From IMG/VR virus record IMGVR_UViG_3300032275_000001, positions 1 through 64,000 of that record: a stretch of DNA of 64,000 bases, one strand, 5' to 3'. A program made the translations under genes and the position numbers. Below are positions 1-64,000 of the stretch, piece after piece (the stretch's first letter is position 1; every line of letters begins with the position of its first letter). The notes below the pieces were generated by a model. It saw only the letters and a program-made list of their open reading frames with translations, did not search any database and had not been told where the DNA came from. This DNA comes from a virus.

Positions 1-182
1 TCTTGATCTTCAAAATCCTCTACAGGGAAACCAGTTAACAAGGAAGCTATTTGTTTTAGCTTCCTTGCAAATGATTTTTGTTCAAACTTTGGCCCATTGT
101 TAGTAAGACATAACTTTTCAATTATATCTCCTACAGTATTTTTTCCAGAACCCATACGTCCTGATATACCTATTACACTCAT
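1..182 (-). CDS. Deoxynucleoside monophosphate kinase (partial, C-terminus outside window)
   Basis: The first 60 residues are visible. They begin with a beta strand and a P-loop (VIGISGRMGSGKNTVG), the form seen in phage dNMP kinases such as T4 gp1, which phosphorylate dNMPs for DNA synthesis. The segment FARKLKQIASLL after the P-loop also fits that family. The ATG at 182-180 overlaps the recA TGA stop (ATGA), so the two genes are co-transcribed and probably translationally coupled. The remainder lies left of the window. An adenylate-kinase-like or other P-loop kinase is the alternative. Confidence 0.7.
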   Translation of the reverse strand, partial: MSVIGISGRMGSGKNTVGDIIEKLCLTNNGPKFEQKSFARKLKQIASLLTGFPVEDFEDQ

Positions 183-1231
183 AATTCCTCATCATTAGGC
201 ATTAAACTGTGATTTGCGCATGGTGCTAGTTCTACTGCAACATTAGGATTAAAAGAATTAATTACAAGTCTTTCTAGTTCTTCTAACTCTTCATAATTTT
301 CTTCTAAATAATCTTTCATTTTATCCATTCCTTGTAGCTTAATAGTTTCTTGAAATTCACCTAATAAATTAGTGTATGTAAACCATCCTGCTCCTCCTTT
401 TTTAATTAAATCAAAATCTACAGCATAATCAATTATTTCACCTAATTTATCTATACCATGTCCCCATACAATATTAAATTTAGCTTGTCCAAATGGTGAA
501 GCTAATTTATTTTTAATAACGTCTACAGTAGTTTTATTTAACTCATTAATTTTATCATTCATCTTCCAAACTTTCCATCTAACGTCAGCATAAAATTTAA
601 TAGCTTTTCCTCCTGTGGTAGTTGTAGGTTCTCCCATACTTCCAATAGCATCTCTTAACTGAGATATAATAAATAATGTACAATTATTCATATCAAGAAG
701 CCCTTTTACCTTCATACAAAATTTACTGTTGATTCTAGCTTGTAAACCAATTGTAGCGTCTCCCATTTCACCTTGTAACATTGCTTTTGGTTGAGCTGCT
801 GATTGACTATCTATAACAATACAAGATGTAATTTTCTTTTCTATTAGTGCTAATATCATATCATACCCTCCTTCTTGTGTTTCTGGTTGATATATCAACA
901 AATTATTAACATCAACTCCTAAAGACATAGCATATTTTTTATCAAAAGAATGCTCATAATCAAATAAAGCTGTTTTTTTATCTGGAAAAGCTTTTTGATA
1001 TTCTGCAATTTGATGTAAAACTATTGTCGATTTTCCTGAACTCTCAGGCCCAAATATTTCTACTATTTTTCCTAATGCAGTACCGCCAATACCCATTGCT
1101 TGATCTAATTGAAGACTACCTGTACTTACAATAGTTAAATCTTCTGGTACTAATCTACCAAGTCCATACTTTTTTTCTAATTCTGCAAGAATTAAATCAA
1201 TTCCTTGCTTTTCTACTTTTTGCTTTGCCAT
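179..1231 (-). CDS. recA: RecA-family recombinase
   Basis: A 350-residue RecA/UvsX-type recombinase that would form ATP-dependent filaments on ssDNA and carry out strand exchange during replication and repair. Walker A is GPESSGKS at residues 61-68, as in bacterial RecA. A Walker B-like strand (SCIVIDSQSA) follows, and the N-terminal part KKYGLGRL...VSTGSLQLDQAMGIGG is typical of RecA cores. It is close to full RecA length. I chose the ATG at 1231 because it begins 2 bases after the TAG of the upstream endonuclease; an in-frame ATG at 1246 would add five residues inside that gene. Confidence 0.92.
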   Translation of the reverse strand: MAKQKVEKQGIDLILAELEKKYGLGRLVPEDLTIVSTGSLQLDQAMGIGGTALGKIVEIFGPESSGKSTIVLHQIAEYQKAFPDKKTALFDYEHSFDKKYAMSLGVDVNNLLIYQPETQEGGYDMILALIEKKITSCIVIDSQSAAQPKAMLQGEMGDATIGLQARINSKFCMKVKGLLDMNNCTLFIISQLRDAIGSMGEPTTTTGGKAIKFYADVRWKVWKMNDKINELNKTTVDVIKNKLASPFGQAKFNIVWGHGIDKLGEIIDYAVDFDLIKKGGAGWFTYTNLLGEFQETIKLQGMDKMKDYLEENYEELEELERLVINSFNPNVAVELAPCANHSLMPNDEEL

Positions 1232-1233
1232 AA

Positions 1234-1794
1234 CTAATAATTCCAAGTTTTATAATTAATAATATCTTTTACATTTTCTCTCTTTAAATTAAAATGATCT
1301 GCAATTTCTTGCTGAGAGAGATGATCATTATCTTGTTTAAATTTTCTTATTTCATTTACTTTTTCCATAGTAAGTTTTGCTCCATTATTTTTTTCTCCTT
1401 TTTGAGATTTATTACCTTTTAAAAAAGCATATCTAGTATTTTGACTTTGACTAATCCATTCAAGATTATCAACATGATTATTATCTCTAACACAATCAAT
1501 ATGATTAGCTACACATTTATAACTAGGTTTTTCTAAAAATGATTCTGCAACAAGCCTACTTACTATAGGATTATATAATTTTGAGTTTTTAGAAAGTTTA
1601 GCTTGTATATATCCTGTGTATCTTTTAAATGTTTTTAAGATTTTCTCATCTTTAATAATTTTTGTTTTGCTTTTTCTAGCTAAACTTTTAACTCTTCCGT
1701 AATTACTAATCTCATACAAGTCTTCATAATCTTTAATAGGTTTCCAAATTTCATTTGGGAGATTATCAATGTTTAAATTTTTCCAATGTTCCAT
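1234..1794 (-). CDS. NUMOD4-HNH homing endonuclease
   Basis: 186 residues. The N-terminus EIWKPIKDYEDLYEISNYG is a NUMOD4 DNA-binding motif. The centre, VANHIDCVRDNNHVDNLEWI, is the HNH core of the I-HmuI-like class, and the C-terminus (LSQQEIADHFNLKRENVKDI) is a helix-turn-helix. Such enzymes nick DNA and spread their own genes. It sits free-standing 2 bp upstream of recA and does not split it, with its own promoter (1816-1847) about 20 bases upstream. Codon use is more AT-biased than in recA, as expected for a mobile gene. Confidence 0.9.
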   Translation of the reverse strand: MEHWKNLNIDNLPNEIWKPIKDYEDLYEISNYGRVKSLARKSKTKIIKDEKILKTFKRYTGYIQAKLSKNSKLYNPIVSRLVAESFLEKPSYKCVANHIDCVRDNNHVDNLEWISQSQNTRYAFLKGNKSQKGEKNNGAKLTMEKVNEIRKFKQDNDHLSQQEIADHFNLKRENVKDIINYKTWNY

Positions 1795-1815
1795 ATTTTT
1801 ATATTTTTATATATG

Positions 1816-1847
1816 TAAAGATATGTTATATATGTTGGATATCCAAA
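1816..1847 (-). promoter_or_regulatory. Bacteroidota-type promoter TTTG-N20-TATCTTTA
   Basis: On the minus strand, TTTG (1847-1844) is followed after exactly 20 bases by TATCTTTA (1823-1816), close to the -33 TTTG / -7 TAnnTTTG consensus known from Bacteroides. Start would fall near 1809, about 15 bases before the endonuclease ATG at 1794. Transcription would run through the endonuclease, recA and the kinase. Confidence 0.65.
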
Positions 1848-2040
1848 TAAAGTCACTAATTTTTTTGTGTTATTTCCTAACCTTCTGTGGTAAGATAGAC
1901 CCCATAAATTAGGGTTTATCTATCTACGATTGGTCCCATAAATCATGTAAATCGGGACAAAATAGTTATTCTTAGTGAAAAATAGGTATATCTGAACTGT
2001 TTTGGTGAAAAATAGGTTTGACTATTGACTATTAATAGTC
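1848..2040. other. Non-coding stretch with short direct repeats
   Basis: No gene is visible between the promoter at 1816-1847 and the terminator at 2041-2066. The sequence GTGAAAAATAGGT occurs twice (near 1975 and 2005), and TATCTAC/TCCCATAAAT elements recur. This may be upstream regulatory DNA for the recA unit; no function can be read. Confidence 0.4.
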
Positions 2041-2066
2041 AAAAAAACCCTATATTGCTATAGGGC
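2041..2066 (-). terminator. Rho-independent terminator
   Basis: On the minus strand a perfect 7-bp stem CCCTATA / TATAGGG with a GCAA loop (2065-2048) is followed by seven T (2047-2041). It lies about 50 bases after the small Cys-rich gene ending at 2114 and closes that operon. Confidence 0.8.
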
Positions 2067-2113
2067 TCTTTCTTCACAATTTAAAAAAACATAACAAAAC
2101 AGAACAGAACTTT

Positions 2114-2293
2114 TTATTCACTTGTTCTAAGTGATGTATTACCTTTTTCACACTTATCATACGGACAATGTCTGCATTCATTACCACAACATTGTTTCTT
2201 TGTCTTTAATAGATATTCCTTAGTGAAATGAATTCTTCCTTCCTCTAAGTAATAGTCTCTAAACTCTATGAATTCTTTTTTATCTTCACTCAT
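2114..2293 (-). CDS. Small Cys-rich protein, DUF5522-like
   Basis: 59 residues. The core QCCGNECRHCPYDKC matches the CCGNxCRHCPY signature of the DUF5522 / oxidoreductase-like small proteins of Bacteroidota and other bacteria, preceded by YYLEEGRIHFTKEYLLK, also typical of that family. The four or five cysteines probably bind metal. The ATG at 2293 overlaps the end of the upstream gene by 8 bases and the gene is followed by a terminator, so it is the last gene of its operon. Function unknown. Confidence 0.7.
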   Translation of the reverse strand: MSEDKKEFIEFRDYYLEEGRIHFTKEYLLKTKKQCCGNECRHCPYDKCEKGNTSLRTSE

Positions 2294-2468
2294 TTCTATT
2301 CATTTTAGAAGGAACTATGATGTATTCCTCATCAAATAATTGATGCACTCTCTTTGGATCTAAACTGAATATTTCTATTAGTTCTTCTGGAGATAATGCT
2401 GGATATCTTTCTTTGAACTCAAATATAAGAAGTTTAGTTTTTAGAGCTAGCTTTCTTGTATTCCCCAT
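2286..2468 (-). CDS. Small helix-turn-helix-like protein
   Basis: 60 residues, no clear family. The segment LSPEELIEIFSLDPKRVHQLF has the spacing of a helix-turn-helix, so DNA binding is possible. It overlaps the preceding gene by 34 bases and the following Cys-rich gene by 8, fitting a tightly packed operon. Confidence 0.6.
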   Translation of the reverse strand: MGNTRKLALKTKLLIFEFKERYPALSPEELIEIFSLDPKRVHQLFDEEYIIVPSKMNRNE

Positions 2469-2691
2469 CTTGAGATTGTTTTATAAGTTCTCTTTCATCT
2501 TCAAATGCATATCGATATTTAGAATCTTTATATTCCTCCATAATATATGGATTTGCCATTTTTCTAAAGAAGTCTTTACTGGTGCTCTCTATAGCAATGA
2601 TGACATGACTATCATTATATCCACATACATATCCCTTATACTTAGGGTGCACTATCAACATATTCTTAAACTGGTTGAATACTTTTTCCAT
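2434..2691 (-). CDS. Hypothetical protein
   Basis: 85 residues with a charged C-terminal half and no motif I recognise. It starts 25 bases inside the end of the gene upstream and runs 34 bases into the next, the same coupled packing as its neighbours. The opposite-strand reading frame over this region is a shadow. Confidence 0.6.
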   Translation of the reverse strand: MEKVFNQFKNMLIVHPKYKGYVCGYNDSHVIIAIESTSKDFFRKMANPYIMEEYKDSKYRYAFEDERELIKQSQDGEYKKASSKN

Positions 2692-3004
2692 CTTTGTCTA
2701 GGTTTAAACTTGCTAATCTATTTTCTAACTCATATTCCACCTTCAAAATGAAACTAATCTTATCCTCAAGCTCTTGTTGAATGATTCTTCCTGCGAATGG
2801 CATAATATCCTGAAGATTTGTATACACTCTAGGTAATCCATATTTGGTTTTGATTTGTTGGTATTTAAATCCAGGGATACATGTAAGATCATTAAACACC
2901 TGATCAACATAAGCTAATACAGAAGGTTCTTCAATAGACATTCCATAATGTCCTTCTTCTAAATAAGCTGCATACTTATAATTAAATTCTTCACTCTTTC
3001 TCAT
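2666..3004 (-). CDS. Hypothetical protein
   Basis: 112 residues, predicted mainly helical (KSEEFNYKYAAYLEEGH at the start, a Leu/Glu-rich helix at 85-105). No family recognised. It lies 12 bases downstream of the gp88-like gene and overlaps the next gene. Confidence 0.6.
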   Translation of the reverse strand: MRKSEEFNYKYAAYLEEGHYGMSIEEPSVLAYVDQVFNDLTCIPGFKYQQIKTKYGLPRVYTNLQDIMPFAGRIIQQELEDKISFILKVEYELENRLASLNLDKDGKSIQPV

Positions 3005-3016
3005 ATTTTTAATTAT

Positions 3017-3694
3017 TTATGTTTTAACTACAAATCCTGATTTGTCTTTCTTAGCTTCTCCTTTTGCATGTAAACCAATTACATGATTAGGAGGATCATA
3101 AAATCTAACATCAGTATCATCTCCATCATATACAGGATAACCATTCCATTCTTTAGGCAAATATACACCTTTTTTTGTATTAAACACAACAGCTACGTTA
3201 TATCCATTATTTAAAGCTATTTCACAATCACGATCATTCATTTCATTTTTACTAAATGTAACGTGATAGTTAGGAATAGCTTTTGTTAAATGTTTAAGCA
3301 CCTTAGTGTAATCATAGAAGTGCACATCTGAATATTGTTCAAAGATGTTAAATCTTATCCAGTTAATATCAGAAGTACCATTAAGTCTTACAGCAGGTAA
3401 CATATTTTCTTTCTTAGCCTTTGCAACAAGACTTTTTATGTCTTTATGTAGCAATTTAAAGAACTCATCTCTCTGCTCAAAGAACATAACAGTCTTCTTT
3501 ATACGAGCTTTTTGTACATTAGAAAATGCTCCCATACCAGAGGTATACAAGCAAGCTTCTGTACAACCTATGCTTCTCATAGGACATACTTCATAACCAG
3601 AGATCTTAGCAGGAGCTAAATATAGTATTCCTGTTAAGATTCCTAGTTTTTCTCCTTTTACAGTTTTGTAATTACTCCTGCTTAATAGTTTCAT
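3017..3694 (-). CDS. Gp88-like phage protein
   Basis: 225 residues from the ATG at 3694. The opening MKLLSRSNYKTVKGEKLG followed by GILYLAPAKISGYEVCPM and the Cys pattern C-x6-C-x3-C, then MGAF...VQKARIKKTVMFFEQRDEFF, matches the Gp88 family of phages, whose biochemical role is unknown. The three conserved cysteines could bind metal. An in-frame ATG at 3727 would add 11 residues inside the preceding gene; the shorter start matches the family N-terminus and leaves a 23-base overlap. Confidence 0.7.
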   Translation of the reverse strand: MKLLSRSNYKTVKGEKLGILTGILYLAPAKISGYEVCPMRSIGCTEACLYTSGMGAFSNVQKARIKKTVMFFEQRDEFFKLLHKDIKSLVAKAKKENMLPAVRLNGTSDINWIRFNIFEQYSDVHFYDYTKVLKHLTKAIPNYHVTFSKNEMNDRDCEIALNNGYNVAVVFNTKKGVYLPKEWNGYPVYDGDDTDVRFYDPPNHVIGLHAKGEAKKDKSGFVVKT

Positions 3695-4106
3695 CGTAAT
3701 GCTCTCCTGTATTACCATTCTGTCCAATGATATTTATTCTTGCTTCTTTTAGTTTATCTTCTAAGATTTCAAATGCAGCTTCTATAGCAAATGCTTCTGC
3801 TTCTTTTCTTGTTTTCCAAGATTGAGTGGTAGCTTGATTACCTATTTTAATTGTAAATGTTCCATCTGGATATAAAAAGTTCTCTATTATGATATTATTA
3901 TCATCAAATACATCTAATAACATTCTAGGATTGGCATCAATCATAATTGCTAGTTTGTCATCTTCTATACCTGTTTCTCTCATCATATTCTTAAAATCAT
4001 CTGGAACATCTGATGTCTGTAGAGATTCAATCATCTTTTCTAAAAACCATGCTCTAATAACAACAGCTGATGCTGTATGTTTTTGTAATAAATCTATTCC
4101 TTTCAT
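3672..4106 (-). CDS. Hypothetical protein
   Basis: 144 residues. The part at 75-118 (IENFLYPDGTFTIKIGNQ then KTRKEAEAFAIEAAFEILEDKL) looks like a small alpha/beta domain with a terminal helix, a pattern common in phage accessory proteins. No function recognised. Two bases separate it from the next small gene upstream. Confidence 0.65.
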   Translation of the reverse strand: MKGIDLLQKHTASAVVIRAWFLEKMIESLQTSDVPDDFKNMMRETGIEDDKLAIMIDANPRMLLDVFDDNNIIIENFLYPDGTFTIKIGNQATTQSWKTRKEAEAFAIEAAFEILEDKLKEARINIIGQNGNTGEHYDETIKQE

Positions 4107-4107
4107 A

Positions 4108-4311
4108 TTATTGTTCTATTGGTTGTTCATGTAATACTAGAGAGGCTTCTATCCACCACACTCTTTCAAAATCAAACTCAGTTAACGGTTCTTTCTCTTT
4201 GCATGCTTTATATTTGATGTCATACATCATTGCAGCCATCTCACAGAATGTAGCAGTCTTTTCTGTTCCATACTCTTCTATCAGTGATTCTAATATTTGT
4301 CTATTGAACAT
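4108..4311 (-). CDS. Hypothetical small protein
   Basis: 67 residues, acidic and helical, with no recognised family. It overlaps the gene upstream by 11 bases and precedes the next gene by 1 base, so expression is probably coupled. Confidence 0.6.
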   Translation of the reverse strand: MFNRQILESLIEEYGTEKTATFCEMAAMMYDIKYKACKEKEPLTEFDFERVWWIEASLVLHEQPIEQ

Positions 4312-4855
4312 GTTCTTTTAGTTTATCAATTATTAATACTTCTTTTTCTTCATCCCAGCCTTCCCACACTTCAAAATCATCTTCAAATGTAATACCTATT
4401 TTATCTTCCCAGAACTCTATAAGATCTGCGCTCTTTTTAAATATTCTCAATTGAAGACTTATCTCATCTTTGCTTAGTCCTGATTTGATAATCTTAACAG
4501 ACTTAGGGAATTCACTTTGGAATGCTTTTGATGTTTTAGAATACTTACCTTGTTTAACAAGTTTAAAGTCTTGCTTGAATCTTTCATTGAGTTCATATAC
4601 AACAACAACAAATCCATCTTCATAATCATAATCTTCTATTATAGATTTTGTTCTTTCATATTCACCGTCTAAAAACTCCCTAAACTTATCCAAATTATCA
4701 GGCTTAAATAACAGATATATAGAATCTTTATAATCATGTTGCATTCTTTCATCTTTAATGTATCCATTTATAAATCCATTAGTTCTTAAAGCATCCTTTG
4801 GTACCCTTAAAGTGGGCACCATAAAGATACTAGTTATATTCTTTTTAACTTCCAT
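4301..4855 (-). CDS. Hypothetical protein
   Basis: 184 residues, mixed alpha/beta, ending in an acidic tail with EVWEGWDEEKEVLIIDKL. I do not recognise the family. It follows the PD-(D/E)XK nuclease with a 1-base gap and may act with it, but that rests only on proximity. Confidence 0.65.
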   Translation of the reverse strand: MEVKKNITSIFMVPTLRVPKDALRTNGFINGYIKDERMQHDYKDSIYLLFKPDNLDKFREFLDGEYERTKSIIEDYDYEDGFVVVVYELNERFKQDFKLVKQGKYSKTSKAFQSEFPKSVKIIKSGLSKDEISLQLRIFKKSADLIEFWEDKIGITFEDDFEVWEGWDEEKEVLIIDKLKEHVQ

Positions 4856-4856
4856 G

Positions 4857-5909
4857 TTATCCCTTAATGTTAACTATTCCATTAGATAAATAGTTTTTGT
4901 GGCTTATGTTCCACGTTCCTGTTTCCTTACACCATATAAGTGCTTTAATTATATCTTTTACACCAGGATATGTTCTTCCTTTATGTACAAATCCATCATG
5001 AGCAGCTAGCATATCAAACTTATCAAGAGTGTATATAAGAGGTTGATAATAGTTTGTTGAATCACATACAATGAATTTTAAATATTCTACACTATATCCA
5101 TAATAAGGACTTTCTTCATCTCTTACAAGATGTAACATTGCATGAAAATACAAATAAGCTTGGATGTATGCTCTTCTGTAAAGATAATACTCTTCATAGA
5201 AATTCTCTACAGACCATGTGCATTTTAAATCATATGGCTGAATAACTTTTTCATCATGATCGATGATCACTTTATCTAACATACTCTTAAGAGGAAGACC
5301 ATCTATTTCATATCCTTCTACCTGCATTTGATCTATCACTGTATATCTAGAGCTATTTACTAGATTAACAATTGGTGCTGTTGTACTATTAGTCTTTAAC
5401 TGCTCAACAATCTTTTCAGCAATAGATACTTCCATTGTATTGATGACAGTTAGATTCTTGCTTCTAACAGTTCTAATTTCATTGTAATAGATCTCAGCAT
5501 CAGATCCAAAGAACTTACCTATTACAGCCTCATATTTAATCTTAAATCCTGATAGAGTGTATGCTTCTTGTGATATGTCTGTAAAATCTCTAGTCACTAC
5601 ACCAAATTCATCTGTACAATCTCTTGTTACACGATAGAGAGCTTCAACAAAGTCTAACATTAATCCTGTTGGTGTAGATAAACAAGATGACATATAAAAC
5701 TTTTCATCAAATAAATGAGGTTCCATAAGTAGGACCTCCACAATGCGTCCCATATTAGCTGCTGAGCTATCTTTATCTTCCACTTTCTCACCAAGAAAAT
5801 ATTTCTTGTAATACTTCTTTCTATCTGTAGAGAAATCTTTTAGGCTACTGGATGAATCCATAAGCACTGCTCTGTATTGAGCTTCTGTTTTTGCTGTTCC
5901 TTTTATCAT
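4857..5909 (-). CDS. PD-(D/E)XK nuclease (RecE/Cas4-like)
   Basis: 350 residues. The catalytic region reads LDKVIIDHDEKVIQPYDLKC: an Asp in LDKVIID and the DLK triad motif of PD-(D/E)XK exonucleases, followed by a helix with YRRAYIQAYLYFHAM, the Q-x3-Y motif of the RecB/Cas4/RecE group. A likely role is 5'-to-3' resection or DNA processing in phage recombination. crAss-like phages commonly carry such a nuclease with their replication genes. It is the first large gene in this unit. Confidence 0.8.
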   Translation of the reverse strand: MIKGTAKTEAQYRAVLMDSSSSLKDFSTDRKKYYKKYFLGEKVEDKDSSAANMGRIVEVLLMEPHLFDEKFYMSSCLSTPTGLMLDFVEALYRVTRDCTDEFGVVTRDFTDISQEAYTLSGFKIKYEAVIGKFFGSDAEIYYNEIRTVRSKNLTVINTMEVSIAEKIVEQLKTNSTTAPIVNLVNSSRYTVIDQMQVEGYEIDGLPLKSMLDKVIIDHDEKVIQPYDLKCTWSVENFYEEYYLYRRAYIQAYLYFHAMLHLVRDEESPYYGYSVEYLKFIVCDSTNYYQPLIYTLDKFDMLAAHDGFVHKGRTYPGVKDIIKALIWCKETGTWNISHKNYLSNGIVNIKG

Positions 5910-5913
5910 AATA

Positions 5914-6135
5914 TTATTTAATTATTGTTACTTCTCCTTGTGTCTCAATCCAAACATGTGCTCCACAACTTAATGGTTTGTCTGGACTATATACCACCTT
6001 GCTAGGTCCTAGCACCTCAACTTCATGAGCATATCTATTATTCTTGTAAGTCTTAACAGTTAGAACAGGATCTTCTACACCATTCTTTCTGTTACTCTTA
6101 ATCACATGCTGGTTAACATGTATTATAGTCTTCAT
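5914..6135 (-). CDS. Hypothetical small protein
   Basis: 73 residues, beta-rich, containing HVNQHVIKSNRKNG and VYSPDKPLSCGAHVWIET. No motif of known function is visible. It begins 1 base after the stop of the 55-residue gene upstream. Confidence 0.6.
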   Translation of the reverse strand: MKTIIHVNQHVIKSNRKNGVEDPVLTVKTYKNNRYAHEVEVLGPSKVVYSPDKPLSCGAHVWIETQGEVTIIK

Positions 6136-6136
6136 A

Positions 6137-6304
6137 TTATTTATAGATTAATATTGCACTATATAATGACAATGATCCTTTTGGATCTTCTGTAGCAACT
6201 AAGTTAAATGATACAACGGTCTTCACTATCTTATCATCTAATAATTGCTGCAACTCTCTATTTATATTAAAGAGATGTTGATTCTCCCATGTCCATGTTT
6301 GCAT
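6137..6304 (-). CDS. Hypothetical microprotein
   Basis: 55 residues starting MQTWTWENQHLFNINRELQQ. It overlaps the 3' end of the HExxH-like gene by 38 bases in another frame and ends 1 base before the next ATG. The continuous frame with a helix then a beta hairpin, and the perfect fit between its neighbours, support a real gene. Function unknown. Confidence 0.6.
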   Translation of the reverse strand: MQTWTWENQHLFNINRELQQLLDDKIVKTVVSFNLVATEDPKGSLSLYSAILIYK

Positions 6305-6659
6305 CTTCTTTTATTTTTAAAATTTGATTAGTTAAATATTCTAATGAATAAGCATAAGCTTCTTCTGATTCATATGCAAACTCTATACCTATCTTTTCAA
6401 ATAGATATACAATAGCATGAAAGGCTTCATGAGCCACAATCCCTGGATTATCTATATCATCTTTAAATCTTATAAGAATACATCCAGTTTTTAGTTTAAA
6501 TGTAGTGGCTATACTTTTTTGATTAGTCATTTTCTTATCAAACTTCTTCTTAGATATATTCTCTCTGATATGTTCATATAGATCCTCATCTGATTGTCCT
6601 ATAGACACAACTATATCATGCCCATACACATCTATTGGTATCACTTTGAATATGTTCAT
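6267..6659 (-). CDS. Putative HExxH zinc metalloprotease-like protein
   Basis: 130 residues. The motif GIVAHEAFHAIVYLFEKIGI contains HEAFH, the zinc-binding HExxH of minimal metallopeptidases, followed at a proper distance by ESEEAYAYSLEYL, whose Glu could be the third ligand. Similar small HExxH proteins occur in Bacteroidota phages; substrate and activity are unknown. It overlaps its upstream neighbour by 4 bases. Confidence 0.65.
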   Translation of the reverse strand: MNIFKVIPIDVYGHDIVVSIGQSDEDLYEHIRENISKKKFDKKMTNQKSIATTFKLKTGCILIRFKDDIDNPGIVAHEAFHAIVYLFEKIGIEFAYESEEAYAYSLEYLTNQILKIKEDANMDMGESTSL

Positions 6660-6886
6660 AATGTTTGTTTAAATGCTTCTATAATTTGTGGATACAAAGC
6701 TCGTATCTCCCTTGGTACTCTTGAGAAAAACCATCTGATTTCAATTTCATAATTATGTCCATTTACATCCAATCCTTGTGGATACACTAGCCAGAAATGA
6801 TGATACTTCCCTTCATGCTCTACATGCCCTTCATGAAAAATTTCGTGAAAAGCAGGTTCTTTGTTTATTGTTATTGCGTTAGTCAT
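6656..6886 (-). CDS. Hypothetical small protein
   Basis: 76 residues with many His and aromatic residues (FHEIFHEGHVEHEGKYHHFW). No family recognised. Overlaps of 8 and 4 bases with its neighbours place it firmly in the operon. Confidence 0.6.
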   Translation of the reverse strand: MTNAITINKEPAFHEIFHEGHVEHEGKYHHFWLVYPQGLDVNGHNYEIEIRWFFSRVPREIRALYPQIIEAFKQTL

Positions 6887-7286
6887 CTATTGTAATGTTA
6901 TTAGTTATACGATGTTCTATTTCCTTCTTCATTATATCTTCTATCCATGGAGCTATTTTACCTCCCATATATTTAATGATATTATTGATATGTTGGTTTG
7001 ACATATCTGCTATAGATTTATATAATAGAGGATCTCTACCATCTTTACCTCTATTACCCCAATGTGCAGCACTTCTATTCATCTCATGATCATCTGATAG
7101 ATAGATTGTAGAGCTAGTATCAACTAAATCAAGATTCAATCCTCCATAGCGTTGATATTCATTACCACCATCTACCATTGTTTCATTAGTGCATCCACAT
7201 GTTTTATAATCATGTCTATGATAAGAAGTCAACATTTCTCCACATTCTCTACATTGTACTCTATTGAGTATTATTTGTTTTTCCAT
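6879..7286 (-). CDS. Zinc-finger protein, DUF7695-like
   Basis: 135 residues. The N-terminus has C-R-E-C-G then HRHDYKTCGC, a four-Cys/His zinc-binding knuckle, followed by VDGGNEYQRYGG. This order matches a small phage and bacterial family I know as DUF7695. Function unknown. Confidence 0.65.
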   Translation of the reverse strand: MEKQIILNRVQCRECGEMLTSYHRHDYKTCGCTNETMVDGGNEYQRYGGLNLDLVDTSSTIYLSDDHEMNRSAAHWGNRGKDGRDPLLYKSIADMSNQHINNIIKYMGGKIAPWIEDIMKKEIEHRITNNITIDD

Positions 7287-7292
7287 AATGTT

Positions 7293-7715
7293 TTATCTAT
7301 CACATTCAACAAATGATTCTGGATACTCTTTTAATGCTTTAAGGTATTCTTCTATCCAAGGTACAAAGTTATGATACATTCCCCAGCCATTTGGGCTATT
7401 AAATGTTTCATAATGTTTAGGTCTAGCTTTCATGTCAGCAAGTCCTTTTTCTATAATAGGAATTATTTCATTTGCTTTTACAGGATTAGCTTTTTCAAAC
7501 TTATATTCATTATCATAATCATCTTCAGGAATATTATATCCTTCTTTTAATTCATATGGTCTCCATAGTGTTTCATATAATCCAGCAGCTTCAGCCATCT
7601 TTCCAAGATTATGTGTAATGTTTGAACTATACAAAGATTCTCTTTGTGGTTCTAATGTTTTACCTTCGTCATAAGTGACATGGTAATTTCTATATAATGT
7701 TACGTCTAAACTCAT
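7293..7715 (-). CDS. Conserved phage protein of unknown function
   Basis: 140 residues with a recognisable layout shared by many phage proteins: MSLDVTLY at the start, NITHNLGKMAEAAGLYETLWRP in the middle, and NGWGMYHNFVPWIEEYLKA near the end. No activity is known. The ATG overlaps the stop of the 32-residue zinc ribbon upstream (ATGA). Confidence 0.7.
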   Translation of the reverse strand: MSLDVTLYRNYHVTYDEGKTLEPQRESLYSSNITHNLGKMAEAAGLYETLWRPYELKEGYNIPEDDYDNEYKFEKANPVKANEIIPIIEKGLADMKARPKHYETFNSPNGWGMYHNFVPWIEEYLKALKEYPESFVECDR

Positions 7716-7810
7716 TTGTTTTGTTTATTACAGGTTTTACATTTTAGTGTCTCTGGATCAAAGTTTCTCTCTGTCTTACACTTGTCACAATATTGATATA
7801 ATGTTATCAT
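7712..7810 (-). CDS. Zinc-ribbon microprotein
   Basis: 32 residues, YCDKCK then LKCKTCNKQ, giving two CxxC knuckles 17 residues apart: a minimal zinc ribbon. The stop overlaps the ATG of the next gene (ATGA), which supports translation of both. Confidence 0.6.
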   Translation of the reverse strand: MITLYQYCDKCKTERNFDPETLKCKTCNKQNK

Positions 7811-7814
7811 ATTT

Positions 7815-8339
7815 TTAAAATAAACTTATTTGTGGTTTATTAGATCGAAACTTCTTTTCTAATTCATCCATTTGTATTGCATTATTTAAAAATTCTACAT
7901 TTGGATATAACCAATCTTGATTACCAACAAGTCTTATTTTTAAATGTTCAGATTTAAGAACAGGGTTTCCCATTCCTTGAAATTGTAAATCTTGAGAAAT
8001 AAAAAATGTTAGTATAGTATTGATAGAATATCTTTTATTAAAGTTAAACCACCAACCTTCTAACATAGGATTTGTAAAGATTTTTCCAAAGCAATATTCA
8101 TAAGAAGCTTTCTCATCTCCTACTATAGATCTTGCAAATAAAAAATAAGCTTCTTCTTCTCTAAATTTTCCAAAAGGAAAATAATCTCCCCATTCTAATT
8201 CTCCTATTACAATCCATCCTTGTTCTTCAGATCTTCTTATTCCTTTTTTCCATCTCTCATATCCTTTTTGTATGGTTTCTTCTCCATAATGACTAATGTC
8301 TATATTAGTCTGTTGTTTCATCATTTCTTCTGTTGTCAT
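7815..8339 (-). CDS. Hypothetical protein
   Basis: 174 residues, rich in aromatic residues (WIVIGELEWGDYFPFGKF, GWWFNFNKRYS), predicted alpha/beta. No family recognised. It overlaps the HNH gene upstream by 4 bases. Confidence 0.6.
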   Translation of the reverse strand: MTTEEMMKQQTNIDISHYGEETIQKGYERWKKGIRRSEEQGWIVIGELEWGDYFPFGKFREEEAYFLFARSIVGDEKASYEYCFGKIFTNPMLEGWWFNFNKRYSINTILTFFISQDLQFQGMGNPVLKSEHLKIRLVGNQDWLYPNVEFLNNAIQMDELEKKFRSNKPQISLF

Positions 8340-8725
8340 ATTGTTTTCTTTTTAGATTGTTTCTCTTTTAATGTTTTCTTATCGTGGCAGGTTGTACACA
8401 AAATCTGTAGGTTATCTTGTTCACAGAACAATCTTTCTACAAATCCTGGTAAATCATCTGCACAATTAAGACTCCCAGCAGGTAACACGTGATCAACGTT
8501 AATTTGTTTCTCAGGATACCACTTCTTACACTTCTTACACTGATATTCATACTTCTGGCGTTTACTAACACCTTTGTAATCTCTGCGTGCATTTAATTTA
8601 CATACTGATATAGGCTTCCACCATCTACTCTTTTGTCTCAAAGCACTTCTTATGAAGCTCCAGAAGGCTGCCTCACTCATTGTACCACTGCATCTTGTCT
8701 TTGGGACTAACACTCTCTTTGCCAT
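8336..8725 (-). CDS. HNH endonuclease
   Basis: 129 residues. The C-terminal half is a compact HNH domain: YQCKKCKKWYPEKQINVDHV, then LQILCTTCHDKKT, giving two CxxC zinc knuckles around the catalytic DHV and CHDKKT. It lacks NUMOD domains, so it could be a phage DNA-processing nuclease and not a homing enzyme. A TATATTTG promoter box lies about 25 bases upstream (8750-8757). Confidence 0.8.
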   Translation of the reverse strand: MAKRVLVPKTRCSGTMSEAAFWSFIRSALRQKSRWWKPISVCKLNARRDYKGVSKRQKYEYQCKKCKKWYPEKQINVDHVLPAGSLNCADDLPGFVERLFCEQDNLQILCTTCHDKKTLKEKQSKKKTI

Positions 8726-8744
8726 ATTATTATAATTAAGTTAT

Positions 8745-8782
8745 GTCGCAAATATAGTAAATTAATTACTTAAATAGTCAAT
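8745..8782 (-). promoter_or_regulatory. Promoter TTG-N22-TATATTTG with TTGCGACA site
   Basis: Minus strand: TTG (8782-8780), 22 bases, then TATATTTG (8757-8750), matching the Bacteroidota -33/-7 layout. The -7 box runs directly into CGACA, so it overlaps an inverted copy of the TTGCGACA octamer seen three times near 9199-9262. It would serve the HNH gene at 8725. Confidence 0.5.
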
Positions 8783-9163
8783 TGCTGAAGTTAATATTGA
8801 AACATCATCATTAGAACAACCAAGAAGTATATTGCATTTAGAACATAATAAACCTCTTACTTTTCCAGTTGTATGACAATGATCAATGTATAATCCACCA
8901 TGTGTAGATATTGAAGAATGTTCAGTTTTACATATCTTACATTTTTTATCTTGAATAATATATAAACTTTCAATTTCTTCAAATGTTAAATTGTATTTAT
9001 TTAGTATTCCTCTATTTCTACTTTTAATATAGTTATAAGAATTCTTTTTTTGAACACTGTTACAATCTCTACAATAGTGATGAACACCATGTGTTCCAAC
9101 TTTGTTTTTATTAAATTGATCTAATTCTTTCTCCTCTTTACATTTACTGCATATTTTTTTCAT
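8762..9163 (-). CDS. Endonuclease VII-like HNH homing endonuclease
   Basis: 133 residues from the ATG at 9163. Two N-terminal CxxC knuckles (CSKCKEEKELDQF; CRDC) and the core YIDHCHTTGKVRGLLCSKC match the recombination endonuclease VII class of His-Me nucleases. Free-standing between the HNH gene and the rIIB-like gene, probably a mobile gene. An upstream in-frame ATG at 9217 would place 18 extra residues over the promoter boxes and was rejected. Confidence 0.82.
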   Translation of the reverse strand: MKKICSKCKEEKELDQFNKNKVGTHGVHHYCRDCNSVQKKNSYNYIKSRNRGILNKYNLTFEEIESLYIIQDKKCKICKTEHSSISTHGGLYIDHCHTTGKVRGLLCSKCNILLGCSNDDVSILTSAIDYLSN

Positions 9164-9198
9164 GATTACATATTTTAAGCTGTAAAGATAACATACTC

Positions 9199-9262
9199 TT
9201 GCGACATATTGCGACAAAAGTATGTTAAATTTATGTTAAATAATCAATTACAAATTTGCGAC
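9199..9262. repeat. Three direct copies of TTGCGACA
   Basis: TTGCGACA occurs on the plus strand at 9199-9206, 9209-9216 and 9255-9262; an inverted copy is at 8745-8752. The first two are 10 bp apart, about one helical turn, and overlap the -7 box at 9215-9222. This looks like an operator array for a repressor or activator. Confidence 0.5.
9215..9246 (-). promoter_or_regulatory. Promoter TTG-N21-TACTTTTG
   Basis: Minus strand TTG (9246-9244), 21 bases, TACTTTTG (9222-9215). A second -7-like box, TATCTTTA, lies at 9190-9183. Either could transcribe the endonuclease VII-like gene starting at 9163. Confidence 0.5.
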
Positions 9263-9281
9263 ACAACTATAATTAATTTTA

Positions 9282-10802
9282 CTACTTAATCGTGTTCACA
9301 CGATTGGTAATCTTAGCTTTCATCTCATTAAGATTCAATACAATAGCATTGATCTCTGCTGCTGATATAGAAGGCATGTTGAACTCATGTTTCTTAGCTT
9401 CAGTTGCAAATCCTTCTTTCGCTTTTTCAGCTAAGCTTTCCAATTCACGAATAGCATATTGCTCATCTAATTGTAAGAAATCAAAGCTTCTATCATTCAT
9501 GATCTGATCTGCTTCTTGAACAGTAGTTAGCATGAATGGAAGATATTCCCAACATCTACCTTTCTCTGTACCAATACCAACTACCTTCATAGGATTATGA
9601 AGAGTCATAACTGTAGTGTCACCACAAAGAACATAAGGAGCTGTATAGCCTGCGAAGTGAAGACCTGCTGTAGCACAATCTTGTGTACTCCAGTTACAAT
9701 CTTCTTTAGGCATGCTTACAACTTGTCCTACACGAATGTCAAATGTTTCGGTCCAGTTGTCAGTAAATCTATTTTCTTCTCTATTAGGAAGATCTAGATA
9801 GATTTCTGTAAGTGTACCAATTCTTTGTCCATAGTCTATAGGCCATTCTTCAGTGTATGTGTATTCTGCCACTTCACCTGTTCCACCACATCTTTCACAC
9901 TCTACCCATTCTCCATCTTCCCAAGCATCTTCATCTTCCCATCCACCATCACCTAAACAATCAGGACATGTTGTAGATGTATGAGTTTCTGTTTTAGTTA
10001 GATTATCTTTATGTACAAGTTTGTACTCTTCATCTTCTAAGAAGATTGTATAATCATCTGGGTTCTTTTTCCACACAGCTTTCACTTTATTGTAAGCATT
10101 ACTTACAAAATATACAAGCTCTGGAGATCCATGGAGTGTTACAACATTTCTAAGAGCTACAAAGAATCCTTGTTTAGTGATTTTGAAACTATTGTCTGTT
10201 AAGAATCTGTATAGTTCATTAGCAACCTCAGCTCTTGGATTAAGACAACACCACATGAAGAAGTTCTTATGTGCCATATAATCATCATCTTCGTTCAATG
10301 AATCAGGAGTAAAACCAAATCCTTTGTGATATTTAACTCTATCAACTATCTCAATGAATTTCTCTACAAGTAATTGAGGCATACTTCTAGATGTTCCTGT
10401 TAGATAAACAGAATTACCCTCTACAGTGAAATCAGGAAGATCACCAAGCAATTGAATTCCTTTCTGTAGAGCTTTGATTTTAGCTGCTTCAGCTTTAACC
10501 TTCTCTACATCAGCAACAACATCTTTAGAACCTATGATAGCATGTATTTCATGTGCATCTCTAGCTTTACTTACAGCATGGAAATCTGCTTCTGTTGCAT
10601 CAGGTTTAGTTATTACACTTCCATCATTCAACACTACAGTGAGAATGTCATTAGACAATTGAACTCTAAGACAAGGCTTTATCTTTGGAGTTTCCTCTTC
10701 TTGCATTAAACTCTCTAGCTTTTCAGCTACCACTTTAGTAATTGCAGATTCTGCTGTTTCTTTAAACCAGTCTAACGACAGGAATTTATTTGTATTACTC
10801 AT
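9282..10802 (-). CDS. rIIB-like protein
   Basis: 506 residues. The region LTVVLNDGSVITKPDATEADF resembles the conserved N-terminal element of phage rIIB-like proteins, and the gene lies downstream of the rIIA-like gene, the usual pairing. In T4, rIIA and rIIB are membrane-associated and counter host exclusion; the role here is inferred. Residues about 280-310 carry an insertion CPDCLGDGG...CERCGGTG, a DnaJ-type zinc finger with two CxxCxG knuckles. Confidence 0.7.
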   Translation of the reverse strand: MSNTNKFLSLDWFKETAESAITKVVAEKLESLMQEEETPKIKPCLRVQLSNDILTVVLNDGSVITKPDATEADFHAVSKARDAHEIHAIIGSKDVVADVEKVKAEAAKIKALQKGIQLLGDLPDFTVEGNSVYLTGTSRSMPQLLVEKFIEIVDRVKYHKGFGFTPDSLNEDDDYMAHKNFFMWCCLNPRAEVANELYRFLTDNSFKITKQGFFVALRNVVTLHGSPELVYFVSNAYNKVKAVWKKNPDDYTIFLEDEEYKLVHKDNLTKTETHTSTTCPDCLGDGGWEDEDAWEDGEWVECERCGGTGEVAEYTYTEEWPIDYGQRIGTLTEIYLDLPNREENRFTDNWTETFDIRVGQVVSMPKEDCNWSTQDCATAGLHFAGYTAPYVLCGDTTVMTLHNPMKVVGIGTEKGRCWEYLPFMLTTVQEADQIMNDRSFDFLQLDEQYAIRELESLAEKAKEGFATEAKKHEFNMPSISAAEINAIVLNLNEMKAKITNRVNTIK

Positions 10803-10807
10803 AATTT

Positions 10808-10978
10808 TTAATTTAATGTGTTAATTGCTATTTCTGTTAATTTTTCTGCATCTTTTTTTATTTTTTCATGATGCGCTTTGTTACTTGGACTAGGATTATG
10901 AAGTCTTTCGTCTGAAACTTGATCAAATATTAGATAAGTTTCAATTGCTTTAATCAGTTCTTCTTTTTTGTTTTTCAT
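10808..10978 (-). CDS. Hypothetical microprotein
   Basis: 56 residues, lysine-rich and helical (MKNKKEELIKAIETYLIFD at the start). It lies between the rIIA-like and rIIB-like genes in the same direction, 5 bases before the rIIB-like ATG. No family recognised. Confidence 0.6.
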   Translation of the reverse strand: MKNKKEELIKAIETYLIFDQVSDERLHNPSPSNKAHHEKIKKDAEKLTEIAINTLN

Positions 10979-11012
10979 TTTATTTATTTATTTAATTGTT
11001 ACTTGTTAATGA

Positions 11013-11032
11013 GAGGGACACGAATGTCCCTC
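11013..11032 (-). other. UUCG-loop RNA hairpin
   Basis: Minus-strand RNA would form an 8-bp stem GAGGGACA / UGUCCCUC capped by a UUCG loop, just after the rIIA-like stop. No U-tract follows, so it may be an mRNA stabilising or processing element, not a classical terminator. Confidence 0.6.
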
Positions 11033-11039
11033 TGTTAAA

Positions 11040-14000
11040 TTATACTAATTCTTCTAAACTAGCTTCTGTTAATATTTCATCATTTATTCTAATTTTATAA
11101 TTCTCAAGATTCACTCTATGTTTGTGATATTTGAACAAGTCAGTCATCAAGCTACATAATGGATCTTCAGCGGTGAAATACCCCATTCTTGAACACAAAG
11201 GATTCAAGAAATACAATTTATCAAGCAAAGCTTTCATCTCTAGATACTCTGTATATATTAATGGATCAAATAGATTATGATCTTGTGCTACAGATAACAT
11301 TGATTTAACTAATGCTGGATCACTTGTTACATAATTCAAACGCTTATATTGAACTAGCTTTTCTAGTTTATCACCTAGATCTGTAGAAGTGTAAGCAATC
11401 ATTTTTGCTTTATCAAATACATATCTATTTCTCTCAATCAGCTCATTCACTAACACTGATGTAATCATTCTTTTGAATGGTGCATTCTTTCCTTCCATAA
11501 ATTTGTCATATGATATTAAATTGTGTATTTCTAGTTGATTAACTATCTTTAATTCTCTGTCTGAAAATGTAACCACTTCCATCACTTGCTTTTGCATCAT
11601 TCCATAAAGAGCATCAAGTTTTAATGAATCTTCATGTTTATCATATACAATAACCTCTTTACGTTTGTGTAACTCTTCCAGTTTATACAATTGAGAATCA
11701 AACTTACAGTTTCTACCATTGCTATATCTAGCTAATGGAACACCTTTCTTACATACAATCTCTCCTTGAATCTTAAGTCTTTTACCACTAGTTACACCAG
11801 CTGTACTAACTTTCACCTTCTTTCTACTATCAATAAATGATTGTGACACAGTAATTGCATCTAGATTTTTGAAGTTTGCTTCAATAAGAGATAGAATGTA
11901 TTGATATTCCTTAATCACTTGTCTCCACTCATGTCTTTTATACTGATGCAATTGTAATCTATGGTAGTAGGTATCTGAATCATAGCTGCTAGGTTTACCT
12001 AGCTTCATAGGTTTATTTCGTTTAACAAAACATTGCTGAACATCCGTTCTGCATATATATTTCATATAGTCTTTCTTCAATTGAGAAATTCTATCTTCAT
12101 ATAAATACACATTAACCTTACCATTACATATGTTCTCTACGTTATATCCCCAAACATAATGCTTAGTAGCATCCTTCATTTTCTTATCCTTCAATGTGAA
12201 TTTAAGAACGTATGCACTATCTAGCATGTGTGACTTAGTTCTACCATATACAGCAGGAAAATCTAACAACGTTACATCTTTTAGTTCTGGGACAGCTGCT
12301 TTAATAGTGGCATGTTTAATCAAAGGACTAATACTAAGTGTTCTATTATTTACCATTTCAACAAAATGTCCACTCTTCTCCAAGTAATTAATCATAGAGT
12401 TGATATCATCACTCTTGATTACAGTTTCATTATACTTACCAATAAAATAATCTGCTACCTCTGCAAGTTTCTTCTTGATGATGTTTTTAGCTTCCTGTGT
12501 ATATCTCAATGATTCTCTATTTGGTGTAGGAAATAACCCATCACTCAATGAAAATCTAAGAGCTATAGGAAACTCAAGTCTGTCTATACCAAGTTTTTCA
12601 AAGTCTAGTGGATAATACACATTGTCCAAACAAATGTGTAACTTATTATCTGTAGACATTTCAGAGAATTGAAAGTGTGTGTGTCTAGAGATAACAAAAT
12701 CATTAGTAATAGAATAATCTTCTGGTACATCAAAATACACACTCTCAAAATAACATAGTTGCTCTTTAATCTTTCTTTGGAAGTTATACTTATCACCATA
12801 CTTAACAGGAATGATGATCTTTACACCATTAGCTTCTGTTGTTTCTGTTTCATATAAAAGATCAATAGTGTTGGTATCTTCTCCTTCATACATCATATAC
12901 TTACGCTCCATTCCATCTTTTCTACATACAAAATAGAAACTAGATGAATAAGCAAGAGGTGCTTTGAACCCTAGCGGTTCTGTTAATCTCTAGTTTCCTA
13001 GAGTGTCGGACTATATCATCACCCTATAAATAGGGGTTGGACGCTTTTTCATATGGTTACTAACCCATACTACTTCCTGTTATTAAGCAGACTTTACTGC
13101 TCAGGTAGTCTCTAAACGTTCTGAAGATGTATCTTCAGCTTCGCTTTTGATTGTCTCGGCATAAATATCTTTTTTAGTATACCAATAAGGTATACAAATG
13201 TATTTTATATTGTGTTGTTCAAAATAGTCTTTTTTTAATTGGTCTTTAAATTTCTGATATTCTAAGGTATTTTTACCTTTATGAAAATATGGAATAACTT
13301 TATAGTGTTGAATACCTTGATACTCAACTACAATTCCTTTTTTTCTAAAATAACCATCAACTCTTAAACTTTTTTTAGTTAAAGGATTAGACAATCCTTC
13401 AAAAACTACTTCAGATTCATACTCTTCTTTTAAAATTTCTTTAATATAATTTAAACAGTTTATAGAAGCTATAGAAGTATCACTTCTTTGTTTTTCTATA
13501 TAAACTCCTTTAATTACACCAATTAATTCTTTATATGAAGAATATCCAGATTTTTCTATACGATAATAAATATTTCGTAAAGAGGTTTTTAATAATAAAG
13601 ACAATTGTTTAATTGATATTTGAGGATTTTTTATAATCTCTTCAATTATTATCTCTATCGTACATTCTGGTTTTTCTGATAAGTATATTTTAGCACATTT
13701 TTTATTACAAAATTCTAAATCATTTCTATAAGAGTGGTTTTCTTTACCACACTCTTTACATAAAAAAGAATGATTTTTGTAGTTTTTATATTTATATGCA
13801 TTTTTACACTTATTTGAACAATATTTAGCTTTTGAACTTTTACACTCAAAGCTACTTTCACAATTTATACATTTCTTTTCCATACTACAAAAGTATTAAA
13901 AAGAATTGATATTTGCAAGGGATTTCCAAAAATTCATCCAATATTTTTAACGTAAAATTACTCTTACGCTGGGCCTAGTTTCTTTGACCCATCATACCTA

Positions 14001-14349
14001 ATTCTGTAGCACTATTACGTTTTGTAGATTTACCATACTTACTAATGATGTTACGTACATCATCAGCATCTAGGCCTATACCAAAATCTTCTACACAAAA
14101 CTCATAATTGTTATATGATGCAGCTTTTAATGAAACTACAATTGGTGTGTCCACACCAGCTCTTCTATGACTATCTAGAGCATTACTTGCGCATTCTCTA
14201 ATAGCTGAGCCTATATCATCAGAATATAAATTCTTACTTAACATCTGCATCAATATCTGTGCAGAATCTAAGTCTAAGGACATACCAATACTTTCTTGTG
14301 CTTGTCCTTCTGTTAGGACGTGTGCTTCTGTTTGTTTTTCGAGGATCAT
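11040..14349 (-). CDS. rIIA-like HATPase protein, split by a group I intron
   Basis: Exon 1 is 14349-13987 and exon 2 is 12974-11040; joined they encode 765 residues in one frame. The N-terminus is a GHKL ATPase: N-box RECASNALDSH, G1 box EDFGIGLDADDV, and a G2 box GMMG|LGFKAPLAYS that only appears after splicing. T4 rIIA has the same N-terminal domain and works with rIIB. The intron (12975-13986) sits exactly inside the conserved G2 ATP-lid motif. Without splicing, exon 1 ends three codons later at a TAG. Confidence 0.82.
13101..13883 (-). CDS. Intron-encoded Vsr/PD-(D/E)XK-type homing endonuclease
   Basis: 260 residues. Three small zinc knuckles at the N-terminus (CINCESSFECKSSKAKYCSN, CKECGK, CNKKC), a helix-turn-helix region (residues about 80-120), then a nuclease domain with LRVDGYFRKKGIVVEYQGIQ and QHYKVIPYF, which resembles the Vsr-like (EDxHD) nucleases of phage group I introns. 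It would cleave intronless rIIA-like alleles. Its ATG lies 5 bases after a TACTTTTG box. Confidence 0.8.
   Translation of the reverse strand: MEKKCINCESSFECKSSKAKYCSNKCKNAYKYKNYKNHSFLCKECGKENHSYRNDLEFCNKKCAKIYLSEKPECTIEIIIEEIIKNPQISIKQLSLLLKTSLRNIYYRIEKSGYSSYKELIGVIKGVYIEKQRSDTSIASINCLNYIKEILKEEYESEVVFEGLSNPLTKKSLRVDGYFRKKGIVVEYQGIQHYKVIPYFHKGKNTLEYQKFKDQLKKDYFEQHNIKYICIPYWYTKKDIYAETIKSEAEDTSSERLETT
13888..13918 (-). promoter_or_regulatory. Intronic promoter TTG-N20-TACTTTTG
   Basis: Minus strand TTG (13918-13916), exactly 20 bases, TACTTTTG (13895-13888). Transcription would start at or within a few bases of the endonuclease ATG (13883), implying an almost leaderless mRNA. Confidence 0.55.
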
Positions 14350-14350
14350 G

Positions 14351-14716
14351 TTATATAAATTTAATTTGTTCTAAAATTTGTTTTGATTCTATATATCTAT
14401 TTAAGTCTTCTGGATCTGTAAATAAACTCTCTGGGTTTTCTATTTTTATCACTCTCCATCTCCAATTATTTACATATGATTTTGCTATCCAGCTTTTATC
14501 AAACTCTTCTGAATTAGCTTTATCATGATCTTTATATGCTGCATCAGCTTTTACTCTGTTATAATGATCTAAAGATGTAGCAGGCCAATGTGTTTCAAAG
14601 AATTGTAATGTGTTTTTACCTTCTCCACAATACCAACCAAGTGTAAATCCAGCTGAATAACTAATAGCTATGAAGTCTCCTATTTGAAGATCTCCTCCAT
14701 GTTTTACTGTTCTCAT
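14351..14716 (-). CDS. Hypothetical protein
   Basis: 121 residues. GGDLQIGDFIAISYSAGFTLGWYCGEGKN suggests a small beta-barrel (SH3-like), followed by a helical part. No specific family. It precedes the rIIA-like gene by 1 base. Confidence 0.65.
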   Translation of the reverse strand: MRTVKHGGDLQIGDFIAISYSAGFTLGWYCGEGKNTLQFFETHWPATSLDHYNRVKADAAYKDHDKANSEEFDKSWIAKSYVNNWRWRVIKIENPESLFTDPEDLNRYIESKQILEQIKFI

Positions 14717-15057
14717 ATTGTTTCTCTTTTTACTAACCAGATCTGTTTAAAGTTTAAGTCAAACTTCTCAACTGGACTATCCTCTTCAGGAGCTTCTATT
14801 TTATAACTCTTTATGTCATATGTATAAGGAACACTTTGTTTTAATACATTGTCCCATTTAGTACCCTGTCTTTGCTTAATGCCTACATTAACTCTACATT
14901 TTACACTTATGTATCTATCTACAAGTGGTTGCCATTGATACGCTGTTTTACTTCTTCTAGGAAGTTCTACCACTTTTAAATATTTAGGCTGTTGTGTAAG
15001 TGTTAAGATTTCATCTCCTATCTCAAGCTCTTCTATCTTTATTAATTGATTTTCCAT
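14713..15057 (-). CDS. Hypothetical protein
   Basis: 114 residues, beta-rich with IGDEILTLTQQPKYLKVVEL near the start; possibly a small barrel domain. It overlaps the following gene by 4 bases (ATGA type). Confidence 0.65.
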   Translation of the reverse strand: MENQLIKIEELEIGDEILTLTQQPKYLKVVELPRRSKTAYQWQPLVDRYISVKCRVNVGIKQRQGTKWDNVLKQSVPYTYDIKSYKIEAPEEDSPVEKFDLNFKQIWLVKRETI

Positions 15058-15062
15058 ATTGC

Positions 15063-15380
15063 TTAACTTAATAATGATACTTTTTCTAATAATTGTTTAG
15101 TTGCTCTAGCAACCATATTATCTTTAACAGACTTAGATATTCCTGCTATAAGTCCTTTTTCTACATGATATAATGATACATGATTAAATGTTTCTGGTGT
15201 TTTAGAACCATTTCTATCTGCTGTCCATTTATCTACTGTATAGACATGATCTCCACTATAATCTCCATTATCTACAAGAAACTTTGTTATTTGTTCTCTT
15301 ATACTTTTTGTAAATTCGTTGATCTTAGTATTTACTTTTTCTTCAATCAATCTGTCTAATTGTCCTGTTGTTTCTGCCAT
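15063..15380 (-). CDS. Hypothetical protein
   Basis: 105 residues with a long amphipathic N-terminal helix (LIEEKVNTKINEFTKSIREQ) and a C-terminal helix. No motif of known function. Part of the small-gene operon between the glycosylase and rIIA-like genes. Confidence 0.6.
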   Translation of the reverse strand: MAETTGQLDRLIEEKVNTKINEFTKSIREQITKFLVDNGDYSGDHVYTVDKWTADRNGSKTPETFNHVSLYHVEKGLIAGISKSVKDNMVARATKQLLEKVSLLS

Positions 15381-15399
15381 GTTTTCTATTTGTTTTAAA

Positions 15400-15642
15400 T
15401 TAATCTACTATTCCTCCTTTATAATAATTTTCAATTGTATTATGTTTTGGTAAAAATTCTTTTCTATATCTTTCACTAACATCCTTATCTACAATAATGT
15501 AATGTGATCCATTACAATATTTTAAGCTGTTATTAAGATCATAGAACTTAATGAAAGACTCTTCTGTATCAGGCCATTTTTCTGTTCTAGCTAATTCTGA
15601 TTTTGCTCCTCCATAAGGAGAATTCCAATATTCTATTTTCAT
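15400..15642 (-). CDS. Hypothetical small protein
   Basis: 80 residues, aromatic-rich (YWNSPYGGAKS, NYYKGG). No family recognised. It follows the glycosylase exon 2 by 9 bases. Confidence 0.55.
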   Translation of the reverse strand: MKIEYWNSPYGGAKSELARTEKWPDTEESFIKFYDLNNSLKYCNGSHYIIVDKDVSERYRKEFLPKHNTIENYYKGGIVD

Positions 15643-15651
15643 ATTGTTAAA

Positions 15652-17228
15652 TTAAAAGGGCACATCTATAGGCACCCATTGTACACTAAATCCATTGTTT
15701 TCTTCTAATAGCACATCCACTTTAGTGAACACACCCTCTGTATCCCATTCAGAATGTTTATATGCATCACTGGCTGGATGACTAAGCTCAAACACATGAG
15801 CAAATACCCCTGTGTATTTTTTATATCTAGCTGCATCCTTACCAAGAAACACAATTGGCACTCCTAAGTGGTTTATTATCTCTTCAAACAGATATTTAAC
15901 AAGTGGTTCCCATGCATCTAGATGACTTCCTGCTTTGTTAATCTCTGTTGTTAGAGCTGCATTGAACATAAGAACACCCTGATGAGCCAAATGACTAACA
16001 TCTGGATCTTTAATAATACTTAAGTTCAATCCATTATAATACTCTCTCTCTATGCCCATATAGAAATGTTCTAATGTAGGCTGTAATTGTTCTGTAATAG
16101 AACATCCCATTAATACATTTGTTATCTCTGAGGCTCTTTATCCTCAGACTCTGCATCTTTTTTTTTAGATTATACATGCAGTTCAGACTATATCATCAAT
16201 TTCTACTCTCTCGGAGGAAATTGTCCTGCGCTCGTGGTGTTTTACTATCTTCAGCATTATCTGTTAAGACTCCTTACACTAGTCGTTGAACCTTCTAATT
16301 ATTTCTAACTAGCTTGGCTGCTGATTGTCTATCTCTAGATTTTCCAGCAATTCACAGGATTTATCATGGACTATTAAATAATTATATGCTGCTAATAAAA
16401 TTTCTTTGTTGTCTTTTAGAAAACCTAATCCTCTGTTACAATTATTACATAATAATCCTCTTACTTTATTTGTTGAATGATCATGATCTATACATAAAGT
16501 TGTAGCTCTCATTTTTTCTGAATCAGATATATTTAATGATTTTTTACATATAGCACAACTTTTATTTTGATCCTCAAACATTTTTATAAATGTTTCTTTA
16601 TCTAAACCATAACTTTTTATTTTAGAAAGTCTAGATTTAGATTTATTACATTTTTTACAAGAGTAATTATTACCTGAGCAACTAAATGTAGAAACACAAT
16701 TATTAAAATTAGATAAAGGAAGTTCTAATTTACATGTTGGACATATAAAATTACCATTATTAATGGCTATTTTTCTCTTATCTCTAAGTAATTCTACTTC
16801 AGATTTTTCTCCTTTTCTTACTCTAGCGTTTCTAATTGTTGCTGATTTTTTACAAGAAATACATGTAGTGTAACACTTATTTTTTATTTTTCCTAAAAAC
16901 AATTTATTATGTTTTTCTACTTTACAACGTGTACATTTTTTCATATACAAATATAATTATTTTAATTGGTTAATCCATCTGCAACAGGCGCATCATTCTT
17001 AAGTGTGTGATATGGACATAGGCCCACTAACACTACCTTCAGATCATCTAATGGTGTCTCTAAGAAACATCTCCAAACATGCATAGAGAGAGGGGCAACT
17101 CTTTTGCCCCTTTTACTCTCTGCTTTTAGGAATGCATATATCTTATCACACTGCTCACTCTCTATAAATGGACGCATTTTAGCATGCCATGATGGGTGAA
17201 ACTGATGTTTAAAATTGCTCCAATTCAT
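15652..17228 (-). CDS. Uracil-DNA glycosylase-like protein, split by a group I intron
   Basis: Exon 1 is 17228-16973 and exon 2 about 16115-15652; joined they give 239 residues, the normal length of family 1 uracil-DNA glycosylases. Motifs: VVLVGLCPYHTLKNDAPVADGL (water-activating loop), GVLMFNAALTT (uracil pocket Asn), GSHLDAW, and HPASDAY (the catalytic His loop, HPSPL in E. coli). The catalytic Asp of GQDPYH is replaced by Cys in GLCPYH, so normal uracil excision is doubtful. crAss-like phages often carry this gene. The intron interrupts the uracil-recognition segment right after ADGL. Confidence 0.8.
16116..16972 (-). other. Group I intron in the glycosylase gene
   Basis: About 857 bases. 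The 5' exon ends in T and the intron in G, and joining them restores GLLMGCSITEQLQPTL at the same spacing as E. coli GLAFS...PPSL. The 3' part carries GAUGAUAUAGUCUG, near-identical to the core segment in the rIIA-like intron. GUUCA after the endonuclease gene could pair with exon UGGAU as P1, which would place the gene in the P1 loop. The exact junction could shift by two bases. Confidence 0.75.
16309..16944 (-). CDS. Intron-encoded endonuclease VII-like HNH homing endonuclease
   Basis: 211 residues from the ATG at 16944. CTRCKVEKHNKLF and two more CxxC knuckles precede the nuclease core LCIDHDHSTNKVRGLLCNNC, the endonuclease VII-type His-Me motif. It lies in the glycosylase intron only 28 bases after the 5' splice site. 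TATATTTG sits 3 bases before the ATG, the same TATATTTGTATATG arrangement as at the HNH gene at 34369. A TTG at 16950 is a poorer start. Confidence 0.85.
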   Translation of the reverse strand: MKKCTRCKVEKHNKLFLGKIKNKCYTTCISCKKSATIRNARVRKGEKSEVELLRDKRKIAINNGNFICPTCKLELPLSNFNNCVSTFSCSGNNYSCKKCNKSKSRLSKIKSYGLDKETFIKMFEDQNKSCAICKKSLNISDSEKMRATTLCIDHDHSTNKVRGLLCNNCNRGLGFLKDNKEILLAAYNYLIVHDKSCELLENLEIDNQQPS

Positions 17229-17395
17229 CCTTCTATTAATTGTAATATGTCTTCTTTACATAAATCTATCTCATGATTCTCTGAACCTCCTTGTTCAATC
17301 TCATCTTGACATAGTGCTAGTAATTCCCATATTTGGTTTCTGTGAGCAGGATTATCTTTAATGATCACCTTGGCCCATTGTAATAAGTTTTCCAT
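17225..17395 (-). CDS. Hypothetical microprotein
   Basis: 56 residues, acidic and helical (MENLLQWAKVIIKDNPAHRN at the start). It begins on the last base of the preceding stop and ends overlapping the glycosylase ATG (ATGA), a strong coupling signature. Function unknown. Confidence 0.65.
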   Translation of the reverse strand: MENLLQWAKVIIKDNPAHRNQIWELLALCQDEIEQGGSENHEIDLCKEDILQLIEG

Positions 17396-18162
17396 TACGC
17401 AACAAATAATTCTAATTGGTTACCAGTTGGTATAACTAATTCTTGTTTAGATGTAATAATATCTGCTGCCCCTGTAAAGAAACTATGAGCATCAATATGA
17501 TTGTTCATCCAAAGACTTGGGTGCACTTGTTTCATACTAAATGTTGTAAACTGATAAAGCTCCCATAATGAATTGCTAGCATTGTAATCATGAGTTGGTT
17601 TATCCAATTCTCTTTTTATGATGTTCAATTGTGTTGATTCAATGAACTGCTCTTCAATGTACATTCTACCAATCAATTCAGCTTGTGTTTTTTTATCAAG
17701 ATCAATAGTTTTCATAGCTTCTCTCTCTGATTGCATATTTTGAAATGCTTCTCCTGCTCTCTTGATATATTCTACAATAGCTTGTGGTGTGAATGTTTGT
17801 ATTTCTCCTTGGTGTTTCTTTTTGAATGCACCATAATCACCACTTACACATCCATTCTCACATATAAAGATCTTTGTACCAATAGCAAACTTCAGTGATA
17901 ATGACTTATCATAACTATTCTGCCATCCTATTTGTAATTGCATCTCACTATCTGCCACATTTTTAATTGTGAACTTACCATTAGCTACCTTACCTTCTCT
18001 TGCAGAGGTGTATAGTTCTTGGTCTAGAACAAATCCTGATTGATGTATACTCTCAAGTGTGAGGTCCATCAGTTGTTCATGTGAAACTGGTTTGTAAGTT
18101 TTGGTCTGTTGTGGGATTGGTGCTGCTAGCAACATACCTCTTGCTGTGTTGTAATTTTCCAT
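17395..18162 (-). CDS. DUF932-like phage/plasmid protein
   Basis: 255 residues. The central part, LQIGWQNSYDKSLSLKFAIG then KIFICENGCVSGDY, matches the DUF932 fold of phage and plasmid proteins (normally GxxNSYDxSxSxxxxxG then VCxNxxxxG). Function of the family is not established. It is the largest gene in a run of small ones. Confidence 0.7.
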   Translation of the reverse strand: MENYNTARGMLLAAPIPQQTKTYKPVSHEQLMDLTLESIHQSGFVLDQELYTSAREGKVANGKFTIKNVADSEMQLQIGWQNSYDKSLSLKFAIGTKIFICENGCVSGDYGAFKKKHQGEIQTFTPQAIVEYIKRAGEAFQNMQSEREAMKTIDLDKKTQAELIGRMYIEEQFIESTQLNIIKRELDKPTHDYNASNSLWELYQFTTFSMKQVHPSLWMNNHIDAHSFFTGAADIITSKQELVIPTGNQLELFVA

Positions 18163-18168
18163 GTTGAT

Positions 18169-18468
18169 TTAATTTAATGATTTTCTTTTGTTTTTTTCTA
18201 TTAGTAATATATCTTTCATCTCAAGTATTGAAGTTGTTTGATTTCTTCCCATCTTATCAATCCAATATATTGAGTTTTGTAAATGTGAATCAGTCATATC
18301 CTGAATAAGCACATTATCTCCATCTTTTTTGCACCAAAGCAAATTACCTTTTAGGTATTTTTTTAATAAGCATGTGTAATGAATGTCATTGTAATGATTA
18401 TTATGATGTTCCCATCTTAACTCAGCATCAAGACCTCTCATCATTAAATCATCTGCAAAATCTCCCAT
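18169..18468 (-). CDS. Hypothetical protein
   Basis: 99 residues, with WEHHNNHYNDIHYTCLLKKY near the start. No recognised family. One base separates it from the upstream gene. Confidence 0.6.
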   Translation of the reverse strand: MGDFADDLMMRGLDAELRWEHHNNHYNDIHYTCLLKKYLKGNLLWCKKDGDNVLIQDMTDSHLQNSIYWIDKMGRNQTTSILEMKDILLIEKNKRKSLN

Positions 18469-18469
18469 A

Positions 18470-18658
18470 CTATCCTAGTGTTAATGATATCTTTCTATGA
18501 AAGAACTTTGTTAATATTCCCTCTAAATTCTCTATTCCTATACATTCCACTTCATCATCTTCTGTAGTGGATAACCATTCAATATTCTCTTTAATCTCTT
18601 CTTCTAGTAGTTCTAATGATTCATCTTTTACTACCATCCAATCATTTATTGCTTTCAT
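18470..18658 (-). CDS. Hypothetical small acidic protein
   Basis: 62 residues, strongly acidic (ESLELLEEEIKENIEWLSTT). It could be a DNA mimic or regulator, but only its charge supports that. It overlaps the gene upstream by 4 bases. Confidence 0.6.
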   Translation of the reverse strand: MKAINDWMVVKDESLELLEEEIKENIEWLSTTEDDEVECIGIENLEGILTKFFHRKISLTLG

Positions 18659-18846
18659 AATCCTTTCTCTTTTTTATATATTTCTAATAGTTCTTTTTTA
18701 TCATTATACTTTACTCTATATGGTTGATTTAATAACCACTGACCAAATTCAATAGCAAATTCGTCTGCTACTTGTTCACATTGCTGCACAGGATATGTAT
18801 CTGGATTGTTTACTAATGTTTGGTAAATTTTATCTTCTAATGTCAT
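18655..18846 (-). CDS. Small protein, tandem paralogue A
   Basis: 63 residues. It shares QVADEFAIEFGQWL and a C-terminal ELLEIYKKEKGL with the next gene upstream, so the two are a tandem duplication. Similar proteins with an EQVADxFAIxFxxW motif are common in Flavobacterium phages; role unknown. Confidence 0.65.
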   Translation of the reverse strand: MTLEDKIYQTLVNNPDTYPVQQCEQVADEFAIEFGQWLLNQPYRVKYNDKKELLEIYKKEKGL

Positions 18847-19127
18847 AAACCTTTTTCTTTTTTATAGATTTCCATTAATGATTGAATTGTACAATACACC
18901 GTAGGCTTTTCCTTACCTACATACTTTGTTATATCAAAATACCTTGATGATGTATTAGCATAGTATGTATTATCTTTATACTTATTAAAGTTAGTATCTT
19001 TCCATTGTGCAAATCCAATAGCAAAGTCATCTGCTACTTGTTCTAACTTACTTGTCCAATATTCAATTGCTTCGTCCATAACAGGTGCAGCAATTATTTC
19101 ACTTTTTAATTTTTCTTTTAGTGTCAT
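18843..19127 (-). CDS. Small protein, tandem paralogue B
   Basis: 94 residues, paralogue of the gene at 18655-18846: QVADDFAIGFAQWK and SLMEIYKKEKGL, with an extra 30-residue insert between the two motifs. They overlap by 4 bases. An open frame extends upstream of the ATG to 19195 but lacks a start codon. Confidence 0.65.
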   Translation of the reverse strand: MTLKEKLKSEIIAAPVMDEAIEYWTSKLEQVADDFAIGFAQWKDTNFNKYKDNTYYANTSSRYFDITKYVGKEKPTVYCTIQSLMEIYKKEKGL

Positions 19128-19195
19128 ATTATTTCTCTTTGTGTTAAATATCTCTCAATTGTCTTTAATCCATGTGTTCTGGCAAGATCTGCTCT

Positions 19196-19672
19196 TTATA
19201 TTAATTTAAGTGCTTCTTGCAATCCAACTTCTAATGCTTCTTCGTAAGTAAAGTATCCACTAAATACATCATTATCTAATGGTCTTAGTCTTGAGATGTC
19301 TTTGATATTATCATGTATAAAAATACAATAACTTTCTTTTCTGAACATCCCATCTCTGTTTATAAAAACATCAATGTTATGAACTTCTCTTAACCATTTT
19401 TGAAGAAGTGATTGAGTTGGTGCAAAATAGTTTTTTTGAACTATAAAATCTTTGTCATCATAAGATTCCAAAAGACCATTAATGTTAGAAGAGTTAGTTC
19501 CTACATTTAAGTTAAGCATTTGTTCCTCTTTTATTACTCTGTAAAAAGAATATCTTTGTACATCATAATTTCTAGAGTCTATTAATGTACTTTTAAAAGA
19601 ATCTTTAAACATTCTAAACCCTTTCTCTTTAGCTAATTTAGCTGTTTCAAATGTTATTAATTGTTCTTCCAT
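19196..19672 (-). CDS. Hypothetical protein
   Basis: 158 residues. The layout (EEQLITFETAKLAKEKGF at the start, QSLLQKWLREVHNIDVFI, and TYEEALEVGLQEALKLI at the end) is a pattern I associate with Bacteroidota phages and mobile elements; function unknown. Confidence 0.7.
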   Translation of the reverse strand: MEEQLITFETAKLAKEKGFRMFKDSFKSTLIDSRNYDVQRYSFYRVIKEEQMLNLNVGTNSSNINGLLESYDDKDFIVQKNYFAPTQSLLQKWLREVHNIDVFINRDGMFRKESYCIFIHDNIKDISRLRPLDNDVFSGYFTYEEALEVGLQEALKLI

Positions 19673-19677
19673 AATCT

Positions 19678-20325
19678 TTAAATTTTATTGCTTTTGTTTA
19701 AGTTACCTATGTATTCAATACCATTTATTATTTGGGTAACAGCAAATAATGGTTGTAAGTTAGTATAATGAAAACATTTCTTTTGCTCTTCTTCAATTGA
19801 TAAATCAAAAGAAGCACAAGGAATAATATGATCTATATGCCAATACTTACCATAATTCTCCCAAGTCATTGTTGGTAGAAATTTAGATTCAATATAAAGT
19901 TTTAAAAAAGAAACATCACATCCTAAAAGTTTTATACTTTTAGTATTTTTTAAAGCAATATTTCTTTTTAAAGCTGTTCTTATTCGGCTACTAATTATAT
20001 TAGTTAATTTATAATTAATGTCTTCTTTTAACTTATTTTTTCTATATAAGTTTATCTTTACGCTATTTTGTTTTCTATATTTTTTACTTTGATTGCGAAC
20101 TTTTTCAAGATTAGAATAATAATAATTTAAATTATTAGTATTAATTTTCTCTTTATTATTAACAAAATAAAGTTTATTTTGTATTTTTAATTTTTCTTTA
20201 TTTTTTTCTTTCCATATTTTTCTAGTTATTAAGTTATCTTTCTTTCTACAATCCTTACATTTATTTCTATTTTTATCAAAAGAAATAATAGGTTTCTCTA
20301 CATTACAATATTTACAAAACTTCAT
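19678..20325 (-). CDS. HNH homing endonuclease
   Basis: 215 residues. A zinc knuckle (CKYCNVEK; CKDC) leads into a very basic linker and a C-terminal HNH domain with WHIDHIIPCASFDLS and NLQPLFA. The ATG overlaps the primase stop (ATGA). It has strong A/T bias. It is probably free-standing; I cannot see that it splits the primase. Confidence 0.8.
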   Translation of the reverse strand: MKFCKYCNVEKPIISFDKNRNKCKDCRKKDNLITRKIWKEKNKEKLKIQNKLYFVNNKEKINTNNLNYYYSNLEKVRNQSKKYRKQNSVKINLYRKNKLKEDINYKLTNIISSRIRTALKRNIALKNTKSIKLLGCDVSFLKLYIESKFLPTMTWENYGKYWHIDHIIPCASFDLSIEEEQKKCFHYTNLQPLFAVTQIINGIEYIGNLNKSNKI

Positions 20326-21314
20326 AATAATCTTTTTTTTATAAAATGTAATTTTATTACTTCTAATCCTTCTAGTTTAGCCCAATCTGCAAAATCTTTT
20401 ACTACAGGAAGTAAATCATCAGGAGGATTAATATGTCTAAATCCAAAAGATTCTGTTATATCAAAACTTGCTTTTTTTCCAGGTACATCAGAATCACCTC
20501 CATAAAATACTTCTTTAGAGTTATTTTTAATAAATTCTACAACTTCATCACTTAATGCAGCAGTACTTTCATTTTGAATATGACATACATATGGATAAAC
20601 TTTTTTACACACCATATAATCTTTTAAAGATTTACAAATCAATGTATTTTTGTCTGGTCTTAAATTCTCTAAACCTTTAGCAGTAGTTAATGGTACATTT
20701 GATAGCCACTTACCTCTTTTATTTGTTGTATAGGGAACGTAGATTTTCCAATAGCTTTCATATAGATACGCAAATCTAAGCTCAGTGTCCTTTAGAGGAA
20801 ACTTCTGTTTGTTTAGATATAGTGTGTCTATTGAGTACACATTGTTAGCTCTAAGATCATCTATGTCCTGATAGTATTCATTCCAGTATGCTAGTTCTTC
20901 GTGTGTGAAGTTTCTTGTCTTCATTTGAATAAAGAATTCACGTTTGCTCACTGGTGGTGGTTGCTTATATTCAGAAACAATTCTCTCATATTCTTTTGTA
21001 GAAGAAGAATTGACAATACCAAGATCAAAATCTCTATCTATAATTTTAAGAGCATCGTTGAAAGAACAAGAAAACATTTGCATAACAAAAGCAAAACAAT
21101 TTCCTTTCCATTCATCGCATGAAAAATCTTTATGAGTAAATTTTTGATATTTGTTGCCTATTATAAAAGAAGGATTTTTATCTCCCCTCATCCAGTTACA
21201 CGTAACTACATTTGGTTTAAATTCTCCAAAATACTTTCTGTAAATATCAAAAGTTGATAGTTTTTCAAGAATAGTTTCTGGAGTAAGTACTAATTTTTTT
21301 TTACCTTGTATCAT
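20322..21314 (-). CDS. DnaG-type primase (TOPRIM)
   Basis: 330 residues. It would make RNA primers for phage replication. The N-terminal part, VVTCNWMRGDKNPSFII and FSCDEWKGNCFAFVM, is a degenerate zinc-binding primase domain. TOPRIM follows, with NESTAALSDEVVEF (conserved Glu) and EVFYGGDSDVPGKKA (the DxD). It sits in the replication block with helicases and polymerase. It is shorter than bacterial DnaG because the helicase-binding C-terminal domain is missing. Confidence 0.82.
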   Translation of the reverse strand: MIQGKKKLVLTPETILEKLSTFDIYRKYFGEFKPNVVTCNWMRGDKNPSFIIGNKYQKFTHKDFSCDEWKGNCFAFVMQMFSCSFNDALKIIDRDFDLGIVNSSSTKEYERIVSEYKQPPPVSKREFFIQMKTRNFTHEELAYWNEYYQDIDDLRANNVYSIDTLYLNKQKFPLKDTELRFAYLYESYWKIYVPYTTNKRGKWLSNVPLTTAKGLENLRPDKNTLICKSLKDYMVCKKVYPYVCHIQNESTAALSDEVVEFIKNNSKEVFYGGDSDVPGKKASFDITESFGFRHINPPDDLLPVVKDFADWAKLEGLEVIKLHFIKKRLL

Positions 21315-21316
21315 TT

Positions 21317-22090
21317 TTACATATTGTATTTCCAGATAAAACCATGTGCAGATTTTTTATTTCTAGTATTATTTGCACATCTAGTTATTTCACTATGATA
21401 TGTAATTCCTAAAGATTCAGAAGCATTTTTAGCACAACTAAATTCATTTATGAATACGTTATCTAAACTAAACTGATACACTTTCTTTTTTTGAACATCT
21501 GAAATATGATTTTTTTGTTCTTTTGTTAAATTTTTACCTAATCTACTGTTTTTTAAAATTTCTATATTTTTTGGAATTTTTCCTTTTTTAGATTCTGACA
21601 TTTTTTCTTTAGTTTTATTGGAAACAATTTTTCCTTTTGCACTATTTGACATTTTTAATTTAGTTTCTTCAGAATGTTTTTTACCAAAAAAATGATTGTT
21701 TTCTGCAATAGATTTATTTTTTCTACTATTAGAAATTTTAAGTTTAGTTTTATTACTATGTTTTTTTCCTAACATAGGTTTTGTTAAAATACCATTTGGA
21801 TTTGTATTTGCTATATTATAGCCATATATTCTATCATGGACATTTAAAATATTACACCAATAATGTTCCATAGCTATTAATAACTCTTCAGGGTATTCTT
21901 CTAATATTTCTGGACAAAAACTTTCTTTTTTGTAAATTTTATAATCTTCCTGCAAATAGTAATTTCTATGTGTGTTATTTTTTAATTGATACATATGATT
22001 ATATTTTCTAGTGTTAAAATCATTAGTGTATCCTATATAGATACGATTAGTTACCAAGTTTGTTATTGTATAAATTGCTGATATTTTCAT
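21317..22090 (-). CDS. GIY-YIG homing endonuclease with NUMOD3/NUMOD1
   Basis: 257 residues. The N-terminus has SAIYTITNLVTNRIYIGYT, the GIY-YIG core with Arg in the next helix (NTRKYNH) and Glu in a later one. The middle has three NUMOD3 repeats (GKKHSNKTKLKISN, GKKHSEETKLKMSN, and a third), and the C-terminus is NUMOD1-like (NASESLGITYHSEI). It lies between a terminator (22166-22197) and the primase with its own promoter, so it is an insertion in the replication operon. Confidence 0.9.
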   Translation of the reverse strand: MKISAIYTITNLVTNRIYIGYTNDFNTRKYNHMYQLKNNTHRNYYLQEDYKIYKKESFCPEILEEYPEELLIAMEHYWCNILNVHDRIYGYNIANTNPNGILTKPMLGKKHSNKTKLKISNSRKNKSIAENNHFFGKKHSEETKLKMSNSAKGKIVSNKTKEKMSESKKGKIPKNIEILKNSRLGKNLTKEQKNHISDVQKKKVYQFSLDNVFINEFSCAKNASESLGITYHSEITRCANNTRNKKSAHGFIWKYNM

Positions 22091-22110
22091 AATTTTTAAT
22101 TTTAATACAA

Positions 22111-22143
22111 CAAAGATACAAAATTAATTTGGATTAATATCAA
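22111..22143 (-). promoter_or_regulatory. Promoter TTG-N22-TATCTTTG
   Basis: Minus strand TTG (22143-22141), 22 bases, TATCTTTG (22118-22111), a perfect -7 consensus. It follows a terminator directly and would transcribe the GIY-YIG gene, primase and genes beyond. Confidence 0.5.
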
Positions 22144-22165
22144 TACTAAAAGGATTTTTTAATAA

Positions 22166-22197
22166 TAAAAAACCCTCTCCAAATTAATGAAGAGGGC
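22166..22197 (-). terminator. Rho-independent terminator
   Basis: Minus strand stem CCCTCT (22196-22191) / AGAGGG (22178-22173) with a 12-base loop, then six T. It closes the ATPase / 292-residue protein unit, 20 bases after its stop. Confidence 0.75.
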
Positions 22198-22217
22198 TTT
22201 TATTAACAACAAACGAA

Positions 22218-23096
22218 TTAATAATCATCACCATCTTCACTAATAAATGCATCAGAAGCAACTAAGTTATCATCTGCATTATAATCTTGTAAGTCTTTGA
22301 GGATGTAATAGTCTTTACAACCATATTCTCCAATAACATTCATTACAAACTTCTCATGTGCTTTTAAGTCACGAGGTTTCTTATTCTTAAGATCACTCTG
22401 CACTCTCTTGCTTCCATAATCAACAAGTCTGAATTGTTTAAGAGCATAACCTCCTAAGAAAGCTTTGTTATAGATTCCTTGATACTCTTTAGATTCACCA
22501 TCACGTTCTTTGACAATAACAGTAGCAAGAGCTGCAACAGATTTAGCCCACTCACCATCAATTTGGTCCTTAAGATCTTTTACATTACCTCTCATCAACT
22601 TCTTCCATTCTAATTGTAGAACAGTGTCTGCATCACGATAATCAAGATCAGCTAACCATGTACGCATGAAGTTATAAAAATCTTCTTCTCCTGTATATGC
22701 AATTCTATAATCTCTTCCTTTGGTAAACCATTCAGCTAGATCATTCTCATCACCTGCCCAAGAACACATACCAATAGAATTGATATATTGATTCTTAGTA
22801 CCATCTTTATTCTCTCTCTCCTTATCTTCTAAGAAGAAGCTCACTTTCATTGGTTGTAATGTTGCATCTTTAACATCTTTCAACCATACATCGATTCTAA
22901 GATAGGTATTACCATCTTTAGTTTCTCCTAAATACTCAGCAGCTTTACTATCTTCTTTAAGCTCTATACCAAGCTTATCTTTATATTCTTCGATTGTTGG
23001 ATTGATAGCAACCACGTTTGCTTCAAACAATCCCACTCTTTTTACTGAATCACCACTTCCTGTGTTTTCTCTTTTCTTTCCTCCGATACTACTCAT
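22218..23096 (-). CDS. Conserved replication-block protein, possible ssDNA-binding protein
   Basis: 292 residues. No enzymatic motif. The acidic C-terminal tail (ASDAFISEDGDDY) resembles that of single-stranded DNA-binding proteins such as T7 gp2.5 and T4 gp32, and it is paired with a recombination-type ATPase 17 bases upstream. SSB function is inferred from these two points only. Confidence 0.55.
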   Translation of the reverse strand: MSSIGGKKRENTGSGDSVKRVGLFEANVVAINPTIEEYKDKLGIELKEDSKAAEYLGETKDGNTYLRIDVWLKDVKDATLQPMKVSFFLEDKERENKDGTKNQYINSIGMCSWAGDENDLAEWFTKGRDYRIAYTGEEDFYNFMRTWLADLDYRDADTVLQLEWKKLMRGNVKDLKDQIDGEWAKSVAALATVIVKERDGESKEYQGIYNKAFLGGYALKQFRLVDYGSKRVQSDLKNKKPRDLKAHEKFVMNVIGEYGCKDYYILKDLQDYNADDNLVASDAFISEDGDDY

Positions 23097-23113
23097 AATT
23101 TCTATTTATTTAT

Positions 23114-23788
23114 TTAAGCGTTATAATAATTTTTTAAACTGTCTGCTACTAATTGCAGGTTATTTGGTATTTTAAGTTCTGGGAACATTCCATCAGGACT
23201 TTTAGCTGGTATCTTTCTATGACGATTAGTTATTAACTGATAGTTAGTTGTACCATCTTTGTTCTCTTCTACATTAGTGTATAGACAAACAGTCAATAGA
23301 CCTTCCAATAACACTTGATTATCGATAAGTTTCCCAGCAGTCTTAATTTTATATCCTATGATATCTTGTCCATCCATCACTTCTTCTGGATGTGTTAGAT
23401 AGAATACAGTGATATCATCTCTTAACTGTCTAGCAGTTCTAAATAGATCTACCATGTCTTTAGCCATAACACTAAATTTGGTAAATCCTGTCTCTGTAGC
23501 TTTACTCACCATATTAAATCCCATAATGTAATTAGAGTCTTCAATGATGATGTTCTTAACATGTGGAGCTTTCTCTGAAATAGTTTTTAGCAATCGAGAT
23601 ATCTCGTTAGCATCATCTACTTCTTTGTAATTCTTCTTTTCTACATTGTAAAGTTTCTCACTTCCTTTGAATGGAAGCTCTTTCTTTGCAACATTAATAA
23701 TGTACGTTTCCTCTGGATCTAGGTGCTTGATACTGGTTGACTTCCCAGTTCCTGTGCTTCCCACAATCCCTACTAGCTTTGAACTCAT
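23114..23788 (-). CDS. RecA-fold / Sak4-like ATPase
   Basis: 224 residues. Walker A GSTGTGKST at residues 10-18, Walker B NIIIEDSNY near 80, and a conserved DDITVFYLTHPEE strand (sensor-like). This compact P-loop form matches phage AAA_24 / Sak4-like ATPases that support ssDNA annealing or recombination. A promoter lies 38 bases upstream. Confidence 0.75.
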   Translation of the reverse strand: MSSKLVGIVGSTGTGKSTSIKHLDPEETYIINVAKKELPFKGSEKLYNVEKKNYKEVDDANEISRLLKTISEKAPHVKNIIIEDSNYIMGFNMVSKATETGFTKFSVMAKDMVDLFRTARQLRDDITVFYLTHPEEVMDGQDIIGYKIKTAGKLIDNQVLLEGLLTVCLYTNVEENKDGTTNYQLITNRHRKIPAKSPDGMFPELKIPNNLQLVADSLKNYYNA

Positions 23789-23825
23789 GTGTTTTTAATT
23801 TATTTAGTTATTTATTTTAATTTTA

Positions 23826-23856
23826 TAAAGATACAAAATAATCTTTTTAATTACAA
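23826..23856 (-). promoter_or_regulatory. Promoter TTG-N20-TATCTTTA
   Basis: Minus strand TTG (23856-23854), exactly 20 bases, TATCTTTA (23833-23826), overlapping the last bases of the SF2 helicase gene. It would start the ATPase / SSB-like unit that ends at the terminator at 22166-22197. Confidence 0.6.
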
Positions 23857-24924
23857 GTATTTTATTTTATTCTTGTCAAAAAACTCAAGTGCCTTGGTCA
23901 GCCATTTAAGTTCGATAGGTTCATTAGTGCTAATAATATAGATATGAGCTTTTTTATCTGGTGTATTATATTCCATACCCATACAACGATTTATTTTTTG
24001 TGCAAGATTTTCTGCATTACTATCAAAATAGTTGATGATCACCTTATCTAAGGGAGTATATGTTACGCCAGAATTTCCTATTTTAACAACAGCTAAATGA
24101 TTTCCTTTACCTTCAGCAAAGTCTTCAAAGATTTCTTTTTCTTTAGACTTATTATGATAGGAAGGAATACCAAGATTATCTGCAACAGCAGTGGTACCGC
24201 AGAATACTAAGACCCTCTCATTTTTATGTGCAGCCAAAAGTGCCTTTGTAGCTATAGTTTTGGCTAAGGATGATTGAATAAGTCTCATTCTAGCTAGACG
24301 TAAGAACATTGTATCAGACCCACTATTCTGTAGTTTGTTAATCACCCAGGATATGCCATCATAATGTTTCTTCTCAGTCTTGAACTTACCCTTGTAATCA
24401 TTGTATACAGTGTTATCTAAAGAAACTCTTATTACATGTATTTCATAATCTACTATCACTCCCTCTTCAATTGCTTTTTCAATTGGATAGTGAGCTATTA
24501 CATGTATGTCAAGTTCTTCTTCTAATTTTCTTTCTGTCCAACTGGATAGTGTACCAGTGAGACCAAGAATCTGTCCATTAACATCGAACAGGTCCTTACA
24601 AACTTCTATCTGAGCGTCACTCAGTAGATGTATTTCATCTATGATAACAATATCAAAGCTTTGTTCAGCATACTTCTTTAATGATAGATGTGTAGTGTAT
24701 GTGACAGTGCTGTCATCATAACCTAGATCATTAAAATCAGTTTGCCAAGACTCTTTAATCTTATTATCTGGATAAGCAATAAGTATGCTTTCAGGTTTTA
24801 GTTTTTCTAGTATTTTAATACTAGTTCTAATTTTACCGAACCTTGGAGCGAGCAATAGTATCCCATGCTTATTCTTAAGCCAAACCTTTGCAAATTCTTT
24901 TTGCCTCTTGTCTCTTAGTGTCAT
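23851..24924 (-). CDS. SF2 (SNF2/DEAD-like) helicase
   Basis: 357 residues. Motif I is LLLAPRFGKIRTS, motif II is DIVIIDEIHLLS (DEIH), motif III is LGLTGTLSS, and the C-terminal lobe ends with ENLAQKINRCMG (motif VI, with Cys-Met where Arg is usual). Small SNF2-like helicases are characteristic of crAss-like replication modules. Its start overlaps the DnaB-like gene by 4 bases. Confidence 0.82.
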   Translation of the reverse strand: MTLRDKRQKEFAKVWLKNKHGILLLAPRFGKIRTSIKILEKLKPESILIAYPDNKIKESWQTDFNDLGYDDSTVTYTTHLSLKKYAEQSFDIVIIDEIHLLSDAQIEVCKDLFDVNGQILGLTGTLSSWTERKLEEELDIHVIAHYPIEKAIEEGVIVDYEIHVIRVSLDNTVYNDYKGKFKTEKKHYDGISWVINKLQNSGSDTMFLRLARMRLIQSSLAKTIATKALLAAHKNERVLVFCGTTAVADNLGIPSYHNKSKEKEIFEDFAEGKGNHLAVVKIGNSGVTYTPLDKVIINYFDSNAENLAQKINRCMGMEYNTPDKKAHIYIISTNEPIELKWLTKALEFFDKNKIKYL

Positions 24925-25988
24925 TCTCTTAGGAAATATGATTTGTTAGTAATTGCTGCATAATCAGAATCTGTTATATCTTTCTTTCTAGGGAGTTCTT
25001 TGAACATACCAATCTGACCTAGGAAACCTAAACCAATACGTACATCATCTTCTCCATAGCTATTCTTGATAAGTCTTAAGCTTCTGAAATACTTAGCTCC
25101 ATATTGATCTTTTAATTTATCTAGGTCATATCCAGAAGGATCTGCAACCTTGTATCTCATAGGATCAAATAATGCCATAACAACATCAGCATCATTCTGT
25201 GTTGCTGAGCTGTCTGCAAAATCTTCTAGTTGAGGTTCTACATCACCATTCTTTATCCTAGAAGGATTAGAAATGTCACGATTAAACTGACTAACCACCA
25301 CTGGTGAATATCCATAGAAGTCTCTAGCATATCTGAGTTCATCAGACATCTTATCAATAGCTTGTTTCTTTGTAGGTTGATCTTTAGTTAGTTTAAGCAA
25401 ACCAATGTGATCTATCACCACCATAGTGATTTGACTTGGGTCATTAGGAACATATATTTTATTCCATTTGTCCAATTGTTGTATCTTACCATTCTCAAGA
25501 GCATAATCTCTTAGCTCTTTTGCTATACCTACAGGATTTTCTGGTCCATCAATGATAGTAACAATTTCACTTAGTTGCTCTACATAATCTCTGTAATGTA
25601 GAAACAAGTCATGTTCATCTTTAGTCATCTTCTCAGTCCAACCAAGAAGCTTACCTACAGGAATAATAATTCCCTGGTCTAGAAATATCTTACGAGATAC
25701 CCATTTGGCCATCTTGTATGTTCTACTTCTCTCCATGGACCTATACCACACTTTCACTTTGATACCTGAAGCAATTCCTTCTTTAGACATAGCCCAATCA
25801 ACAGGATTAAGAACAAATGCATCATCAATAAATGATGTCTTACCTGATCCAGTGTTACCACCTATCAAATAATACATACCCTTACGAATACCTACATATC
25901 TGGTCAAGCGATCAAAGCCCATTGGTATTCCTCTATTGAAATCACCTAGGCCTTTGTTAACTTCTGCATTTAATAGTTCAAAACTCAT
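24921..25988 (-). CDS. DnaB-family replicative helicase
   Basis: 355 residues. Walker A GGNTGSGKTS at residues 43-52, Walker B TMVVIDHIGLLKL, then VVSQFNRD (motif H3/H4-like) and a C-terminal RLIKNSYGEDDV. This is the RecA-like domain of DnaB/gp41 helicases without the N-terminal primase-binding domain. It would unwind DNA at the phage fork with the primase and polymerase nearby. Confidence 0.85.
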   Translation of the reverse strand: MSFELLNAEVNKGLGDFNRGIPMGFDRLTRYVGIRKGMYYLIGGNTGSGKTSFIDDAFVLNPVDWAMSKEGIASGIKVKVWYRSMERSRTYKMAKWVSRKIFLDQGIIIPVGKLLGWTEKMTKDEHDLFLHYRDYVEQLSEIVTIIDGPENPVGIAKELRDYALENGKIQQLDKWNKIYVPNDPSQITMVVIDHIGLLKLTKDQPTKKQAIDKMSDELRYARDFYGYSPVVVSQFNRDISNPSRIKNGDVEPQLEDFADSSATQNDADVVMALFDPMRYKVADPSGYDLDKLKDQYGAKYFRSLRLIKNSYGEDDVRIGLGFLGQIGMFKELPRKKDITDSDYAAITNKSYFLRE

Positions 25989-26614
25989 ATGTCTGTACCT
26001 CCTTGTGGTTTCTGTGGAGCAATGTCTATTTTAGCTCCATCATTAATTAGTTCAATATAAGCCTCGAATGCTCTCTGGTTTAGATAAGTTACACTGTTTT
26101 GCATAAAGGTCATTCTATTACTGTTGCTATCAACAGAAGATTCTTTCTTTTGTAAGAGTTCATAATTGAGGGCACCTATAAGCTGTGCAGCTGTATATTC
26201 TCCTTCAAGTAAAATCTTATCAAATTTAAGTCTACATTCATCTTTACCCTTTCTAATAGATCTGGTACCTGTGAACTTCTTGTTCTTATACTCAAATGAA
26301 TCAGTTCCTGGATAGGTCTTCCACCACTCTTCAAAATCTGTTGTGGCAGGTCTTCTTCTTACAATCTTAGTGTTCATCTTAGTGTCCATAAACACCAACA
26401 AGTCTCTACCTAGCACTGTGAGTTTCTCATCATCTTTTGTTATTAATGCTTTTCTTATCAAAGACTGATAGACAGAAGCAATTTTCATACTCCCCTCACA
26501 TAGAGGAGAGACATCATACTGTTCGTCTATCAGCTTCAGTAGAAATATAACATCAAGGTTGTGTCCTATTTTGATGAGCTCTTCGTATTGTTGAGGGCTT
26601 ATTGTTAATTTCAT
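25985..26614 (-). CDS. Replication-block protein of unknown function
   Basis: 209 residues, starting MKLTISPQQYEELIK. RRRPATTDFEEWWKTYPGTD and a winged-helix-like first half suggest a DNA-binding or helicase-loading role, and it overlaps the DnaB-like gene by 4 bases. A loader function is inference from position. Confidence 0.65.
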   Translation of the reverse strand: MKLTISPQQYEELIKIGHNLDVIFLLKLIDEQYDVSPLCEGSMKIASVYQSLIRKALITKDDEKLTVLGRDLLVFMDTKMNTKIVRRRPATTDFEEWWKTYPGTDSFEYKNKKFTGTRSIRKGKDECRLKFDKILLEGEYTAAQLIGALNYELLQKKESSVDSNSNRMTFMQNSVTYLNQRAFEAYIELINDGAKIDIAPQKPQGGTDI

Positions 26615-26762
26615 GTTTTACTATTTTAATTATTGCAGGTTTTCTTTTTTTATTTTCCTGTTCGTTTTCACATTTATGCCATGCTGCCTCAATCTCTTTT
26701 TGTCTCTCAACAGCATAGATTTCATCATTGGTATATTCCCAATCTTGTAACAGCCAGTCCAT
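26553..26762 (-). CDS. Hypothetical small protein
   Basis: 69 residues. The first 50 residues look coding (DWLLQDWEYTNDEIYAVERQ) and the tail is very basic. It overlaps the next gene by 62 bases in another frame, longer than usual here, so the true end or the next gene's start may differ. Confidence 0.5.
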   Translation of the reverse strand: MDWLLQDWEYTNDEIYAVERQKEIEAAWHKCENEQENKKRKPAIIKIVKHEINNKPSTIRRAHQNRTQP

Positions 26763-26764
26763 AA

Positions 26765-27025
26765 TTATTTAGCTTTTCTAGGTCTTCCAACTTGTTTTTT
26801 AGCAACTGGTGTAGTTTTAATGATGTTAATCTTAGGGGTTCTCTTTTTATATTTTCTCTTTGGTTTAACTATCAATTCTTCTACATCATCACTTTTAAGC
26901 GGATATCCTTCATCTTCCATTCTAATTGTAACTCTTAAATCTTTAGATGATCCATAAAGACTTAATACTATTGCTGTAAAAATAGCAAATACTCCTGTAA
27001 TAATAATAACTGAATTTGTTTCCAT
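26765..27025 (-). CDS. Single-pass membrane protein with basic tail
   Basis: 86 residues. Residues 5-24 (VIIITGVFAIFTAIVLSLYG) form a transmembrane helix; the C-terminal half is lysine/arginine-rich (KPKRKYKKRTPK) and ends GRPRKAK, an AT-hook-like motif. It might tether DNA or proteins to the membrane. Confidence 0.65.
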   Translation of the reverse strand: METNSVIIITGVFAIFTAIVLSLYGSSKDLRVTIRMEDEGYPLKSDDVEELIVKPKRKYKKRTPKINIIKTTPVAKKQVGRPRKAK

Positions 27026-27043
27026 GTTTTCTTTTTTTTAATG

Positions 27044-27328
27044 TTAAAATTTAATTCTCAATCCAAACTGACAGTCAAACCATCCGAATGTTGATTCTGC
27101 TTTACTTTTGTTAAACTTAAATATTTTCTTTAATAGAGGAATAGCATAAGCTTTAATTTTATCATGCTGTTCTGGTGTTATTGTATTGTTATAATACCAT
27201 TGTTCATCCTCTTCTACATCTTTTATTGTTAAATCAATTAATGATAATTGATACTCAATTAGATGTTGTGTAATGTTTGTGCGATTTATTTTACTTGGCT
27301 TCACCCCAAGATTGCCCAATGTTTGCAT
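27044..27328 (-). CDS. Hypothetical protein
   Basis: 94 residues overlapping the polymerase 3' end by 38 bases. Helical, ending in GWFDCQFGLRIKF. No family recognised. The overlap in another frame is consistent with neighbours. Confidence 0.55.
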   Translation of the reverse strand: MQTLGNLGVKPSKINRTNITQHLIEYQLSLIDLTIKDVEEDEQWYYNNTITPEQHDKIKAYAIPLLKKIFKFNKSKAESTFGWFDCQFGLRIKF

Positions 27329-29309
27329 CTGCTTTTATTTTTAAGTTAGTTAAATAATAATTACCTCCTTCTAACATAGAGGATTGAACAGCTTCTTTAG
27401 CTATTTCTTTTAAATTTTCTTCACATTCTACAATAATTTCATCATGAACTGTATTAACAATTTTTATTTTATTAATATAGTTGTTATTTAAAATCCATTC
27501 AAATAATATACTAGTTGCTCTTTTTAGTTGATGAGCACTTCTAGCTTGAACAGGATTATTAAGACATAAACGTTGATATTCAGATTTAAGTTTAAAGAAT
27601 TGACTTACTTCTATTTTTTTAGATTTATAATAATTTACTGAATTAGGAAAAATATATTTGTATTTATTTCCTTTTTCTTCTTCGTCAAACTTTTTTTTGT
27701 AATCAAGTTTTCCTTGTTTATACATTGTCCATTGTTCTTTTGTAATGGATTCTACTTTTTCTTTGTATTCTTTAAATTTATCAAACTTAGGAAGAGCAAG
27801 TTTCCACCCATCTGCAGATTCAATATATCCTTGTTTAATAGATTCTTTAAACACTTCATCTCCCCATGTATACAATCCTTCATGAAGTTCTTTAAAAGCA
27901 TTTTCAATTTTATATGCTTTTTCTAAAGGTATTCCTTCATTTTGGTGAATAGTATAAGCTGAGCCTCCATATTGAAATGCAAATCTTGGACTTTTAGCTG
28001 ATTGTCTTTTAGATTTATGTTCATTAATTATTGTTTCATCATCAAAATCTTTTAATTCTGGAAACAATATTCTAGCAAAAGCACAATGTAAATCATAACC
28101 ATTAACTACAGAAGCAGTCATAGCAGTATCACCAGATAAATCTGCAGCAACAACAGTTTCTTGACCACTATAGTCACAAACAATAATTACATTTCCTTCA
28201 TTAGCTTTAAAACACTTTCTAGTAATAGAATCAGAAGGAAAATTTAAGAAATTTATATTGCCTTTTCTTGTAGATAATCTAGCTGTATCAACCATTGGAT
28301 TAAAATTAGTATATATACGTTCATTTTCTATTTGTTTATATATACTATTCCCAAAGGTTGTCACTCTATGATTAGCTTCTTGAAAACTAAGCCACATCTT
28401 AACAAATTTATGTTTAGATTTACTTATAATGTTTTCACCAATACTATTCTTACCATCTTTATCTTTAGTTTCTATACCAAGAGCATTAAACACTTTAATC
28501 ATTTGTAATGAAGAACCTATTGATATATGTATTCTTTTTTTAGTATCAAACATGTCTATTTGACTATCTGCAAACTGTTTAAGATTATCATATATATAAT
28601 CTTCAATGACTTCTTTCCATTTAATTGTATTTTCTGCATCTACAAGCATTTTATCAATCCATGCTTCAGAGCTAATAGGAAGCCCACATTGCTCAATATA
28701 AGCAAGAGCTTTAACATATCTACAATGTAAATTATAAGTGTCTATAAAGCCTCCTTTATCAATCTTTAACATAAGAGCATCATGTAGCTCAATAAGTCTA
28801 TCAATATCATTAAATGAATATTCAATTGTGCTTGTTTGACTTAGTTTTACTATATGAATATTCTTTTGGTCTGTTTTGTCATAAATAACATTTAGCTCTT
28901 TTTTCATTACAGAACCAAAATCATGTCTTATAGGTAGATAATATTCATCTACACCTCCATTATATAAGATTTTACTAGCAAGCATTGTATCTTTTACATT
29001 TTTAGGATAAAACCCATACTTATAACAAAATCCTACATCAAACAAAGCATTATGAAATATCATTGTTTTATCTTCTATATATGGAACAAGATCAGCAAAC
29101 TCATAATTATCATTATACATAACAATTATATAATTATTTTCTCCTGTTCCTATTTGAAAACAAAACATATCACAATTTCTTGGTTGTAATCCTGTAGTTT
29201 CTGAATCACAAGCTATTGTTTCAGGTAATACCATATCTTCTAATGTACAATAATTATATTCCCCAATAGCCTCAAATGGTTTTTTATTTTTACATATTAT
29301 ATAATTCAT
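27291..29309 (-). CDS. Family A DNA polymerase
   Basis: 672 residues, replicative polymerase with 3'-5' proofreading. Exo I is ACDSETTGL (D35, E37) and Exo II contains HNALFDVGFCY. Polymerase motif A is IIVCDYSGQETVVAAD near 380, motif B KSPRFAFQYGGSAY near 440, motif C VNTVHDEIIVE near 620. Size and layout are those of T7-like or crAss-like PolA. It is A/T-rich in codon choice. A TATCTTTG box at 29329-29336 lies upstream but lacks a clear -33 element. Confidence 0.93.
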   Translation of the reverse strand: MNYIICKNKKPFEAIGEYNYCTLEDMVLPETIACDSETTGLQPRNCDMFCFQIGTGENNYIIVMYNDNYEFADLVPYIEDKTMIFHNALFDVGFCYKYGFYPKNVKDTMLASKILYNGGVDEYYLPIRHDFGSVMKKELNVIYDKTDQKNIHIVKLSQTSTIEYSFNDIDRLIELHDALMLKIDKGGFIDTYNLHCRYVKALAYIEQCGLPISSEAWIDKMLVDAENTIKWKEVIEDYIYDNLKQFADSQIDMFDTKKRIHISIGSSLQMIKVFNALGIETKDKDGKNSIGENIISKSKHKFVKMWLSFQEANHRVTTFGNSIYKQIENERIYTNFNPMVDTARLSTRKGNINFLNFPSDSITRKCFKANEGNVIIVCDYSGQETVVAADLSGDTAMTASVVNGYDLHCAFARILFPELKDFDDETIINEHKSKRQSAKSPRFAFQYGGSAYTIHQNEGIPLEKAYKIENAFKELHEGLYTWGDEVFKESIKQGYIESADGWKLALPKFDKFKEYKEKVESITKEQWTMYKQGKLDYKKKFDEEEKGNKYKYIFPNSVNYYKSKKIEVSQFFKLKSEYQRLCLNNPVQARSAHQLKRATSILFEWILNNNYINKIKIVNTVHDEIIVECEENLKEIAKEAVQSSMLEGGNYYLTNLKIKADANIGQSWGEAK

Positions 29310-29346
29310 AATTTAGTTTTTAGGGTTACAAAGATAATAAAAAATA

Positions 29347-29805
29347 TTAGTTATTATAATAATATCTTACGTGATCAGAATATATTACCACTCTACTTGG
29401 TACACCATTGAATGATATATTAGTTGGAGGAACTTCAATACCTATTTCTGCAGGCTGTTGTTTAATCTCAGACTTCTCTATAATCTCTTCACATATCTCT
29501 TTTAATATGACTTCTGATTTATTATCAGTTACATCTAATAGAGAACCTGGCATAAGATCAAAGTCTATTGATTGTTGTACAATAGTTGGTCTAATCTTTC
29601 TTACATGTGGTCTTCTAGTTGGTCCATCATAATTCTTTTTAATCTTCTTTGTAGATTTAGCAAGTTTCCAAACTTTTGCATAAACTCCTCCAATTGGTCT
29701 ATCAAATTCTACGCATAAATTATCTGCAATAATAGAAACAGGTTTACCTGTTCTAATTTCTTCTTTAATGTAATTAATTTCTTTTGCTGTGTACGTTCTT
29801 TTCAT
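29347..29805 (-). CDS. Helix-turn-helix DNA-binding protein
   Basis: 152 residues. The first 45 (RTYTAKEINYIKEEIRTGKP then DRPIGGVYAKVWKLAKST) have the form of a small helix-turn-helix of the Myb/SANT-like phage type. The C-terminus is beta-rich with NISFNGVPSRVVIYSDHVRY. Probably a regulator; target unknown. Confidence 0.65.
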   Translation of the reverse strand: MKRTYTAKEINYIKEEIRTGKPVSIIADNLCVEFDRPIGGVYAKVWKLAKSTKKIKKNYDGPTRRPHVRKIRPTIVQQSIDFDLMPGSLLDVTDNKSEVILKEICEEIIEKSEIKQQPAEIGIEVPPTNISFNGVPSRVVIYSDHVRYYYNN

Positions 29806-30050
29806 ACTGGTTTTAGTTTACGGTTTATAAATTCTCTTACAATCATTCTATTTCTATGTGATAACTCTCTAGTATCAAACTCAACTTGTATGATGTTCTC
29901 ATATACCTTTCTTGATATCATGTATTTAACACCATTCTTGTGAGTTGGATCATTTGATTCTAATGTAGCAGCTGTACTCTTTAGTTTGTTAGCTATTGAT
30001 TCAGCTATTTTTCTTTCTTTTGTATGCTTATCTGATGATAATATATTCAT
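29802..30050 (-). CDS. Hypothetical small protein
   Basis: 82 residues, mostly helical, no motif recognised. It overlaps its neighbour by 4 bases. Confidence 0.6.
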   Translation of the reverse strand: MNILSSDKHTKERKIAESIANKLKSTAATLESNDPTHKNGVKYMISRKVYENIIQVEFDTRELSHRNRMIVREFINRKLKPV

Positions 30051-30052
30051 AT

Positions 30053-30505
30053 TTATTCTTCTTCTAATCCATCGTTTAATGTTTCATCCCAATCATTATC
30101 TGATTCAGGAACTCTTAATATCACTTTATCTTCAAATAATATAGGCCCTGGTTCTTCATCATTCTCACTTAGTTCTATATCTATATATCCATCACATTCT
30201 CTTAATATGAAATTGATGTCATCTAATGATATTTCTCTAAGTTCATCTGTATGTTGTCCTTCATCCCACCAACCAAGTTCTTCTTCAGTTGCTAATAGTT
30301 CTTCACCATCATCTATGATGAATAGTTCAACAGGCGCACCATTAGCAGCCATAAATGCAGCAGCATCTTCAGGAACTTCTTCTAGTGCCCATAGTTCTAC
30401 ATATGGTTCTATTATGCCAACAGATATTCTATTGACAAAGAGCATACCCTTCTCTAATGTAAAAGGAAGGTAACTCTTTAATACTATTTCTCCTGTATAC
30501 CACAT
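30053..30505 (-). CDS. Hypothetical acidic protein
   Basis: 150 residues, strongly acidic throughout (net negative, ending WDETLNDGLEEE). Acidic phage proteins of this size sometimes mimic DNA to block host enzymes, but no such family is recognisable. It shares one base with the gene upstream. Confidence 0.6.
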   Translation of the reverse strand: MWYTGEIVLKSYLPFTLEKGMLFVNRISVGIIEPYVELWALEEVPEDAAAFMAANGAPVELFIIDDGEELLATEEELGWWDEGQHTDELREISLDDINFILRECDGYIDIELSENDEEPGPILFEDKVILRVPESDNDWDETLNDGLEEE

Positions 30506-30798
30506 TAGAAATCTGTTTTAATTGGTTGTGGTGATATTTCATATGTACATGTTTGACTATATAGTCTTAGTATTATGTGAAGCTGTTCTATTCTTAAATA
30601 ATTCTCTTCTTCCTCTAATGCTAGTCCTTTTATCTGTACACCATTACCATTATCAATTAGTTCAATAGCTTTTGTTTCTACAATACTACTGTCCCATTCA
30701 AGATGCTCACTGTAATACAATGTGTGAATCATTGAACCTTCTGTGTTTGTTTTTAGATAGTCATACTCATGTATACCATCTATGTAAATTTCTTCCAT
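30505..30798 (-). CDS. Hypothetical small acidic protein
   Basis: 97 residues, beta-rich, no family recognised. Its stop overlaps the ATG of the following acidic protein, indicating coupling. Confidence 0.6.
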   Translation of the reverse strand: MEEIYIDGIHEYDYLKTNTEGSMIHTLYYSEHLEWDSSIVETKAIELIDNGNGVQIKGLALEEEENYLRIEQLHIILRLYSQTCTYEISPQPIKTDF

Positions 30799-30817
30799 GT
30801 TATTAGGGGGTTTTAAG

Positions 30818-31051
30818 TTAATATCCTGCTAGTTTTGCCATTAATCCATCATTGCTTAATATATAAGCAAGAGAGTTTTCTTGTTGTGATGTAAGAGATT
30901 TAATAGCAGAAACAAGATTGATTCTACTATATGTTATATCTTCTCCATACATCTTCTTTACATTCTCTCCTATTTCTAAGAAGTCTGTTATGTTAAAATG
31001 ATCTATAGGTTGTTCATTATCATCAACCCATCTTCCGTTAATTATTTTCAT
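30818..31051 (-). CDS. Hypothetical small protein
   Basis: 77 residues; opens MKIINGRWVDDNEQPID, typical of short phage accessory proteins. No function assigned. Overlaps the preceding gene by 4 bases. Confidence 0.6.
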   Translation of the reverse strand: MKIINGRWVDDNEQPIDHFNITDFLEIGENVKKMYGEDITYSRINLVSAIKSLTSQQENSLAYILSNDGLMAKLAGY

Positions 31052-31293
31052 TGTTCTTGATTTAATTGGTTATCTATTGCTTTCTCTATTATTTCATTGT
31101 ATACATCATCACTAAGTAAATCAGTGATTCTTGTTCCATTAAGTGACACAGATATTATTTCAAACTCAGCAGAACATCCTGGATGTCCAGATCCATCTGG
31201 ATAATACATAACCATTGGTTCTTCAGGAGAATAATATCCATGTACATCTAAATACACATCATCTATTGTAACACCTATTTCTATTTCTTTCAT
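31048..31293 (-). CDS. Hypothetical small protein
   Basis: 81 residues, acidic N-terminal beta region (EIGVTIDDVYLDVHGYYSPE) and a C-terminal helix. Similar short proteins occur in Flavobacterium phages; role unknown. Confidence 0.6.
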   Translation of the reverse strand: MKEIEIGVTIDDVYLDVHGYYSPEEPMVMYYPDGSGHPGCSAEFEIISVSLNGTRITDLLSDDVYNEIIEKAIDNQLNQEQ

Positions 31294-31296
31294 AGC

Positions 31297-31584
31297 TTAT
31301 TTCTTTTTAAATTGTTCAAACCATTCATCAAATGGTATATAACTTTGAGCATAAGAGTTTTTATATCTCACCCAATAATGTTCTCTTTTATCCATTAAAT
31401 CATATACTTCTTCCTCACTATAACTATTCTCTTGTTGCCATTTAGCAAATAATATATGACTTTCTATAATTGCTTCTTTACTTGCATAAATGTCTGGATA
31501 TGTTTTATCTCCACTAATTTGTTTAGTAAATCTATTATTTACAAATATTTCAGCAGCTTCTTCAAGTGTTTCTTTATTTTTCAT
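31297..31584 (-). CDS. Small protein of a family frequent in Flavobacterium phages
   Basis: 95 residues: LEEAAEIFVNN, then HILFAKWQQENSYSEEEVYD and FDEWFEQFKK. The pattern EEAAE...AKWQxE...YSEEEVxxL...WFEQFKK is one I associate with Flavobacterium phages and prophages. It shares the AKWQ element with the paralogues at 18655-19127. Function unknown. Confidence 0.7.
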   Translation of the reverse strand: MKNKETLEEAAEIFVNNRFTKQISGDKTYPDIYASKEAIIESHILFAKWQQENSYSEEEVYDLMDKREHYWVRYKNSYAQSYIPFDEWFEQFKKK

Positions 31585-32344
31585 AATGTGATTTCATTGA
31601 TTTATAAGATTCTAATAATAATTCTCCATCTCTGTTATCAAAAACAGATTTTAATATTCTATTCTTTTCTGTGTCATCAGGTAAAGAATTAATCATATCT
31701 ATAAAATAACCTAACCTCCAAGTAAGAATAATATTCTCTTGTTCTTTCATACACATATCAATAACCTCTTTAGGGTTGATGTTATAATCAAAAGGAACTT
31801 TAAATATAACTTCTTCAAGTGTTTCTTGTTTAGGTTCTTCTTTTGGATTACACTTTCTACATATTTTAGGGTTAACCCCATTAATTACACCTGATTGACA
31901 ATTCTTATTATCACAATTACTAATTTTAAGTTCTTCTTTTGGAATGATGATTTTATATTTATAGGTTAATTTATGATTTTTAGTTCCATTAGCAATTCTT
32001 TTAATGTCAACTTCATCACAACTACTATTATTAACAAACCACTCTAAAAAATCATCATCAATAGCTTGTACACCATCTTTGATTAAGTCTTGGTCTGTTG
32101 TTAGGATTATTTTACGTTCATAACCTCCATAAATATCTCTAATTGTAGATTTTGACATTTGATTTTGCAATCCTAAAAACCAATCTCTTTCTTTAATTTC
32201 TTCTGAATTAGTGATGTAGATGTGTTGGTTAGTTGCCCCATCAACTTGTTGTAAATAACCTTCTGACCAATCTAACTTACCAATACTATTTACTTTATAA
32301 GTTCTACTTGGTTTGTCTGTTGATAATATGTGTATGTTTTTCAT
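31574..32344 (-). CDS. Conserved zinc-knuckle protein
   Basis: 256 residues. It opens MKNIHILSTDKPSRTYKVN and contains TTDQDLIKDGVQAIDDDFLE, both features I associate with Bacteroidota phages and mobile elements. A zinc knuckle, CDNKNCQSG then CRKC, sits at about 145-168. Function unknown. A 27-base sequence shared with 35123-35149 lies just upstream (32376-32402). Confidence 0.7.
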   Translation of the reverse strand: MKNIHILSTDKPSRTYKVNSIGKLDWSEGYLQQVDGATNQHIYITNSEEIKERDWFLGLQNQMSKSTIRDIYGGYERKIILTTDQDLIKDGVQAIDDDFLEWFVNNSSCDEVDIKRIANGTKNHKLTYKYKIIIPKEELKISNCDNKNCQSGVINGVNPKICRKCNPKEEPKQETLEEVIFKVPFDYNINPKEVIDMCMKEQENIILTWRLGYFIDMINSLPDDTEKNRILKSVFDNRDGELLLESYKSMKSHYEK

Positions 32345-32375
32345 CTTATAATGTGTTTTTATAGTTAAATTGTAA

Positions 32376-32402
32376 GTTTTAAACTGACTAGAGTGATATA
32401 AA
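32376..32402 (-). repeat. 27-base dispersed repeat, copy 1
   Basis: The plus strand reads GTTTTAAACTGACTA, a variable base, then AGTGATAT; 25 of 27 bases match copy 2 at 35123-35149. It lies in the leader of the gene starting at 32344 and may be a regulator site or RNA leader element. Confidence 0.5.
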
Positions 32403-32419
32403 TCATAATATAATGTGAT

Positions 32420-32812
32420 TTATATCTCAAGATAGTCTTCTATATCTTCTCCTTTTTCATTTTGAAAAATGTCAGGACACATACCACATGTATACCATTC
32501 TAGCACAATCTCATGTACTTGATCATCAGTTAATCCTAACTGTTCAATAGTTGATATATTTGGTAGAATCTTATTAGTCATAATATTATATAATGATTTA
32601 ACTTGTTCTATTGTTTTTATATGTTTCAAGCTATAATGTAATGAATCTTCAAAATCATCATTACTAACACACATTGTTATATAATCATCATCACGTTCAT
32701 AACAATGAAATTGTAAAGAGATATCTTTATTTATTTTTAAAGATAAATAAGGATTAACATCTATGAATCCTAAACCAATAAGATTATCTTTTGTTATCTG
32801 TATATTTTTCAT
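32420..32812 (-). CDS. Hypothetical protein
   Basis: 130 residues. MKNIQITKDNLIGLGFIDVN, then SLKHIKTIEQVKSLYNIMTN. This arrangement is familiar from small Flavobacterium phage proteins; activity unknown. Confidence 0.65.
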   Translation of the reverse strand: MKNIQITKDNLIGLGFIDVNPYLSLKINKDISLQFHCYERDDDYITMCVSNDDFEDSLHYSLKHIKTIEQVKSLYNIMTNKILPNISTIEQLGLTDDQVHEIVLEWYTCGMCPDIFQNEKGEDIEDYLEI

Positions 32813-32816
32813 AATG

Positions 32817-33038
32817 TTATTTGTTTTTTACTATATGCAATCTTCTTTTCTTGTCATAAATAACATTTTCTTCTGGTATAAGCTTAACCTCACTCAATAA
32901 TATCTTACAAGGCTCATCTAAATACCATACATAGTCTGGATCTGTATCTGAGATCATACCAATCTCACAATACTTTGCTCTGATTCCTGGTGGTTGGAAA
33001 TAAACTGTGTTACTCATTTTTGTTGAATGTTTCTTCAT
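32817..33038 (-). CDS. Hypothetical small protein
   Basis: 73 residues, beta-rich with KYCEIGMISDTDPDYVWYLD; possibly a small barrel. It overlaps the upstream gene by 29 bases. Confidence 0.6.
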   Translation of the reverse strand: MKKHSTKMSNTVYFQPPGIRAKYCEIGMISDTDPDYVWYLDEPCKILLSEVKLIPEENVIYDKKRRLHIVKNK

Positions 33039-33216
33039 AGATCTTTTCTAAAGTCCAGTGGTTTTTCTGTGTTGTCATAATACAACATTTAGCTCCAAAG
33101 TGTAGCATGTCTTTCTTCTCCATTTCTTTGGCTTGTTCATATATACTATCAAATTCATCTTGGGTAAAATGTTCTTTTGATTGCATTTGTTTGAAATACC
33201 ATTCTATTGCTGTCAT
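33010..33216 (-). CDS. Hypothetical small protein
   Basis: 68 residues, helical, with EWYFKQMQSKEHFTQDEFDS near the start, a pattern of many short phage proteins. No function known. Confidence 0.6.
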   Translation of the reverse strand: MTAIEWYFKQMQSKEHFTQDEFDSIYEQAKEMEKKDMLHFGAKCCIMTTQKNHWTLEKIYEETFNKNE

Positions 33217-33239
33217 ATCTTATTTCTTTTTAAGTTAAT

Positions 33240-33268
33240 AAAGAATAAGGGCTCCTGTTACAGAGCCC
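33240..33268 (-). terminator. Rho-independent terminator
   Basis: Minus strand stem GGGCTC (33268-33263) / GAGCCC (33254-33249), then TTATTCTTTATT. It follows the 48-residue membrane protein gene by about 14 bases and separates it from the gene at 33216. Confidence 0.65.
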
Positions 33269-33281
33269 ATCATTCCCCTCC

Positions 33282-33428
33282 TTAATAACCCAACTTCTCA
33301 AGTTGATTTATATTGGCTTCTACAATATACACACCGTGTGTTATTGTACATGAGAATGCTATACACATAGCAAACGCTAATTGTCTGAATTGCCAAAATT
33401 CTGTTGGCTGTAATCTAATTGTCTTCAT
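33282..33428 (-). CDS. Small membrane protein
   Basis: 48 residues; residues about 15-35 (RQLAFAMCIAFSCTITHGVY) form one transmembrane helix. It lies alone between two terminators (33240-33268 and 33457-33484), so it should be expressed on its own transcript or by readthrough. Confidence 0.55.
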   Translation of the reverse strand: MKTIRLQPTEFWQFRQLAFAMCIAFSCTITHGVYIVEANINQLEKLGY

Positions 33429-33456
33429 TTCTATTGTTATTAAGGATTAATACAAA

Positions 33457-33484
33457 TTAAAAAAGCCTCTTGTTACAGAGGCTT
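33457..33484 (-). terminator. Rho-independent terminator downstream of the tmRNA
   Basis: Minus strand stem AGCCTCT (33483-33477) / AGAGGCT (33470-33464) with loop GTAACA, followed by six T. It is 130 bases after the tmRNA 3' end and would end that transcript. Confidence 0.75.
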
Positions 33485-33613
33485 TGATTGTTGAGGTTGG
33501 AACTTTCTTCTCTTAAGTACTCAACACCTTTTTTGTGTAAAAAGGACTTAACATTCGTGGTATGCAAACTACCCAATGTCTGTTACTGTGCTATTTGCGT
33601 CAAGTAACTGCTG

Positions 33614-34029
33614 TGGACTCGGAGGGATTCGAACCCTCGTGTTGCTTACTTCAAAAATACAATTTTATACAGCTTTACGTTTCTTTAAACTCTTTACGTT
33701 AGAAAGGTCAACTAATTAAAGAAGACTCCACCAGAGAGTTTTTTACGTATACTCACAAACTTCTATGGCAAATGTTATAGTCTGTAGCCAGTGTGTGACT
33801 TAATCTCCTAATTCTTAGGTTTAGGCAGCCTCAACTAATTCTCCGAATATAACATCAGATTTAACTTCAGTTCCACCATTTAAGATGTTATGAACTACAG
33901 TCATGTTAGCTTGTACTTGGGCATTCTCTTGTTGTTTGTCATTTAAAATGATTCACCTTAGTTTTATACAGTTATCTCTCTGTGCTGAATTGTATAATCT
34001 ATAATAACCAGTCAATTCCATTCGAGCCC
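33614..34029 (-). ncRNA. ssrA: Putative phage-encoded tmRNA (transfer-messenger RNA)
   Basis: 416 nt. The acceptor stem is 7 bp: GGGCUCG (34029-34023) with CGAGUCC (33621-33615), including the G3-U70 wobble that marks alanine acceptors. Next comes UGGAAUUGACUGG, close to the tmRNA consensus UGGAUUCGACGGG. A P2 helix pairs AUACAAUU-CAGC (33995-33984) with GCUG...AAUUGUAU (33673-33657). The T arm GAGGG-UUCGAAU-CCCUC is perfect (33638-33622). Inside is a reading frame ending VEAA-UAA (stop 33823-33821), followed two bases later by a P5-like hairpin (33819-33807). CCA is not encoded. No protein gene explains this region. Confidence 0.78.
33821..33952 (-). other. tmRNA tag reading frame
   Basis: The frame is open from after a TGA at 33955-33953 to TAA at 33823-33821, up to 43 codons, and ends GELVEAA. 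A GAC codon falls at nucleotide 90 of the RNA, where the E. coli resume codon lies, which would give a tag near 39 residues. A short tag starting at GGA-GAA (33844) would be GELVEAA and matches the GE start of Bacteroidota tags. Which is used cannot be decided from sequence. Confidence 0.5.
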
Positions 34030-34333
34030 ATTATTATTAGCACCCAGTTTATATAGCTTGAATCTCTCAAGTACCATGCCTTATTAGGGTCTATATATAA
34101 ACTTAGGGTCACGTAGTTAATAAAAAAATGATAGGCTTATCAGAACCTTTTTTTAAAAATTAACTACTTGCTGAGAACTCATTACGTGAGTAGAGATAGT
34201 ATCCTATACTCTCTTTTAAATGACTATATTGCTTTCTCAAGGCAACTCACGTTTACATATTACTATGTATATCCAATTTTTATACAGGCTTTCAATGTTT
34301 AGTCCTGTTTTTCTAAAAATAACAATCTTTTTA
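34030..34333. other. Gene-free stretch upstream of the tmRNA
   Basis: No reading frame with coding character on either strand. It should hold the tmRNA promoter, which I could not identify; TAAGTTTA at about 34100 on the minus strand is the nearest -7-like box. CTTGAGAGATTCAAG near 34070 is a small inverted repeat. TCAATGTTTAG at about 34296 recurs at about 34953 on the other side of the HNH gene. Confidence 0.4.
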
Positions 34334-34365
34334 TTTGTTCCTTTGAGAAACATTTATTATATTTG
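34334..34365 (+). promoter_or_regulatory. Promoter TTTG-N20-TATATTTG
   Basis: TTTG (34334-34337), exactly 20 bases, TATATTTG (34358-34365). The HNH ATG is at 34369, so the transcript would be leaderless or nearly so. Confidence 0.6.
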
Positions 34366-34368
34366 TAT

Positions 34369-34872
34369 ATGACTAAAGAAATCCTTAAACAAATGTTAGA
34401 TGATGGTTTAAATACTCAACAAATGGCTGAGATATTAAACTGTACAAGAAGAACTATAAGTAATGCTATTAATAGAAATAACTTAGAGTCTCCACGTAAT
34501 AAAAGTATTAGATTAAATGTTAAGCACTGTGCTGGATGTAAAAAAACATTAGACAGAAGCTTATTTTATACTAAATCTAATAAAAATAGTAGTTTATGTA
34601 AAAGTTGTATTGTTACAAACAATAAAACTAGTAGACAAACTGTAAAGCAACAATGTATAGAATACTTAGGTGGATGTTGTTCTAAATGTGGTTACAATAA
34701 ATGTAACGCTGCTTTAGAGTTTCATCATTTAGATCCAAGCCAAAAAGATAAAAATTATACTAATAATAGATTTTTAAATTTTGAAAAACTTAAACCTGAG
34801 TTAGATAAGTGTGTCCTTCTGTGTGCAAATTGCCATAGAGAAGAACATCACTCATCAACTACTGACATCTAA
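34369..34872 (+). CDS. HNH homing endonuclease, opposite strand to the tmRNA
   Basis: 167 residues. A helix-turn-helix at 1-35 (NTQQMAEILNCTRRTISNAI), two zinc knuckles (CAGCKK; CKSC), then an HNH core CSKCGYNKCNAALEFHHLDP and LCANCHREEHH. It is the only plus-strand gene in the left half, lying between the tmRNA and the gene ending at 35272. A similar 11-base sequence flanks it on both sides, so it looks like an inserted mobile gene. The ATG at 34369 is preferred over TTG at 34363. Confidence 0.85.
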   Translation: MTKEILKQMLDDGLNTQQMAEILNCTRRTISNAINRNNLESPRNKSIRLNVKHCAGCKKTLDRSLFYTKSNKNSSLCKSCIVTNNKTSRQTVKQQCIEYLGGCCSKCGYNKCNAALEFHHLDPSQKDKNYTNNRFLNFEKLKPELDKCVLLCANCHREEHHSSTTDI

Positions 34873-35271
34873 CATACATTACTGCATGTATCTTTATGTA
34901 ATGTTTAATATTTACACCAACACAATTGTTGGGATTATTTCATTACAAAGCATCAATGTTTAGGCTTTTACCAACCTGTGTCTTTCTTGTAGCTTACCGA
35001 GTTATCAGTTACGGAGCTTGTACAAGAGCAGGGTTTCTGGTTTGCTGTCCTTACTATAAACCCTTTTTCGTATGTTACAGCCTAACAGTTAGCATTGGTA
35101 ATCTTTTGTATCATTCTAGTGAGTTTTAAACTGACTACAGTGATATGAAACATAAATGTATAATATAGGTAAGTTCAATGATACGCAGCACATACATTGA
35201 CTATTTAAACTGCTATGTGGCGTTTATAGTTCCCAGTGATTATACAATAATTGCAAATATAATAAATTATA
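34873..35271. other. Gene-free stretch with RNA-like hairpins
   Basis: No confident gene. CCAACACAATTGTTGG (34918-34933) can form a hairpin after the HNH gene. At 34986-35026 there is a larger stem: CTTGT-AGCT-CCG pairing with CGG-AGCT-ACAAG. A minus-strand -7 box TATATTTG (35261-35254) could start a transcript here. A short minus-strand frame (about 35080-34970) is open but has no start codon. Possibly a second structured RNA. Confidence 0.4.
35123..35149 (-). repeat. 27-base dispersed repeat, copy 2
   Basis: Same element as at 32376-32402, with two differences. Both copies lie in non-coding DNA on the same strand. TAGTCAGTT, the core on the minus strand, also occurs around 37873 and 37937 beside another gene start. 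Confidence 0.5.
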
Positions 35272-35886
35272 TTAATAAATTGTTCCTGATGAATTAATAT
35301 TTAAACTAATATCACCCTCTGTTGTATTAGATAATATCTTTCTAACATATATATCAGGATTAGATAACACTGAGTTACATTTGTCGATTGCTGATTGAGC
35401 TTTATCCATTAATTCTTGCTTCATTTTATTGAAACCTAGTTCAAGTAATTGTGGAAGCTCAAGAGCACAATCACCCCATCTAGCAATTAAGAATCTATTT
35501 AAATTCCATGTATAGTCTTTCTCTTTATCAGTTGCTGATTTCCAGTTCCATCCTATTAATAAAGGATCAGGATCAACATCATTGTACCAAATGTGAAAGC
35601 CATCAAACATCTTATTGTCTTTAGCAAACTTATACACTTTCAACACTTCTAATGGAATAGTTGACTTATTATACTTATCAGCGTCCACCTTCATAGGACA
35701 AACAGCTTTTAGTTGCTTCTCCATAGCAAGGTTTAAGCTAACATATATATTAGGTACATTTTGTTCTTCAATATTTGATTGTGTACCAAACCCAAGCTCA
35801 AGTGCTAAGTCATTATACTCAGCTAATTGAACTTCATCTAAAATTAGAGATTCATTTTCTGGCTCTCTGTAAATTTTTACTTCCAT
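35272..35886 (-). CDS. Hypothetical protein
   Basis: 204 residues with an acidic N-terminus and a central YNDVDPDPLLIGWNWKS, then FLIARWGDCALELPQLLELG. No family recognised. It is the last gene before the tmRNA region. Confidence 0.65.
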   Translation of the reverse strand: MEVKIYREPENESLILDEVQLAEYNDLALELGFGTQSNIEEQNVPNIYVSLNLAMEKQLKAVCPMKVDADKYNKSTIPLEVLKVYKFAKDNKMFDGFHIWYNDVDPDPLLIGWNWKSATDKEKDYTWNLNRFLIARWGDCALELPQLLELGFNKMKQELMDKAQSAIDKCNSVLSNPDIYVRKILSNTTEGDISLNINSSGTIY

Positions 35887-35888
35887 AA

Positions 35889-36044
35889 TTATTGATTAAT
35901 TGTTTGTCTTACATCAATTGTTTTTTGTCTTATAATACCTCTTCTAAAGGTATATATCACTTCTACTATTAGTCTCTTAGACAATATATGTCTGTAGGTA
36001 TTAGTTGAACCAACTAATGTTCCCTTGCTAATTCTAGGTCTCAT
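35889..36044 (-). CDS. Hypothetical small basic protein
   Basis: 51 residues from the ATG at 36044, one base after the stop of the coiled-coil protein. Basic and Arg-rich (RPRISKGTLVGSTNTYRHIL). A longer in-frame start at 36092 would overlap the upstream gene by 47 bases and is less likely. Confidence 0.5.
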   Translation of the reverse strand: MRPRISKGTLVGSTNTYRHILSKRLIVEVIYTFRRGIIRQKTIDVRQTINQ

Positions 36045-36045
36045 G

Positions 36046-36276
36046 TTACAGTGTAATAATAAGCATTGTAACTGTACATACAGATAATACAAAACATACC
36101 CAGCACATTATATTCAAATCACGTTTATATATAGCTTTCTGTCTTTCTAAGATGTTTATTATATCATCTTTAATTTCTAATAATTTCTGTGTTTTTTCCT
36201 GATGTCCATCTACATCTTTTCTTATTTTATGTATTTGATTTAATAGTTGATCTATTGTCTTTAAATCTTTCTTCAT
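36046..36276 (-). CDS. Coiled-coil membrane-anchored protein
   Basis: 76 residues: a charged heptad-rich helix at 1-55 (DLKTIDQLLNQIHKIRKDVD) and a C-terminal transmembrane helix (MCWVCFVLSVCTVTMLIITL). The layout resembles tail-anchored spanin-like or holin-accessory proteins, but nothing specific identifies it. Confidence 0.65.
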   Translation of the reverse strand: MKKDLKTIDQLLNQIHKIRKDVDGHQEKTQKLLEIKDDIINILERQKAIYKRDLNIMCWVCFVLSVCTVTMLIITL

Positions 36277-36293
36277 TGTTATTTAGTTTTAAA

Positions 36294-36455
36294 TTATTTC
36301 TTACCTAATATCATACCAATAAGAATTGGTAATATAATTGGACTACATATAAATGATGCAAAAGCATAAGCCTTTACATCATCTAATCTATCAAAAGTTT
36401 CTATTATCACACCTAGCATAACTAAGTATGATGCAATTATATATATTACTATCAT
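36294..36455 (-). CDS. Small membrane protein, two transmembrane helices
   Basis: 53 residues: helix 1 at 2-18 (IVIYIIASYLVMLGVII), a short polar turn, helix 2 at 33-50. The ATG overlaps the stop of the gene upstream (ATGA). A holin-like size and form, but function is not established. Confidence 0.6.
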   Translation of the reverse strand: MIVIYIIASYLVMLGVIIETFDRLDDVKAYAFASFICSPIILPILIGMILGKK

Positions 36456-36643
36456 AAGCCAATAAGTTCATCAAAACAGCTCTCTAACAAATATGTTAAA
36501 TCACGTCTCTCGTGTAACAATACATCAACTTGTTCTTCAATGATATGAATATTCGTATCATCGTGTGCATCTCTAAGACCATCTAAGAAACATATTTCAT
36601 TCTTGATGTCTTGTAATCTCTGTTCAATCTGTTCTGTTCTCAT
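36452..36643 (-). CDS. Small coiled-coil protein
   Basis: 63 residues, helical with heptads (RTEQIEQRLQDIKNEICFLD). It shares one base with the gene upstream and overlaps the membrane protein downstream. Confidence 0.6.
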   Translation of the reverse strand: MRTEQIEQRLQDIKNEICFLDGLRDAHDDTNIHIIEEQVDVLLHERRDLTYLLESCFDELIGL

Positions 36644-37011
36644 TATATTAAGTATTTTTTAAATTTTTCTGTTATTAATCGTATTTGTTCTCTAGCATAA
36701 ACATCTGCATCATAATCCATATATGCATCAACAAGATCTTTTATTTCATAAGCTCTATCTGTTACATAATGTACACCATGAGTAGAATTATTATAACTAT
36801 GAGCTGTGTCAAAGCCTATAATAAAGTATTCATTGTCTTTATCCCATTTAGATAATGTTATCTCTTCAGGACAATTATCAGGCTGTAGATAGTTTCCCCA
36901 ACCATCATCAGTTAATATTTTAACTAATATTGGATGGTCTTTGGGAATATGAACGTATCCACATCCCCAACCAGTTTTACATGATTTTTTATAATCTTCT
37001 TCGTACTCCAC
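36643..37011 (-). CDS. Hypothetical protein
   Basis: 122 residues; aromatic and Gly-rich first half (CKTGWGCGYVHIPKDHPI), then FIIGFDTAHSYNNSTHGVHY. This general layout appears in phages of several hosts; activity unknown. Confidence 0.6.
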   Translation of the reverse strand: MEYEEDYKKSCKTGWGCGYVHIPKDHPILVKILTDDGWGNYLQPDNCPEEITLSKWDKDNEYFIIGFDTAHSYNNSTHGVHYVTDRAYEIKDLVDAYMDYDADVYAREQIRLITEKFKKYLI

Positions 37012-37036
37012 TGTACTAATATATGTCTCTATAATG

Positions 37037-37168
37037 TTATAATCCTTTATCTATTATTACTTCTATTAATACTAATCCAGAAAATAATAGAGCTAATATT
37101 ATAATTAGCCCTAATACAGCTTCTCTATGTTTCCATATATAAGCTAATTGTTGTTTAATATCTTTCAT
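37037..37168 (-). CDS. Small single-pass membrane protein
   Basis: 43 residues; residues 18-38 (VLGLIIILALLFSGLVLIEV) form a transmembrane helix. Its ATG overlaps the stop of the lipoprotein upstream (ATGA), so the pair is coupled. Confidence 0.6.
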   Translation of the reverse strand: MKDIKQQLAYIWKHREAVLGLIIILALLFSGLVLIEVIIDKGL

Positions 37169-37284
37169 ATCACTCTATGTGTATTCCAATATCTGTGCAT
37201 TCTTTGACATTTAGATGCACAACTTGTAGTTAATAATGATGTTACTAGCATTAATGCTATAATGTATTTTATTGAGTTCTTCAT
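37165..37284 (-). CDS. Small predicted lipoprotein
   Basis: 39 residues with a signal peptide (IKYIIALMLVTSLL) and a lipobox LTTSC at 18-22, leaving a mature peptide of 18 residues. It should be lipid-anchored in the envelope. Size and position in a membrane-gene cluster suggest an outer spanin (Rz1-like) or a superinfection-blocking lipoprotein (Llp-like). Confidence 0.62.
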   Translation of the reverse strand: MKNSIKYIIALMLVTSLLTTSCASKCQRMHRYWNTHRVI

Positions 37285-37286
37285 AA

Positions 37287-37418
37287 TTACATGTATTTTG
37301 GATATTTATAACTGTGTGGTGAATGTGAAGCACAACTACTCATACTAAGTACAATAAGAAGTGCCATTGCTGTAATGGTGTACATTATTAATAATGTAAT
37401 GTAAGGATGTCTTTTCAT
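37287..37418 (-). CDS. Small predicted lipoprotein
   Basis: 43 residues: hydrophobic signal (LLIMYTITAMALLIVL) and lipobox SMSSC at about 25-29, then a short His/Tyr-rich mature part. It starts 2 bases after the stop of the next gene upstream, and its stop is followed 2 bases later by the ATG of the second lipoprotein. Confidence 0.62.
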   Translation of the reverse strand: MKRHPYITLLIMYTITAMALLIVLSMSSCASHSPHSYKYPKYM

Positions 37419-37420
37419 GG

Positions 37421-37627
37421 CTAATTGCTATTAAAATGTTTATCAAGATCACATGCTATTATAACAGCTGGTATCCAACCAAATATTAACATAAGCATTA
37501 ATGTTGCACCATCTGTGTAACATTCACGTAGCGATAGCTCTGATAGAGCATATCCAATAAGACTCATAGAAGTCCATGTTGTAAGTAATGAAGCTATTAC
37601 AGCTAACATAAGTTTTGTTGATTTCAT
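37421..37627 (-). CDS. Small membrane protein
   Basis: 68 residues with two hydrophobic stretches (KLMLAVIASLLTTWTSM and TLMLMLIFGWIPAVIIA). It heads the cluster of tiny membrane proteins and lipoproteins at 37037-37627, ends in TAG, and is followed 2 bases later by the first lipoprotein. Confidence 0.65.
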   Translation of the reverse strand: MKSTKLMLAVIASLLTTWTSMSLIGYALSELSLRECYTDGATLMLMLIFGWIPAVIIACDLDKHFNSN

Positions 37628-37651
37628 TTGTTTGTTATTAAGGGTTTGTTA

Positions 37652-37867
37652 TTAAAATTTCCAATGTTCTTCAAAATCTGGTGTATAACCAGTATATCTG
37701 TCTACAAGAGGTCTAGACTTATCTATTAACCATCTCACCTTGTATCTACCAAGCTTGTCTTGTTTAATAGATTGTAGTGATCTATCACCAAGCATAGCTT
37801 TAAAGCCTTCAGCACTCTTGAGACTGTTGAAGACTCTTGTAGCATATTTTTGTTCTTTATTTTTCAT
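37652..37867 (-). CDS. Hypothetical small protein
   Basis: 71 residues, basic, with FNSLKSAEGFKAMLGDRSLQ. No family recognised. Upstream DNA (37870-37950) contains several TAGTCAGT / ACTGACTA copies that could be operator sites. Confidence 0.6.
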   Translation of the reverse strand: MKNKEQKYATRVFNSLKSAEGFKAMLGDRSLQSIKQDKLGRYKVRWLIDKSRPLVDRYTGYTPDFEEHWKF

Positions 37868-37949
37868 AATTTAGTCAGTGTTATATAATCAGTCAACCCA
37901 GCATTACCTGTAATTGACTGACTAAAGTATTGTTATTAGTCAGTTATTT

Positions 37950-37972
37950 AAAAGAGCTCGTAGAAGAGCCCA
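37950..37972 (-). terminator. Rho-independent terminator
   Basis: Minus strand stem GGGCTC / GAGCTC (one G-U pair) with loop TTCTAC, then TTTT. It ends the transcript of 38279-37976. Confidence 0.65.
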
Positions 37973-37975
37973 TTA

Positions 37976-38047
37976 TTATTTATCTCCTATATTGGGAATG
38001 AATATATCTTCATCATTCTCCCAATCGTAATCTTCGTAATCATCCAT
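37976..38047 (-). CDS. Acidic microprotein
   Basis: 23 residues, MDDYEDYDWENDEDIFIPNI then GDK: 11 of 23 residues are Asp or Glu. It begins 7 bases after the upstream stop and is followed by a terminator. Too short to be certain of translation. Confidence 0.4.
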   Translation of the reverse strand: MDDYEDYDWENDEDIFIPNIGDK

Positions 38048-38054
38048 AAATATA

Positions 38055-38279
38055 TTAATTAAATTCAAATCCATATATATTACTAATAATACAATCTACA
38101 TCATTAGATAGAATAGATATTGATTTAGGACCAAGAGTTTTACCATTAGAAGCAAAACTAATCCATTTATCTATTATAGATTGTCTACCTGATAATAAAC
38201 CATCAGTAATATATTTAAGTTCATGTGATGCAATATGTTTTAGTACATCTTTGTATCCTTTGTCTTCATTTATTGTCAT
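38055..38279 (-). CDS. Hypothetical small protein
   Basis: 74 residues; helical start (YKDVLKHIASHELKYITDGL). No family recognised. First gene of the minus-strand run after the putative origin region. Confidence 0.6.
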   Translation of the reverse strand: MTINEDKGYKDVLKHIASHELKYITDGLLSGRQSIIDKWISFASNGKTLGPKSISILSNDVDCIISNIYGFEFN

Positions 38280-38447
38280 AATGCTATATGTATTGATTAT
38301 GTTATTTGATTATTTAAGTTTATTATTAGGGCTTATTATATGGTTGATGAGTACACTACCACACATTCACACTCAAGCAGAATTATAAATTCTTACAAAA
38401 ATGAAGACAACATTCAATATTCTTATGTAATATTCTTACAAATAAGC

Positions 38448-38493
38448 TAAAAAAGTTTATTTCTCCCTCGTAAAAAGTTTTATTTCTTCCTAC
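38448..38493. repeat. Tandem direct repeat, two 23-base units
   Basis: Unit 1 (38448-38470) starts TAAAAAAGTTTATTTCTCC; unit 2 (38471-38493) starts TAAAAAGTTTTATTTCTTCC. They abut with no spacer. Confidence 0.65.
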
Positions 38494-38513
38494 AAAATGT
38501 ATTCTACATATTT

Positions 38514-38533
38514 ACTCCTATATATATAGGAGT
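38514..38533. repeat. Perfect 20-bp palindrome
   Basis: ACTCCTATATATATAGGAGT equals its own reverse complement. It could be a cruciform or a dimeric protein site. Confidence 0.75.
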
Positions 38534-38666
38534 GGTTATGTTATGTTGTTATGTTGTTTTTAATAACCCACACCAAACGATCAAGATCCCACCCATATAT
38601 ATAACGTTAGTCTTAACGTTGGGTAGAATGTTAAGCCTCCCATTGATTGAGAGGCTCGAGTTCTAT

Positions 38667-39065
38667 TTAGATTTGCGCTAACAATGCGTCAACATTAACT
38701 TGAGACAATCCTGCGCTCACTGCAGTTGATTTTACTGCTTGTGCTTTAAGAATGTCCACTGCGAAATCATCAGCATAATCATCAGCCAATGCTTGTGCAC
38801 TAGTGAATGCATCAATGATGTCAGTTCTTGTGAATGTGCTGTTAGTACCATCAGCATTAAGAATGACATTCTTGTCAGCATCAACATTGTTGTATGTGAA
38901 TGTGTTAACATTACAGTACAATGGGAATGTGATGTCCTCCGACTTGGTCCAACCATTTTCTACTAACACTGCCTTTGGGCAGAAGTAAGAATTTTTAGCT
39001 TTATCAACGAAGTAAGCATTACCTGCAGGCGTGAAGTTAGCCTTAACAATTTTAGGTGATTTCAT
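38667..39065 (-). CDS. Hypothetical protein at the strand switch
   Basis: 132 residues, first (outermost) gene of the minus-strand half. The C-terminus is Ala/Asp-rich and helical (SAQALADDYADDFAVDILKA). Its codons use more G and C than neighbouring genes, which may mean high expression. No family recognised. It stands alone, followed by hairpins near 38655-38600. Confidence 0.65.
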   Translation of the reverse strand: MKSPKIVKANFTPAGNAYFVDKAKNSYFCPKAVLVENGWTKSEDITFPLYCNVNTFTYNNVDADKNVILNADGTNSTFTRTDIIDAFTSAQALADDYADDFAVDILKAQAVKSTAVSAGLSQVNVDALLAQI

Positions 39066-39402
39066 AATCTGTTCTGTTTTTAGTTGAGTGTTACGTTCAA
39101 TGGGGGACTACCCCCAACCACTCAAATTGTTGCGGGGGTCTTGGGTTGGAGTGGTCAACCTATCCACATACACAATGGGTTCTAAAATTTTGAAAAAAAA
39201 TTTGAAAAAAAGTTTGGTAGGTATGCAAAATATGTTTTACCTTTGGTGGGTGGGTGGGTTTGTCTATAAGAATAATTAATCATTTGTATAGCTAAATAGA
39301 TAAAATTATTCATAATATAGCTATGATATAAAAATATTTATTTATTATGTTCATTATATGTATTTATTATATATCTTTGTATGTAGAATATGAAACTAAA
39401 TT
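39066..39402. other. Divergent intergenic region with G-rich elements
   Basis: No gene. It separates the minus-strand and plus-strand halves. It holds a GGGGG-ACTA-CCCCC hairpin (39102-39115), an ACCACTC...GAGTGGT inverted repeat, a run GGTGGGTGGGTGGG (39245-39258), and a plus-strand -7 box TATCTTTG (39372-39379) 24 bases before the first plus-strand ATG. The high G content is unusual for this genome. Confidence 0.55.
39245..39258 (+). other. G-quadruplex-capable run
   Basis: GGTGGGTGGGTGGG: four G-tracts with single-T loops, enough for a two-layer G-quadruplex. It lies in the strand-switch region. Confidence 0.55.
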
Positions 39403-39753
39403 ATGGAACCAACAGTAACATTACAAAGACTAAAGAAAGTTGTACCAACTGATATACAACTAGCTGAGAAGTATTATTCTATTCTATCAGCTATAAACAA
39501 TCTTCATCTCACTGATAGAGAAATACAGCTTATATCTTTTACAGCTATTAAAGGAAACATTACATATGCTAATGTAAGGGAAGAGTTCTGCAAACTACAC
39601 AAGACAACAAGTCCTACAATTAACAACATCATCAGTAAGCTGAAGAAGGTTGGTATATTTATTAAGGAAGGTGGTAAGGTGAAGGTGAATCCAGTTATTG
39701 TTATTGATTTCACTAAAGATTTAACATTAGAAATAACACTTACACATGAATAA
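39403..39753 (+). CDS. Winged-helix DNA-binding protein
   Basis: 116 residues. LTDREIQLISFTAIKGNITY, KTTSPTINNIISKLKKVGIF and IKEGGKVKVNPVIVIDF give the helix-turn-helix plus wing of a MarR-like fold. As first gene of the plus-strand half it is a candidate late regulator or packaging-associated DNA-binding protein. Confidence 0.7.
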   Translation: MEPTVTLQRLKKVVPTDIQLAEKYYSILSAINNLHLTDREIQLISFTAIKGNITYANVREEFCKLHKTTSPTINNIISKLKKVGIFIKEGGKVKVNPVIVIDFTKDLTLEITLTHE

Positions 39754-40090
39754 GCCAACAACAATGTCTGTGAAAGAGTTCATCATTAAAAGGATGGCTC
39801 TTAGTTTGGTAGTCTCTGAAAAGGTGATTGATCAAGTTGTACAACATCAGTTTGATTCTGCCAATGATGCTCTTAATTTAAATAACACTGTTGAGATATC
39901 AGGGTTTGGTAAGTTCTTTTTCAATACAAAGAAAGCAGAAGCACATTACAATAAGCTTCTAGCTATGAAGCAAGCATATGAGAATACATTAGCTGATGAA
40001 TCTATTACAGATAAAAAGAGATATGCTACAGAACAAAGAATGATTACAGTGTTGAAGGATATCAAAACATTAAAACCAAAGATGAAATGA
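39746..40090 (+). CDS. HU/IHF-like DNA-bending protein
   Basis: 114 residues. MSVKEFIIKRMALSLVVSEK then VEISGFGKFFFNTKKAE carries the ISGFGKF signature of HU/IHF beta-arms, with a longer C-terminal helix. IHF-like genes next to the packaging genes are a feature of crAss-like phages. It would bend DNA for packaging or transcription. It overlaps its neighbours by 8 and 4 bases. Confidence 0.78.
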   Translation: MNKPTTMSVKEFIIKRMALSLVVSEKVIDQVVQHQFDSANDALNLNNTVEISGFGKFFFNTKKAEAHYNKLLAMKQAYENTLADESITDKKRYATEQRMITVLKDIKTLKPKMK

Positions 40091-40344
40091 GTCTATCACA
40101 AGTAATTGAAGGATGGAAGAATCATCTTCTCCCTGAAGAAAGAAATAAAGCTTTTATAGAATATACAAGCCAAACAAGAACTGCTATATGTGAACAATGT
40201 GATAAGCATTCTTCTAAGCACAAATCAGTGAGACCAGATGCACATTGCACAGAATGTGGATGTACACTCTCAGCAAAAACAAAATGTTTAACATGTGAAT
40301 GCCCATTAAAAAAATGGAAAGCCACAGAACTACCTACAATATGA
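40087..40344 (+). CDS. Zinc-ribbon protein
   Basis: 85 residues with four CxxC-type pairs: CEQC, CTEC-GC and CLTC-EC, forming two treble-clef or ribbon sites. A similar small zinc protein in the same position is common in Bacteroidota phages. Role unknown. Confidence 0.7.
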   Translation: MSLSQVIEGWKNHLLPEERNKAFIEYTSQTRTAICEQCDKHSSKHKSVRPDAHCTECGCTLSAKTKCLTCECPLKKWKATELPTI

Positions 40345-40652
40345 ACATACGTAAAATTCCTTTAGAGCCTCTTATGCAAATCCTAACAGATCTATTTGAT
40401 AATGGAGCTGATTTCATTGATATATCAGGGGAACAGAATGCAGAAGGTGATGCACCAAGAGACATGATAAAGATTTCAATTAAACCTGAATATATGATGG
40501 ATCATGATGACTCTGGTGATGAGAACATGATTGAGTTTATAGAAGAGGAAATAGAGATGGATTACACTGGTTCATTTGAAGAGAACACTAAACGTAGTAT
40601 TATAGATAATAAAACGTCCTTCTCTGATGAAGATATAAATAATTTAATATAG
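40341..40652 (+). CDS. Hypothetical acidic protein
   Basis: 103 residues from the ATG at 40341, which overlaps the upstream TGA (ATGA); an in-frame start at 40299 is rejected. NIRKIPLEPLMQILTDLFDN, FIDISGE and a very acidic C-terminal half. It ends in TAG, and the same frame continues through two codons into the next gene's ATG at 40659. Confidence 0.65.
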   Translation: MNIRKIPLEPLMQILTDLFDNGADFIDISGEQNAEGDAPRDMIKISIKPEYMMDHDDSGDENMIEFIEEEIEMDYTGSFEENTKRSIIDNKTSFSDEDINNLI

Positions 40653-40658
40653 AAAGCT

Positions 40659-40934
40659 ATGACAAAACCAAACTATCATAGAAAAATTATACAGCTGTTA
40701 GAACGTCTACACAAAGCACATCCTACATATAATATAGGAAGACATTTTGCAACAGCTCTTGATGGTTATCAAGATGTATGGGGAGTGTCTGACAAAGAAC
40801 TGCTATTCTCATTACAGAAATATGAAGCAAGCTTGAATATGGATAGAGATCATATAGATGAAGAAGAATTGGAAGAGATAATAAAGGATGGCATGAATTT
40901 GGAGAGAACATTGTTCGAAGAGGAGGAAGACTAA
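40659..40934 (+). CDS. Hypothetical acidic protein
   Basis: 91 residues, helical with HYP-like motif YQDVWGVSDKELLFSLQKYE and an acidic tail. In frame with the gene before it across a TAG, so a fusion by readthrough is formally possible. Confidence 0.65.
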   Translation: MTKPNYHRKIIQLLERLHKAHPTYNIGRHFATALDGYQDVWGVSDKELLFSLQKYEASLNMDRDHIDEEELEEIIKDGMNLERTLFEEEED

Positions 40935-40959
40935 TAACTAATATAATACCAACTACATT

Positions 40960-41442
40960 ATGGAAGATCAAGATTTAAGATGGAATATGGATACAAGTTC
41001 ATTTGATACATGGTATCAAACTACATGGACAAAAGAAAACAAAACTGTTCCATATATTTTTAATGGAAAAACATTAGGAACATTTAGAAGAGCTTGTTAT
41101 GGAGATATGCAAGATAACATTAATAAATGCTATCAAAGAGATATTAAAGATCAATTTTTAAACAATCCTAATAACTATAAATCTACACATGTTGTATTTA
41201 AAGATAATTTTTGTTATGTAAAAGTAGGATATTCTAGCAATCAAATTAAAGCAGCCTTAACTATATTAGAAAATAAAAAAACTTTTACTGGTAAAGTAAA
41301 AAATAGTTATTTAAATGTATACTTATATTTATTAAAAGTAATAAAAAAAATAAAGTCTTTTAAAGAAAATAAAGAAGAAGAAGAATCAATGGCAGAATTT
41401 TTAGATTATAATTTTGTTAAAACTAAACAACTATGGCATTAA
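40960..41442 (+). CDS. Hypothetical protein upstream of terminase
   Basis: 160 residues, alpha/beta, basic C-terminal part with LKVIKKIKSFKENKEEEESM. Its codons are markedly A/T-rich compared with the terminase genes that follow. The last 18 residues (MAEFLDYNFVKTKQLWH) may be a separate conserved end. It overlaps the next gene by 10 bases. No family recognised. Confidence 0.55.
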   Translation: MEDQDLRWNMDTSSFDTWYQTTWTKENKTVPYIFNGKTLGTFRRACYGDMQDNINKCYQRDIKDQFLNNPNNYKSTHVVFKDNFCYVKVGYSSNQIKAALTILENKKTFTGKVKNSYLNVYLYLLKVIKKIKSFKENKEEEESMAEFLDYNFVKTKQLWH

Positions 41443-41765
41443 AGAAAACTACATATATTACAGCGGAGCTAGATTGGAGCGAAGAGCAACTAAAGTCTTG
41501 GAAACAATACGTTGATGCTAATCCTTTACATACATTAGAGGATAGAATCAAATGGAAAGAAACCAAAGCTGGTGGAGCTATGCCTATGGTGATTGCAAGC
41601 ATTGAAGCTCAAGGTAAGTTTGTACAAGAGACAATGAAGAACTACCTAGCTCTCTTAGAACAAGTTGAGAAACTACGTGAGAAAGAAGAAGCAAAGGTGG
41701 TGCCTGTAAGAGGTGGTGTTGAGCTTGGATCTATGGCTGAAGATTTCTTAAAGGGTAGGAAGTAA
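41433..41765 (+). CDS. Candidate small terminase subunit
   Basis: 110 residues, N-terminal helix-rich (LDWSEEQLKSWKQYVDANPL) followed by a coiled-coil (NYLALLEQVEKLREKEEAK). Its stop overlaps the TerL ATG by one base. TerS function is inferred from size, helical content and position; no DNA-binding motif is certain. Confidence 0.5.
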   Translation: MALKKTTYITAELDWSEEQLKSWKQYVDANPLHTLEDRIKWKETKAGGAMPMVIASIEAQGKFVQETMKNYLALLEQVEKLREKEEAKVVPVRGGVELGSMAEDFLKGRK

Positions 41766-43789
41766 TGGATGGCCTTCAAAGTATTGATTACAAAGACTGG
41801 TTTATCAACCAGAAGAGAGTTCCACAAAAAGACTCAGAAGAGTATAAGGAATTCTATGCTTTCCATAAACAACTATGTATGGATGGTTGTACAATGGGAG
41901 GAGTATATATCAATCCTTTTTTATATTGGCATTTAAACTTCTGGAATACAGAGGTAGACATTATAGATGAACGTGGTAGAATATCACAGAAATATGCTAA
42001 CCCATATCTACGTGATAACGAATGGGTTATTACAAATGAAATAGATAGAGCACAAATAGAAAAGAAAGGCCTGGTTATACTAGGCATTCGTCGTTTGGCT
42101 AAGTCAGTAATTGAGAGCAGTTATATAGGTTGGGGAGCTACATTTGATGAGAACTCCCAGAACATTATAGCAGGATTGAATGCTCCCGATATAAAGCTTA
42201 TCACAGATAAGATTGACAAAGGATTAAACTTTTTACCAGAAGCATGGAGATGGCAGAGAGTAGAAGACAATTGGAAAAACCAAGTTACTTTAGGGATCAA
42301 GACAAAAGCAGGAGAGCGAATCCCCTTTTCTCAGATCCTTATTCGTAACTTAGATGGTGGTAATAACGAGGAAGCAATTGCAGGTACTAAACCTAGAAAA
42401 TTAATTATTGATGAGATTGGTAAAGGAAGTTTTCTTAGAGGACTACAAGCTGCAACACCAGGTTTTACTACACCATATGGGTGGGGATGTAGCCCTATCC
42501 TTACAGGTACTGGAGGAGATATGCAGAACTTTATGGATGCTAAGTCTCTTATGTTCGATGTAGAAAATTTCAACTTCCTTACATACAATAACGCTAAAGA
42601 TGATCAGAGAGTACATGGGCTATTTATTTCCCATAAGTACAGAATGGAAGCTAAAGAAGAATCCTCATTAGGAGCCTACCTTGAACAACCTGCAGATTCT
42701 GAATTACACAATGTAAAAATGTTAGTCTCTAATTTAGAGAAAGCAGATAAGATTACAAATGATAACCTTGACAGATTAAAGAAAGCTGGTGATAGACTAG
42801 CTTATTTAAAAGAGAAGATGTATTACCCACAAGAAGTGGATGATATATTCTTGAATGAGGACACAAATATATTTGATATAGAAGCATCTAAACGTCAGAA
42901 AGCCAGACTGCTAGCACAAGAAAGAACAGGAACACCTGTTATTCTTTATGATGATGGACAAGGAGTTAAACATGAGTTTACAGATAAAATGCCTATATCA
43001 AACTTCCCTTTGAAGAATAGTGATAACAAAGAAGCTCCTGTAGTAATATATGAGTTTCCAATTGAAAGTCCTCCTTATGGATTATATGTAGCAGGGATTG
43101 ACCCTTATAGACAGGGAAAGTCTGCTTATTCAAGTTCATTAGGATCTGTATATATATACAAACGTATGCATGCTATTTCTGGAGAGAAGTATCAAGATAT
43201 GTTTGTAGCTAGTTATTGTGCTAGACCAGAGAAGAAAGAAACATGGGAAGAACAAGCACGCTACCTGATTAAATATTACAATGCAAGAGCTCTATGTGAG
43301 AATGACGAAATATCCTTTATAGATTACATGATAGCTAAAGGAGATGCTCATTACCTAGAAAGACAACCTGATTGGTTAAAGGAAATAGTTCCAAACACTA
43401 CCGTAAGAAGAGACTATGGAATACATAGATCTTCTGAGAAAATTAGAGACTTTTTACATGGCTGCCTTAAAAAATATTCAGAAGAAGTTATACATACAGA
43501 GAAAGATGAAGATGGAAACATTAAATCTGAAACAAAAGGTATGTCTAAAATATTTGATCCTGTTCTCCTCGAGGAGATGATACAATATAATGAGACAGGC
43601 AACTTTGATAGAATCATTGCAGCAGAACTAGCAATAGCTCTAGCAATGAAACTAGATCCCATAATGGGAAAAATAGGAGGAGAGCAAGATGTAAGAATGC
43701 AATCAATGTTCACTAAGAACAAAAAGAATACTCTGTTTACACAAAGCAGATCAATGTTTAACACACCAAAAAATAAATTGTTTAGATAA
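41765..43789 (+). CDS. terL: Large terminase subunit (TerL)
   Basis: 674 residues, the packaging ATPase-nuclease. The ATPase domain has GIRRLAKSVIESSYIGWG, a variant Walker A (RRxxKS), and Walker B RKLIIDEIGKGSF. The nuclease domain shows VAGIDPYRQGKSAYSSSLG (RNase H-like first Asp), CENDEISFIDYM and a late KIFDPVLLEEM. Length and order match crAss-like TerL. The downstream gene is a free-standing endonuclease. Confidence 0.88.
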   Translation: MDGLQSIDYKDWFINQKRVPQKDSEEYKEFYAFHKQLCMDGCTMGGVYINPFLYWHLNFWNTEVDIIDERGRISQKYANPYLRDNEWVITNEIDRAQIEKKGLVILGIRRLAKSVIESSYIGWGATFDENSQNIIAGLNAPDIKLITDKIDKGLNFLPEAWRWQRVEDNWKNQVTLGIKTKAGERIPFSQILIRNLDGGNNEEAIAGTKPRKLIIDEIGKGSFLRGLQAATPGFTTPYGWGCSPILTGTGGDMQNFMDAKSLMFDVENFNFLTYNNAKDDQRVHGLFISHKYRMEAKEESSLGAYLEQPADSELHNVKMLVSNLEKADKITNDNLDRLKKAGDRLAYLKEKMYYPQEVDDIFLNEDTNIFDIEASKRQKARLLAQERTGTPVILYDDGQGVKHEFTDKMPISNFPLKNSDNKEAPVVIYEFPIESPPYGLYVAGIDPYRQGKSAYSSSLGSVYIYKRMHAISGEKYQDMFVASYCARPEKKETWEEQARYLIKYYNARALCENDEISFIDYMIAKGDAHYLERQPDWLKEIVPNTTVRRDYGIHRSSEKIRDFLHGCLKKYSEEVIHTEKDEDGNIKSETKGMSKIFDPVLLEEMIQYNETGNFDRIIAAELAIALAMKLDPIMGKIGGEQDVRMQSMFTKNKKNTLFTQSRSMFNTPKNKLFR

Positions 43790-43790
43790 C

Positions 43791-44336
43791 ATGGCAGAAC
43801 ATAAATACAAAAATAAAGAATATAAGTCCAGAATAAACGGAAAACATACTATTCAATATAATGCTTGGAAAGCTATGTATCAAAGATGTAATGATAGTAA
43901 TTTACATTTAAAACATCCTTCATACAAAGATTGTTATATTTGTGATGAATGGTTAGATTTTCAAATCTTTGCAAAATGGTTTGATGAAAATTATATTGAA
44001 GGTTACCAATTAGATAAAGATTTATTAACTACTGGAAATAAATTATATTCACCAGCAACTTGTTGTTTTATCCCACAAGAAATAAATCTTTCTATTATAA
44101 AACCTCATACATCTAGAAATTTACCTTTAGGTGTGTATAAACACCATTATAAATTTGTAACACATATAAAAGAAAATAAAGTTAGTAAATATATAGGTAT
44201 TTTTAATTCAATTGAAAAAGCTTCTGATTGTTATATTAAAGAAAAACAAAAACAATTAAAAAAGTTGGCACAAAAATATAAAGATACTATTACATTAGAA
44301 ACTTATAACTCTTTATTAAACTATATAGTAAATTAA
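43791..44336 (+). CDS. Homing endonuclease with AP2-like DNA-binding domain
   Basis: 181 residues. NAWKAMYQRCNDSN, then YICDEWLDFQIFAKWFDEN, QLDKDLLTTGNKLYSPATCC and PQEINLS form the nuclease-like domain of a free-standing phage endonuclease family; the C-terminal half, GVYKHHYKFVTHIKENKVSKY then GIFNSIEKASDCYIKEK, is AP2-like. It is inserted between TerL and portal (1- and 2-base gaps), with strong A/T bias. Confidence 0.75.
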   Translation: MAEHKYKNKEYKSRINGKHTIQYNAWKAMYQRCNDSNLHLKHPSYKDCYICDEWLDFQIFAKWFDENYIEGYQLDKDLLTTGNKLYSPATCCFIPQEINLSIIKPHTSRNLPLGVYKHHYKFVTHIKENKVSKYIGIFNSIEKASDCYIKEKQKQLKKLAQKYKDTITLETYNSLLNYIVN

Positions 44337-44338
44337 TT

Positions 44339-46924
44339 ATGATAATTAGATACACAAAAGACGCTACCATACGGTATGCCTACTTAAACATCTTTCCTGA
44401 TCAGTTCAAGACAGAGAAGGAGAAACAAGATGAGAGCTGGATTAAGAACACCATGGATTATTTTTCCAACAAGGCTTATGCTGAATACATAAAGAATAGA
44501 GATACGTTTGTAAAAAACTATGATCTTATGAAGGGGATTCTGCGTATGGAAGATTTCTATCAGGAACCAGAGGTGAGAAGCTTTACAGATGTACTTACAG
44601 CAGATCTAGAACTTCCAGCTTATGTAAAACATTATTCTATTGTAACAACACCTATTAATGAGTTAGTAGGAGAGATATCAAAAAGACCTGATACATTCAG
44701 AGTGAAAGCTTTTGATGATGATAGTAAAGCAGAAGAACTTCAGTTCAAAACCGATACATTACAAGAATATGTAATCAATCAAGTGAAGCAACAACTAACT
44801 GCAAAAGCTGCAATGCAAGGAGAAGAAATTGATCCTGAGCAACTAGATCAGATGACTATGGAACAAGTTAAAGATCAACTTGATAGTTATACATCCATAG
44901 CTGAGAAGTGGGCTAACCATGTTCTTACATGTCAGAAAGCTGAATTCAATCTTAAAGAAAAGAGTGAGGATGCATTTAGAGATATGTTAATATCTGCTAG
45001 AGAGTTCTATCATATATATGAAGACAACTCTAAGTTAGGATTTAACATAGAGGTGGCTAATCCAAAAAATACTTGGTATCTATCTACACCAGATAGAAAA
45101 TATATATCAGATCCAACAGGTAGAGCACAAGGTGCATATGCTGCTGGTACTGTGACAGTTATGGAACTATCTGAGATTATTGAATCTGTTCCTGATCTTA
45201 CTAAAGAAGAAATAGATCACCTCAGATCATCATTACAAGATTATGGACTAATCAATGTACGTGAATCTAATCTTGGTAATCCTAATGCTCCAGAAGGTAT
45301 TGACTCTGTAAACTATGATACATTTGACCCTCTTGTATTACAAACAAGAATGATGATAGAGAGTGAGATGAAGGAGAACAATGATGGACTTAAAGATTTC
45401 TTAGGTCTTACTAATAATGTAAGTTCATTTGGATATAAATATGTTGTTGTAAGAAGCTATTGGATATCTAAAAAGAAAATAGGTAAGTTGATTTATATAG
45501 ATGAAATGGGTAACGAGCAATCAATGCTTGTTGATGAATCGTATAAATCAGGAACTATTCCGACACAAGAATCATTAGAATGGGGATGGATTAACCAATG
45601 GTACCAAGGAACTAAGATTGGTCCAGACATTTATCACATTAAACCATTTAAGTTATTAAACTACTGTCCTATCATAGGCATTGTGCATGAGGTGAAGAAT
45701 ACAGAGGCTAAATCTCTTGTTGATCTCATGAAGCCTTTCCAAGTAATATATAATGTATGTATGAACCAACTTTACAAACTACTTGAGAAAGAAGTTGGTA
45801 AGGTGCAGCTTATGTCATTAAGACACATTCCTATTCCTAAAGATGGAGATGCACAAGATGCCTTAGACATATGGGAAATGGAAGCACGTAATAGAGGAGT
45901 GGTATTTATTGATGATAGTCCAGAGAACATGAAGAGCCCTAGCTCATTCAATCAATTTACAGCTCTTGACCTTACACGTACACAGGAGATACAATCTAGA
46001 TATAATCTTGCTATGCAGATTAAACAAGAGTGTTGGGAACTTGTAGGTATGTCTAAACAACGTATGGGATCTGTTTCTGCTTCTGAATCAGCTACAGGTA
46101 CAAACACTGCTATGCAACAGAGTTATTCTCAAACAGAGCCTCTATTCGTGGCTCATGAATATGTAATGGGTCAATTGTATCAGAGTATTATAGATGCTGC
46201 TTTATATGTAGAATCATCTAAACCACAATCCACTCTATCATATATTACATCTGAAGGAGAATCTGCATTTGTACAAGTGAATGGAACAGATCTTAGATTT
46301 AGAGATTTGAAAGTGTTCCTTACTAACAGACCAGAAGATACACAAATGTTTAATGAGCTTAGACAATTGTCTCAAGCTATTATACAGAATGGTGGCACAC
46401 TTTATGATGTTGTTGAACTATACAGTTCTAAATCACAAAGAGATCTTAAGAAAACATTCAAAGATCTTAGAGATAGACAAATTGCACAGCAAGAACAAGC
46501 TCAGCAATTACAACAGCAACAACAACAAGCTCAAGAGCAACAAGCTCAAGCTCAACAACAGTTTGCTATACAACAACATCAAGAACAACTTGCTCATGAT
46601 GATTATCAAAAAGAACTTGATAGACTATCTAAAGAAAAGATTGCCATCATTGCTGCTACTGGATATGGTAATATTGAGAGTGAAGATGTTAATGCTAATG
46701 CTATTCCTGATGTAATGGAGATGAGTAGATTAGCTCATGACCAAGAGAAAGCTTCTAAAGACTATGGATTAAAAATGGCTGATATTCAATCTAAGAATAA
46801 ACAAGCTAGTGATAAAATGTCTATAGAAAAAGAAAAATTAGCAGTGCAAAGAGAGAATATGGCAAATGATGAAAAAATAGCAAAGATAAATGCAAGCAAT
46901 AGAGCAAATAAAACAAAGAAATAA
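44339..46924 (+). CDS. Portal protein
   Basis: 861 residues. A portal forms the 12-subunit ring through which DNA enters the capsid. Position after TerL, length, a typical helical core (LLEKEVGKVQLMSLRHIPIP; SRYNLAMQIKQECWELVGMS) and a Gln-rich coiled C-terminus (about residues 715-765, long QQ/QA tracts) match the large portals of crAss-like phages. Assignment is by position and size more than by signature motif. Confidence 0.75.
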   Translation: MIIRYTKDATIRYAYLNIFPDQFKTEKEKQDESWIKNTMDYFSNKAYAEYIKNRDTFVKNYDLMKGILRMEDFYQEPEVRSFTDVLTADLELPAYVKHYSIVTTPINELVGEISKRPDTFRVKAFDDDSKAEELQFKTDTLQEYVINQVKQQLTAKAAMQGEEIDPEQLDQMTMEQVKDQLDSYTSIAEKWANHVLTCQKAEFNLKEKSEDAFRDMLISAREFYHIYEDNSKLGFNIEVANPKNTWYLSTPDRKYISDPTGRAQGAYAAGTVTVMELSEIIESVPDLTKEEIDHLRSSLQDYGLINVRESNLGNPNAPEGIDSVNYDTFDPLVLQTRMMIESEMKENNDGLKDFLGLTNNVSSFGYKYVVVRSYWISKKKIGKLIYIDEMGNEQSMLVDESYKSGTIPTQESLEWGWINQWYQGTKIGPDIYHIKPFKLLNYCPIIGIVHEVKNTEAKSLVDLMKPFQVIYNVCMNQLYKLLEKEVGKVQLMSLRHIPIPKDGDAQDALDIWEMEARNRGVVFIDDSPENMKSPSSFNQFTALDLTRTQEIQSRYNLAMQIKQECWELVGMSKQRMGSVSASESATGTNTAMQQSYSQTEPLFVAHEYVMGQLYQSIIDAALYVESSKPQSTLSYITSEGESAFVQVNGTDLRFRDLKVFLTNRPEDTQMFNELRQLSQAIIQNGGTLYDVVELYSSKSQRDLKKTFKDLRDRQIAQQEQAQQLQQQQQQAQEQQAQAQQQFAIQQHQEQLAHDDYQKELDRLSKEKIAIIAATGYGNIESEDVNANAIPDVMEMSRLAHDQEKASKDYGLKMADIQSKNKQASDKMSIEKEKLAVQRENMANDEKIAKINASNRANKTKK

Positions 46925-47627
46925 AAAAGGTTTAATTTATAAAATAAACTTAAGTGATAAATTTATTATAGGAAGTACTATAAATTATAAAGAAAGAGTA
47001 TATCACCATAAGTATTGTTTAATAAATAATAAACATTGTAATAAACCATTACAGTCATTATATAATAAATTAGATAATAAAAATATTAGCTTTGAAATAT
47101 TACAAGAAGATATTCCAGAAATTATTTTACAATATGTAGAGGATATTTGGATAGGTGCAAGTTGTAGTAAAATACAAGATAAAAAACAAGGTTTAAATAT
47201 AATAGACGGTTCTAGGATTTCTTATACAAAAGAAATGATAGAACATAAAAGAATTATACAAACTGAAAAAATGAAAAATCTTTCAGTAGAAGATAAAAAA
47301 CAAATATATATAAAAGGACAACTTACTAAAAAAGTAAAAATTATAGAAATAGGAGAAAATATATCAAAAGGTAGAAAAAATAATGCAAAGTTTAACTGGG
47401 ATAATAATCAAACAAAACCTGTTACTCAGTTAACAAAAGATGACATAGTTATCAATACATGGTCTTCTGCTTATCAAGTGCAAAAAGAATTAGGTTTTAG
47501 TTCTTCTAAAATCAGTGCTGTTTGTAGAAATAAATATAATTTAAAAACACATAATAACTATAAATGGAGATTCTCTACAATAGAAGAAATAGAAAATGCT
47601 AAAGGACGTAATAACAAAAAAGGTTAA
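46890..47627 (+). CDS. GIY-YIG homing endonuclease with NUMOD1
   Basis: 245 residues. GLIYKINLSDKFIIGSTINY is the GIY-YIG core (here LIY...IIG), followed by KERVYHH with the catalytic Arg. The C-terminus PVTQLTKDDIVINTWSSAYQ then KELGFSSSKISAVCRNK is NUMOD1. It begins 35 bases inside the portal gene and has strong A/T bias. Mobile insertion between portal and scaffold. Confidence 0.85.
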   Translation: MQAIEQIKQRNKKGLIYKINLSDKFIIGSTINYKERVYHHKYCLINNKHCNKPLQSLYNKLDNKNISFEILQEDIPEIILQYVEDIWIGASCSKIQDKKQGLNIIDGSRISYTKEMIEHKRIIQTEKMKNLSVEDKKQIYIKGQLTKKVKIIEIGENISKGRKNNAKFNWDNNQTKPVTQLTKDDIVINTWSSAYQVQKELGFSSSKISAVCRNKYNLKTHNNYKWRFSTIEEIENAKGRNNKKG

Positions 47628-47770
47628 AAAACTTCTCCTCTTCGGGGGAGATAAAAATATTAATGCTATATTATCAACAAAATTGAATCACATTGGCTGA
47701 TAATGCTTTGATATTCAAAACTCTTATTATACATTTACACTAAATAAACCAAACACAAATACAACTACAT

Positions 47771-49033
47771 ATGGCTGACAATTTAGAAACTATGGGAAAC
47801 TTTAGTATCCAAGATACTATGGAAATGGGAATGGGTAACCAAGAACTATTAAATGACTTGTTTTCTCCTGAAACAGCATCCTCTAATCCAGAAGATGTAA
47901 CTCCTATTATCAATGAGGCTGATGCACCTGCTGCACCTGCTAAACCAGAAGTTCCAAAAGGTAAGGACATTGTTCCTCCAAAGAGCGTTGATGGTAAAAC
48001 AGATGAAGAGAAACTAGAAGGTCAATCAATGATCTCTGATTTCTTAAGTGATAACCCTGATGATGAAGAGGAAGACGCTCCAGTATCAAAAGTTGCAAAA
48101 TCTGCAACAGTTGATAATGATGATGAATCTGATGAACCAGAAACAACTCAGTTCACAGCTCTTGCTAATGATCTATATAAACTAGGAGTGTTCACATCTG
48201 AAGATGATGATGATGATCAAGAACCAGTAACTACAGCAGAAGAGTTTTTAGAAAGATTCAATGCTGAGAAGAAAAAAGGTGCTAGTGAAATAGTACAAAA
48301 CTTCATAGGACAATTTGGAGAAGATTATCAAGAAGCGTTTGATGCCATATTTGTAAAAGGAGTTGATCCAAAAGATTACTTCACTACATATAATACTGTT
48401 GTTGGATTTGCTGAGATGGATCTTTCTGATGAGACCAATCAAGTTAGAATAATGAAACAAGCTCTAACTAATCAAGGGTTTGATCCAGAAGATATAGAAA
48501 CAGAAGTTGAAAGACTTAAAAACTACGGTGACTTAGAAAGCGTTGCAACTAAACATCACAAGGTGTTGGTTAAAAAAGAAGCAGCTAAGTTACAAGAATT
48601 AGAAGCTAAATCTGCAGCTGAGCTACAACAAAAAGCTCAAGTCAGAAATCAATATATAAGCAATGTGCAATCCATCTTAAATGATAAGGTGAAAGCAAAA
48701 GAGTTTGATGGTATTCCTATCAATCCAAAATTAGCAACAGAACTACAAGACTTCTTATTAGTAGATAAGTGGAAAACTCCATCAGGAGAAACTCTTACAG
48801 ACTTTGATCGTGCTATTCTTGATATGAAAAGACCTGAGAACCACGCAATGAAAGTTAAGGTGGGACTTCTTTTAAAGATGTTAGAAAAAGATCCTACATT
48901 ATCAACTATACAAAGAACAGGCGTTACAAAGAAATCTAACGAACTGTTTGGAGAAGTTGCAAGACAAGTTACCAAAGCTAAGAGCACTGGTACAGGAACA
49001 AGTAGTGTTAATACAAAATCGTGGTTTCAATAA
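47771..49033 (+). CDS. Scaffold / capsid assembly protein
   Basis: 420 residues, directly before the major capsid gene. The first 140 residues are acidic and low-complexity (SDEPETTQF, EDDDDDQEP), followed by a long helical region with a coiled coil (KKEAAKLQELEAKSAAELQQ). This composition and position fit a phage scaffold that guides capsid assembly. Confidence 0.7.
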   Translation: MADNLETMGNFSIQDTMEMGMGNQELLNDLFSPETASSNPEDVTPIINEADAPAAPAKPEVPKGKDIVPPKSVDGKTDEEKLEGQSMISDFLSDNPDDEEEDAPVSKVAKSATVDNDDESDEPETTQFTALANDLYKLGVFTSEDDDDDQEPVTTAEEFLERFNAEKKKGASEIVQNFIGQFGEDYQEAFDAIFVKGVDPKDYFTTYNTVVGFAEMDLSDETNQVRIMKQALTNQGFDPEDIETEVERLKNYGDLESVATKHHKVLVKKEAAKLQELEAKSAAELQQKAQVRNQYISNVQSILNDKVKAKEFDGIPINPKLATELQDFLLVDKWKTPSGETLTDFDRAILDMKRPENHAMKVKVGLLLKMLEKDPTLSTIQRTGVTKKSNELFGEVARQVTKAKSTGTGTSSVNTKSWFQ

Positions 49034-49062
49034 CAAATTAATAATTAATAAATTCAAATAAA

Positions 49063-50625
49063 ATGGCAGTTCAAACAATCCCTGGGTTAACTGGTTTTAC
49101 TTATGCTCGTGTAGCGTCTATGGACAAGCGTGCAGTAGGTAAACTTACAGACTCGAATCACTTGGAAAGTTTTCACTCTACTGAGCCTGCGGACTATGAT
49201 AAAAAAATCATCAGTCTTTATACCCAGAGTTCATTGTACAGTAATGACTTTCTTGACATGATTAACAAAAGCACACCTTATTACATAGATAATAATAGTG
49301 ATGCCTGGAAATGGCAAGTATCAGTTCCTTACAAATTCCCAAAAATTATTGACATCCCTGCTTCTACGCAAGATTTAATTGCAACTGGAAAAACAGGTAT
49401 TGATGGTCAAGAATTCCAATTAGTATTAGATACTAATGAGTTCTCTAAAAACGCTATCATCTCTGTAGGTACACGTCAATATGGTCCACGTTTCTACGTG
49501 ATCAAAGATCCTATGCCTTGGAATGCAGGATATTTGTATTCATTCACTCTTGTGACTGACAATCCTACTATCGATTTCGTTAATCCTTTATTCTTACAAT
49601 ATGGTATCGAACTTGAATTAGTTGATGCAGCTATTGGAGAATTTGATCAAGACTTATTAGGTCTTCCAAGATTAGGTGAGCAAATCACAATGTTCGAATC
49701 TTTAGGTTCTGGATATGGATATGAGCACAAAATTACAGAATGGGCTGATGATAAAATGATGGTTGATGCTTCAGGTAAACCTCTTGACATTTTAGTATAT
49801 GCTCCCCAAAGACGTAACCAATTACCGCTTACACGTAATGATGTTAAATGGGAACCGTTCATTGAGTTCTGGATGCGTAAATCTATGTTGGAATTGAAAG
49901 TTAAACGTATGATCTGGGCTAAACCAGGTACAGTTAAAACTAACGGTTCTAAACAAGAAGTTAAACGTACATCTGCAGGTGTTTACCACAGAATGCGTAA
50001 CAATGGTAACTTAGTACAATATAACAGAGGTGAATTCTCTGCTAACTTGATTCGTTCAGTATTTGGTGATCTTTTCTACAGAAGAGTGGATGTTAAAGAC
50101 AGACGAGTTAAAATGTACACTAACGAAGCTGGATTCGATGTATTCCAACAAGCTTTGAAAACTGATGCATTAAATTCAGGTCTTACTTTTATGGCAGATT
50201 CTGGAAACAGATACATGCAAGGTGAAGGACAACATATCACTTACAACTTTGCATTTGATGCAATGGTTACACGTGAGACTGGTCGTGTTGAACTTATTCA
50301 CTTGAAAGAATTAGATTTACCACAAACTAACCTAGAGTTTGGACAAAACAAAAAATCTACTCCAGTATTTATGGTGTTTGATGTTTCTCCAATGGGTGAT
50401 GGTTCTATGGTAAATAACATTAGAGAAGTGAGAATGAAAGGTGCTCCTTCTATGACTTGGGGTTATATTGATGGTACTCGTCACCACTTAGGTTTTGCTA
50501 AGTCTCAAGGTATGAGTTCAGCTAACAAATTCCCAGGATACGAAATCTGGATGAAGGACAGATGTGATGTATTTATTGAAGATTTATCAAGAACTGTGTT
50601 GATTGAGGAAATCCCACAATTCTAA
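49063..50625 (+). CDS. Major capsid protein
   Basis: 520 residues. Position after scaffold, and use of the most regular codons in the window, point to the major capsid protein. The length and the opening AVQTIPGLTGFTYARVASMD, with later SLYTQSSLYSNDFLDMINKS, resemble crAss-like HK97-fold capsid proteins. A strong RNA hairpin follows the gene at 50682-50728. Confidence 0.75.
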   Translation: MAVQTIPGLTGFTYARVASMDKRAVGKLTDSNHLESFHSTEPADYDKKIISLYTQSSLYSNDFLDMINKSTPYYIDNNSDAWKWQVSVPYKFPKIIDIPASTQDLIATGKTGIDGQEFQLVLDTNEFSKNAIISVGTRQYGPRFYVIKDPMPWNAGYLYSFTLVTDNPTIDFVNPLFLQYGIELELVDAAIGEFDQDLLGLPRLGEQITMFESLGSGYGYEHKITEWADDKMMVDASGKPLDILVYAPQRRNQLPLTRNDVKWEPFIEFWMRKSMLELKVKRMIWAKPGTVKTNGSKQEVKRTSAGVYHRMRNNGNLVQYNRGEFSANLIRSVFGDLFYRRVDVKDRRVKMYTNEAGFDVFQQALKTDALNSGLTFMADSGNRYMQGEGQHITYNFAFDAMVTRETGRVELIHLKELDLPQTNLEFGQNKKSTPVFMVFDVSPMGDGSMVNNIREVRMKGAPSMTWGYIDGTRHHLGFAKSQGMSSANKFPGYEIWMKDRCDVFIEDLSRTVLIEEIPQF

Positions 50626-50681
50626 TAATAATAGTAGTTGTATTGCTTCCCATTATAGAACAGCATACATCTCTTTTTTCC

Positions 50682-50728
50682 GAGAAGAATCCCCTCACCT
50701 CCTCTCCCTCCTAGAGGGGAAGCTTCTC
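50682..50728 (+). other. Stable RNA hairpin after the capsid gene
   Basis: GAGAAG-aa-TCCCCTC, a 17-base loop, GAGGGGA-ag-CTTCTC: 13 base pairs with one small internal loop. No U-run follows. It may stabilise capsid mRNA, attenuate readthrough, or be a processing site ahead of the tRNA. Confidence 0.6.
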
Positions 50729-50791
50729 AAATTAGAGTGATGGATTGTGGTGTCCACAGTCGCATTCCATTCAATTGGAACACTCTGCAAG

Positions 50792-50860
50792 GCGGTTTAG
50801 TGTAATTGGTAGCATATCGGGCTCATAACCCAATGGCCAGGTTCGAGTCCTGAATCCGCA
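50792..50860 (+). tRNA. tRNA with CAU anticodon (Met, or Ile if lysidine-modified)
   Basis: 69 nt. Acceptor GCGGTTT / AATCCGC (one T-T mismatch), short D arm with AATTGGTAGC, anticodon stem-loop GGG-CTCATAA-CCC with CAT at 50824-50826, T arm CAGG-TTCGAGT-CCTG. No encoded CCA. It is the only standard tRNA I find, and it lies between capsid and neck genes. Confidence 0.85.
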
Positions 50861-50896
50861 ACTAAAATAAACCAAATAAATTAAATTAACTACATT

Positions 50897-51865
50897 ATGG
50901 GTAAGACTGGAAAAATCTCTACGATCAAACGTGAGTATAATAGTTCGCAATTGCAAACAATGGACAGTGGGCTAGCACAAAAAGGAATGACAAGAATCCC
51001 TGGAACAGGAGTATTCAAATATCCTTACAAAGAATTAGATGGTAAGTACAGAACAGGATTAGATCCTACTGCTTCATATATCAGAAGAATTTCAGATCCT
51101 CTAGAAAAAGAGTTAGAAATTGAGAGAGTTACTAAACTTAAGGCTAAGCTTGAGTATGATTTAGGAGATATTGATTTAGGACCTCGTTCACAATTCTGGA
51201 ACTATGGGCTATCAACTTCTACAGATGACCAGACTCACGTACAATCTGTTAAATTAATGGATGGTGATAACTTCTTTGATCTATCAGTTCCTTTTCAAGA
51301 GATAGCCTTTTCATGGTTAAGAGTACATCCAACAATTGCATCAAGTCACCAAGCTTGGGAAAGAGGTGAGTATCCAGCAGAGACACAGTTCTATGTTGTA
51401 GATGATGAGATTGAGAATGCAGTTATATACAAGAAAAAACAATTGATTAACAAAGCAATTGTTATGTTTGATTCAATGACTCCTGAAAAGAAAAAGAAAG
51501 TTGCAAGACTTTTAGGACTTCCAGTAACAGAAGAAACCAAAGAAGAAGTTGTTTACAATCAAGTAGATAACGTATTGAAACAAACAGAATTTAAGAATGG
51601 AAAATATTTAGGATTAAATCCAGTTGAAGTGTTCAATAGATTTGCTAATATGAAAGATGACTTACTCCATATTAAAGATTTAGTTAAACAAGCAACAGCA
51701 CATTCAGTATATAGAATCAAACCTAATGGTAAGATATATGAAGGTGAATATGAAGTGGCAAAAGATGAAGATGACTTAGTTAGATTCTTAGCTGATGATG
51801 ATAACCAAGATGAGTTGTTGATATTAGAAGGTAAATTAAAAACTAAAAAACTAGCTTCTGTTTAA
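50897..51865 (+). CDS. Structural protein, head or neck
   Basis: 322 residues. IPGTGVFKYPYKELDGKYRT, then DPTASYIRRISDPLEKELEI. No catalytic motif. Placement immediately after the capsid gene and tRNA suggests a head-completion or auxiliary head protein. A 9-bp inverted repeat overlaps its 3' end (51847-51877). Confidence 0.6.
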   Translation: MGKTGKISTIKREYNSSQLQTMDSGLAQKGMTRIPGTGVFKYPYKELDGKYRTGLDPTASYIRRISDPLEKELEIERVTKLKAKLEYDLGDIDLGPRSQFWNYGLSTSTDDQTHVQSVKLMDGDNFFDLSVPFQEIAFSWLRVHPTIASSHQAWERGEYPAETQFYVVDDEIENAVIYKKKQLINKAIVMFDSMTPEKKKKVARLLGLPVTEETKEEVVYNQVDNVLKQTEFKNGKYLGLNPVEVFNRFANMKDDLLHIKDLVKQATAHSVYRIKPNGKIYEGEYEVAKDEDDLVRFLADDDNQDELLILEGKLKTKKLASV

Positions 51866-51877
51866 GGGGCTAGTTTT
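51847..51877 (+). terminator. Possible terminator overlapping a gene end
   Basis: AAAACTAGC and GCTAGTTTT form a 9-bp stem around the TAA at 51863-51865. The T-run is part of the stem, so termination would be weak. Confidence 0.4.
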
Positions 51878-51893
51878 AAAAATATAAAAGCAT

Positions 51894-52625
51894 ATGATCC
51901 CAGTAGATAGTTTATTATATAAAGTAGATCAAAGACTAAATAAACTATCAACTAATGAGCACCAACAGATTCAATTAGAAGATAAGATTTTAGCTTTGAA
52001 CGAAGCTCAGATTAAGTTGATAAAACAAAAGATTGATGGTATAAGTGTTACTAGTGGATTAGGAATGGATTCTTTTAAAAAGCGTTACGAAGATTTACAA
52101 AGCTTAGTAATGAATTATAATCACCAACCTTTAACATTAACATTAAAAGATCGTGATTTGAATCAATGGGCTGCTAACATTCATTTACTTGAACCTAAGT
52201 ATATGTTTTATGTTGACAGTTATGCATTAGCTGATAAAGGTAGATGTAAAGATAGAAAGATATGGATTAACCGAGATCTTGCTAAACATGGTGATCTTCA
52301 ATTCATATTAAACAATGAGCATTACAAACCTTCATTTGAGTACCAAGAAACATTTAACTTCTTAGCATCGGATGAAATCTCAATTTTTACTGATGGTACC
52401 TTTACCCCTAAGAATCTACAAATAATGTATATGAGATATCCTCTTTATATTAATAAAACAGGATATATAATGTTAGATGGTAATCCATCATTTGATCAAG
52501 ACTGTGAGCTTGAAACATACTTAGAAGATGAACTTCTAGATCTTACAGTTCAGAATCTAGCAATGTATACTGAAAACTCTGCTGCAGTACAAAGTGCACA
52601 GTTCAGAATACAAACAAACGAATAA
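51894..52625 (+). CDS. Structural protein, head or neck
   Basis: 243 residues. Opens with a long helix (VDSLLYKVDQRLNKLSTNEH), then a beta-rich half. Of unknown function, but located inside the head-neck gene cluster, so probably a virion part. Confidence 0.6.
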   Translation: MIPVDSLLYKVDQRLNKLSTNEHQQIQLEDKILALNEAQIKLIKQKIDGISVTSGLGMDSFKKRYEDLQSLVMNYNHQPLTLTLKDRDLNQWAANIHLLEPKYMFYVDSYALADKGRCKDRKIWINRDLAKHGDLQFILNNEHYKPSFEYQETFNFLASDEISIFTDGTFTPKNLQIMYMRYPLYINKTGYIMLDGNPSFDQDCELETYLEDELLDLTVQNLAMYTENSAAVQSAQFRIQTNE

Positions 52626-52649
52626 ACTATTAATTTAAATAAATAAACA

Positions 52650-53819
52650 ATGGCTGATTTTTCATTAACCACGTTATTCGTGGTTCCAGTAGGGCAAGCA
52701 ACGATCCCTAGCTCTGGTACGAGTTCAACACAAGACCTTACTGCAGGTATTGTGGGCATTTTTAGCAACAACTATGTTCCTGTTAATTCAGGTACAATTG
52801 CTGCTTCTCCTTATTTCTACATTGCACAAGGAAGAGAAAACACTTACCTTCAAGGTTCTAAAAGATCTGATAAGATATCAGGTAAAAACAATGCTGGTAC
52901 AGGAAGTAATGTAACTGAATGGTACAAAGTAACAGGATGCCCAACTGCGGCAAACCAAATTACTGATGTAACTAACTTCTCTGCACAATGTGGTGATACA
53001 ATCACACTTACACTTCGTGCTGACAGTTCTTACCTTAGAACTCTTTATTTCAACGGATTTACACGTTCAGTAACTATTCAAGCACCTTGTTGTGATTGTG
53101 GTGATGATCCATGTGTTGATGTTGATGTAAATGATTTGATTAATCAATTCATTGCAAAATTAACTGCACAAGCTCCTGGTATCAATCCTGACAACATTAG
53201 CTTGAACAACTTCTACACATTTGAAAATTTTGATGGAACTACTCTGCGTATTACAGGAAAACCTTTAACTCAATATGGACAACCATGTGATGTTGCTGCG
53301 TTCCCTTTTGAATATGACAGAATGACTTTTAGAACTTTTGTATATGCTGGCCCAGCTACTACTGCTGACTTCATTGTTGCAGATTCTTGTAACATTGTTG
53401 CTAATGCTGTCATCACTCAACGTTCTTCTTATGCTTCAGGACAAGCTGCAGAATTTATCCAATTGGAGAAAAACTTCTATAGCTACCAAGCTGGTTACTT
53501 GAAACACCTTTACAGAATGAATGGTTACAATGAGAACTTTGAGTCTTATGTTTCTGCTGGTAAAACTTATAATTCATTCTATATCAAATTTAATGAATAT
53601 GATAAGTCTGCTTACCAATGGGGTGATTATATCCAAGAAGATTCTACAGTGATTATTGCTATCCCTCAAGGTGGTTATGATCTTACTAGTGACTTCCAAG
53701 ATATTTTAGAAGCTGCTTTAGGAACTGTTACAGATGGTAATGATTGTGTAATCACAACCACTACTACATCAACTGCTGCTCCTAGTACAACAACAACATC
53801 TTCTACTAACATTCCTTAA
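52650..53819 (+). CDS. Virion surface protein with Thr-rich tail
   Basis: 389 residues, beta-rich with APCCDCGDDPCVDVDVND, ending in a Ser/Thr tail (TTTTTSTAAPSTTTTSSTN). Codon quality suggests high expression; a capsid decoration or major head-fibre protein is likely. The same Thr-rich linkers recur in the next fibre genes. Confidence 0.6.
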   Translation: MADFSLTTLFVVPVGQATIPSSGTSSTQDLTAGIVGIFSNNYVPVNSGTIAASPYFYIAQGRENTYLQGSKRSDKISGKNNAGTGSNVTEWYKVTGCPTAANQITDVTNFSAQCGDTITLTLRADSSYLRTLYFNGFTRSVTIQAPCCDCGDDPCVDVDVNDLINQFIAKLTAQAPGINPDNISLNNFYTFENFDGTTLRITGKPLTQYGQPCDVAAFPFEYDRMTFRTFVYAGPATTADFIVADSCNIVANAVITQRSSYASGQAAEFIQLEKNFYSYQAGYLKHLYRMNGYNENFESYVSAGKTYNSFYIKFNEYDKSAYQWGDYIQEDSTVIIAIPQGGYDLTSDFQDILEAALGTVTDGNDCVITTTTTSTAAPSTTTTSSTNIP

Positions 53820-53851
53820 GGATAAGTAGAAAATAATAAATTCCTAGTATC

Positions 53852-53889
53852 AAGGGGAGATGAGTTAACAAACGCTCTCTCCCCTTTTT
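53852..53889 (+). terminator. Rho-independent terminator
   Basis: AAGGGGAGA (53852-53860) pairs with TCTCCCCTT (53878-53886), followed by TTT. Clear hairpin 32 bases after the surface protein stop. Confidence 0.85.
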
Positions 53890-53911
53890 ATTAACCTTCA
53901 AAAACAAAATC

Positions 53912-54475
53912 ATGGCAGATTTAAAATTAGATATAATTGTAGTACCTACATATAGTACATTGACACTTGGAGTGATGGACGCTTCAACCTATCCAACAGA
54001 TCCACCAGATGTTGAGAGCCCATCTATAAAGATAACTGTTCCTGGATTTGGTGATACAACATTACCATTTGATATAAATTCATTTAATTTATATACCACT
54101 GCAAATCTTGGGATTACTGAAGTGGGTAGCGAACAACCTCTACCTGATGGAATATATAGATTACGTTATTCTATTGCACCAGCATATTTAAACTTTGTAG
54201 AAAGAACAATAATGCGTACAGAAAGAATACAAGAGAAGTTTGATAGAGCTTTTCTTCAATTGGATTTAATGGAATGTGATAGAGCAATTAAAACACAATC
54301 TACCGTTACATTAAACACAATCAACTTTTTTATACAAGGATCAATTGCTGCAGGTAATAACTGTGCTGAATATGAGGCAACTAGATTATATAATCAAGCA
54401 GATAATATGTTAAATAGTTTTTTAAAATCTAACTGTGGTTGTTCAGGTAACAACTATCAAATTAATTTTAATTAA
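53912..54475 (+). CDS. Virion-associated protein
   Basis: 187 residues: a beta-sandwich N-terminal part (VPTYSTLTLGVMDAST; TLPFDINSFNLYTTANLGIT), then a helical part ending in CAEYEATRLYNQADNMLNSF and NCGCSG. Proteins of this shape precede fibre genes in Bacteroidota phages; role unknown. Confidence 0.6.
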   Translation: MADLKLDIIVVPTYSTLTLGVMDASTYPTDPPDVESPSIKITVPGFGDTTLPFDINSFNLYTTANLGITEVGSEQPLPDGIYRLRYSIAPAYLNFVERTIMRTERIQEKFDRAFLQLDLMECDRAIKTQSTVTLNTINFFIQGSIAAGNNCAEYEATRLYNQADNMLNSFLKSNCGCSGNNYQINFN

Positions 54476-54477
54476 TC

Positions 54478-54567
54478 ATGGCACAATGTAATTCATGTGG
54501 AGCTAATGTAGGATGTGGATGTCAATTAAAAAATGGACTATGCGCTACATGCGCAGCTAAAAAATAA
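54478..54567 (+). CDS. Zinc-binding microprotein
   Basis: 29 residues with six Cys in CNSC, CGC and CATC, a mini zinc knuckle. It begins 2 bases after the previous stop. The same tiny Cys-rich gene sits near fibre genes in related phages as far as I recall, so it is probably real. Confidence 0.6.
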   Translation: MAQCNSCGANVGCGCQLKNGLCATCAAKK

Positions 54568-54572
54568 TAAAT

Positions 54573-56108
54573 ATGTTAACACCGAGACTAACTAATTGTC
54601 CTGAATGTGCAGACATTCCTAATTTATTAAAAAGAATAGATTGTAAGTTAGCAGAATATGCTAATGGTCTATACAACAATGTTGTATTTATGTTGAATCA
54701 AGTTGTTCCTGCAAGAGCAATGATTCAACTTTTGGCGTATAAAAGAATCCTTACATACAAACAATGTAATCCAGACTATTTAAGTGATTTCTGTATGGAT
54801 AAGATTGTAAGTAAAGTGATAAGATTAACATTAGGCTGTAATATCAGACCCATTTTTACTCCAACCCCTACAACATCTACAACATCAACATCTACTACTT
54901 GTCCTCCATATACCACTACCACTACCACTACAACAATATTATATAATTATATTGTACTTAAATGTAATACATCAGAATATTATATTCTTACATATGATGG
55001 ATCTGAATTATTACCACAAGGACTTATAGTAAGTAGTGAAAGTAATGAATGTTGGCAAATAATACAAAGAACTAATGATGTTGGAAGTATGGCAATAGTT
55101 ACACAATTTGGTATGGATGATTGTACAGTTTGTATAGATTCTTTTACTACTACAACTACTACCACCACTTTACCAAATATTCCATGTAATACAACTTATA
55201 GTTCAGGAGGAAGTGGTGTTACAGAATATAATATACCATTAGATCCTTTAGGAGGAGTAATATTATTTCAATTTAGTGCTAGAAATGTACCTGATAAAAT
55301 TGAAATAATACATGATAATATTAAAAAATCTACATCAGGAATGTTATCAGATGGTAATTCAGGCCCATTTGATGCTTATGGAGAGCCACCAACTAATTTA
55401 CCAACTGTTCTTCAAACATATGATATAAATCAATTTATAGGAAAAACTAATTATAATGTAGACCCTCCTATTTTTTATAAAAATATTCAACCTATACCAA
55501 CTAGACAATTAGAACTTTTAGCTGAAACAGGTATTGATTTAACATTAACAGGTAGTTATGAACAATTTGTATGGTGGGTATACACTCCATCAGATTATAC
55601 AATAAACAATAATGTTATTATTAGAATAACAGGTCCTGCAGGCGGTACAACAGGTTGGGATTTACAAAGATTATGTCCTTCACCTACCACTACTACAACT
55701 ACTACTATATGTCAAAGACCAGAAGGTTTAACTAATGGTAATTTAATTTCCTCTTGTCATAATTCAGGAGACCCTGAATGGATTTTCTATAATGTATCCG
55801 TAGAAGATGCTTGTAATGCTTTTAATTATTATAGAGATAATCCTGAAACTGCTGGAACAGGAGTTAATTATTGGGACATGCAATATGATACTTTAAATAT
55901 AGACACTTTAGTATATAGATACAATAATGGTACTGATTGTACTTTAATTAATAATGGATATTATTGGTTTCAACCAAACATTAGTGATATAACAACATAT
56001 TTCAAAACTATTAATCAAATAAGTATTGTCACAATAGTAGCTGGATATATTACAGCAATTGACATATGTAATTATATTCCAACAACAACCACAACAACAA
56101 CAATATAA
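54573..56108 (+). CDS. Modular fibre-like protein with Thr linkers
   Basis: 511 residues. A helical N-terminal domain (about 90 residues) is followed by three globular beta domains separated by poly-Thr linkers at about 102-124, 190-200 and 370-381, and it ends in TTTTTTI. Such Thr strings are probably flexible, perhaps glycosylated. It likely projects from the virion. Confidence 0.65.
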   Translation: MLTPRLTNCPECADIPNLLKRIDCKLAEYANGLYNNVVFMLNQVVPARAMIQLLAYKRILTYKQCNPDYLSDFCMDKIVSKVIRLTLGCNIRPIFTPTPTTSTTSTSTTCPPYTTTTTTTTILYNYIVLKCNTSEYYILTYDGSELLPQGLIVSSESNECWQIIQRTNDVGSMAIVTQFGMDDCTVCIDSFTTTTTTTTLPNIPCNTTYSSGGSGVTEYNIPLDPLGGVILFQFSARNVPDKIEIIHDNIKKSTSGMLSDGNSGPFDAYGEPPTNLPTVLQTYDINQFIGKTNYNVDPPIFYKNIQPIPTRQLELLAETGIDLTLTGSYEQFVWWVYTPSDYTINNNVIIRITGPAGGTTGWDLQRLCPSPTTTTTTTICQRPEGLTNGNLISSCHNSGDPEWIFYNVSVEDACNAFNYYRDNPETAGTGVNYWDMQYDTLNIDTLVYRYNNGTDCTLINNGYYWFQPNISDITTYFKTINQISIVTIVAGYITAIDICNYIPTTTTTTTI

Positions 56109-56120
56109 AATAAATATAAT

Positions 56121-57287
56121 ATGTCCAATTGTCAAAATTGTTTTAATGGATGCACCGAAACTATTTCAGATCAGTGTGTCAAATATACAGGAATAAATGT
56201 TCCTGAATTAGGAATTAGCACTGGTGATCCTTTATCAGTAATTGAACAATCTCTAACAACATTCCTTGTTTCTGCATTAAATGGAACAGGAATAAAAATA
56301 GATCTAAGTGGTATAGATATATGTACATTAGTACAACAATATCTTCCTACATGTGGAGAAATGTCAATAGCAGATATATCAAAAGCTCTTGTGCAAGCTG
56401 TATGTAATATACAAGAACAAATAGATGCTATTGTAGCAGAACTTGCTATATTAAATGCTGATTATACAATTGACTGTTTGACAGAAGTTACAGCTTCTTC
56501 TGATACACATGCTATTGTACAAGCAGTTATAACAAAACTTTGTACTATTGATACTAACTTAACAGAATTAATTACAGAAGTAGATAATCAATATGTTAAA
56601 AAAACTGAACTTTGCAGTTTAGTTACAGAGTGCATGAGTGGAGAAAGTGGCACAGATTTAGCTAGTGCAAAAATGCTTCCTTATAGTATCATTCCTTATT
56701 ATGGACCAGCATCTGGATATCCAACAGTTAGTGATGGATTTAGTTCAACAGGTGCAGGATATGGATATTGGCTTAATGTATATTTATGTAATGGAGGAAA
56801 TCCAGGTGTTCCAGATTTGAGAGGAAGAGTAGCTGTAGGTGCTACAGATATGGCAACAGCAACATGGCCTATGAGTGGACAAACACAACCAGGTGTTAAT
56901 AATAATCCTACATATGAATACAAAGATCCAGCTACAGGAATACAAGGAAGTAATTTTACTACATTAACATTAGCACAGATACCAGCACATAATCATACTA
57001 CTTCTACAGCTAGTTCTACAGCTATTACCACTATTCCCCCACATACTCATTCTATATTAGGAATAACAGGTGGAGATAATAGTGATAATAATAATACTGT
57101 AAGATTTGCTGGTGGAGATAAAAATCAAACAGAACCAGGTTTCTTTTTTACAAATATACAAGCTTGTCAATCTGCAACTTTATCTGCTACAACAACATTA
57201 ACAATATTACCACAAGGACAAGGTGAGAAACATTCAAATGTTCAACCAGGACTTGCAGTTTATTATCTTATCTATATCCCAGCATAA
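56121..57287 (+). CDS. Tail-collar / fibre tip protein
   Basis: 388 residues. The C-terminal half has VPDLRGRVAVGATDM, LAQIPAHNHT, IPPHTHSI and ends NVQPGLAVYYLIYIPA, the phage tail-collar domain (microcyclamide/short tail fibre type, PF07484). It would form trimers in receptor-binding fibres. The N-terminal 170 residues are helical. Confidence 0.8.
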   Translation: MSNCQNCFNGCTETISDQCVKYTGINVPELGISTGDPLSVIEQSLTTFLVSALNGTGIKIDLSGIDICTLVQQYLPTCGEMSIADISKALVQAVCNIQEQIDAIVAELAILNADYTIDCLTEVTASSDTHAIVQAVITKLCTIDTNLTELITEVDNQYVKKTELCSLVTECMSGESGTDLASAKMLPYSIIPYYGPASGYPTVSDGFSSTGAGYGYWLNVYLCNGGNPGVPDLRGRVAVGATDMATATWPMSGQTQPGVNNNPTYEYKDPATGIQGSNFTTLTLAQIPAHNHTTSTASSTAITTIPPHTHSILGITGGDNSDNNNTVRFAGGDKNQTEPGFFFTNIQACQSATLSATTTLTILPQGQGEKHSNVQPGLAVYYLIYIPA

Positions 57288-57293
57288 TAATAT

Positions 57294-58298
57294 ATGTCTT
57301 ACCCACCTACTCCACAAAGAAAAGCTTGCAACTGTAGTGATCCTTGTATCTCTACAGATGATGTTTACTATGCTGGTCCCAATCTTCCAAACTTAGGAGT
57401 TAATACAAATGACTTACTTACAGAAGTTATAGAGAAGCTAGATGCTATATATGCTGTTCCTACATTACAGAGAGTTACAGAGATGGATAATCTTACCACT
57501 TTACCAATAATTGCAGATTCATTTGTAAAGATTGGCGGAGATGGAACTAATATTTTATTGGATGATGGTACAGTATTACCTATAGGTGATTTACCTTCAC
57601 CTACAACTCCTCTATCTTTACAACAAGTATTAGATGAAAATAATCAAGCCTTAAATCAAAATATATTATTAGAATATAATGATGGGGTTAATGTAGTTGC
57701 TAGTACTCAAGTATATCCTGGAAATATAAATATAATATCTAATGAATCAGGTTTATATTTAGGTACAGTAGGATACAGTAGTGGATTAAATAATTATGAG
57801 TTAGGGGCTATACATTTTAGTTCATCTATTAATAGTCAATCTTATTCAAAAACAGTATTATATGAGAATCCAGAATCTGTTGCTAGTAATCCAAGTGAAT
57901 CTTTATTATTAAGACTACCAAAACATATTGGTTCAGAAACAAAAACACTAGCTACACTAGATGATATACCTGCAAGATTATATAAAGTGTACACAGCTTT
58001 GTTATCACAAACTGGACAAGAAGTTCCTGAACCTACAGTATTAGAAAATACATTAGGAGGAATAGTTGTTTGGACTAGAGACAGTGCTGGTAATTATATA
58101 GGAACTTTAAATGGTGCGTTTCCTGCAGGTAAAACCGTATGCTTTTATACACATGATGGTTTAAATGGTTCTACAGGATATGGCGGTTTATTAAGAAAGG
58201 ATTCTAACAGTGTATGGATGACTTTTAATAATGGCACTGGTATCTATATAGATTCAGAAGGGCAATCAGATTCAATAGAAATAAGAGTATATAATTAA
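57294..58298 (+). CDS. Fibre-like protein
   Basis: 334 residues; CNCSDPCISTDDVYYAGPNL at the N-terminus (likely attachment domain shared with the collar protein's LGVNTNDLLTEVIEKLDAIY), beta-rich centre, and a C-terminal domain with NGAFPAGKTVCFYTHDG. Probably a receptor-binding or accessory fibre. Confidence 0.6.
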   Translation: MSYPPTPQRKACNCSDPCISTDDVYYAGPNLPNLGVNTNDLLTEVIEKLDAIYAVPTLQRVTEMDNLTTLPIIADSFVKIGGDGTNILLDDGTVLPIGDLPSPTTPLSLQQVLDENNQALNQNILLEYNDGVNVVASTQVYPGNINIISNESGLYLGTVGYSSGLNNYELGAIHFSSSINSQSYSKTVLYENPESVASNPSESLLLRLPKHIGSETKTLATLDDIPARLYKVYTALLSQTGQEVPEPTVLENTLGGIVVWTRDSAGNYIGTLNGAFPAGKTVCFYTHDGLNGSTGYGGLLRKDSNSVWMTFNNGTGIYIDSEGQSDSIEIRVYN

Positions 58299-58319
58299 TA
58301 TAATAAAAACCAAATAATT

Positions 58320-58589
58320 ATGACAGTAATAATAACATTAACAACAGCAGGTGCAGATACAGGACCATTCAATCTATTTTCAGATGCAAATGAATATACA
58401 ATAGCATTTGCTATAGGAGTAACTAAAGCAGAATTAGAAGCAGGTTATCCATCTGATTTAGTTCCTGATGGTACAACAACAATTAAAGTACAATCTGTTA
58501 ATAGTTTATGTAATAATTTTGCAGATTTACCTACAGGTATAACTACAACAACCTCTACTACATTACCTCCAATTAACTCTGTAGAATAG
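58320..58589 (+). CDS. Fibre-like protein, N-terminal part ending at an in-frame TAG
   Basis: 89 residues. MTVIITLTTAGADTGPFNLF and the rest of the first 70 residues are paralogous to the N-terminus of the 399-residue protein at 58952. It ends in the Thr linker TTTTSTTLPP and a TAG at 58587-58589. The same frame then runs open for 114 codons (58590-58931). Confidence 0.7.
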   Translation: MTVIITLTTAGADTGPFNLFSDANEYTIAFAIGVTKAELEAGYPSDLVPDGTTTIKVQSVNSLCNNFADLPTGITTTTSTTLPPINSVE

Positions 58590-58934
58590 CTTACTGGTGA
58601 TTATCCTCCTATTGCTTATGGTATTTCTCCTGGAGATATAATTAGCTTAAGTGGGACTGTTGAAATAATAGGGGACCCTGTTACTTTTAGAGCTTACGCA
58701 TTTTTACCTACAGGACCTGGTGATGGTGCTGTAGATACTAGCATAAGTATAGGTAATATTGATGTGGAAATAACAAGTAGATATGTAGATGCTGTAACAC
58801 CATATGATAATGGCATAAATCAATACTCTACTTCATTCACCCTTCCAGCAGGAATATATGATTGGAATGTACTTTGTACATTCTCTAATACAGCATCTAT
58901 AGGAGGAGAAGGTGGCATAGATTGGGTACAATAA
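58590..58934 (+). pseudogene. In-frame C-terminal extension behind TAG (readthrough product or broken gene)
   Basis: 114 codons in the same frame, ending at TAA 58932-58934. The translation (LTGDYPPIAYGISPGDIISL at the start; a compact beta domain ending GGEGGIDWVQ) looks like a true C-terminal domain, in the place where the paralogue has its own. There is no start codon or obvious ribosome site near its beginning. Either readthrough gives a 204-residue protein or a nonsense mutation broke it. Confidence 0.65.
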
Positions 58935-58951
58935 TATAAAAATAAAACCAA

Positions 58952-60151
58952 ATGACAGTACTATTAACATTAACAACTGCTGGATCTGATACAGGTTCAT
59001 TTGATCTATATTCTAATTTAGATTATGCTATTCCTTTTGAAACAGGAGTTGGTAAAGCTACATTAGAAGCAGGGTATTCAACAGAGGTTCCAGATGGTGC
59101 AACTATTGTTAGAATTACATCTACAGGAGATTGTATTAATTCTGTAGATATAACATTAAGATTAGCTGAATGTGATTTAGATGGATATGTAGAACAATTA
59201 ACCACTACAACAACAACAACTATATGTATTCCCCAAACAATATATGCTGGAGAAACATATTATAAATCAGGAAATACAGCACTAGAGTCTGGATTAAGAG
59301 TAAATAATTATGCTTCTTTTTATCCTAATGGAACTAAAGTATTTTTTACACAACATAATAATGGTTTAGCAGGAGGAAATCCTACAGGTATATATGATCC
59401 AATTATATCATATGATTTAGCAACTCCATGGGATGTATCCTCTATCATTAAAACTGGAGAGTTACAGTCTTCTAATTCGCCTAATCAATGGTTTAGTACT
59501 CCAGCAGTTACGTCAAACTTAACAACATCTTATGGATCACCACTTGAAAACTTTACAGCAGGGCATACCTTTTCAGAAGATGGTACTAAATTATTTACAG
59601 CTGGAAAAGATAAAGGATTGCTACAAAAATATACTTTAGGTACTGCTTGGGATATTACTACAATGATTTTTGATTCTTCTACATTAGAATATGTAGTAAT
59701 TACAGGAGATAGTTTAACAGCAGTTAAATTTAGTAGTGATGGTTTAATTATGATATTGCTTGGAAATAGTATTACAGCAAGATATGAATTAGTTTCTCCT
59801 TGGGACATAATTGGTGCAACATTGATATTTACTTCTACTGGTAATTCTAGTGATATTGATTTTCAAAATGGTGGTTTATATTTATTTACATTTAGTGGAT
59901 CTAATTTAGTTAGAAAAACTTTAGGAAGTCCATATGATATAACAACTATAATTGAAACTCAAACACTAATTACTACAGTAATTCCTCAAGCAATATCTCC
60001 AAGAATAGTATTTAAAGATGGATTTAAAGGATACATAAGTACATTTAATAGTTTAGAACCTAGTATAATTTCTGCATTTGAGTTAACATGTGAGTTTGAT
60101 ATTAGTGGTACTATTCCAACAACAACTACTACTACAACATTACTACTATAA
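58952..60151 (+). CDS. Fibre-like protein with beta-propeller-like domain
   Basis: 399 residues. N-terminal domain shared with the previous gene (MTVLLTLTTAGSDTGSFDLY), a Thr linker, then repeats of the type SFYPNGTKVFF, HTFSEDGTKLFTAG, VKFSSDGLIMIL, each about 55 residues apart, which suggests a beta-propeller. It ends in TTTTTTLLL. Probably a virion fibre component. Confidence 0.65.
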   Translation: MTVLLTLTTAGSDTGSFDLYSNLDYAIPFETGVGKATLEAGYSTEVPDGATIVRITSTGDCINSVDITLRLAECDLDGYVEQLTTTTTTTICIPQTIYAGETYYKSGNTALESGLRVNNYASFYPNGTKVFFTQHNNGLAGGNPTGIYDPIISYDLATPWDVSSIIKTGELQSSNSPNQWFSTPAVTSNLTTSYGSPLENFTAGHTFSEDGTKLFTAGKDKGLLQKYTLGTAWDITTMIFDSSTLEYVVITGDSLTAVKFSSDGLIMILLGNSITARYELVSPWDIIGATLIFTSTGNSSDIDFQNGGLYLFTFSGSNLVRKTLGSPYDITTIIETQTLITTVIPQAISPRIVFKDGFKGYISTFNSLEPSIISAFELTCEFDISGTIPTTTTTTTLLL

Positions 60152-60182
60152 AAAATCTGAGTTTGTTGGTTTTCTTAGATTT

Positions 60183-60210
60183 CCTCTCAATATATTCTTG
60201 GGAGGTTTTT
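60183..60210 (+). terminator. Rho-independent terminator
   Basis: CCTCTCAA (60183-60190) pairs with TTGGGAGG (60198-60205), one T-G pair, followed by five T. It ends the fibre operon. Confidence 0.8.
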
Positions 60211-60259
60211 GGTTTATAACCTTTTTGATTATAAAGAATAACATATTTGGTTAAATTTA

Positions 60260-60291
60260 TTTGGATAGTATGAAAAGTATTTTTATCTTTA
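60260..60291 (+). promoter_or_regulatory. Promoter TTTG-N20-TATCTTTA
   Basis: TTTG (60260-60263), exactly 20 bases, TATCTTTA (60284-60291), identical in sequence and spacing to the promoter at 1816-1847. It follows a terminator and precedes the phosphoesterase gene by 28 bases. Confidence 0.7.
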
Positions 60292-60319
60292 CCCTAATTT
60301 TAAGTAAACTAAACTAAAT

Positions 60320-61543
60320 ATGATTGAGAATCAAGATTTATTATTCAAGTTAGAAGAGTTGTTAAAGCAAAAGAAAAGTAAAAAGTTCTATGCAGAGAGA
60401 TTAGGGATAAGTGAAAATGAAGTGAATGAACTTTTAAAAGAACTTAGAGAGAAAGATGATTTACCAATTGAACTATCTCCTAGTTATAAAGAAGAATTAC
60501 GTAAGGTGAATGTTGAGAAGGGTACAATAGAAAGCACTATCACTAGTGACTTTGATCCAAAGGATGATATTGAATTAGCAGCATTGCACAAAATAAATTT
60601 AGACAAATACATCATTACCAACTACTGGTCTAAGATGTTACCAAGTGGAAACTTTACATCTTCCATCTTTAGTAAAAGAAAAGAAGCACAAGACTACACC
60701 CCTGAAGACTTTGCTAAGTTTTTAGAAAACTACAAACCAAACAATATAACTGTTGTTAAACCAAAAACTAATCTCACTAAAGAACATGTAGATGTAGAGA
60801 TATCTATTTCTGATTTCCATTTAGCTAAGAAACATGTAGATGGAGATAATGATCCTGGAAGTAGAGCACTCAGATATTTCAATGTAGCACAATCTTTGAT
60901 ACATAAGGTGAGAGCTAATTACAATATAGACACTGTTATCCTTCCTATATCGAATGATTTCTTCCACACCGATAACTACCAACATCAAACTACAAATGGT
61001 ACCCCACAGGACACTATAATAGATTATGCAGATGAATATGAATTAGGCTTTGCAGTTCTTGTAGATACAATCAATATGTTGAGACAGAATGCAAATGATG
61101 TAAAGGTGGTACTTGTACAAGGTAATCATGACAGAACTAAATCATTCTACTTAGCACATGCACTAGATGTGTATTTCAAAGACTACTTTGATGTAGATTT
61201 TGATAGAGCACACACTACAATAAAAGGACTTACTATTGGTAATACATTCATAGGATGGCACCATGGTAATTGCAAAATAGATGATCTTCCTTTATTATTT
61301 GCAACACATCCTCAATATAGCCAAGCATTTGGTAATGCTAAATATAGAGAAGTTCATACAGGTGATAAACATCACTATATGGCTAAAGAACTTAAAGGAG
61401 TAAGAATACAACAAATGCCTAGCTTATCTGGAACAGATAGATGGCACCTAGATAATAATTTTGTCCACTCAGTTAGAGCTGCATTAGCTCTTGTATATGA
61501 CCCAATTGTAGGGAAGATCTGTGAGTTCGAAGAAAGAATATAA
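60320..61543 (+). CDS. Metallophosphoesterase (calcineurin-like)
   Basis: 407 residues. N-terminal helix-turn-helix (KFYAERLGISENEVNELLKE), then a calcineurin-like fold: EISISDFHL (DxH), LPISNDFFH (the GD-x motif, here ND), VQGNHDR (GNHD/E), and GWHHGNCK. It would act on phosphoesters in DNA, RNA or proteins. Such enzymes are common in large Bacteroidota phages. It starts its own transcript. Confidence 0.82.
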   Translation: MIENQDLLFKLEELLKQKKSKKFYAERLGISENEVNELLKELREKDDLPIELSPSYKEELRKVNVEKGTIESTITSDFDPKDDIELAALHKINLDKYIITNYWSKMLPSGNFTSSIFSKRKEAQDYTPEDFAKFLENYKPNNITVVKPKTNLTKEHVDVEISISDFHLAKKHVDGDNDPGSRALRYFNVAQSLIHKVRANYNIDTVILPISNDFFHTDNYQHQTTNGTPQDTIIDYADEYELGFAVLVDTINMLRQNANDVKVVLVQGNHDRTKSFYLAHALDVYFKDYFDVDFDRAHTTIKGLTIGNTFIGWHHGNCKIDDLPLLFATHPQYSQAFGNAKYREVHTGDKHHYMAKELKGVRIQQMPSLSGTDRWHLDNNFVHSVRAALALVYDPIVGKICEFEERI

Positions 61544-61546
61544 ATT

Positions 61547-62275
61547 ATGGCAACATTAAGAAAATTAGTATCAGATGTTAGAAGTGTCCACAAGATACTT
61601 TCTACAGATTCACTTATAACAGATCGTGCAATTGCATCTGAAATAAGAAACAACTCTTTATTATTAATCAAAAGAGAAACAAATCTTAGAAAGCTTTGGG
61701 CTACTGATACATTGTTTACTACTATTCCTTGTTTGGAGATGATAGAGGTATCTATTTCTGAATGTTGTAACTATGTAGATCCTTGTTCTATAGCTAGAAC
61801 TAAATTTAAACTCCCACGTATATCTGAAGGAAACTATCAATATGTTATACAAGGAGTTTATTCTATTAATGCAATGAGTGGAAAAGGAAGAAAGCTAAAA
61901 GAAATTACAGTTAATAGATATATTAATCTATTAAAACTTCCTGTAATTAAAAAAGAAGAATACTTCTGGATATCTAATGGATATTTATATGTAAGTAATC
62001 CACTTCTTAAAGCAATTAGATTTGTAGCTTTCTTTGAAGAAGATGTAGATAATGAAATCATGTATCCAGAATGTGGATGTGGTGCTCCTGAATACACAGT
62101 GGAACAATTATGTCAAAATCCTTTAGACAAAGAGTTTCCTCTTCCTGGATACTTAGAACAACAAGTCCTTGAGTTAACATCTAAAAAACTACTATCTACT
62201 TATTTTAGCATACCTCAAGATTTGTCAGTAAATGGTATTGATGGACAAGATCCAAAATCTCCTAATATAAGATAG
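61547..62275 (+). CDS. Neck/tail structural protein
   Basis: 242 residues: helical N-terminus, then beta-rich with CNYVDPCSIARTKFKLPRIS. Ends in DLSVNGIDGQDPKSPNI, a tail resembling the end of the next small gene (EGIDGQAPNSKS). It terminates with TAG. Most likely part of the neck or ring structure in crAss-like virions; inferred from position. Confidence 0.6.
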   Translation: MATLRKLVSDVRSVHKILSTDSLITDRAIASEIRNNSLLLIKRETNLRKLWATDTLFTTIPCLEMIEVSISECCNYVDPCSIARTKFKLPRISEGNYQYVIQGVYSINAMSGKGRKLKEITVNRYINLLKLPVIKKEEYFWISNGYLYVSNPLLKAIRFVAFFEEDVDNEIMYPECGCGAPEYTVEQLCQNPLDKEFPLPGYLEQQVLELTSKKLLSTYFSIPQDLSVNGIDGQDPKSPNIR

Positions 62276-62276
62276 T

Positions 62277-62495
62277 ATGCAAAATAATCATTTTATTAAA
62301 GAGTGGGAATCTCTTAGAGACATACATTCTACATTATATATAAATAAAAATTTTAAAAATTTTAAAAAATATATACTTAATGTAATATCTGGAAAAAGAA
62401 AATCTGCATTTTCTTTTAATTGGAAATATATTAAGACAGACATAAGTCAAGAAGGGATAGATGGACAAGCTCCAAATTCAAAATCAACTAATTAA
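62277..62495 (+). CDS. Small structural-block protein
   Basis: 72 residues, basic. Its C-terminal QEGIDGQAPNSKS echoes the end of the protein before it, which suggests a shared cleavage or interaction peptide. The stop overlaps the next ATG by one base. Confidence 0.6.
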   Translation: MQNNHFIKEWESLRDIHSTLYINKNFKNFKKYILNVISGKRKSAFSFNWKYIKTDISQEGIDGQAPNSKSTN

Positions 62496-62971
62496 TGCGT
62501 GTAAAAGTAGACTGGCGATCTTCTAGTAAAGATAATTATAATTTATTTTGTAAAAATCATCCATCTATTAAACTTACATATGATGAATGGAGAAACATTA
62601 TATATACATATAATGAATTCTTCAAAGAATACATATTAGAGACTGGTGAAAAAGCAAGACTACCTTATGGTTTTGGAGAGTTCTCTATCAATAAGAAGAA
62701 AAGAAGAAAGATGAAAGGCATAGATGGAAAAGAGTTTATTAACTTACCTATCGACTGGCAAAAGACTAAAGAGAAAGGAAAGGTTATCTACAATTTCAAT
62801 TATCACACAGAAGGATATTTCTTTGGATGGATGTGGTTTAAACAAGCAGCACGCTTTAAGAATTCTGACCTTTGGTATTTCAAACCTTCAAGACTCACAT
62901 CAAGATTATTATCACATTACTTAAAGACCAACGATAAGTACCAACATATATACCAAGAGTGGAAAAAATAA
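62495..62971 (+). CDS. Structural-block protein
   Basis: 158 residues, basic with many aromatic residues (GYFFGWMWFKQAARF; LWYFKPSRLTSRLLSHYL). It contains MKGIDGKEFINLPIDWQKTK. In crAss-like phages a protein of this form follows the ring proteins; function unproven. Confidence 0.6.
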   Translation: MRVKVDWRSSSKDNYNLFCKNHPSIKLTYDEWRNIIYTYNEFFKEYILETGEKARLPYGFGEFSINKKKRRKMKGIDGKEFINLPIDWQKTKEKGKVIYNFNYHTEGYFFGWMWFKQAARFKNSDLWYFKPSRLTSRLLSHYLKTNDKYQHIYQEWKK

Positions 62972-62977
62972 TAAATT

Positions 62978-63907
62978 ATGAGCTACTACTATAAATATGC
63001 TTTCGTAAGTCCAGAACCTGTTTACTCAACTGTTAAAGAAGAGCTGAAAAGCTATTTTGATACCGCTGCTGTAGATGATCTTTTATTTCCTACCTATTTA
63101 GATAAAGCTCTAAAGAAGTTAGGAAGAACAACTTATGTAATCACTGATGAGATTCTTTTTGTTGAAGACTTTCAAGCTAGACTTCCTGATAACTTTTATG
63201 CTGTTAGAGAAGCATGGATGACTACAGAGGTAGCAAACTACCCATATCAATCAGCTAACTCATTCTATTCACAAGCAGCTTCTGAAACAACAATACAAAT
63301 GTCTCCATTAACTATTGGTGGAACACAATGTAATAATGGAGGATGTCAAGATCCAGGATGTGAGGGAAACTGTATGCCTGTATTAATACAAGCTGTATAT
63401 AAGACAAACAATAGTGTAGCTAGAGGATTTACTCATAACTACTTACTTAAGCCTGGAAACATATCTGCAAGAAAGAATTGTGATGTATTTTATACAAATA
63501 ACTTTACTCCTGGTTCTGCTAGTATTGATTCATTTGATATTAGAGATAATAAGTTTGTTACTAATTTTAGAAATGGTGTTGTACATTTAATATTCTATGC
63601 TACAGAGTATGATGAGACAGGGAACCAATTGATTCCAGATAATTATCGTATAAGAGAATATGTAGAAGCATTCCTTAAATTTAAAGTGTTTGAAACTCTT
63701 ACAAATCAAACTGTTGATGAAACATTTAATCAGTTACAACAGAAACTGATGTATCATAAACAAGCTTATGAAGAAGCTTTCATTATGGCAATGATAGAAG
63801 TTAAGAAGGAAACTGCTTGGGAAAAACAAAGAAAAATCAAAAATGACTTAAATAGATTTAATATGTACGAACTTCCTACTAGTAGATATGGTAGAAGACG
63901 TAACTAA
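62978..63907 (+). CDS. Neck/ring or tail-stabilising structural protein
   Basis: 309 residues. Starts SYYYKYAFVSPEPVYSTVKE, has a Cys-rich insertion CNNGGCQDPGCEGNC (a possible zinc site) around residue 118-133, and a helical C-terminus ending SRYGRRRN. Location at the end of the head block matches the tail-stabilising or ring proteins of crAss-like phages. Confidence 0.6.
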   Translation: MSYYYKYAFVSPEPVYSTVKEELKSYFDTAAVDDLLFPTYLDKALKKLGRTTYVITDEILFVEDFQARLPDNFYAVREAWMTTEVANYPYQSANSFYSQAASETTIQMSPLTIGGTQCNNGGCQDPGCEGNCMPVLIQAVYKTNNSVARGFTHNYLLKPGNISARKNCDVFYTNNFTPGSASIDSFDIRDNKFVTNFRNGVVHLIFYATEYDETGNQLIPDNYRIREYVEAFLKFKVFETLTNQTVDETFNQLQQKLMYHKQAYEEAFIMAMIEVKKETAWEKQRKIKNDLNRFNMYELPTSRYGRRRN

Positions 63908-63920
63908 TTAAAATATCATT

Positions 63921-64000
63921 ATGGCTGAAGAACAATCACAAGGAAATATAAAACAAGAACTTAACAGTGCTAATATAGGGTTAAACCTAGATAGCACATT
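63921..64000 (+). CDS. Start of next structural gene (truncated by window end)
   Basis: The first 26 residues (MAEEQSQGNIKQELNSANIG then LNLDS) are open to the window edge. The gene directly follows the ring-like protein and is likely a tail or muzzle protein, but too little is visible to name it. Confidence 0.6.
   Translation, partial: MAEEQSQGNIKQELNSANIGLNLDST

What the first reader, a model, noticed from the sequence alone, without database searches (positions are those of the whole stretch)
33614..34029. Phage-encoded tmRNA in a 2-kb gene-free stretch
Five independent tmRNA features line up: a 7-bp acceptor with G3-U70, the UGGAAUUGACUGG element after it, a long-range P2 helix with 12 pairs, a perfect T arm, and an internal frame ending in AA-stop followed by a P5-like hairpin. 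Phage tmRNAs are known (for example from cluster C mycobacteriophages) but appear rare; I know of none described for this type of phage. It could keep translation going as host ribosomes stall late in infection.
Basis: partly seen in the sequence, partly recalled or inferred. Interest (0 to 1): 0.9.

Follow-up and report, generated by a model that had tools for sequence, protein, structure and literature searches.

The report
Phage tmRNA with long conserved tag
A virus of bacteria carries its own ribosome-rescue RNA (tmRNA) which, unlike the bacterial version that adds a 9-residue tag, appears to add a 39-residue tag with an invariant helical motif shared by dozens of related phages, suggesting that phages have turned ribosome rescue to a purpose of their own.

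Summary
The finding is real. Window 33614-34029 (minus) is a one-piece tmRNA: ARAGORN calls it, Rfam RF00023 aligns full length (32.6 bits, E 6e-11, under the gathering score), and many related phage loci score 50-93 bits. At least 99 distinct homologues share it, with strong covariation in acceptor, T arm and P2, and G3-U70 always kept. Two claims need correcting: the stretch is not gene-free (an HNH endonuclease ORF, small ORFs), and tmRNAs are already annotated in Cellulophaga and crAss-like phages.

Read from the resume codon homologous to that of host tmRNAs, the tag is 39 aa (DKQQENAQVQANMTVVHNILNGGTEVKSDVIFGELVEAA); ARAGORN's 18-aa tag starts too late. Homologous phage tags are 24-49 aa (median 35) and modular. 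All but one carry Q-x-x-A-N-M, with V and two aliphatic residues after it. Conservation is at protein level (pS 0.62, pN 0.004 at A, N, V). Residues before ANM lack any ATG start. Flavobacteriia host tags are 9 aa (GENNYALAA). Most likely: ribosome rescue with host SmpB and AlaRS, adding a degron plus a docking helix whose partner is unknown.

The parts
33614..34029 (-). tmRNA gene, 416 nt without the CCA end
   Evidence: ARAGORN 33613-34029; RF00023 full-length alignment, E 6e-11; homologues in other phages
34023..34029 (-). acceptor stem, 5' strand GGGCUCG (G3 pairs with U70)
   Evidence: sequence; 62/62 homologues keep G3-U70, 11 different acceptor pairings
33614..33621 (-). acceptor stem, 3' strand CGAGUCC plus discriminator A
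   Evidence: sequence
33622..33638 (-). T arm GAGGG-UUCGAAU-CCCUC
   Evidence: sequence; 19 T-stem versions among homologues, all 5/5 paired
33984..33995 (-). P2 helix, 5' strand AUACAAUUCAGC
   Evidence: duplex fold; covariation in an alignment of 25 homologues
33657..33673 (-). P2 helix, 3' strand (GCUG...AAUUGUAU)
33952..33979 (-). conserved block GAGAGATAACTG..AACTAAGGTGAA before the tag (PK1 region); signature of this phage tmRNA lineage
33938..33940 (-). resume codon GAC (Asp), inferred
   Evidence: RF00023 alignment and same position and context as host resume codons..TTTAAAY|GRN
33821..33940 (-). tag reading frame, 39 codons + TAA: DKQQENAQVQANMTVVHNILNGGTEVKSDVIFGELVEAA
   Evidence: in-frame stop 15 nt upstream of the resume codon and no ATG/GTG/TTG before the motif
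33881..33919 (-). conserved helical core of the tag, QVQANMTVVHNIL
   Evidence: Q, A, N, M invariant and V nearly so across 37 diverse tags; pS/pN; predicted helix residues 3-22

Best explanation
It is a working phage tmRNA of a distinct lineage. During infection it would be charged with alanine by the host AlaRS (G3-U70), bound by host SmpB (the phage encodes none), and enter ribosomes stalled on broken or non-stop mRNA. Translation then resumes at GAC in the tmRNA and adds a 39-residue tag instead of the host's 9. The tag keeps the host layout, with a G/D-N/K start and an Ala-Ala end that should act as a ClpXP-type degron, but a 15-40 residue segment is inserted between them. That segment centres on an amphipathic helix, Q-x-x-A-N-M-x-x-V-x-x-[LI]-[LI], most likely a docking surface for a host or phage partner such as a protease adaptor, protease or chaperone, so that rescued polypeptides are routed in a phage-specific way. 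Shown by computation: tmRNA fold, lineage, long reading frame, protein-level conservation. Inferred: expression, charging, tagging, degradation, and the docking role.
For: tmRNA identity: ARAGORN; RF00023 full length; 13 relatives over the gathering score in the two handle searches, up to 93 bits. tmRNA found in 11 of 15 records of 96 kb or more from this phage group, the window's included. Covariation: 62/62 full-length homologues have 7/7 acceptor, 5/5 T arm and G3-U70 with 11 acceptor and 19 T-stem versions; P2 covaries in 25 aligned homologues. Tag start: CM alignment and homologous position to host tags. Tag: 83 unique, 24-49 aa, median 35, 78/83 end in AA, all start G/D then N/K. In loci found without using the tag, 65 of 66 complete tags carry Q..ANM..V..[LI][LIM]. 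A, N, V: pS 0.62, pN 0.004; the frame is specific. In 96/96 an in-frame stop lies upstream with no ATG before the motif; in 42, the window's included, no start codon at all. The motif has 164 six-frame hits in about 7.3 million residues of phage loci, 162 of them in tmRNAs; the other two are copies of one hit at the very start of a contig, where its upstream context is cut off. Host tags are 9 aa and hosts have SmpB, the phage has none. AlphaFold helix 3-22, block pLDDT 75-86. Wildcat phage tmRNA is its most highly expressed lytic gene (PMC7474061).
Against: No transcript, charging or tagging data exist for this lineage here. The window copy is below Rfam's gathering score. The resume codon is assigned by homology only. 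ARAGORN requires a paired acceptor, so 7/7 pairing is partly circular (the covariation is not). The Ala-Ala end is not always preceded by Leu and five tags end otherwise, so degradation is not assured. No partner for the helix was identified; no convincing match in Pfam, PHROGs or PDB.
Confidence: 0.78

Rival explanations
1. Ordinary ribosome rescue: the tag is simply longer, the C-terminal Ala-Ala degron is all that matters, and the extra residues are passive spacer.
For: 78 of 83 tags end in AA; the rest of the tag varies in length and sequence; other phages (phage G, 13 aa; Streptomyces phage Warpy, 11 aa) use short ordinary tags.
Against: The interior Q..ANM..V..[LI][LI] is the most conserved part, invariant at amino-acid level while silent sites are saturated, which a passive spacer would not show.
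Confidence: 0.15
2. The frame is an independent small protein gene starting at the conserved ATG (MTVVHNIL...), overlapping or replacing tmRNA function.
For: The ATG is invariant, and short ATG-initiated ORFs are open.
Against: Conservation extends upstream of the ATG to Q, A and N, which cannot be initiated at an ATG: an in-frame stop lies upstream and no ATG intervenes in any of 96. The tRNA-like domain and P2 are kept by covariation.
Confidence: 0.05
3. Decoy: the RNA mainly sequesters host SmpB or stalls host trans-translation, as proposed for the tRNA-like-domain-only RNA of mycobacteriophage DS6A.
For: A TLD-only RNA inhibits tmRNA, perhaps by titrating SmpB (Mao et al. 2009, as cited in PMC4131195).
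Against: The coding part is intact and under protein-level selection in nearly every copy; a decoy needs no tag.
Confidence: 0.05
4. Relic of integration at a host ssrA gene (attachment site or restored gene copy).
For: tmRNA genes are common attachment sites; suggested for Maribacter phage Panino (PMC11590407).
Against: No tyrosine integrase (PF00589) in this phage or 14 relatives; sequence and tag differ from host tmRNA throughout; the lineage is shared by unrelated phage groups and its signature is absent from the bacterial genomes scanned.
Confidence: 0.02

Closest known systems
Bacterial one-piece tmRNA (SsrA), Rfam RF00023, Flavobacteriia hosts
   Same: tRNA-like domain with G3-U70, P2, PK1 region, resume codon after ..TTTAAAY, tag starting G/D and ending AA-stop
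   Different: host tag 9 aa (GENNYALAA) versus 24-49 aa; host gene about 396-404 nt, compact phage copies about 320 nt despite a 105-nt tag; PK1 sequence differs; low scores against RF00023
Annotated tmRNA of Cellulophaga phage Calle_1 (and unannotated in phi38:1, phi40:1, phi14:2, Flavobacterium phages FpV4 and kin)
   Same: same lineage: same PK1 signature and Q..ANM tag core
   Different: only the gene's presence was noted for Calle (PMC8776804); the long conserved tag is not mentioned in the passages I read; ARAGORN misses FpV4
tmRNAs of crAss-like phages cr273_1 and cr50_1
   Same: phage-borne, in crAss-like phages, tags starting GN
   Different: permuted (two-piece) genes, tags of 15 and 13 aa, no ANM motif
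tmRNAs of Bacillus phage G and Streptomyces phage Warpy
   Same: phage-borne one-piece tmRNA
   Different: short tags AKLNITNNELQVA and ANSNVAFALAA, no motif

Membership tests
tmRNA (SsrA) | 7-bp acceptor stem with G3-U70 (alanine identity) | tested here: met
   sequence; 62/62 homologues, covarying
tmRNA (SsrA) | T arm and tRNA-like 5' motif (UGGAAUUGACUGG) | tested here: met
tmRNA (SsrA) | long-range P2 helix closing the mRNA-like region | tested here: met
   duplex fold; compensatory changes in 25 homologues
tmRNA (SsrA) | internal reading frame without start codon, ending in a stop, encoding a tag | tested here: met
   39 codons + TAA, no start codon before the motif, upstream in-frame stop; protein-level conservation
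tmRNA (SsrA) | match to RF00023 (operational criterion) | tested here: inconclusive
   full-length alignment, E 6e-11, but 32.6 bits < gathering score 47; 13 relatives exceed the cut-off
tmRNA (SsrA) | pseudoknots PK1-PK4 | tested here: inconclusive
   PK1 region strongly conserved; pseudoknots not resolved by the pseudoknot-free fold
tmRNA (SsrA) | partner SmpB available | tested here: inconclusive
   no SmpB (PF01668) in this phage; present in both Flavobacteriia genomes tested; the actual host is unknown
tmRNA (SsrA) | transcription, alanylation, tagging in vivo | not testable with these tools
   needs RNA and protein experiments
typical tmRNA proteolysis tag | short tag (about 10 aa) | tested here: not met
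   39 aa here; 24-49 aa, median 35, in homologues; most frequent known length is 10 aa (PMC11915505)
typical tmRNA proteolysis tag | hydrophobic-Ala-Ala C terminus | tested here: inconclusive
   window ends VEAA (Glu before AA); most homologues VAA, LAA, IAA or MAA

The most novel reading that the evidence does not exclude
A widespread family of phage tmRNAs, carried across unrelated phages of Flavobacteriia, tags rescued polypeptides with a modular 24-49 aa peptide whose invariant amphipathic helix binds a specific host or phage factor. The phage would thus reprogramme trans-translation, for example by routing, sparing or exploiting the products of broken mRNAs under host defence, rather than merely copying the host's rescue RNA.
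Probability: 0.5. Interest if true: 0.88.

Novelty: new variant of a known kind. Interest (0 to 1): 0.74.

Why it matters
tmRNA tags are understood as short degradation signals. A lineage in which the tag has grown three- to five-fold and carries an interior motif conserved at protein level implies a second function for the tag, under selection in phages. It makes 'why do phages carry tmRNA?' testable with cultured phages: Cellulophaga phages phi14:2, phi38:1 and Calle_1 carry the same gene. It also shows that ARAGORN can misplace the tag start or miss such genes and that the window's own copy falls below Rfam's cut-off, so phage tmRNAs of this kind are under-annotated.

Tried and rejected
ARAGORN's 18-aa tag for the window: rejected, because the CM alignment and homology to host resume codons put the start 63 nt earlier, and the conserved motif lies before ARAGORN's start. 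RNA-level explanation of the conserved core: rejected on saturated synonymous change. Small-ORF explanation: rejected on upstream stops and missing ATG. Same lineage in bacterial genomes: the exact signature is absent from genome contigs; one second tmRNA copy in a Flavobacteriaceae genome (G296) is a decayed duplicate of the host gene with the normal GENNYALAA tag. Known protein families or structures for the tag: none convincing. Rfam identity of the upstream structured RNA: none. A 25-aa mycobacteriophage tag recalled from memory found no match in the phage collection, so it is not used. Fetching Bxz1 and Wildcat records by accession failed: not in the collection.

Full report
Observation. 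The Rfam default search of the window reports only one tRNA; with permissive settings RF00023 aligns over its whole length, 32.6 bits, E 6e-11, below the gathering score of 47. The acceptor GGGCUCG/CGAGUCC with G3-U70, the UGGAAUUGACUGG element, the 5/5 T arm, P2 and the AA-stop frame can all be read in the sequence. The surroundings are not gene-free: a 169-aa HNH endonuclease ORF lies at 34363-34872 on the other strand, with small ORFs downstream of the tmRNA.

The phage. The window lies in a 110-kb virus record. Its terminase is 40% identical to that of Leptolyngbya phage Lbo-JY46, 31% to Cellulophaga phages phi17:2 and phi4:1, and 26-30% to gut crAss-like phages, so it is a distant crAss-like phage; a Flavobacteriia host is inferred from tmRNA relatives only. 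Of 15 records of at least 96 kb in this group, the window's included, 11 have a tmRNA by RF00023, many well over the cut-off. Neither RF00023 nor the PK1 signature found it in the other four.

The lineage. With loci from other searches this gave 99 distinct tmRNAs. Known phages with it are Cellulophaga phi14:2 (Steigviridae, Crassvirales), phi38:1, phi40:1 and Calle_1 (Pervagoviridae) and the Flavobacterium Fipvunavirus phages, so different phage groups share it. In 62 full-length copies the acceptor is 7/7 and the T arm 5/5, with G3-U70 in all, while acceptor pairs 4-6 and all T-stem pairs change in compensation (11 acceptor and 19 T-stem versions). ARAGORN demands a paired acceptor, so the covariation, not the pairing, is the evidence. 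P2 covaries in an alignment of 25 compact copies.

The tag. The RF00023 alignment places the resume codon at GAC 33940-33938, which matches the position and ..TTTAAAY|GRN context of host resume codons. Read from there, the window's tag is DKQQENAQVQANMTVVHNILNGGTEVKSDVIFGELVEAA. The same reading in the homologues gives 83 unique tags of 24-49 residues, median 35. All begin G or D then N or K, and 78 end in Ala-Ala. ARAGORN starts the window's tag 63 nt too late and varies its start among close relatives.

Conservation. In loci found by the PK1 pattern alone, without use of the tag, 65 of 66 complete tags contain Q-x-x-A-N-M-x-x-V-x-x-[LI]-[LIM]. At A, N and V the synonymous difference is 0.62 per site and the non-synonymous 0.004; over the ten codons from A it is 0.71 against 0.26; shifted frames lose the contrast. 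Conservation is therefore of the peptide. In all 96 copies with the motif an in-frame stop lies upstream and no ATG intervenes before the motif; in 42, the window's included, no start codon of any kind does. A six-frame scan of the phage loci found the motif 164 times, 162 in tmRNAs; the other two are copies of one hit at the very start of a contig, where its context is cut off.

Shape and modularity. The invariant positions fall on one face of a helix and the core has a higher hydrophobic moment than its shuffles (0.37 against 0.24). AlphaFold gives a helix over residues 3-22 with block pLDDT 75-86, the rest at low confidence. The parts before and after ANM recombine: the module VVHNILNG is seen with ten different N-terminal parts.

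Hosts and other phages. ARAGORN reads 9-aa tags (GENNYALAA, GNEEFALAA, GEGNYALAA and similar, once DNTSYNLAA) in 26 of 29 Bacteroidota tmRNA loci tested, nearly all Flavobacteriia; one further call is a likely misread and two loci are not called, one of which reads GENNYALAA directly. Phage G and Streptomyces phage Warpy have 13- and 11-aa tags, and crAss-like cr273_1 and cr50_1 have permuted genes with 15- and 13-aa tags. Long tags are thus not a general phage trait, although a second tmRNA in Bacteroides sp. 224 has an unrelated 34-aa tag. The tmRNA database paper gives 10 aa as the most frequent length (PMC11915505). I found no report of the long conserved tag in the papers searched; the library lacks most subscription journals.

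Mechanism. The phage encodes no SmpB and no tyrosine integrase. The best reading is trans-translation with host factors, adding a tag that keeps the host's start and degron-like end but carries an inserted docking helix. [quoted passage not shown] The helix's partner is unknown, and degradation, sparing or other routing of the tagged products cannot be decided from sequence.

A second RNA. Upstream of the tmRNA lies an apparently independent structured RNA, described under noticed items.

Noticed in passing
window about 34060-34330 and 34880-35280, minus strand; homologues around TGAGTTCTCAGCAAGTAG in L438, L439, L441, L448, L461, L472, L090, L114: A second conserved structured RNA upstream of the tmRNA, roughly 400 nt in relatives, with no Rfam match. 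The 18-mer occurs in 93 viral stretches; of 64 copies with enough DNA only about 15 have a tmRNA within 3 kb, so it looks independent. Helix GUGUUG/CAACAC and the hairpin around a UGAGAA loop covary (above all shuffles); the loop can pair with UUCUCA downstream (possible pseudoknot); GUAGUUA/UAACUAC is mostly invariant..
   Followed up: partly
window 34363-34872 (+): HNH endonuclease ORF that appears inserted within the structured RNA above: conserved blocks lie on both sides of it and are close together in relatives.
   Followed up: partly
L426:3818-4196 (Bacteroides sp. 224, G109:C52:118817-119195): Second tmRNA (78.9 bits), among five tRNAs, with an unrelated long tag GKNKIKAWGNKVSAKAANVINMFAQPAVRFSAAA, possibly on a mobile element; the only second copy at the cut-off used among 61 genomes of the family.
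   Followed up: partly
L138:2559-2705: The one complete tag in the lineage without ANM: GNIDNDAQEVVDINYTFSTPMMVVHKGERKSVSPSQDLSWGTRQVAIAA, 49 aa, the longest.
   Followed up: no
L004 (Flavobacterium phage FpV4) about 2989-3398: An unannotated tmRNA of this lineage that ARAGORN does not call; the same BLAST match occurs in related F. psychrophilum phages.
   Followed up: yes
window 41765-43789: The terminase's best named match is Leptolyngbya phage Lbo-JY46, recorded from a cyanobacterium, while other relatives infect Bacteroidota.
   Followed up: no
L526:4762-5173 (G296): Decayed second copy of host ssrA 45 kb from the intact one, with the normal tag.
   Followed up: yes
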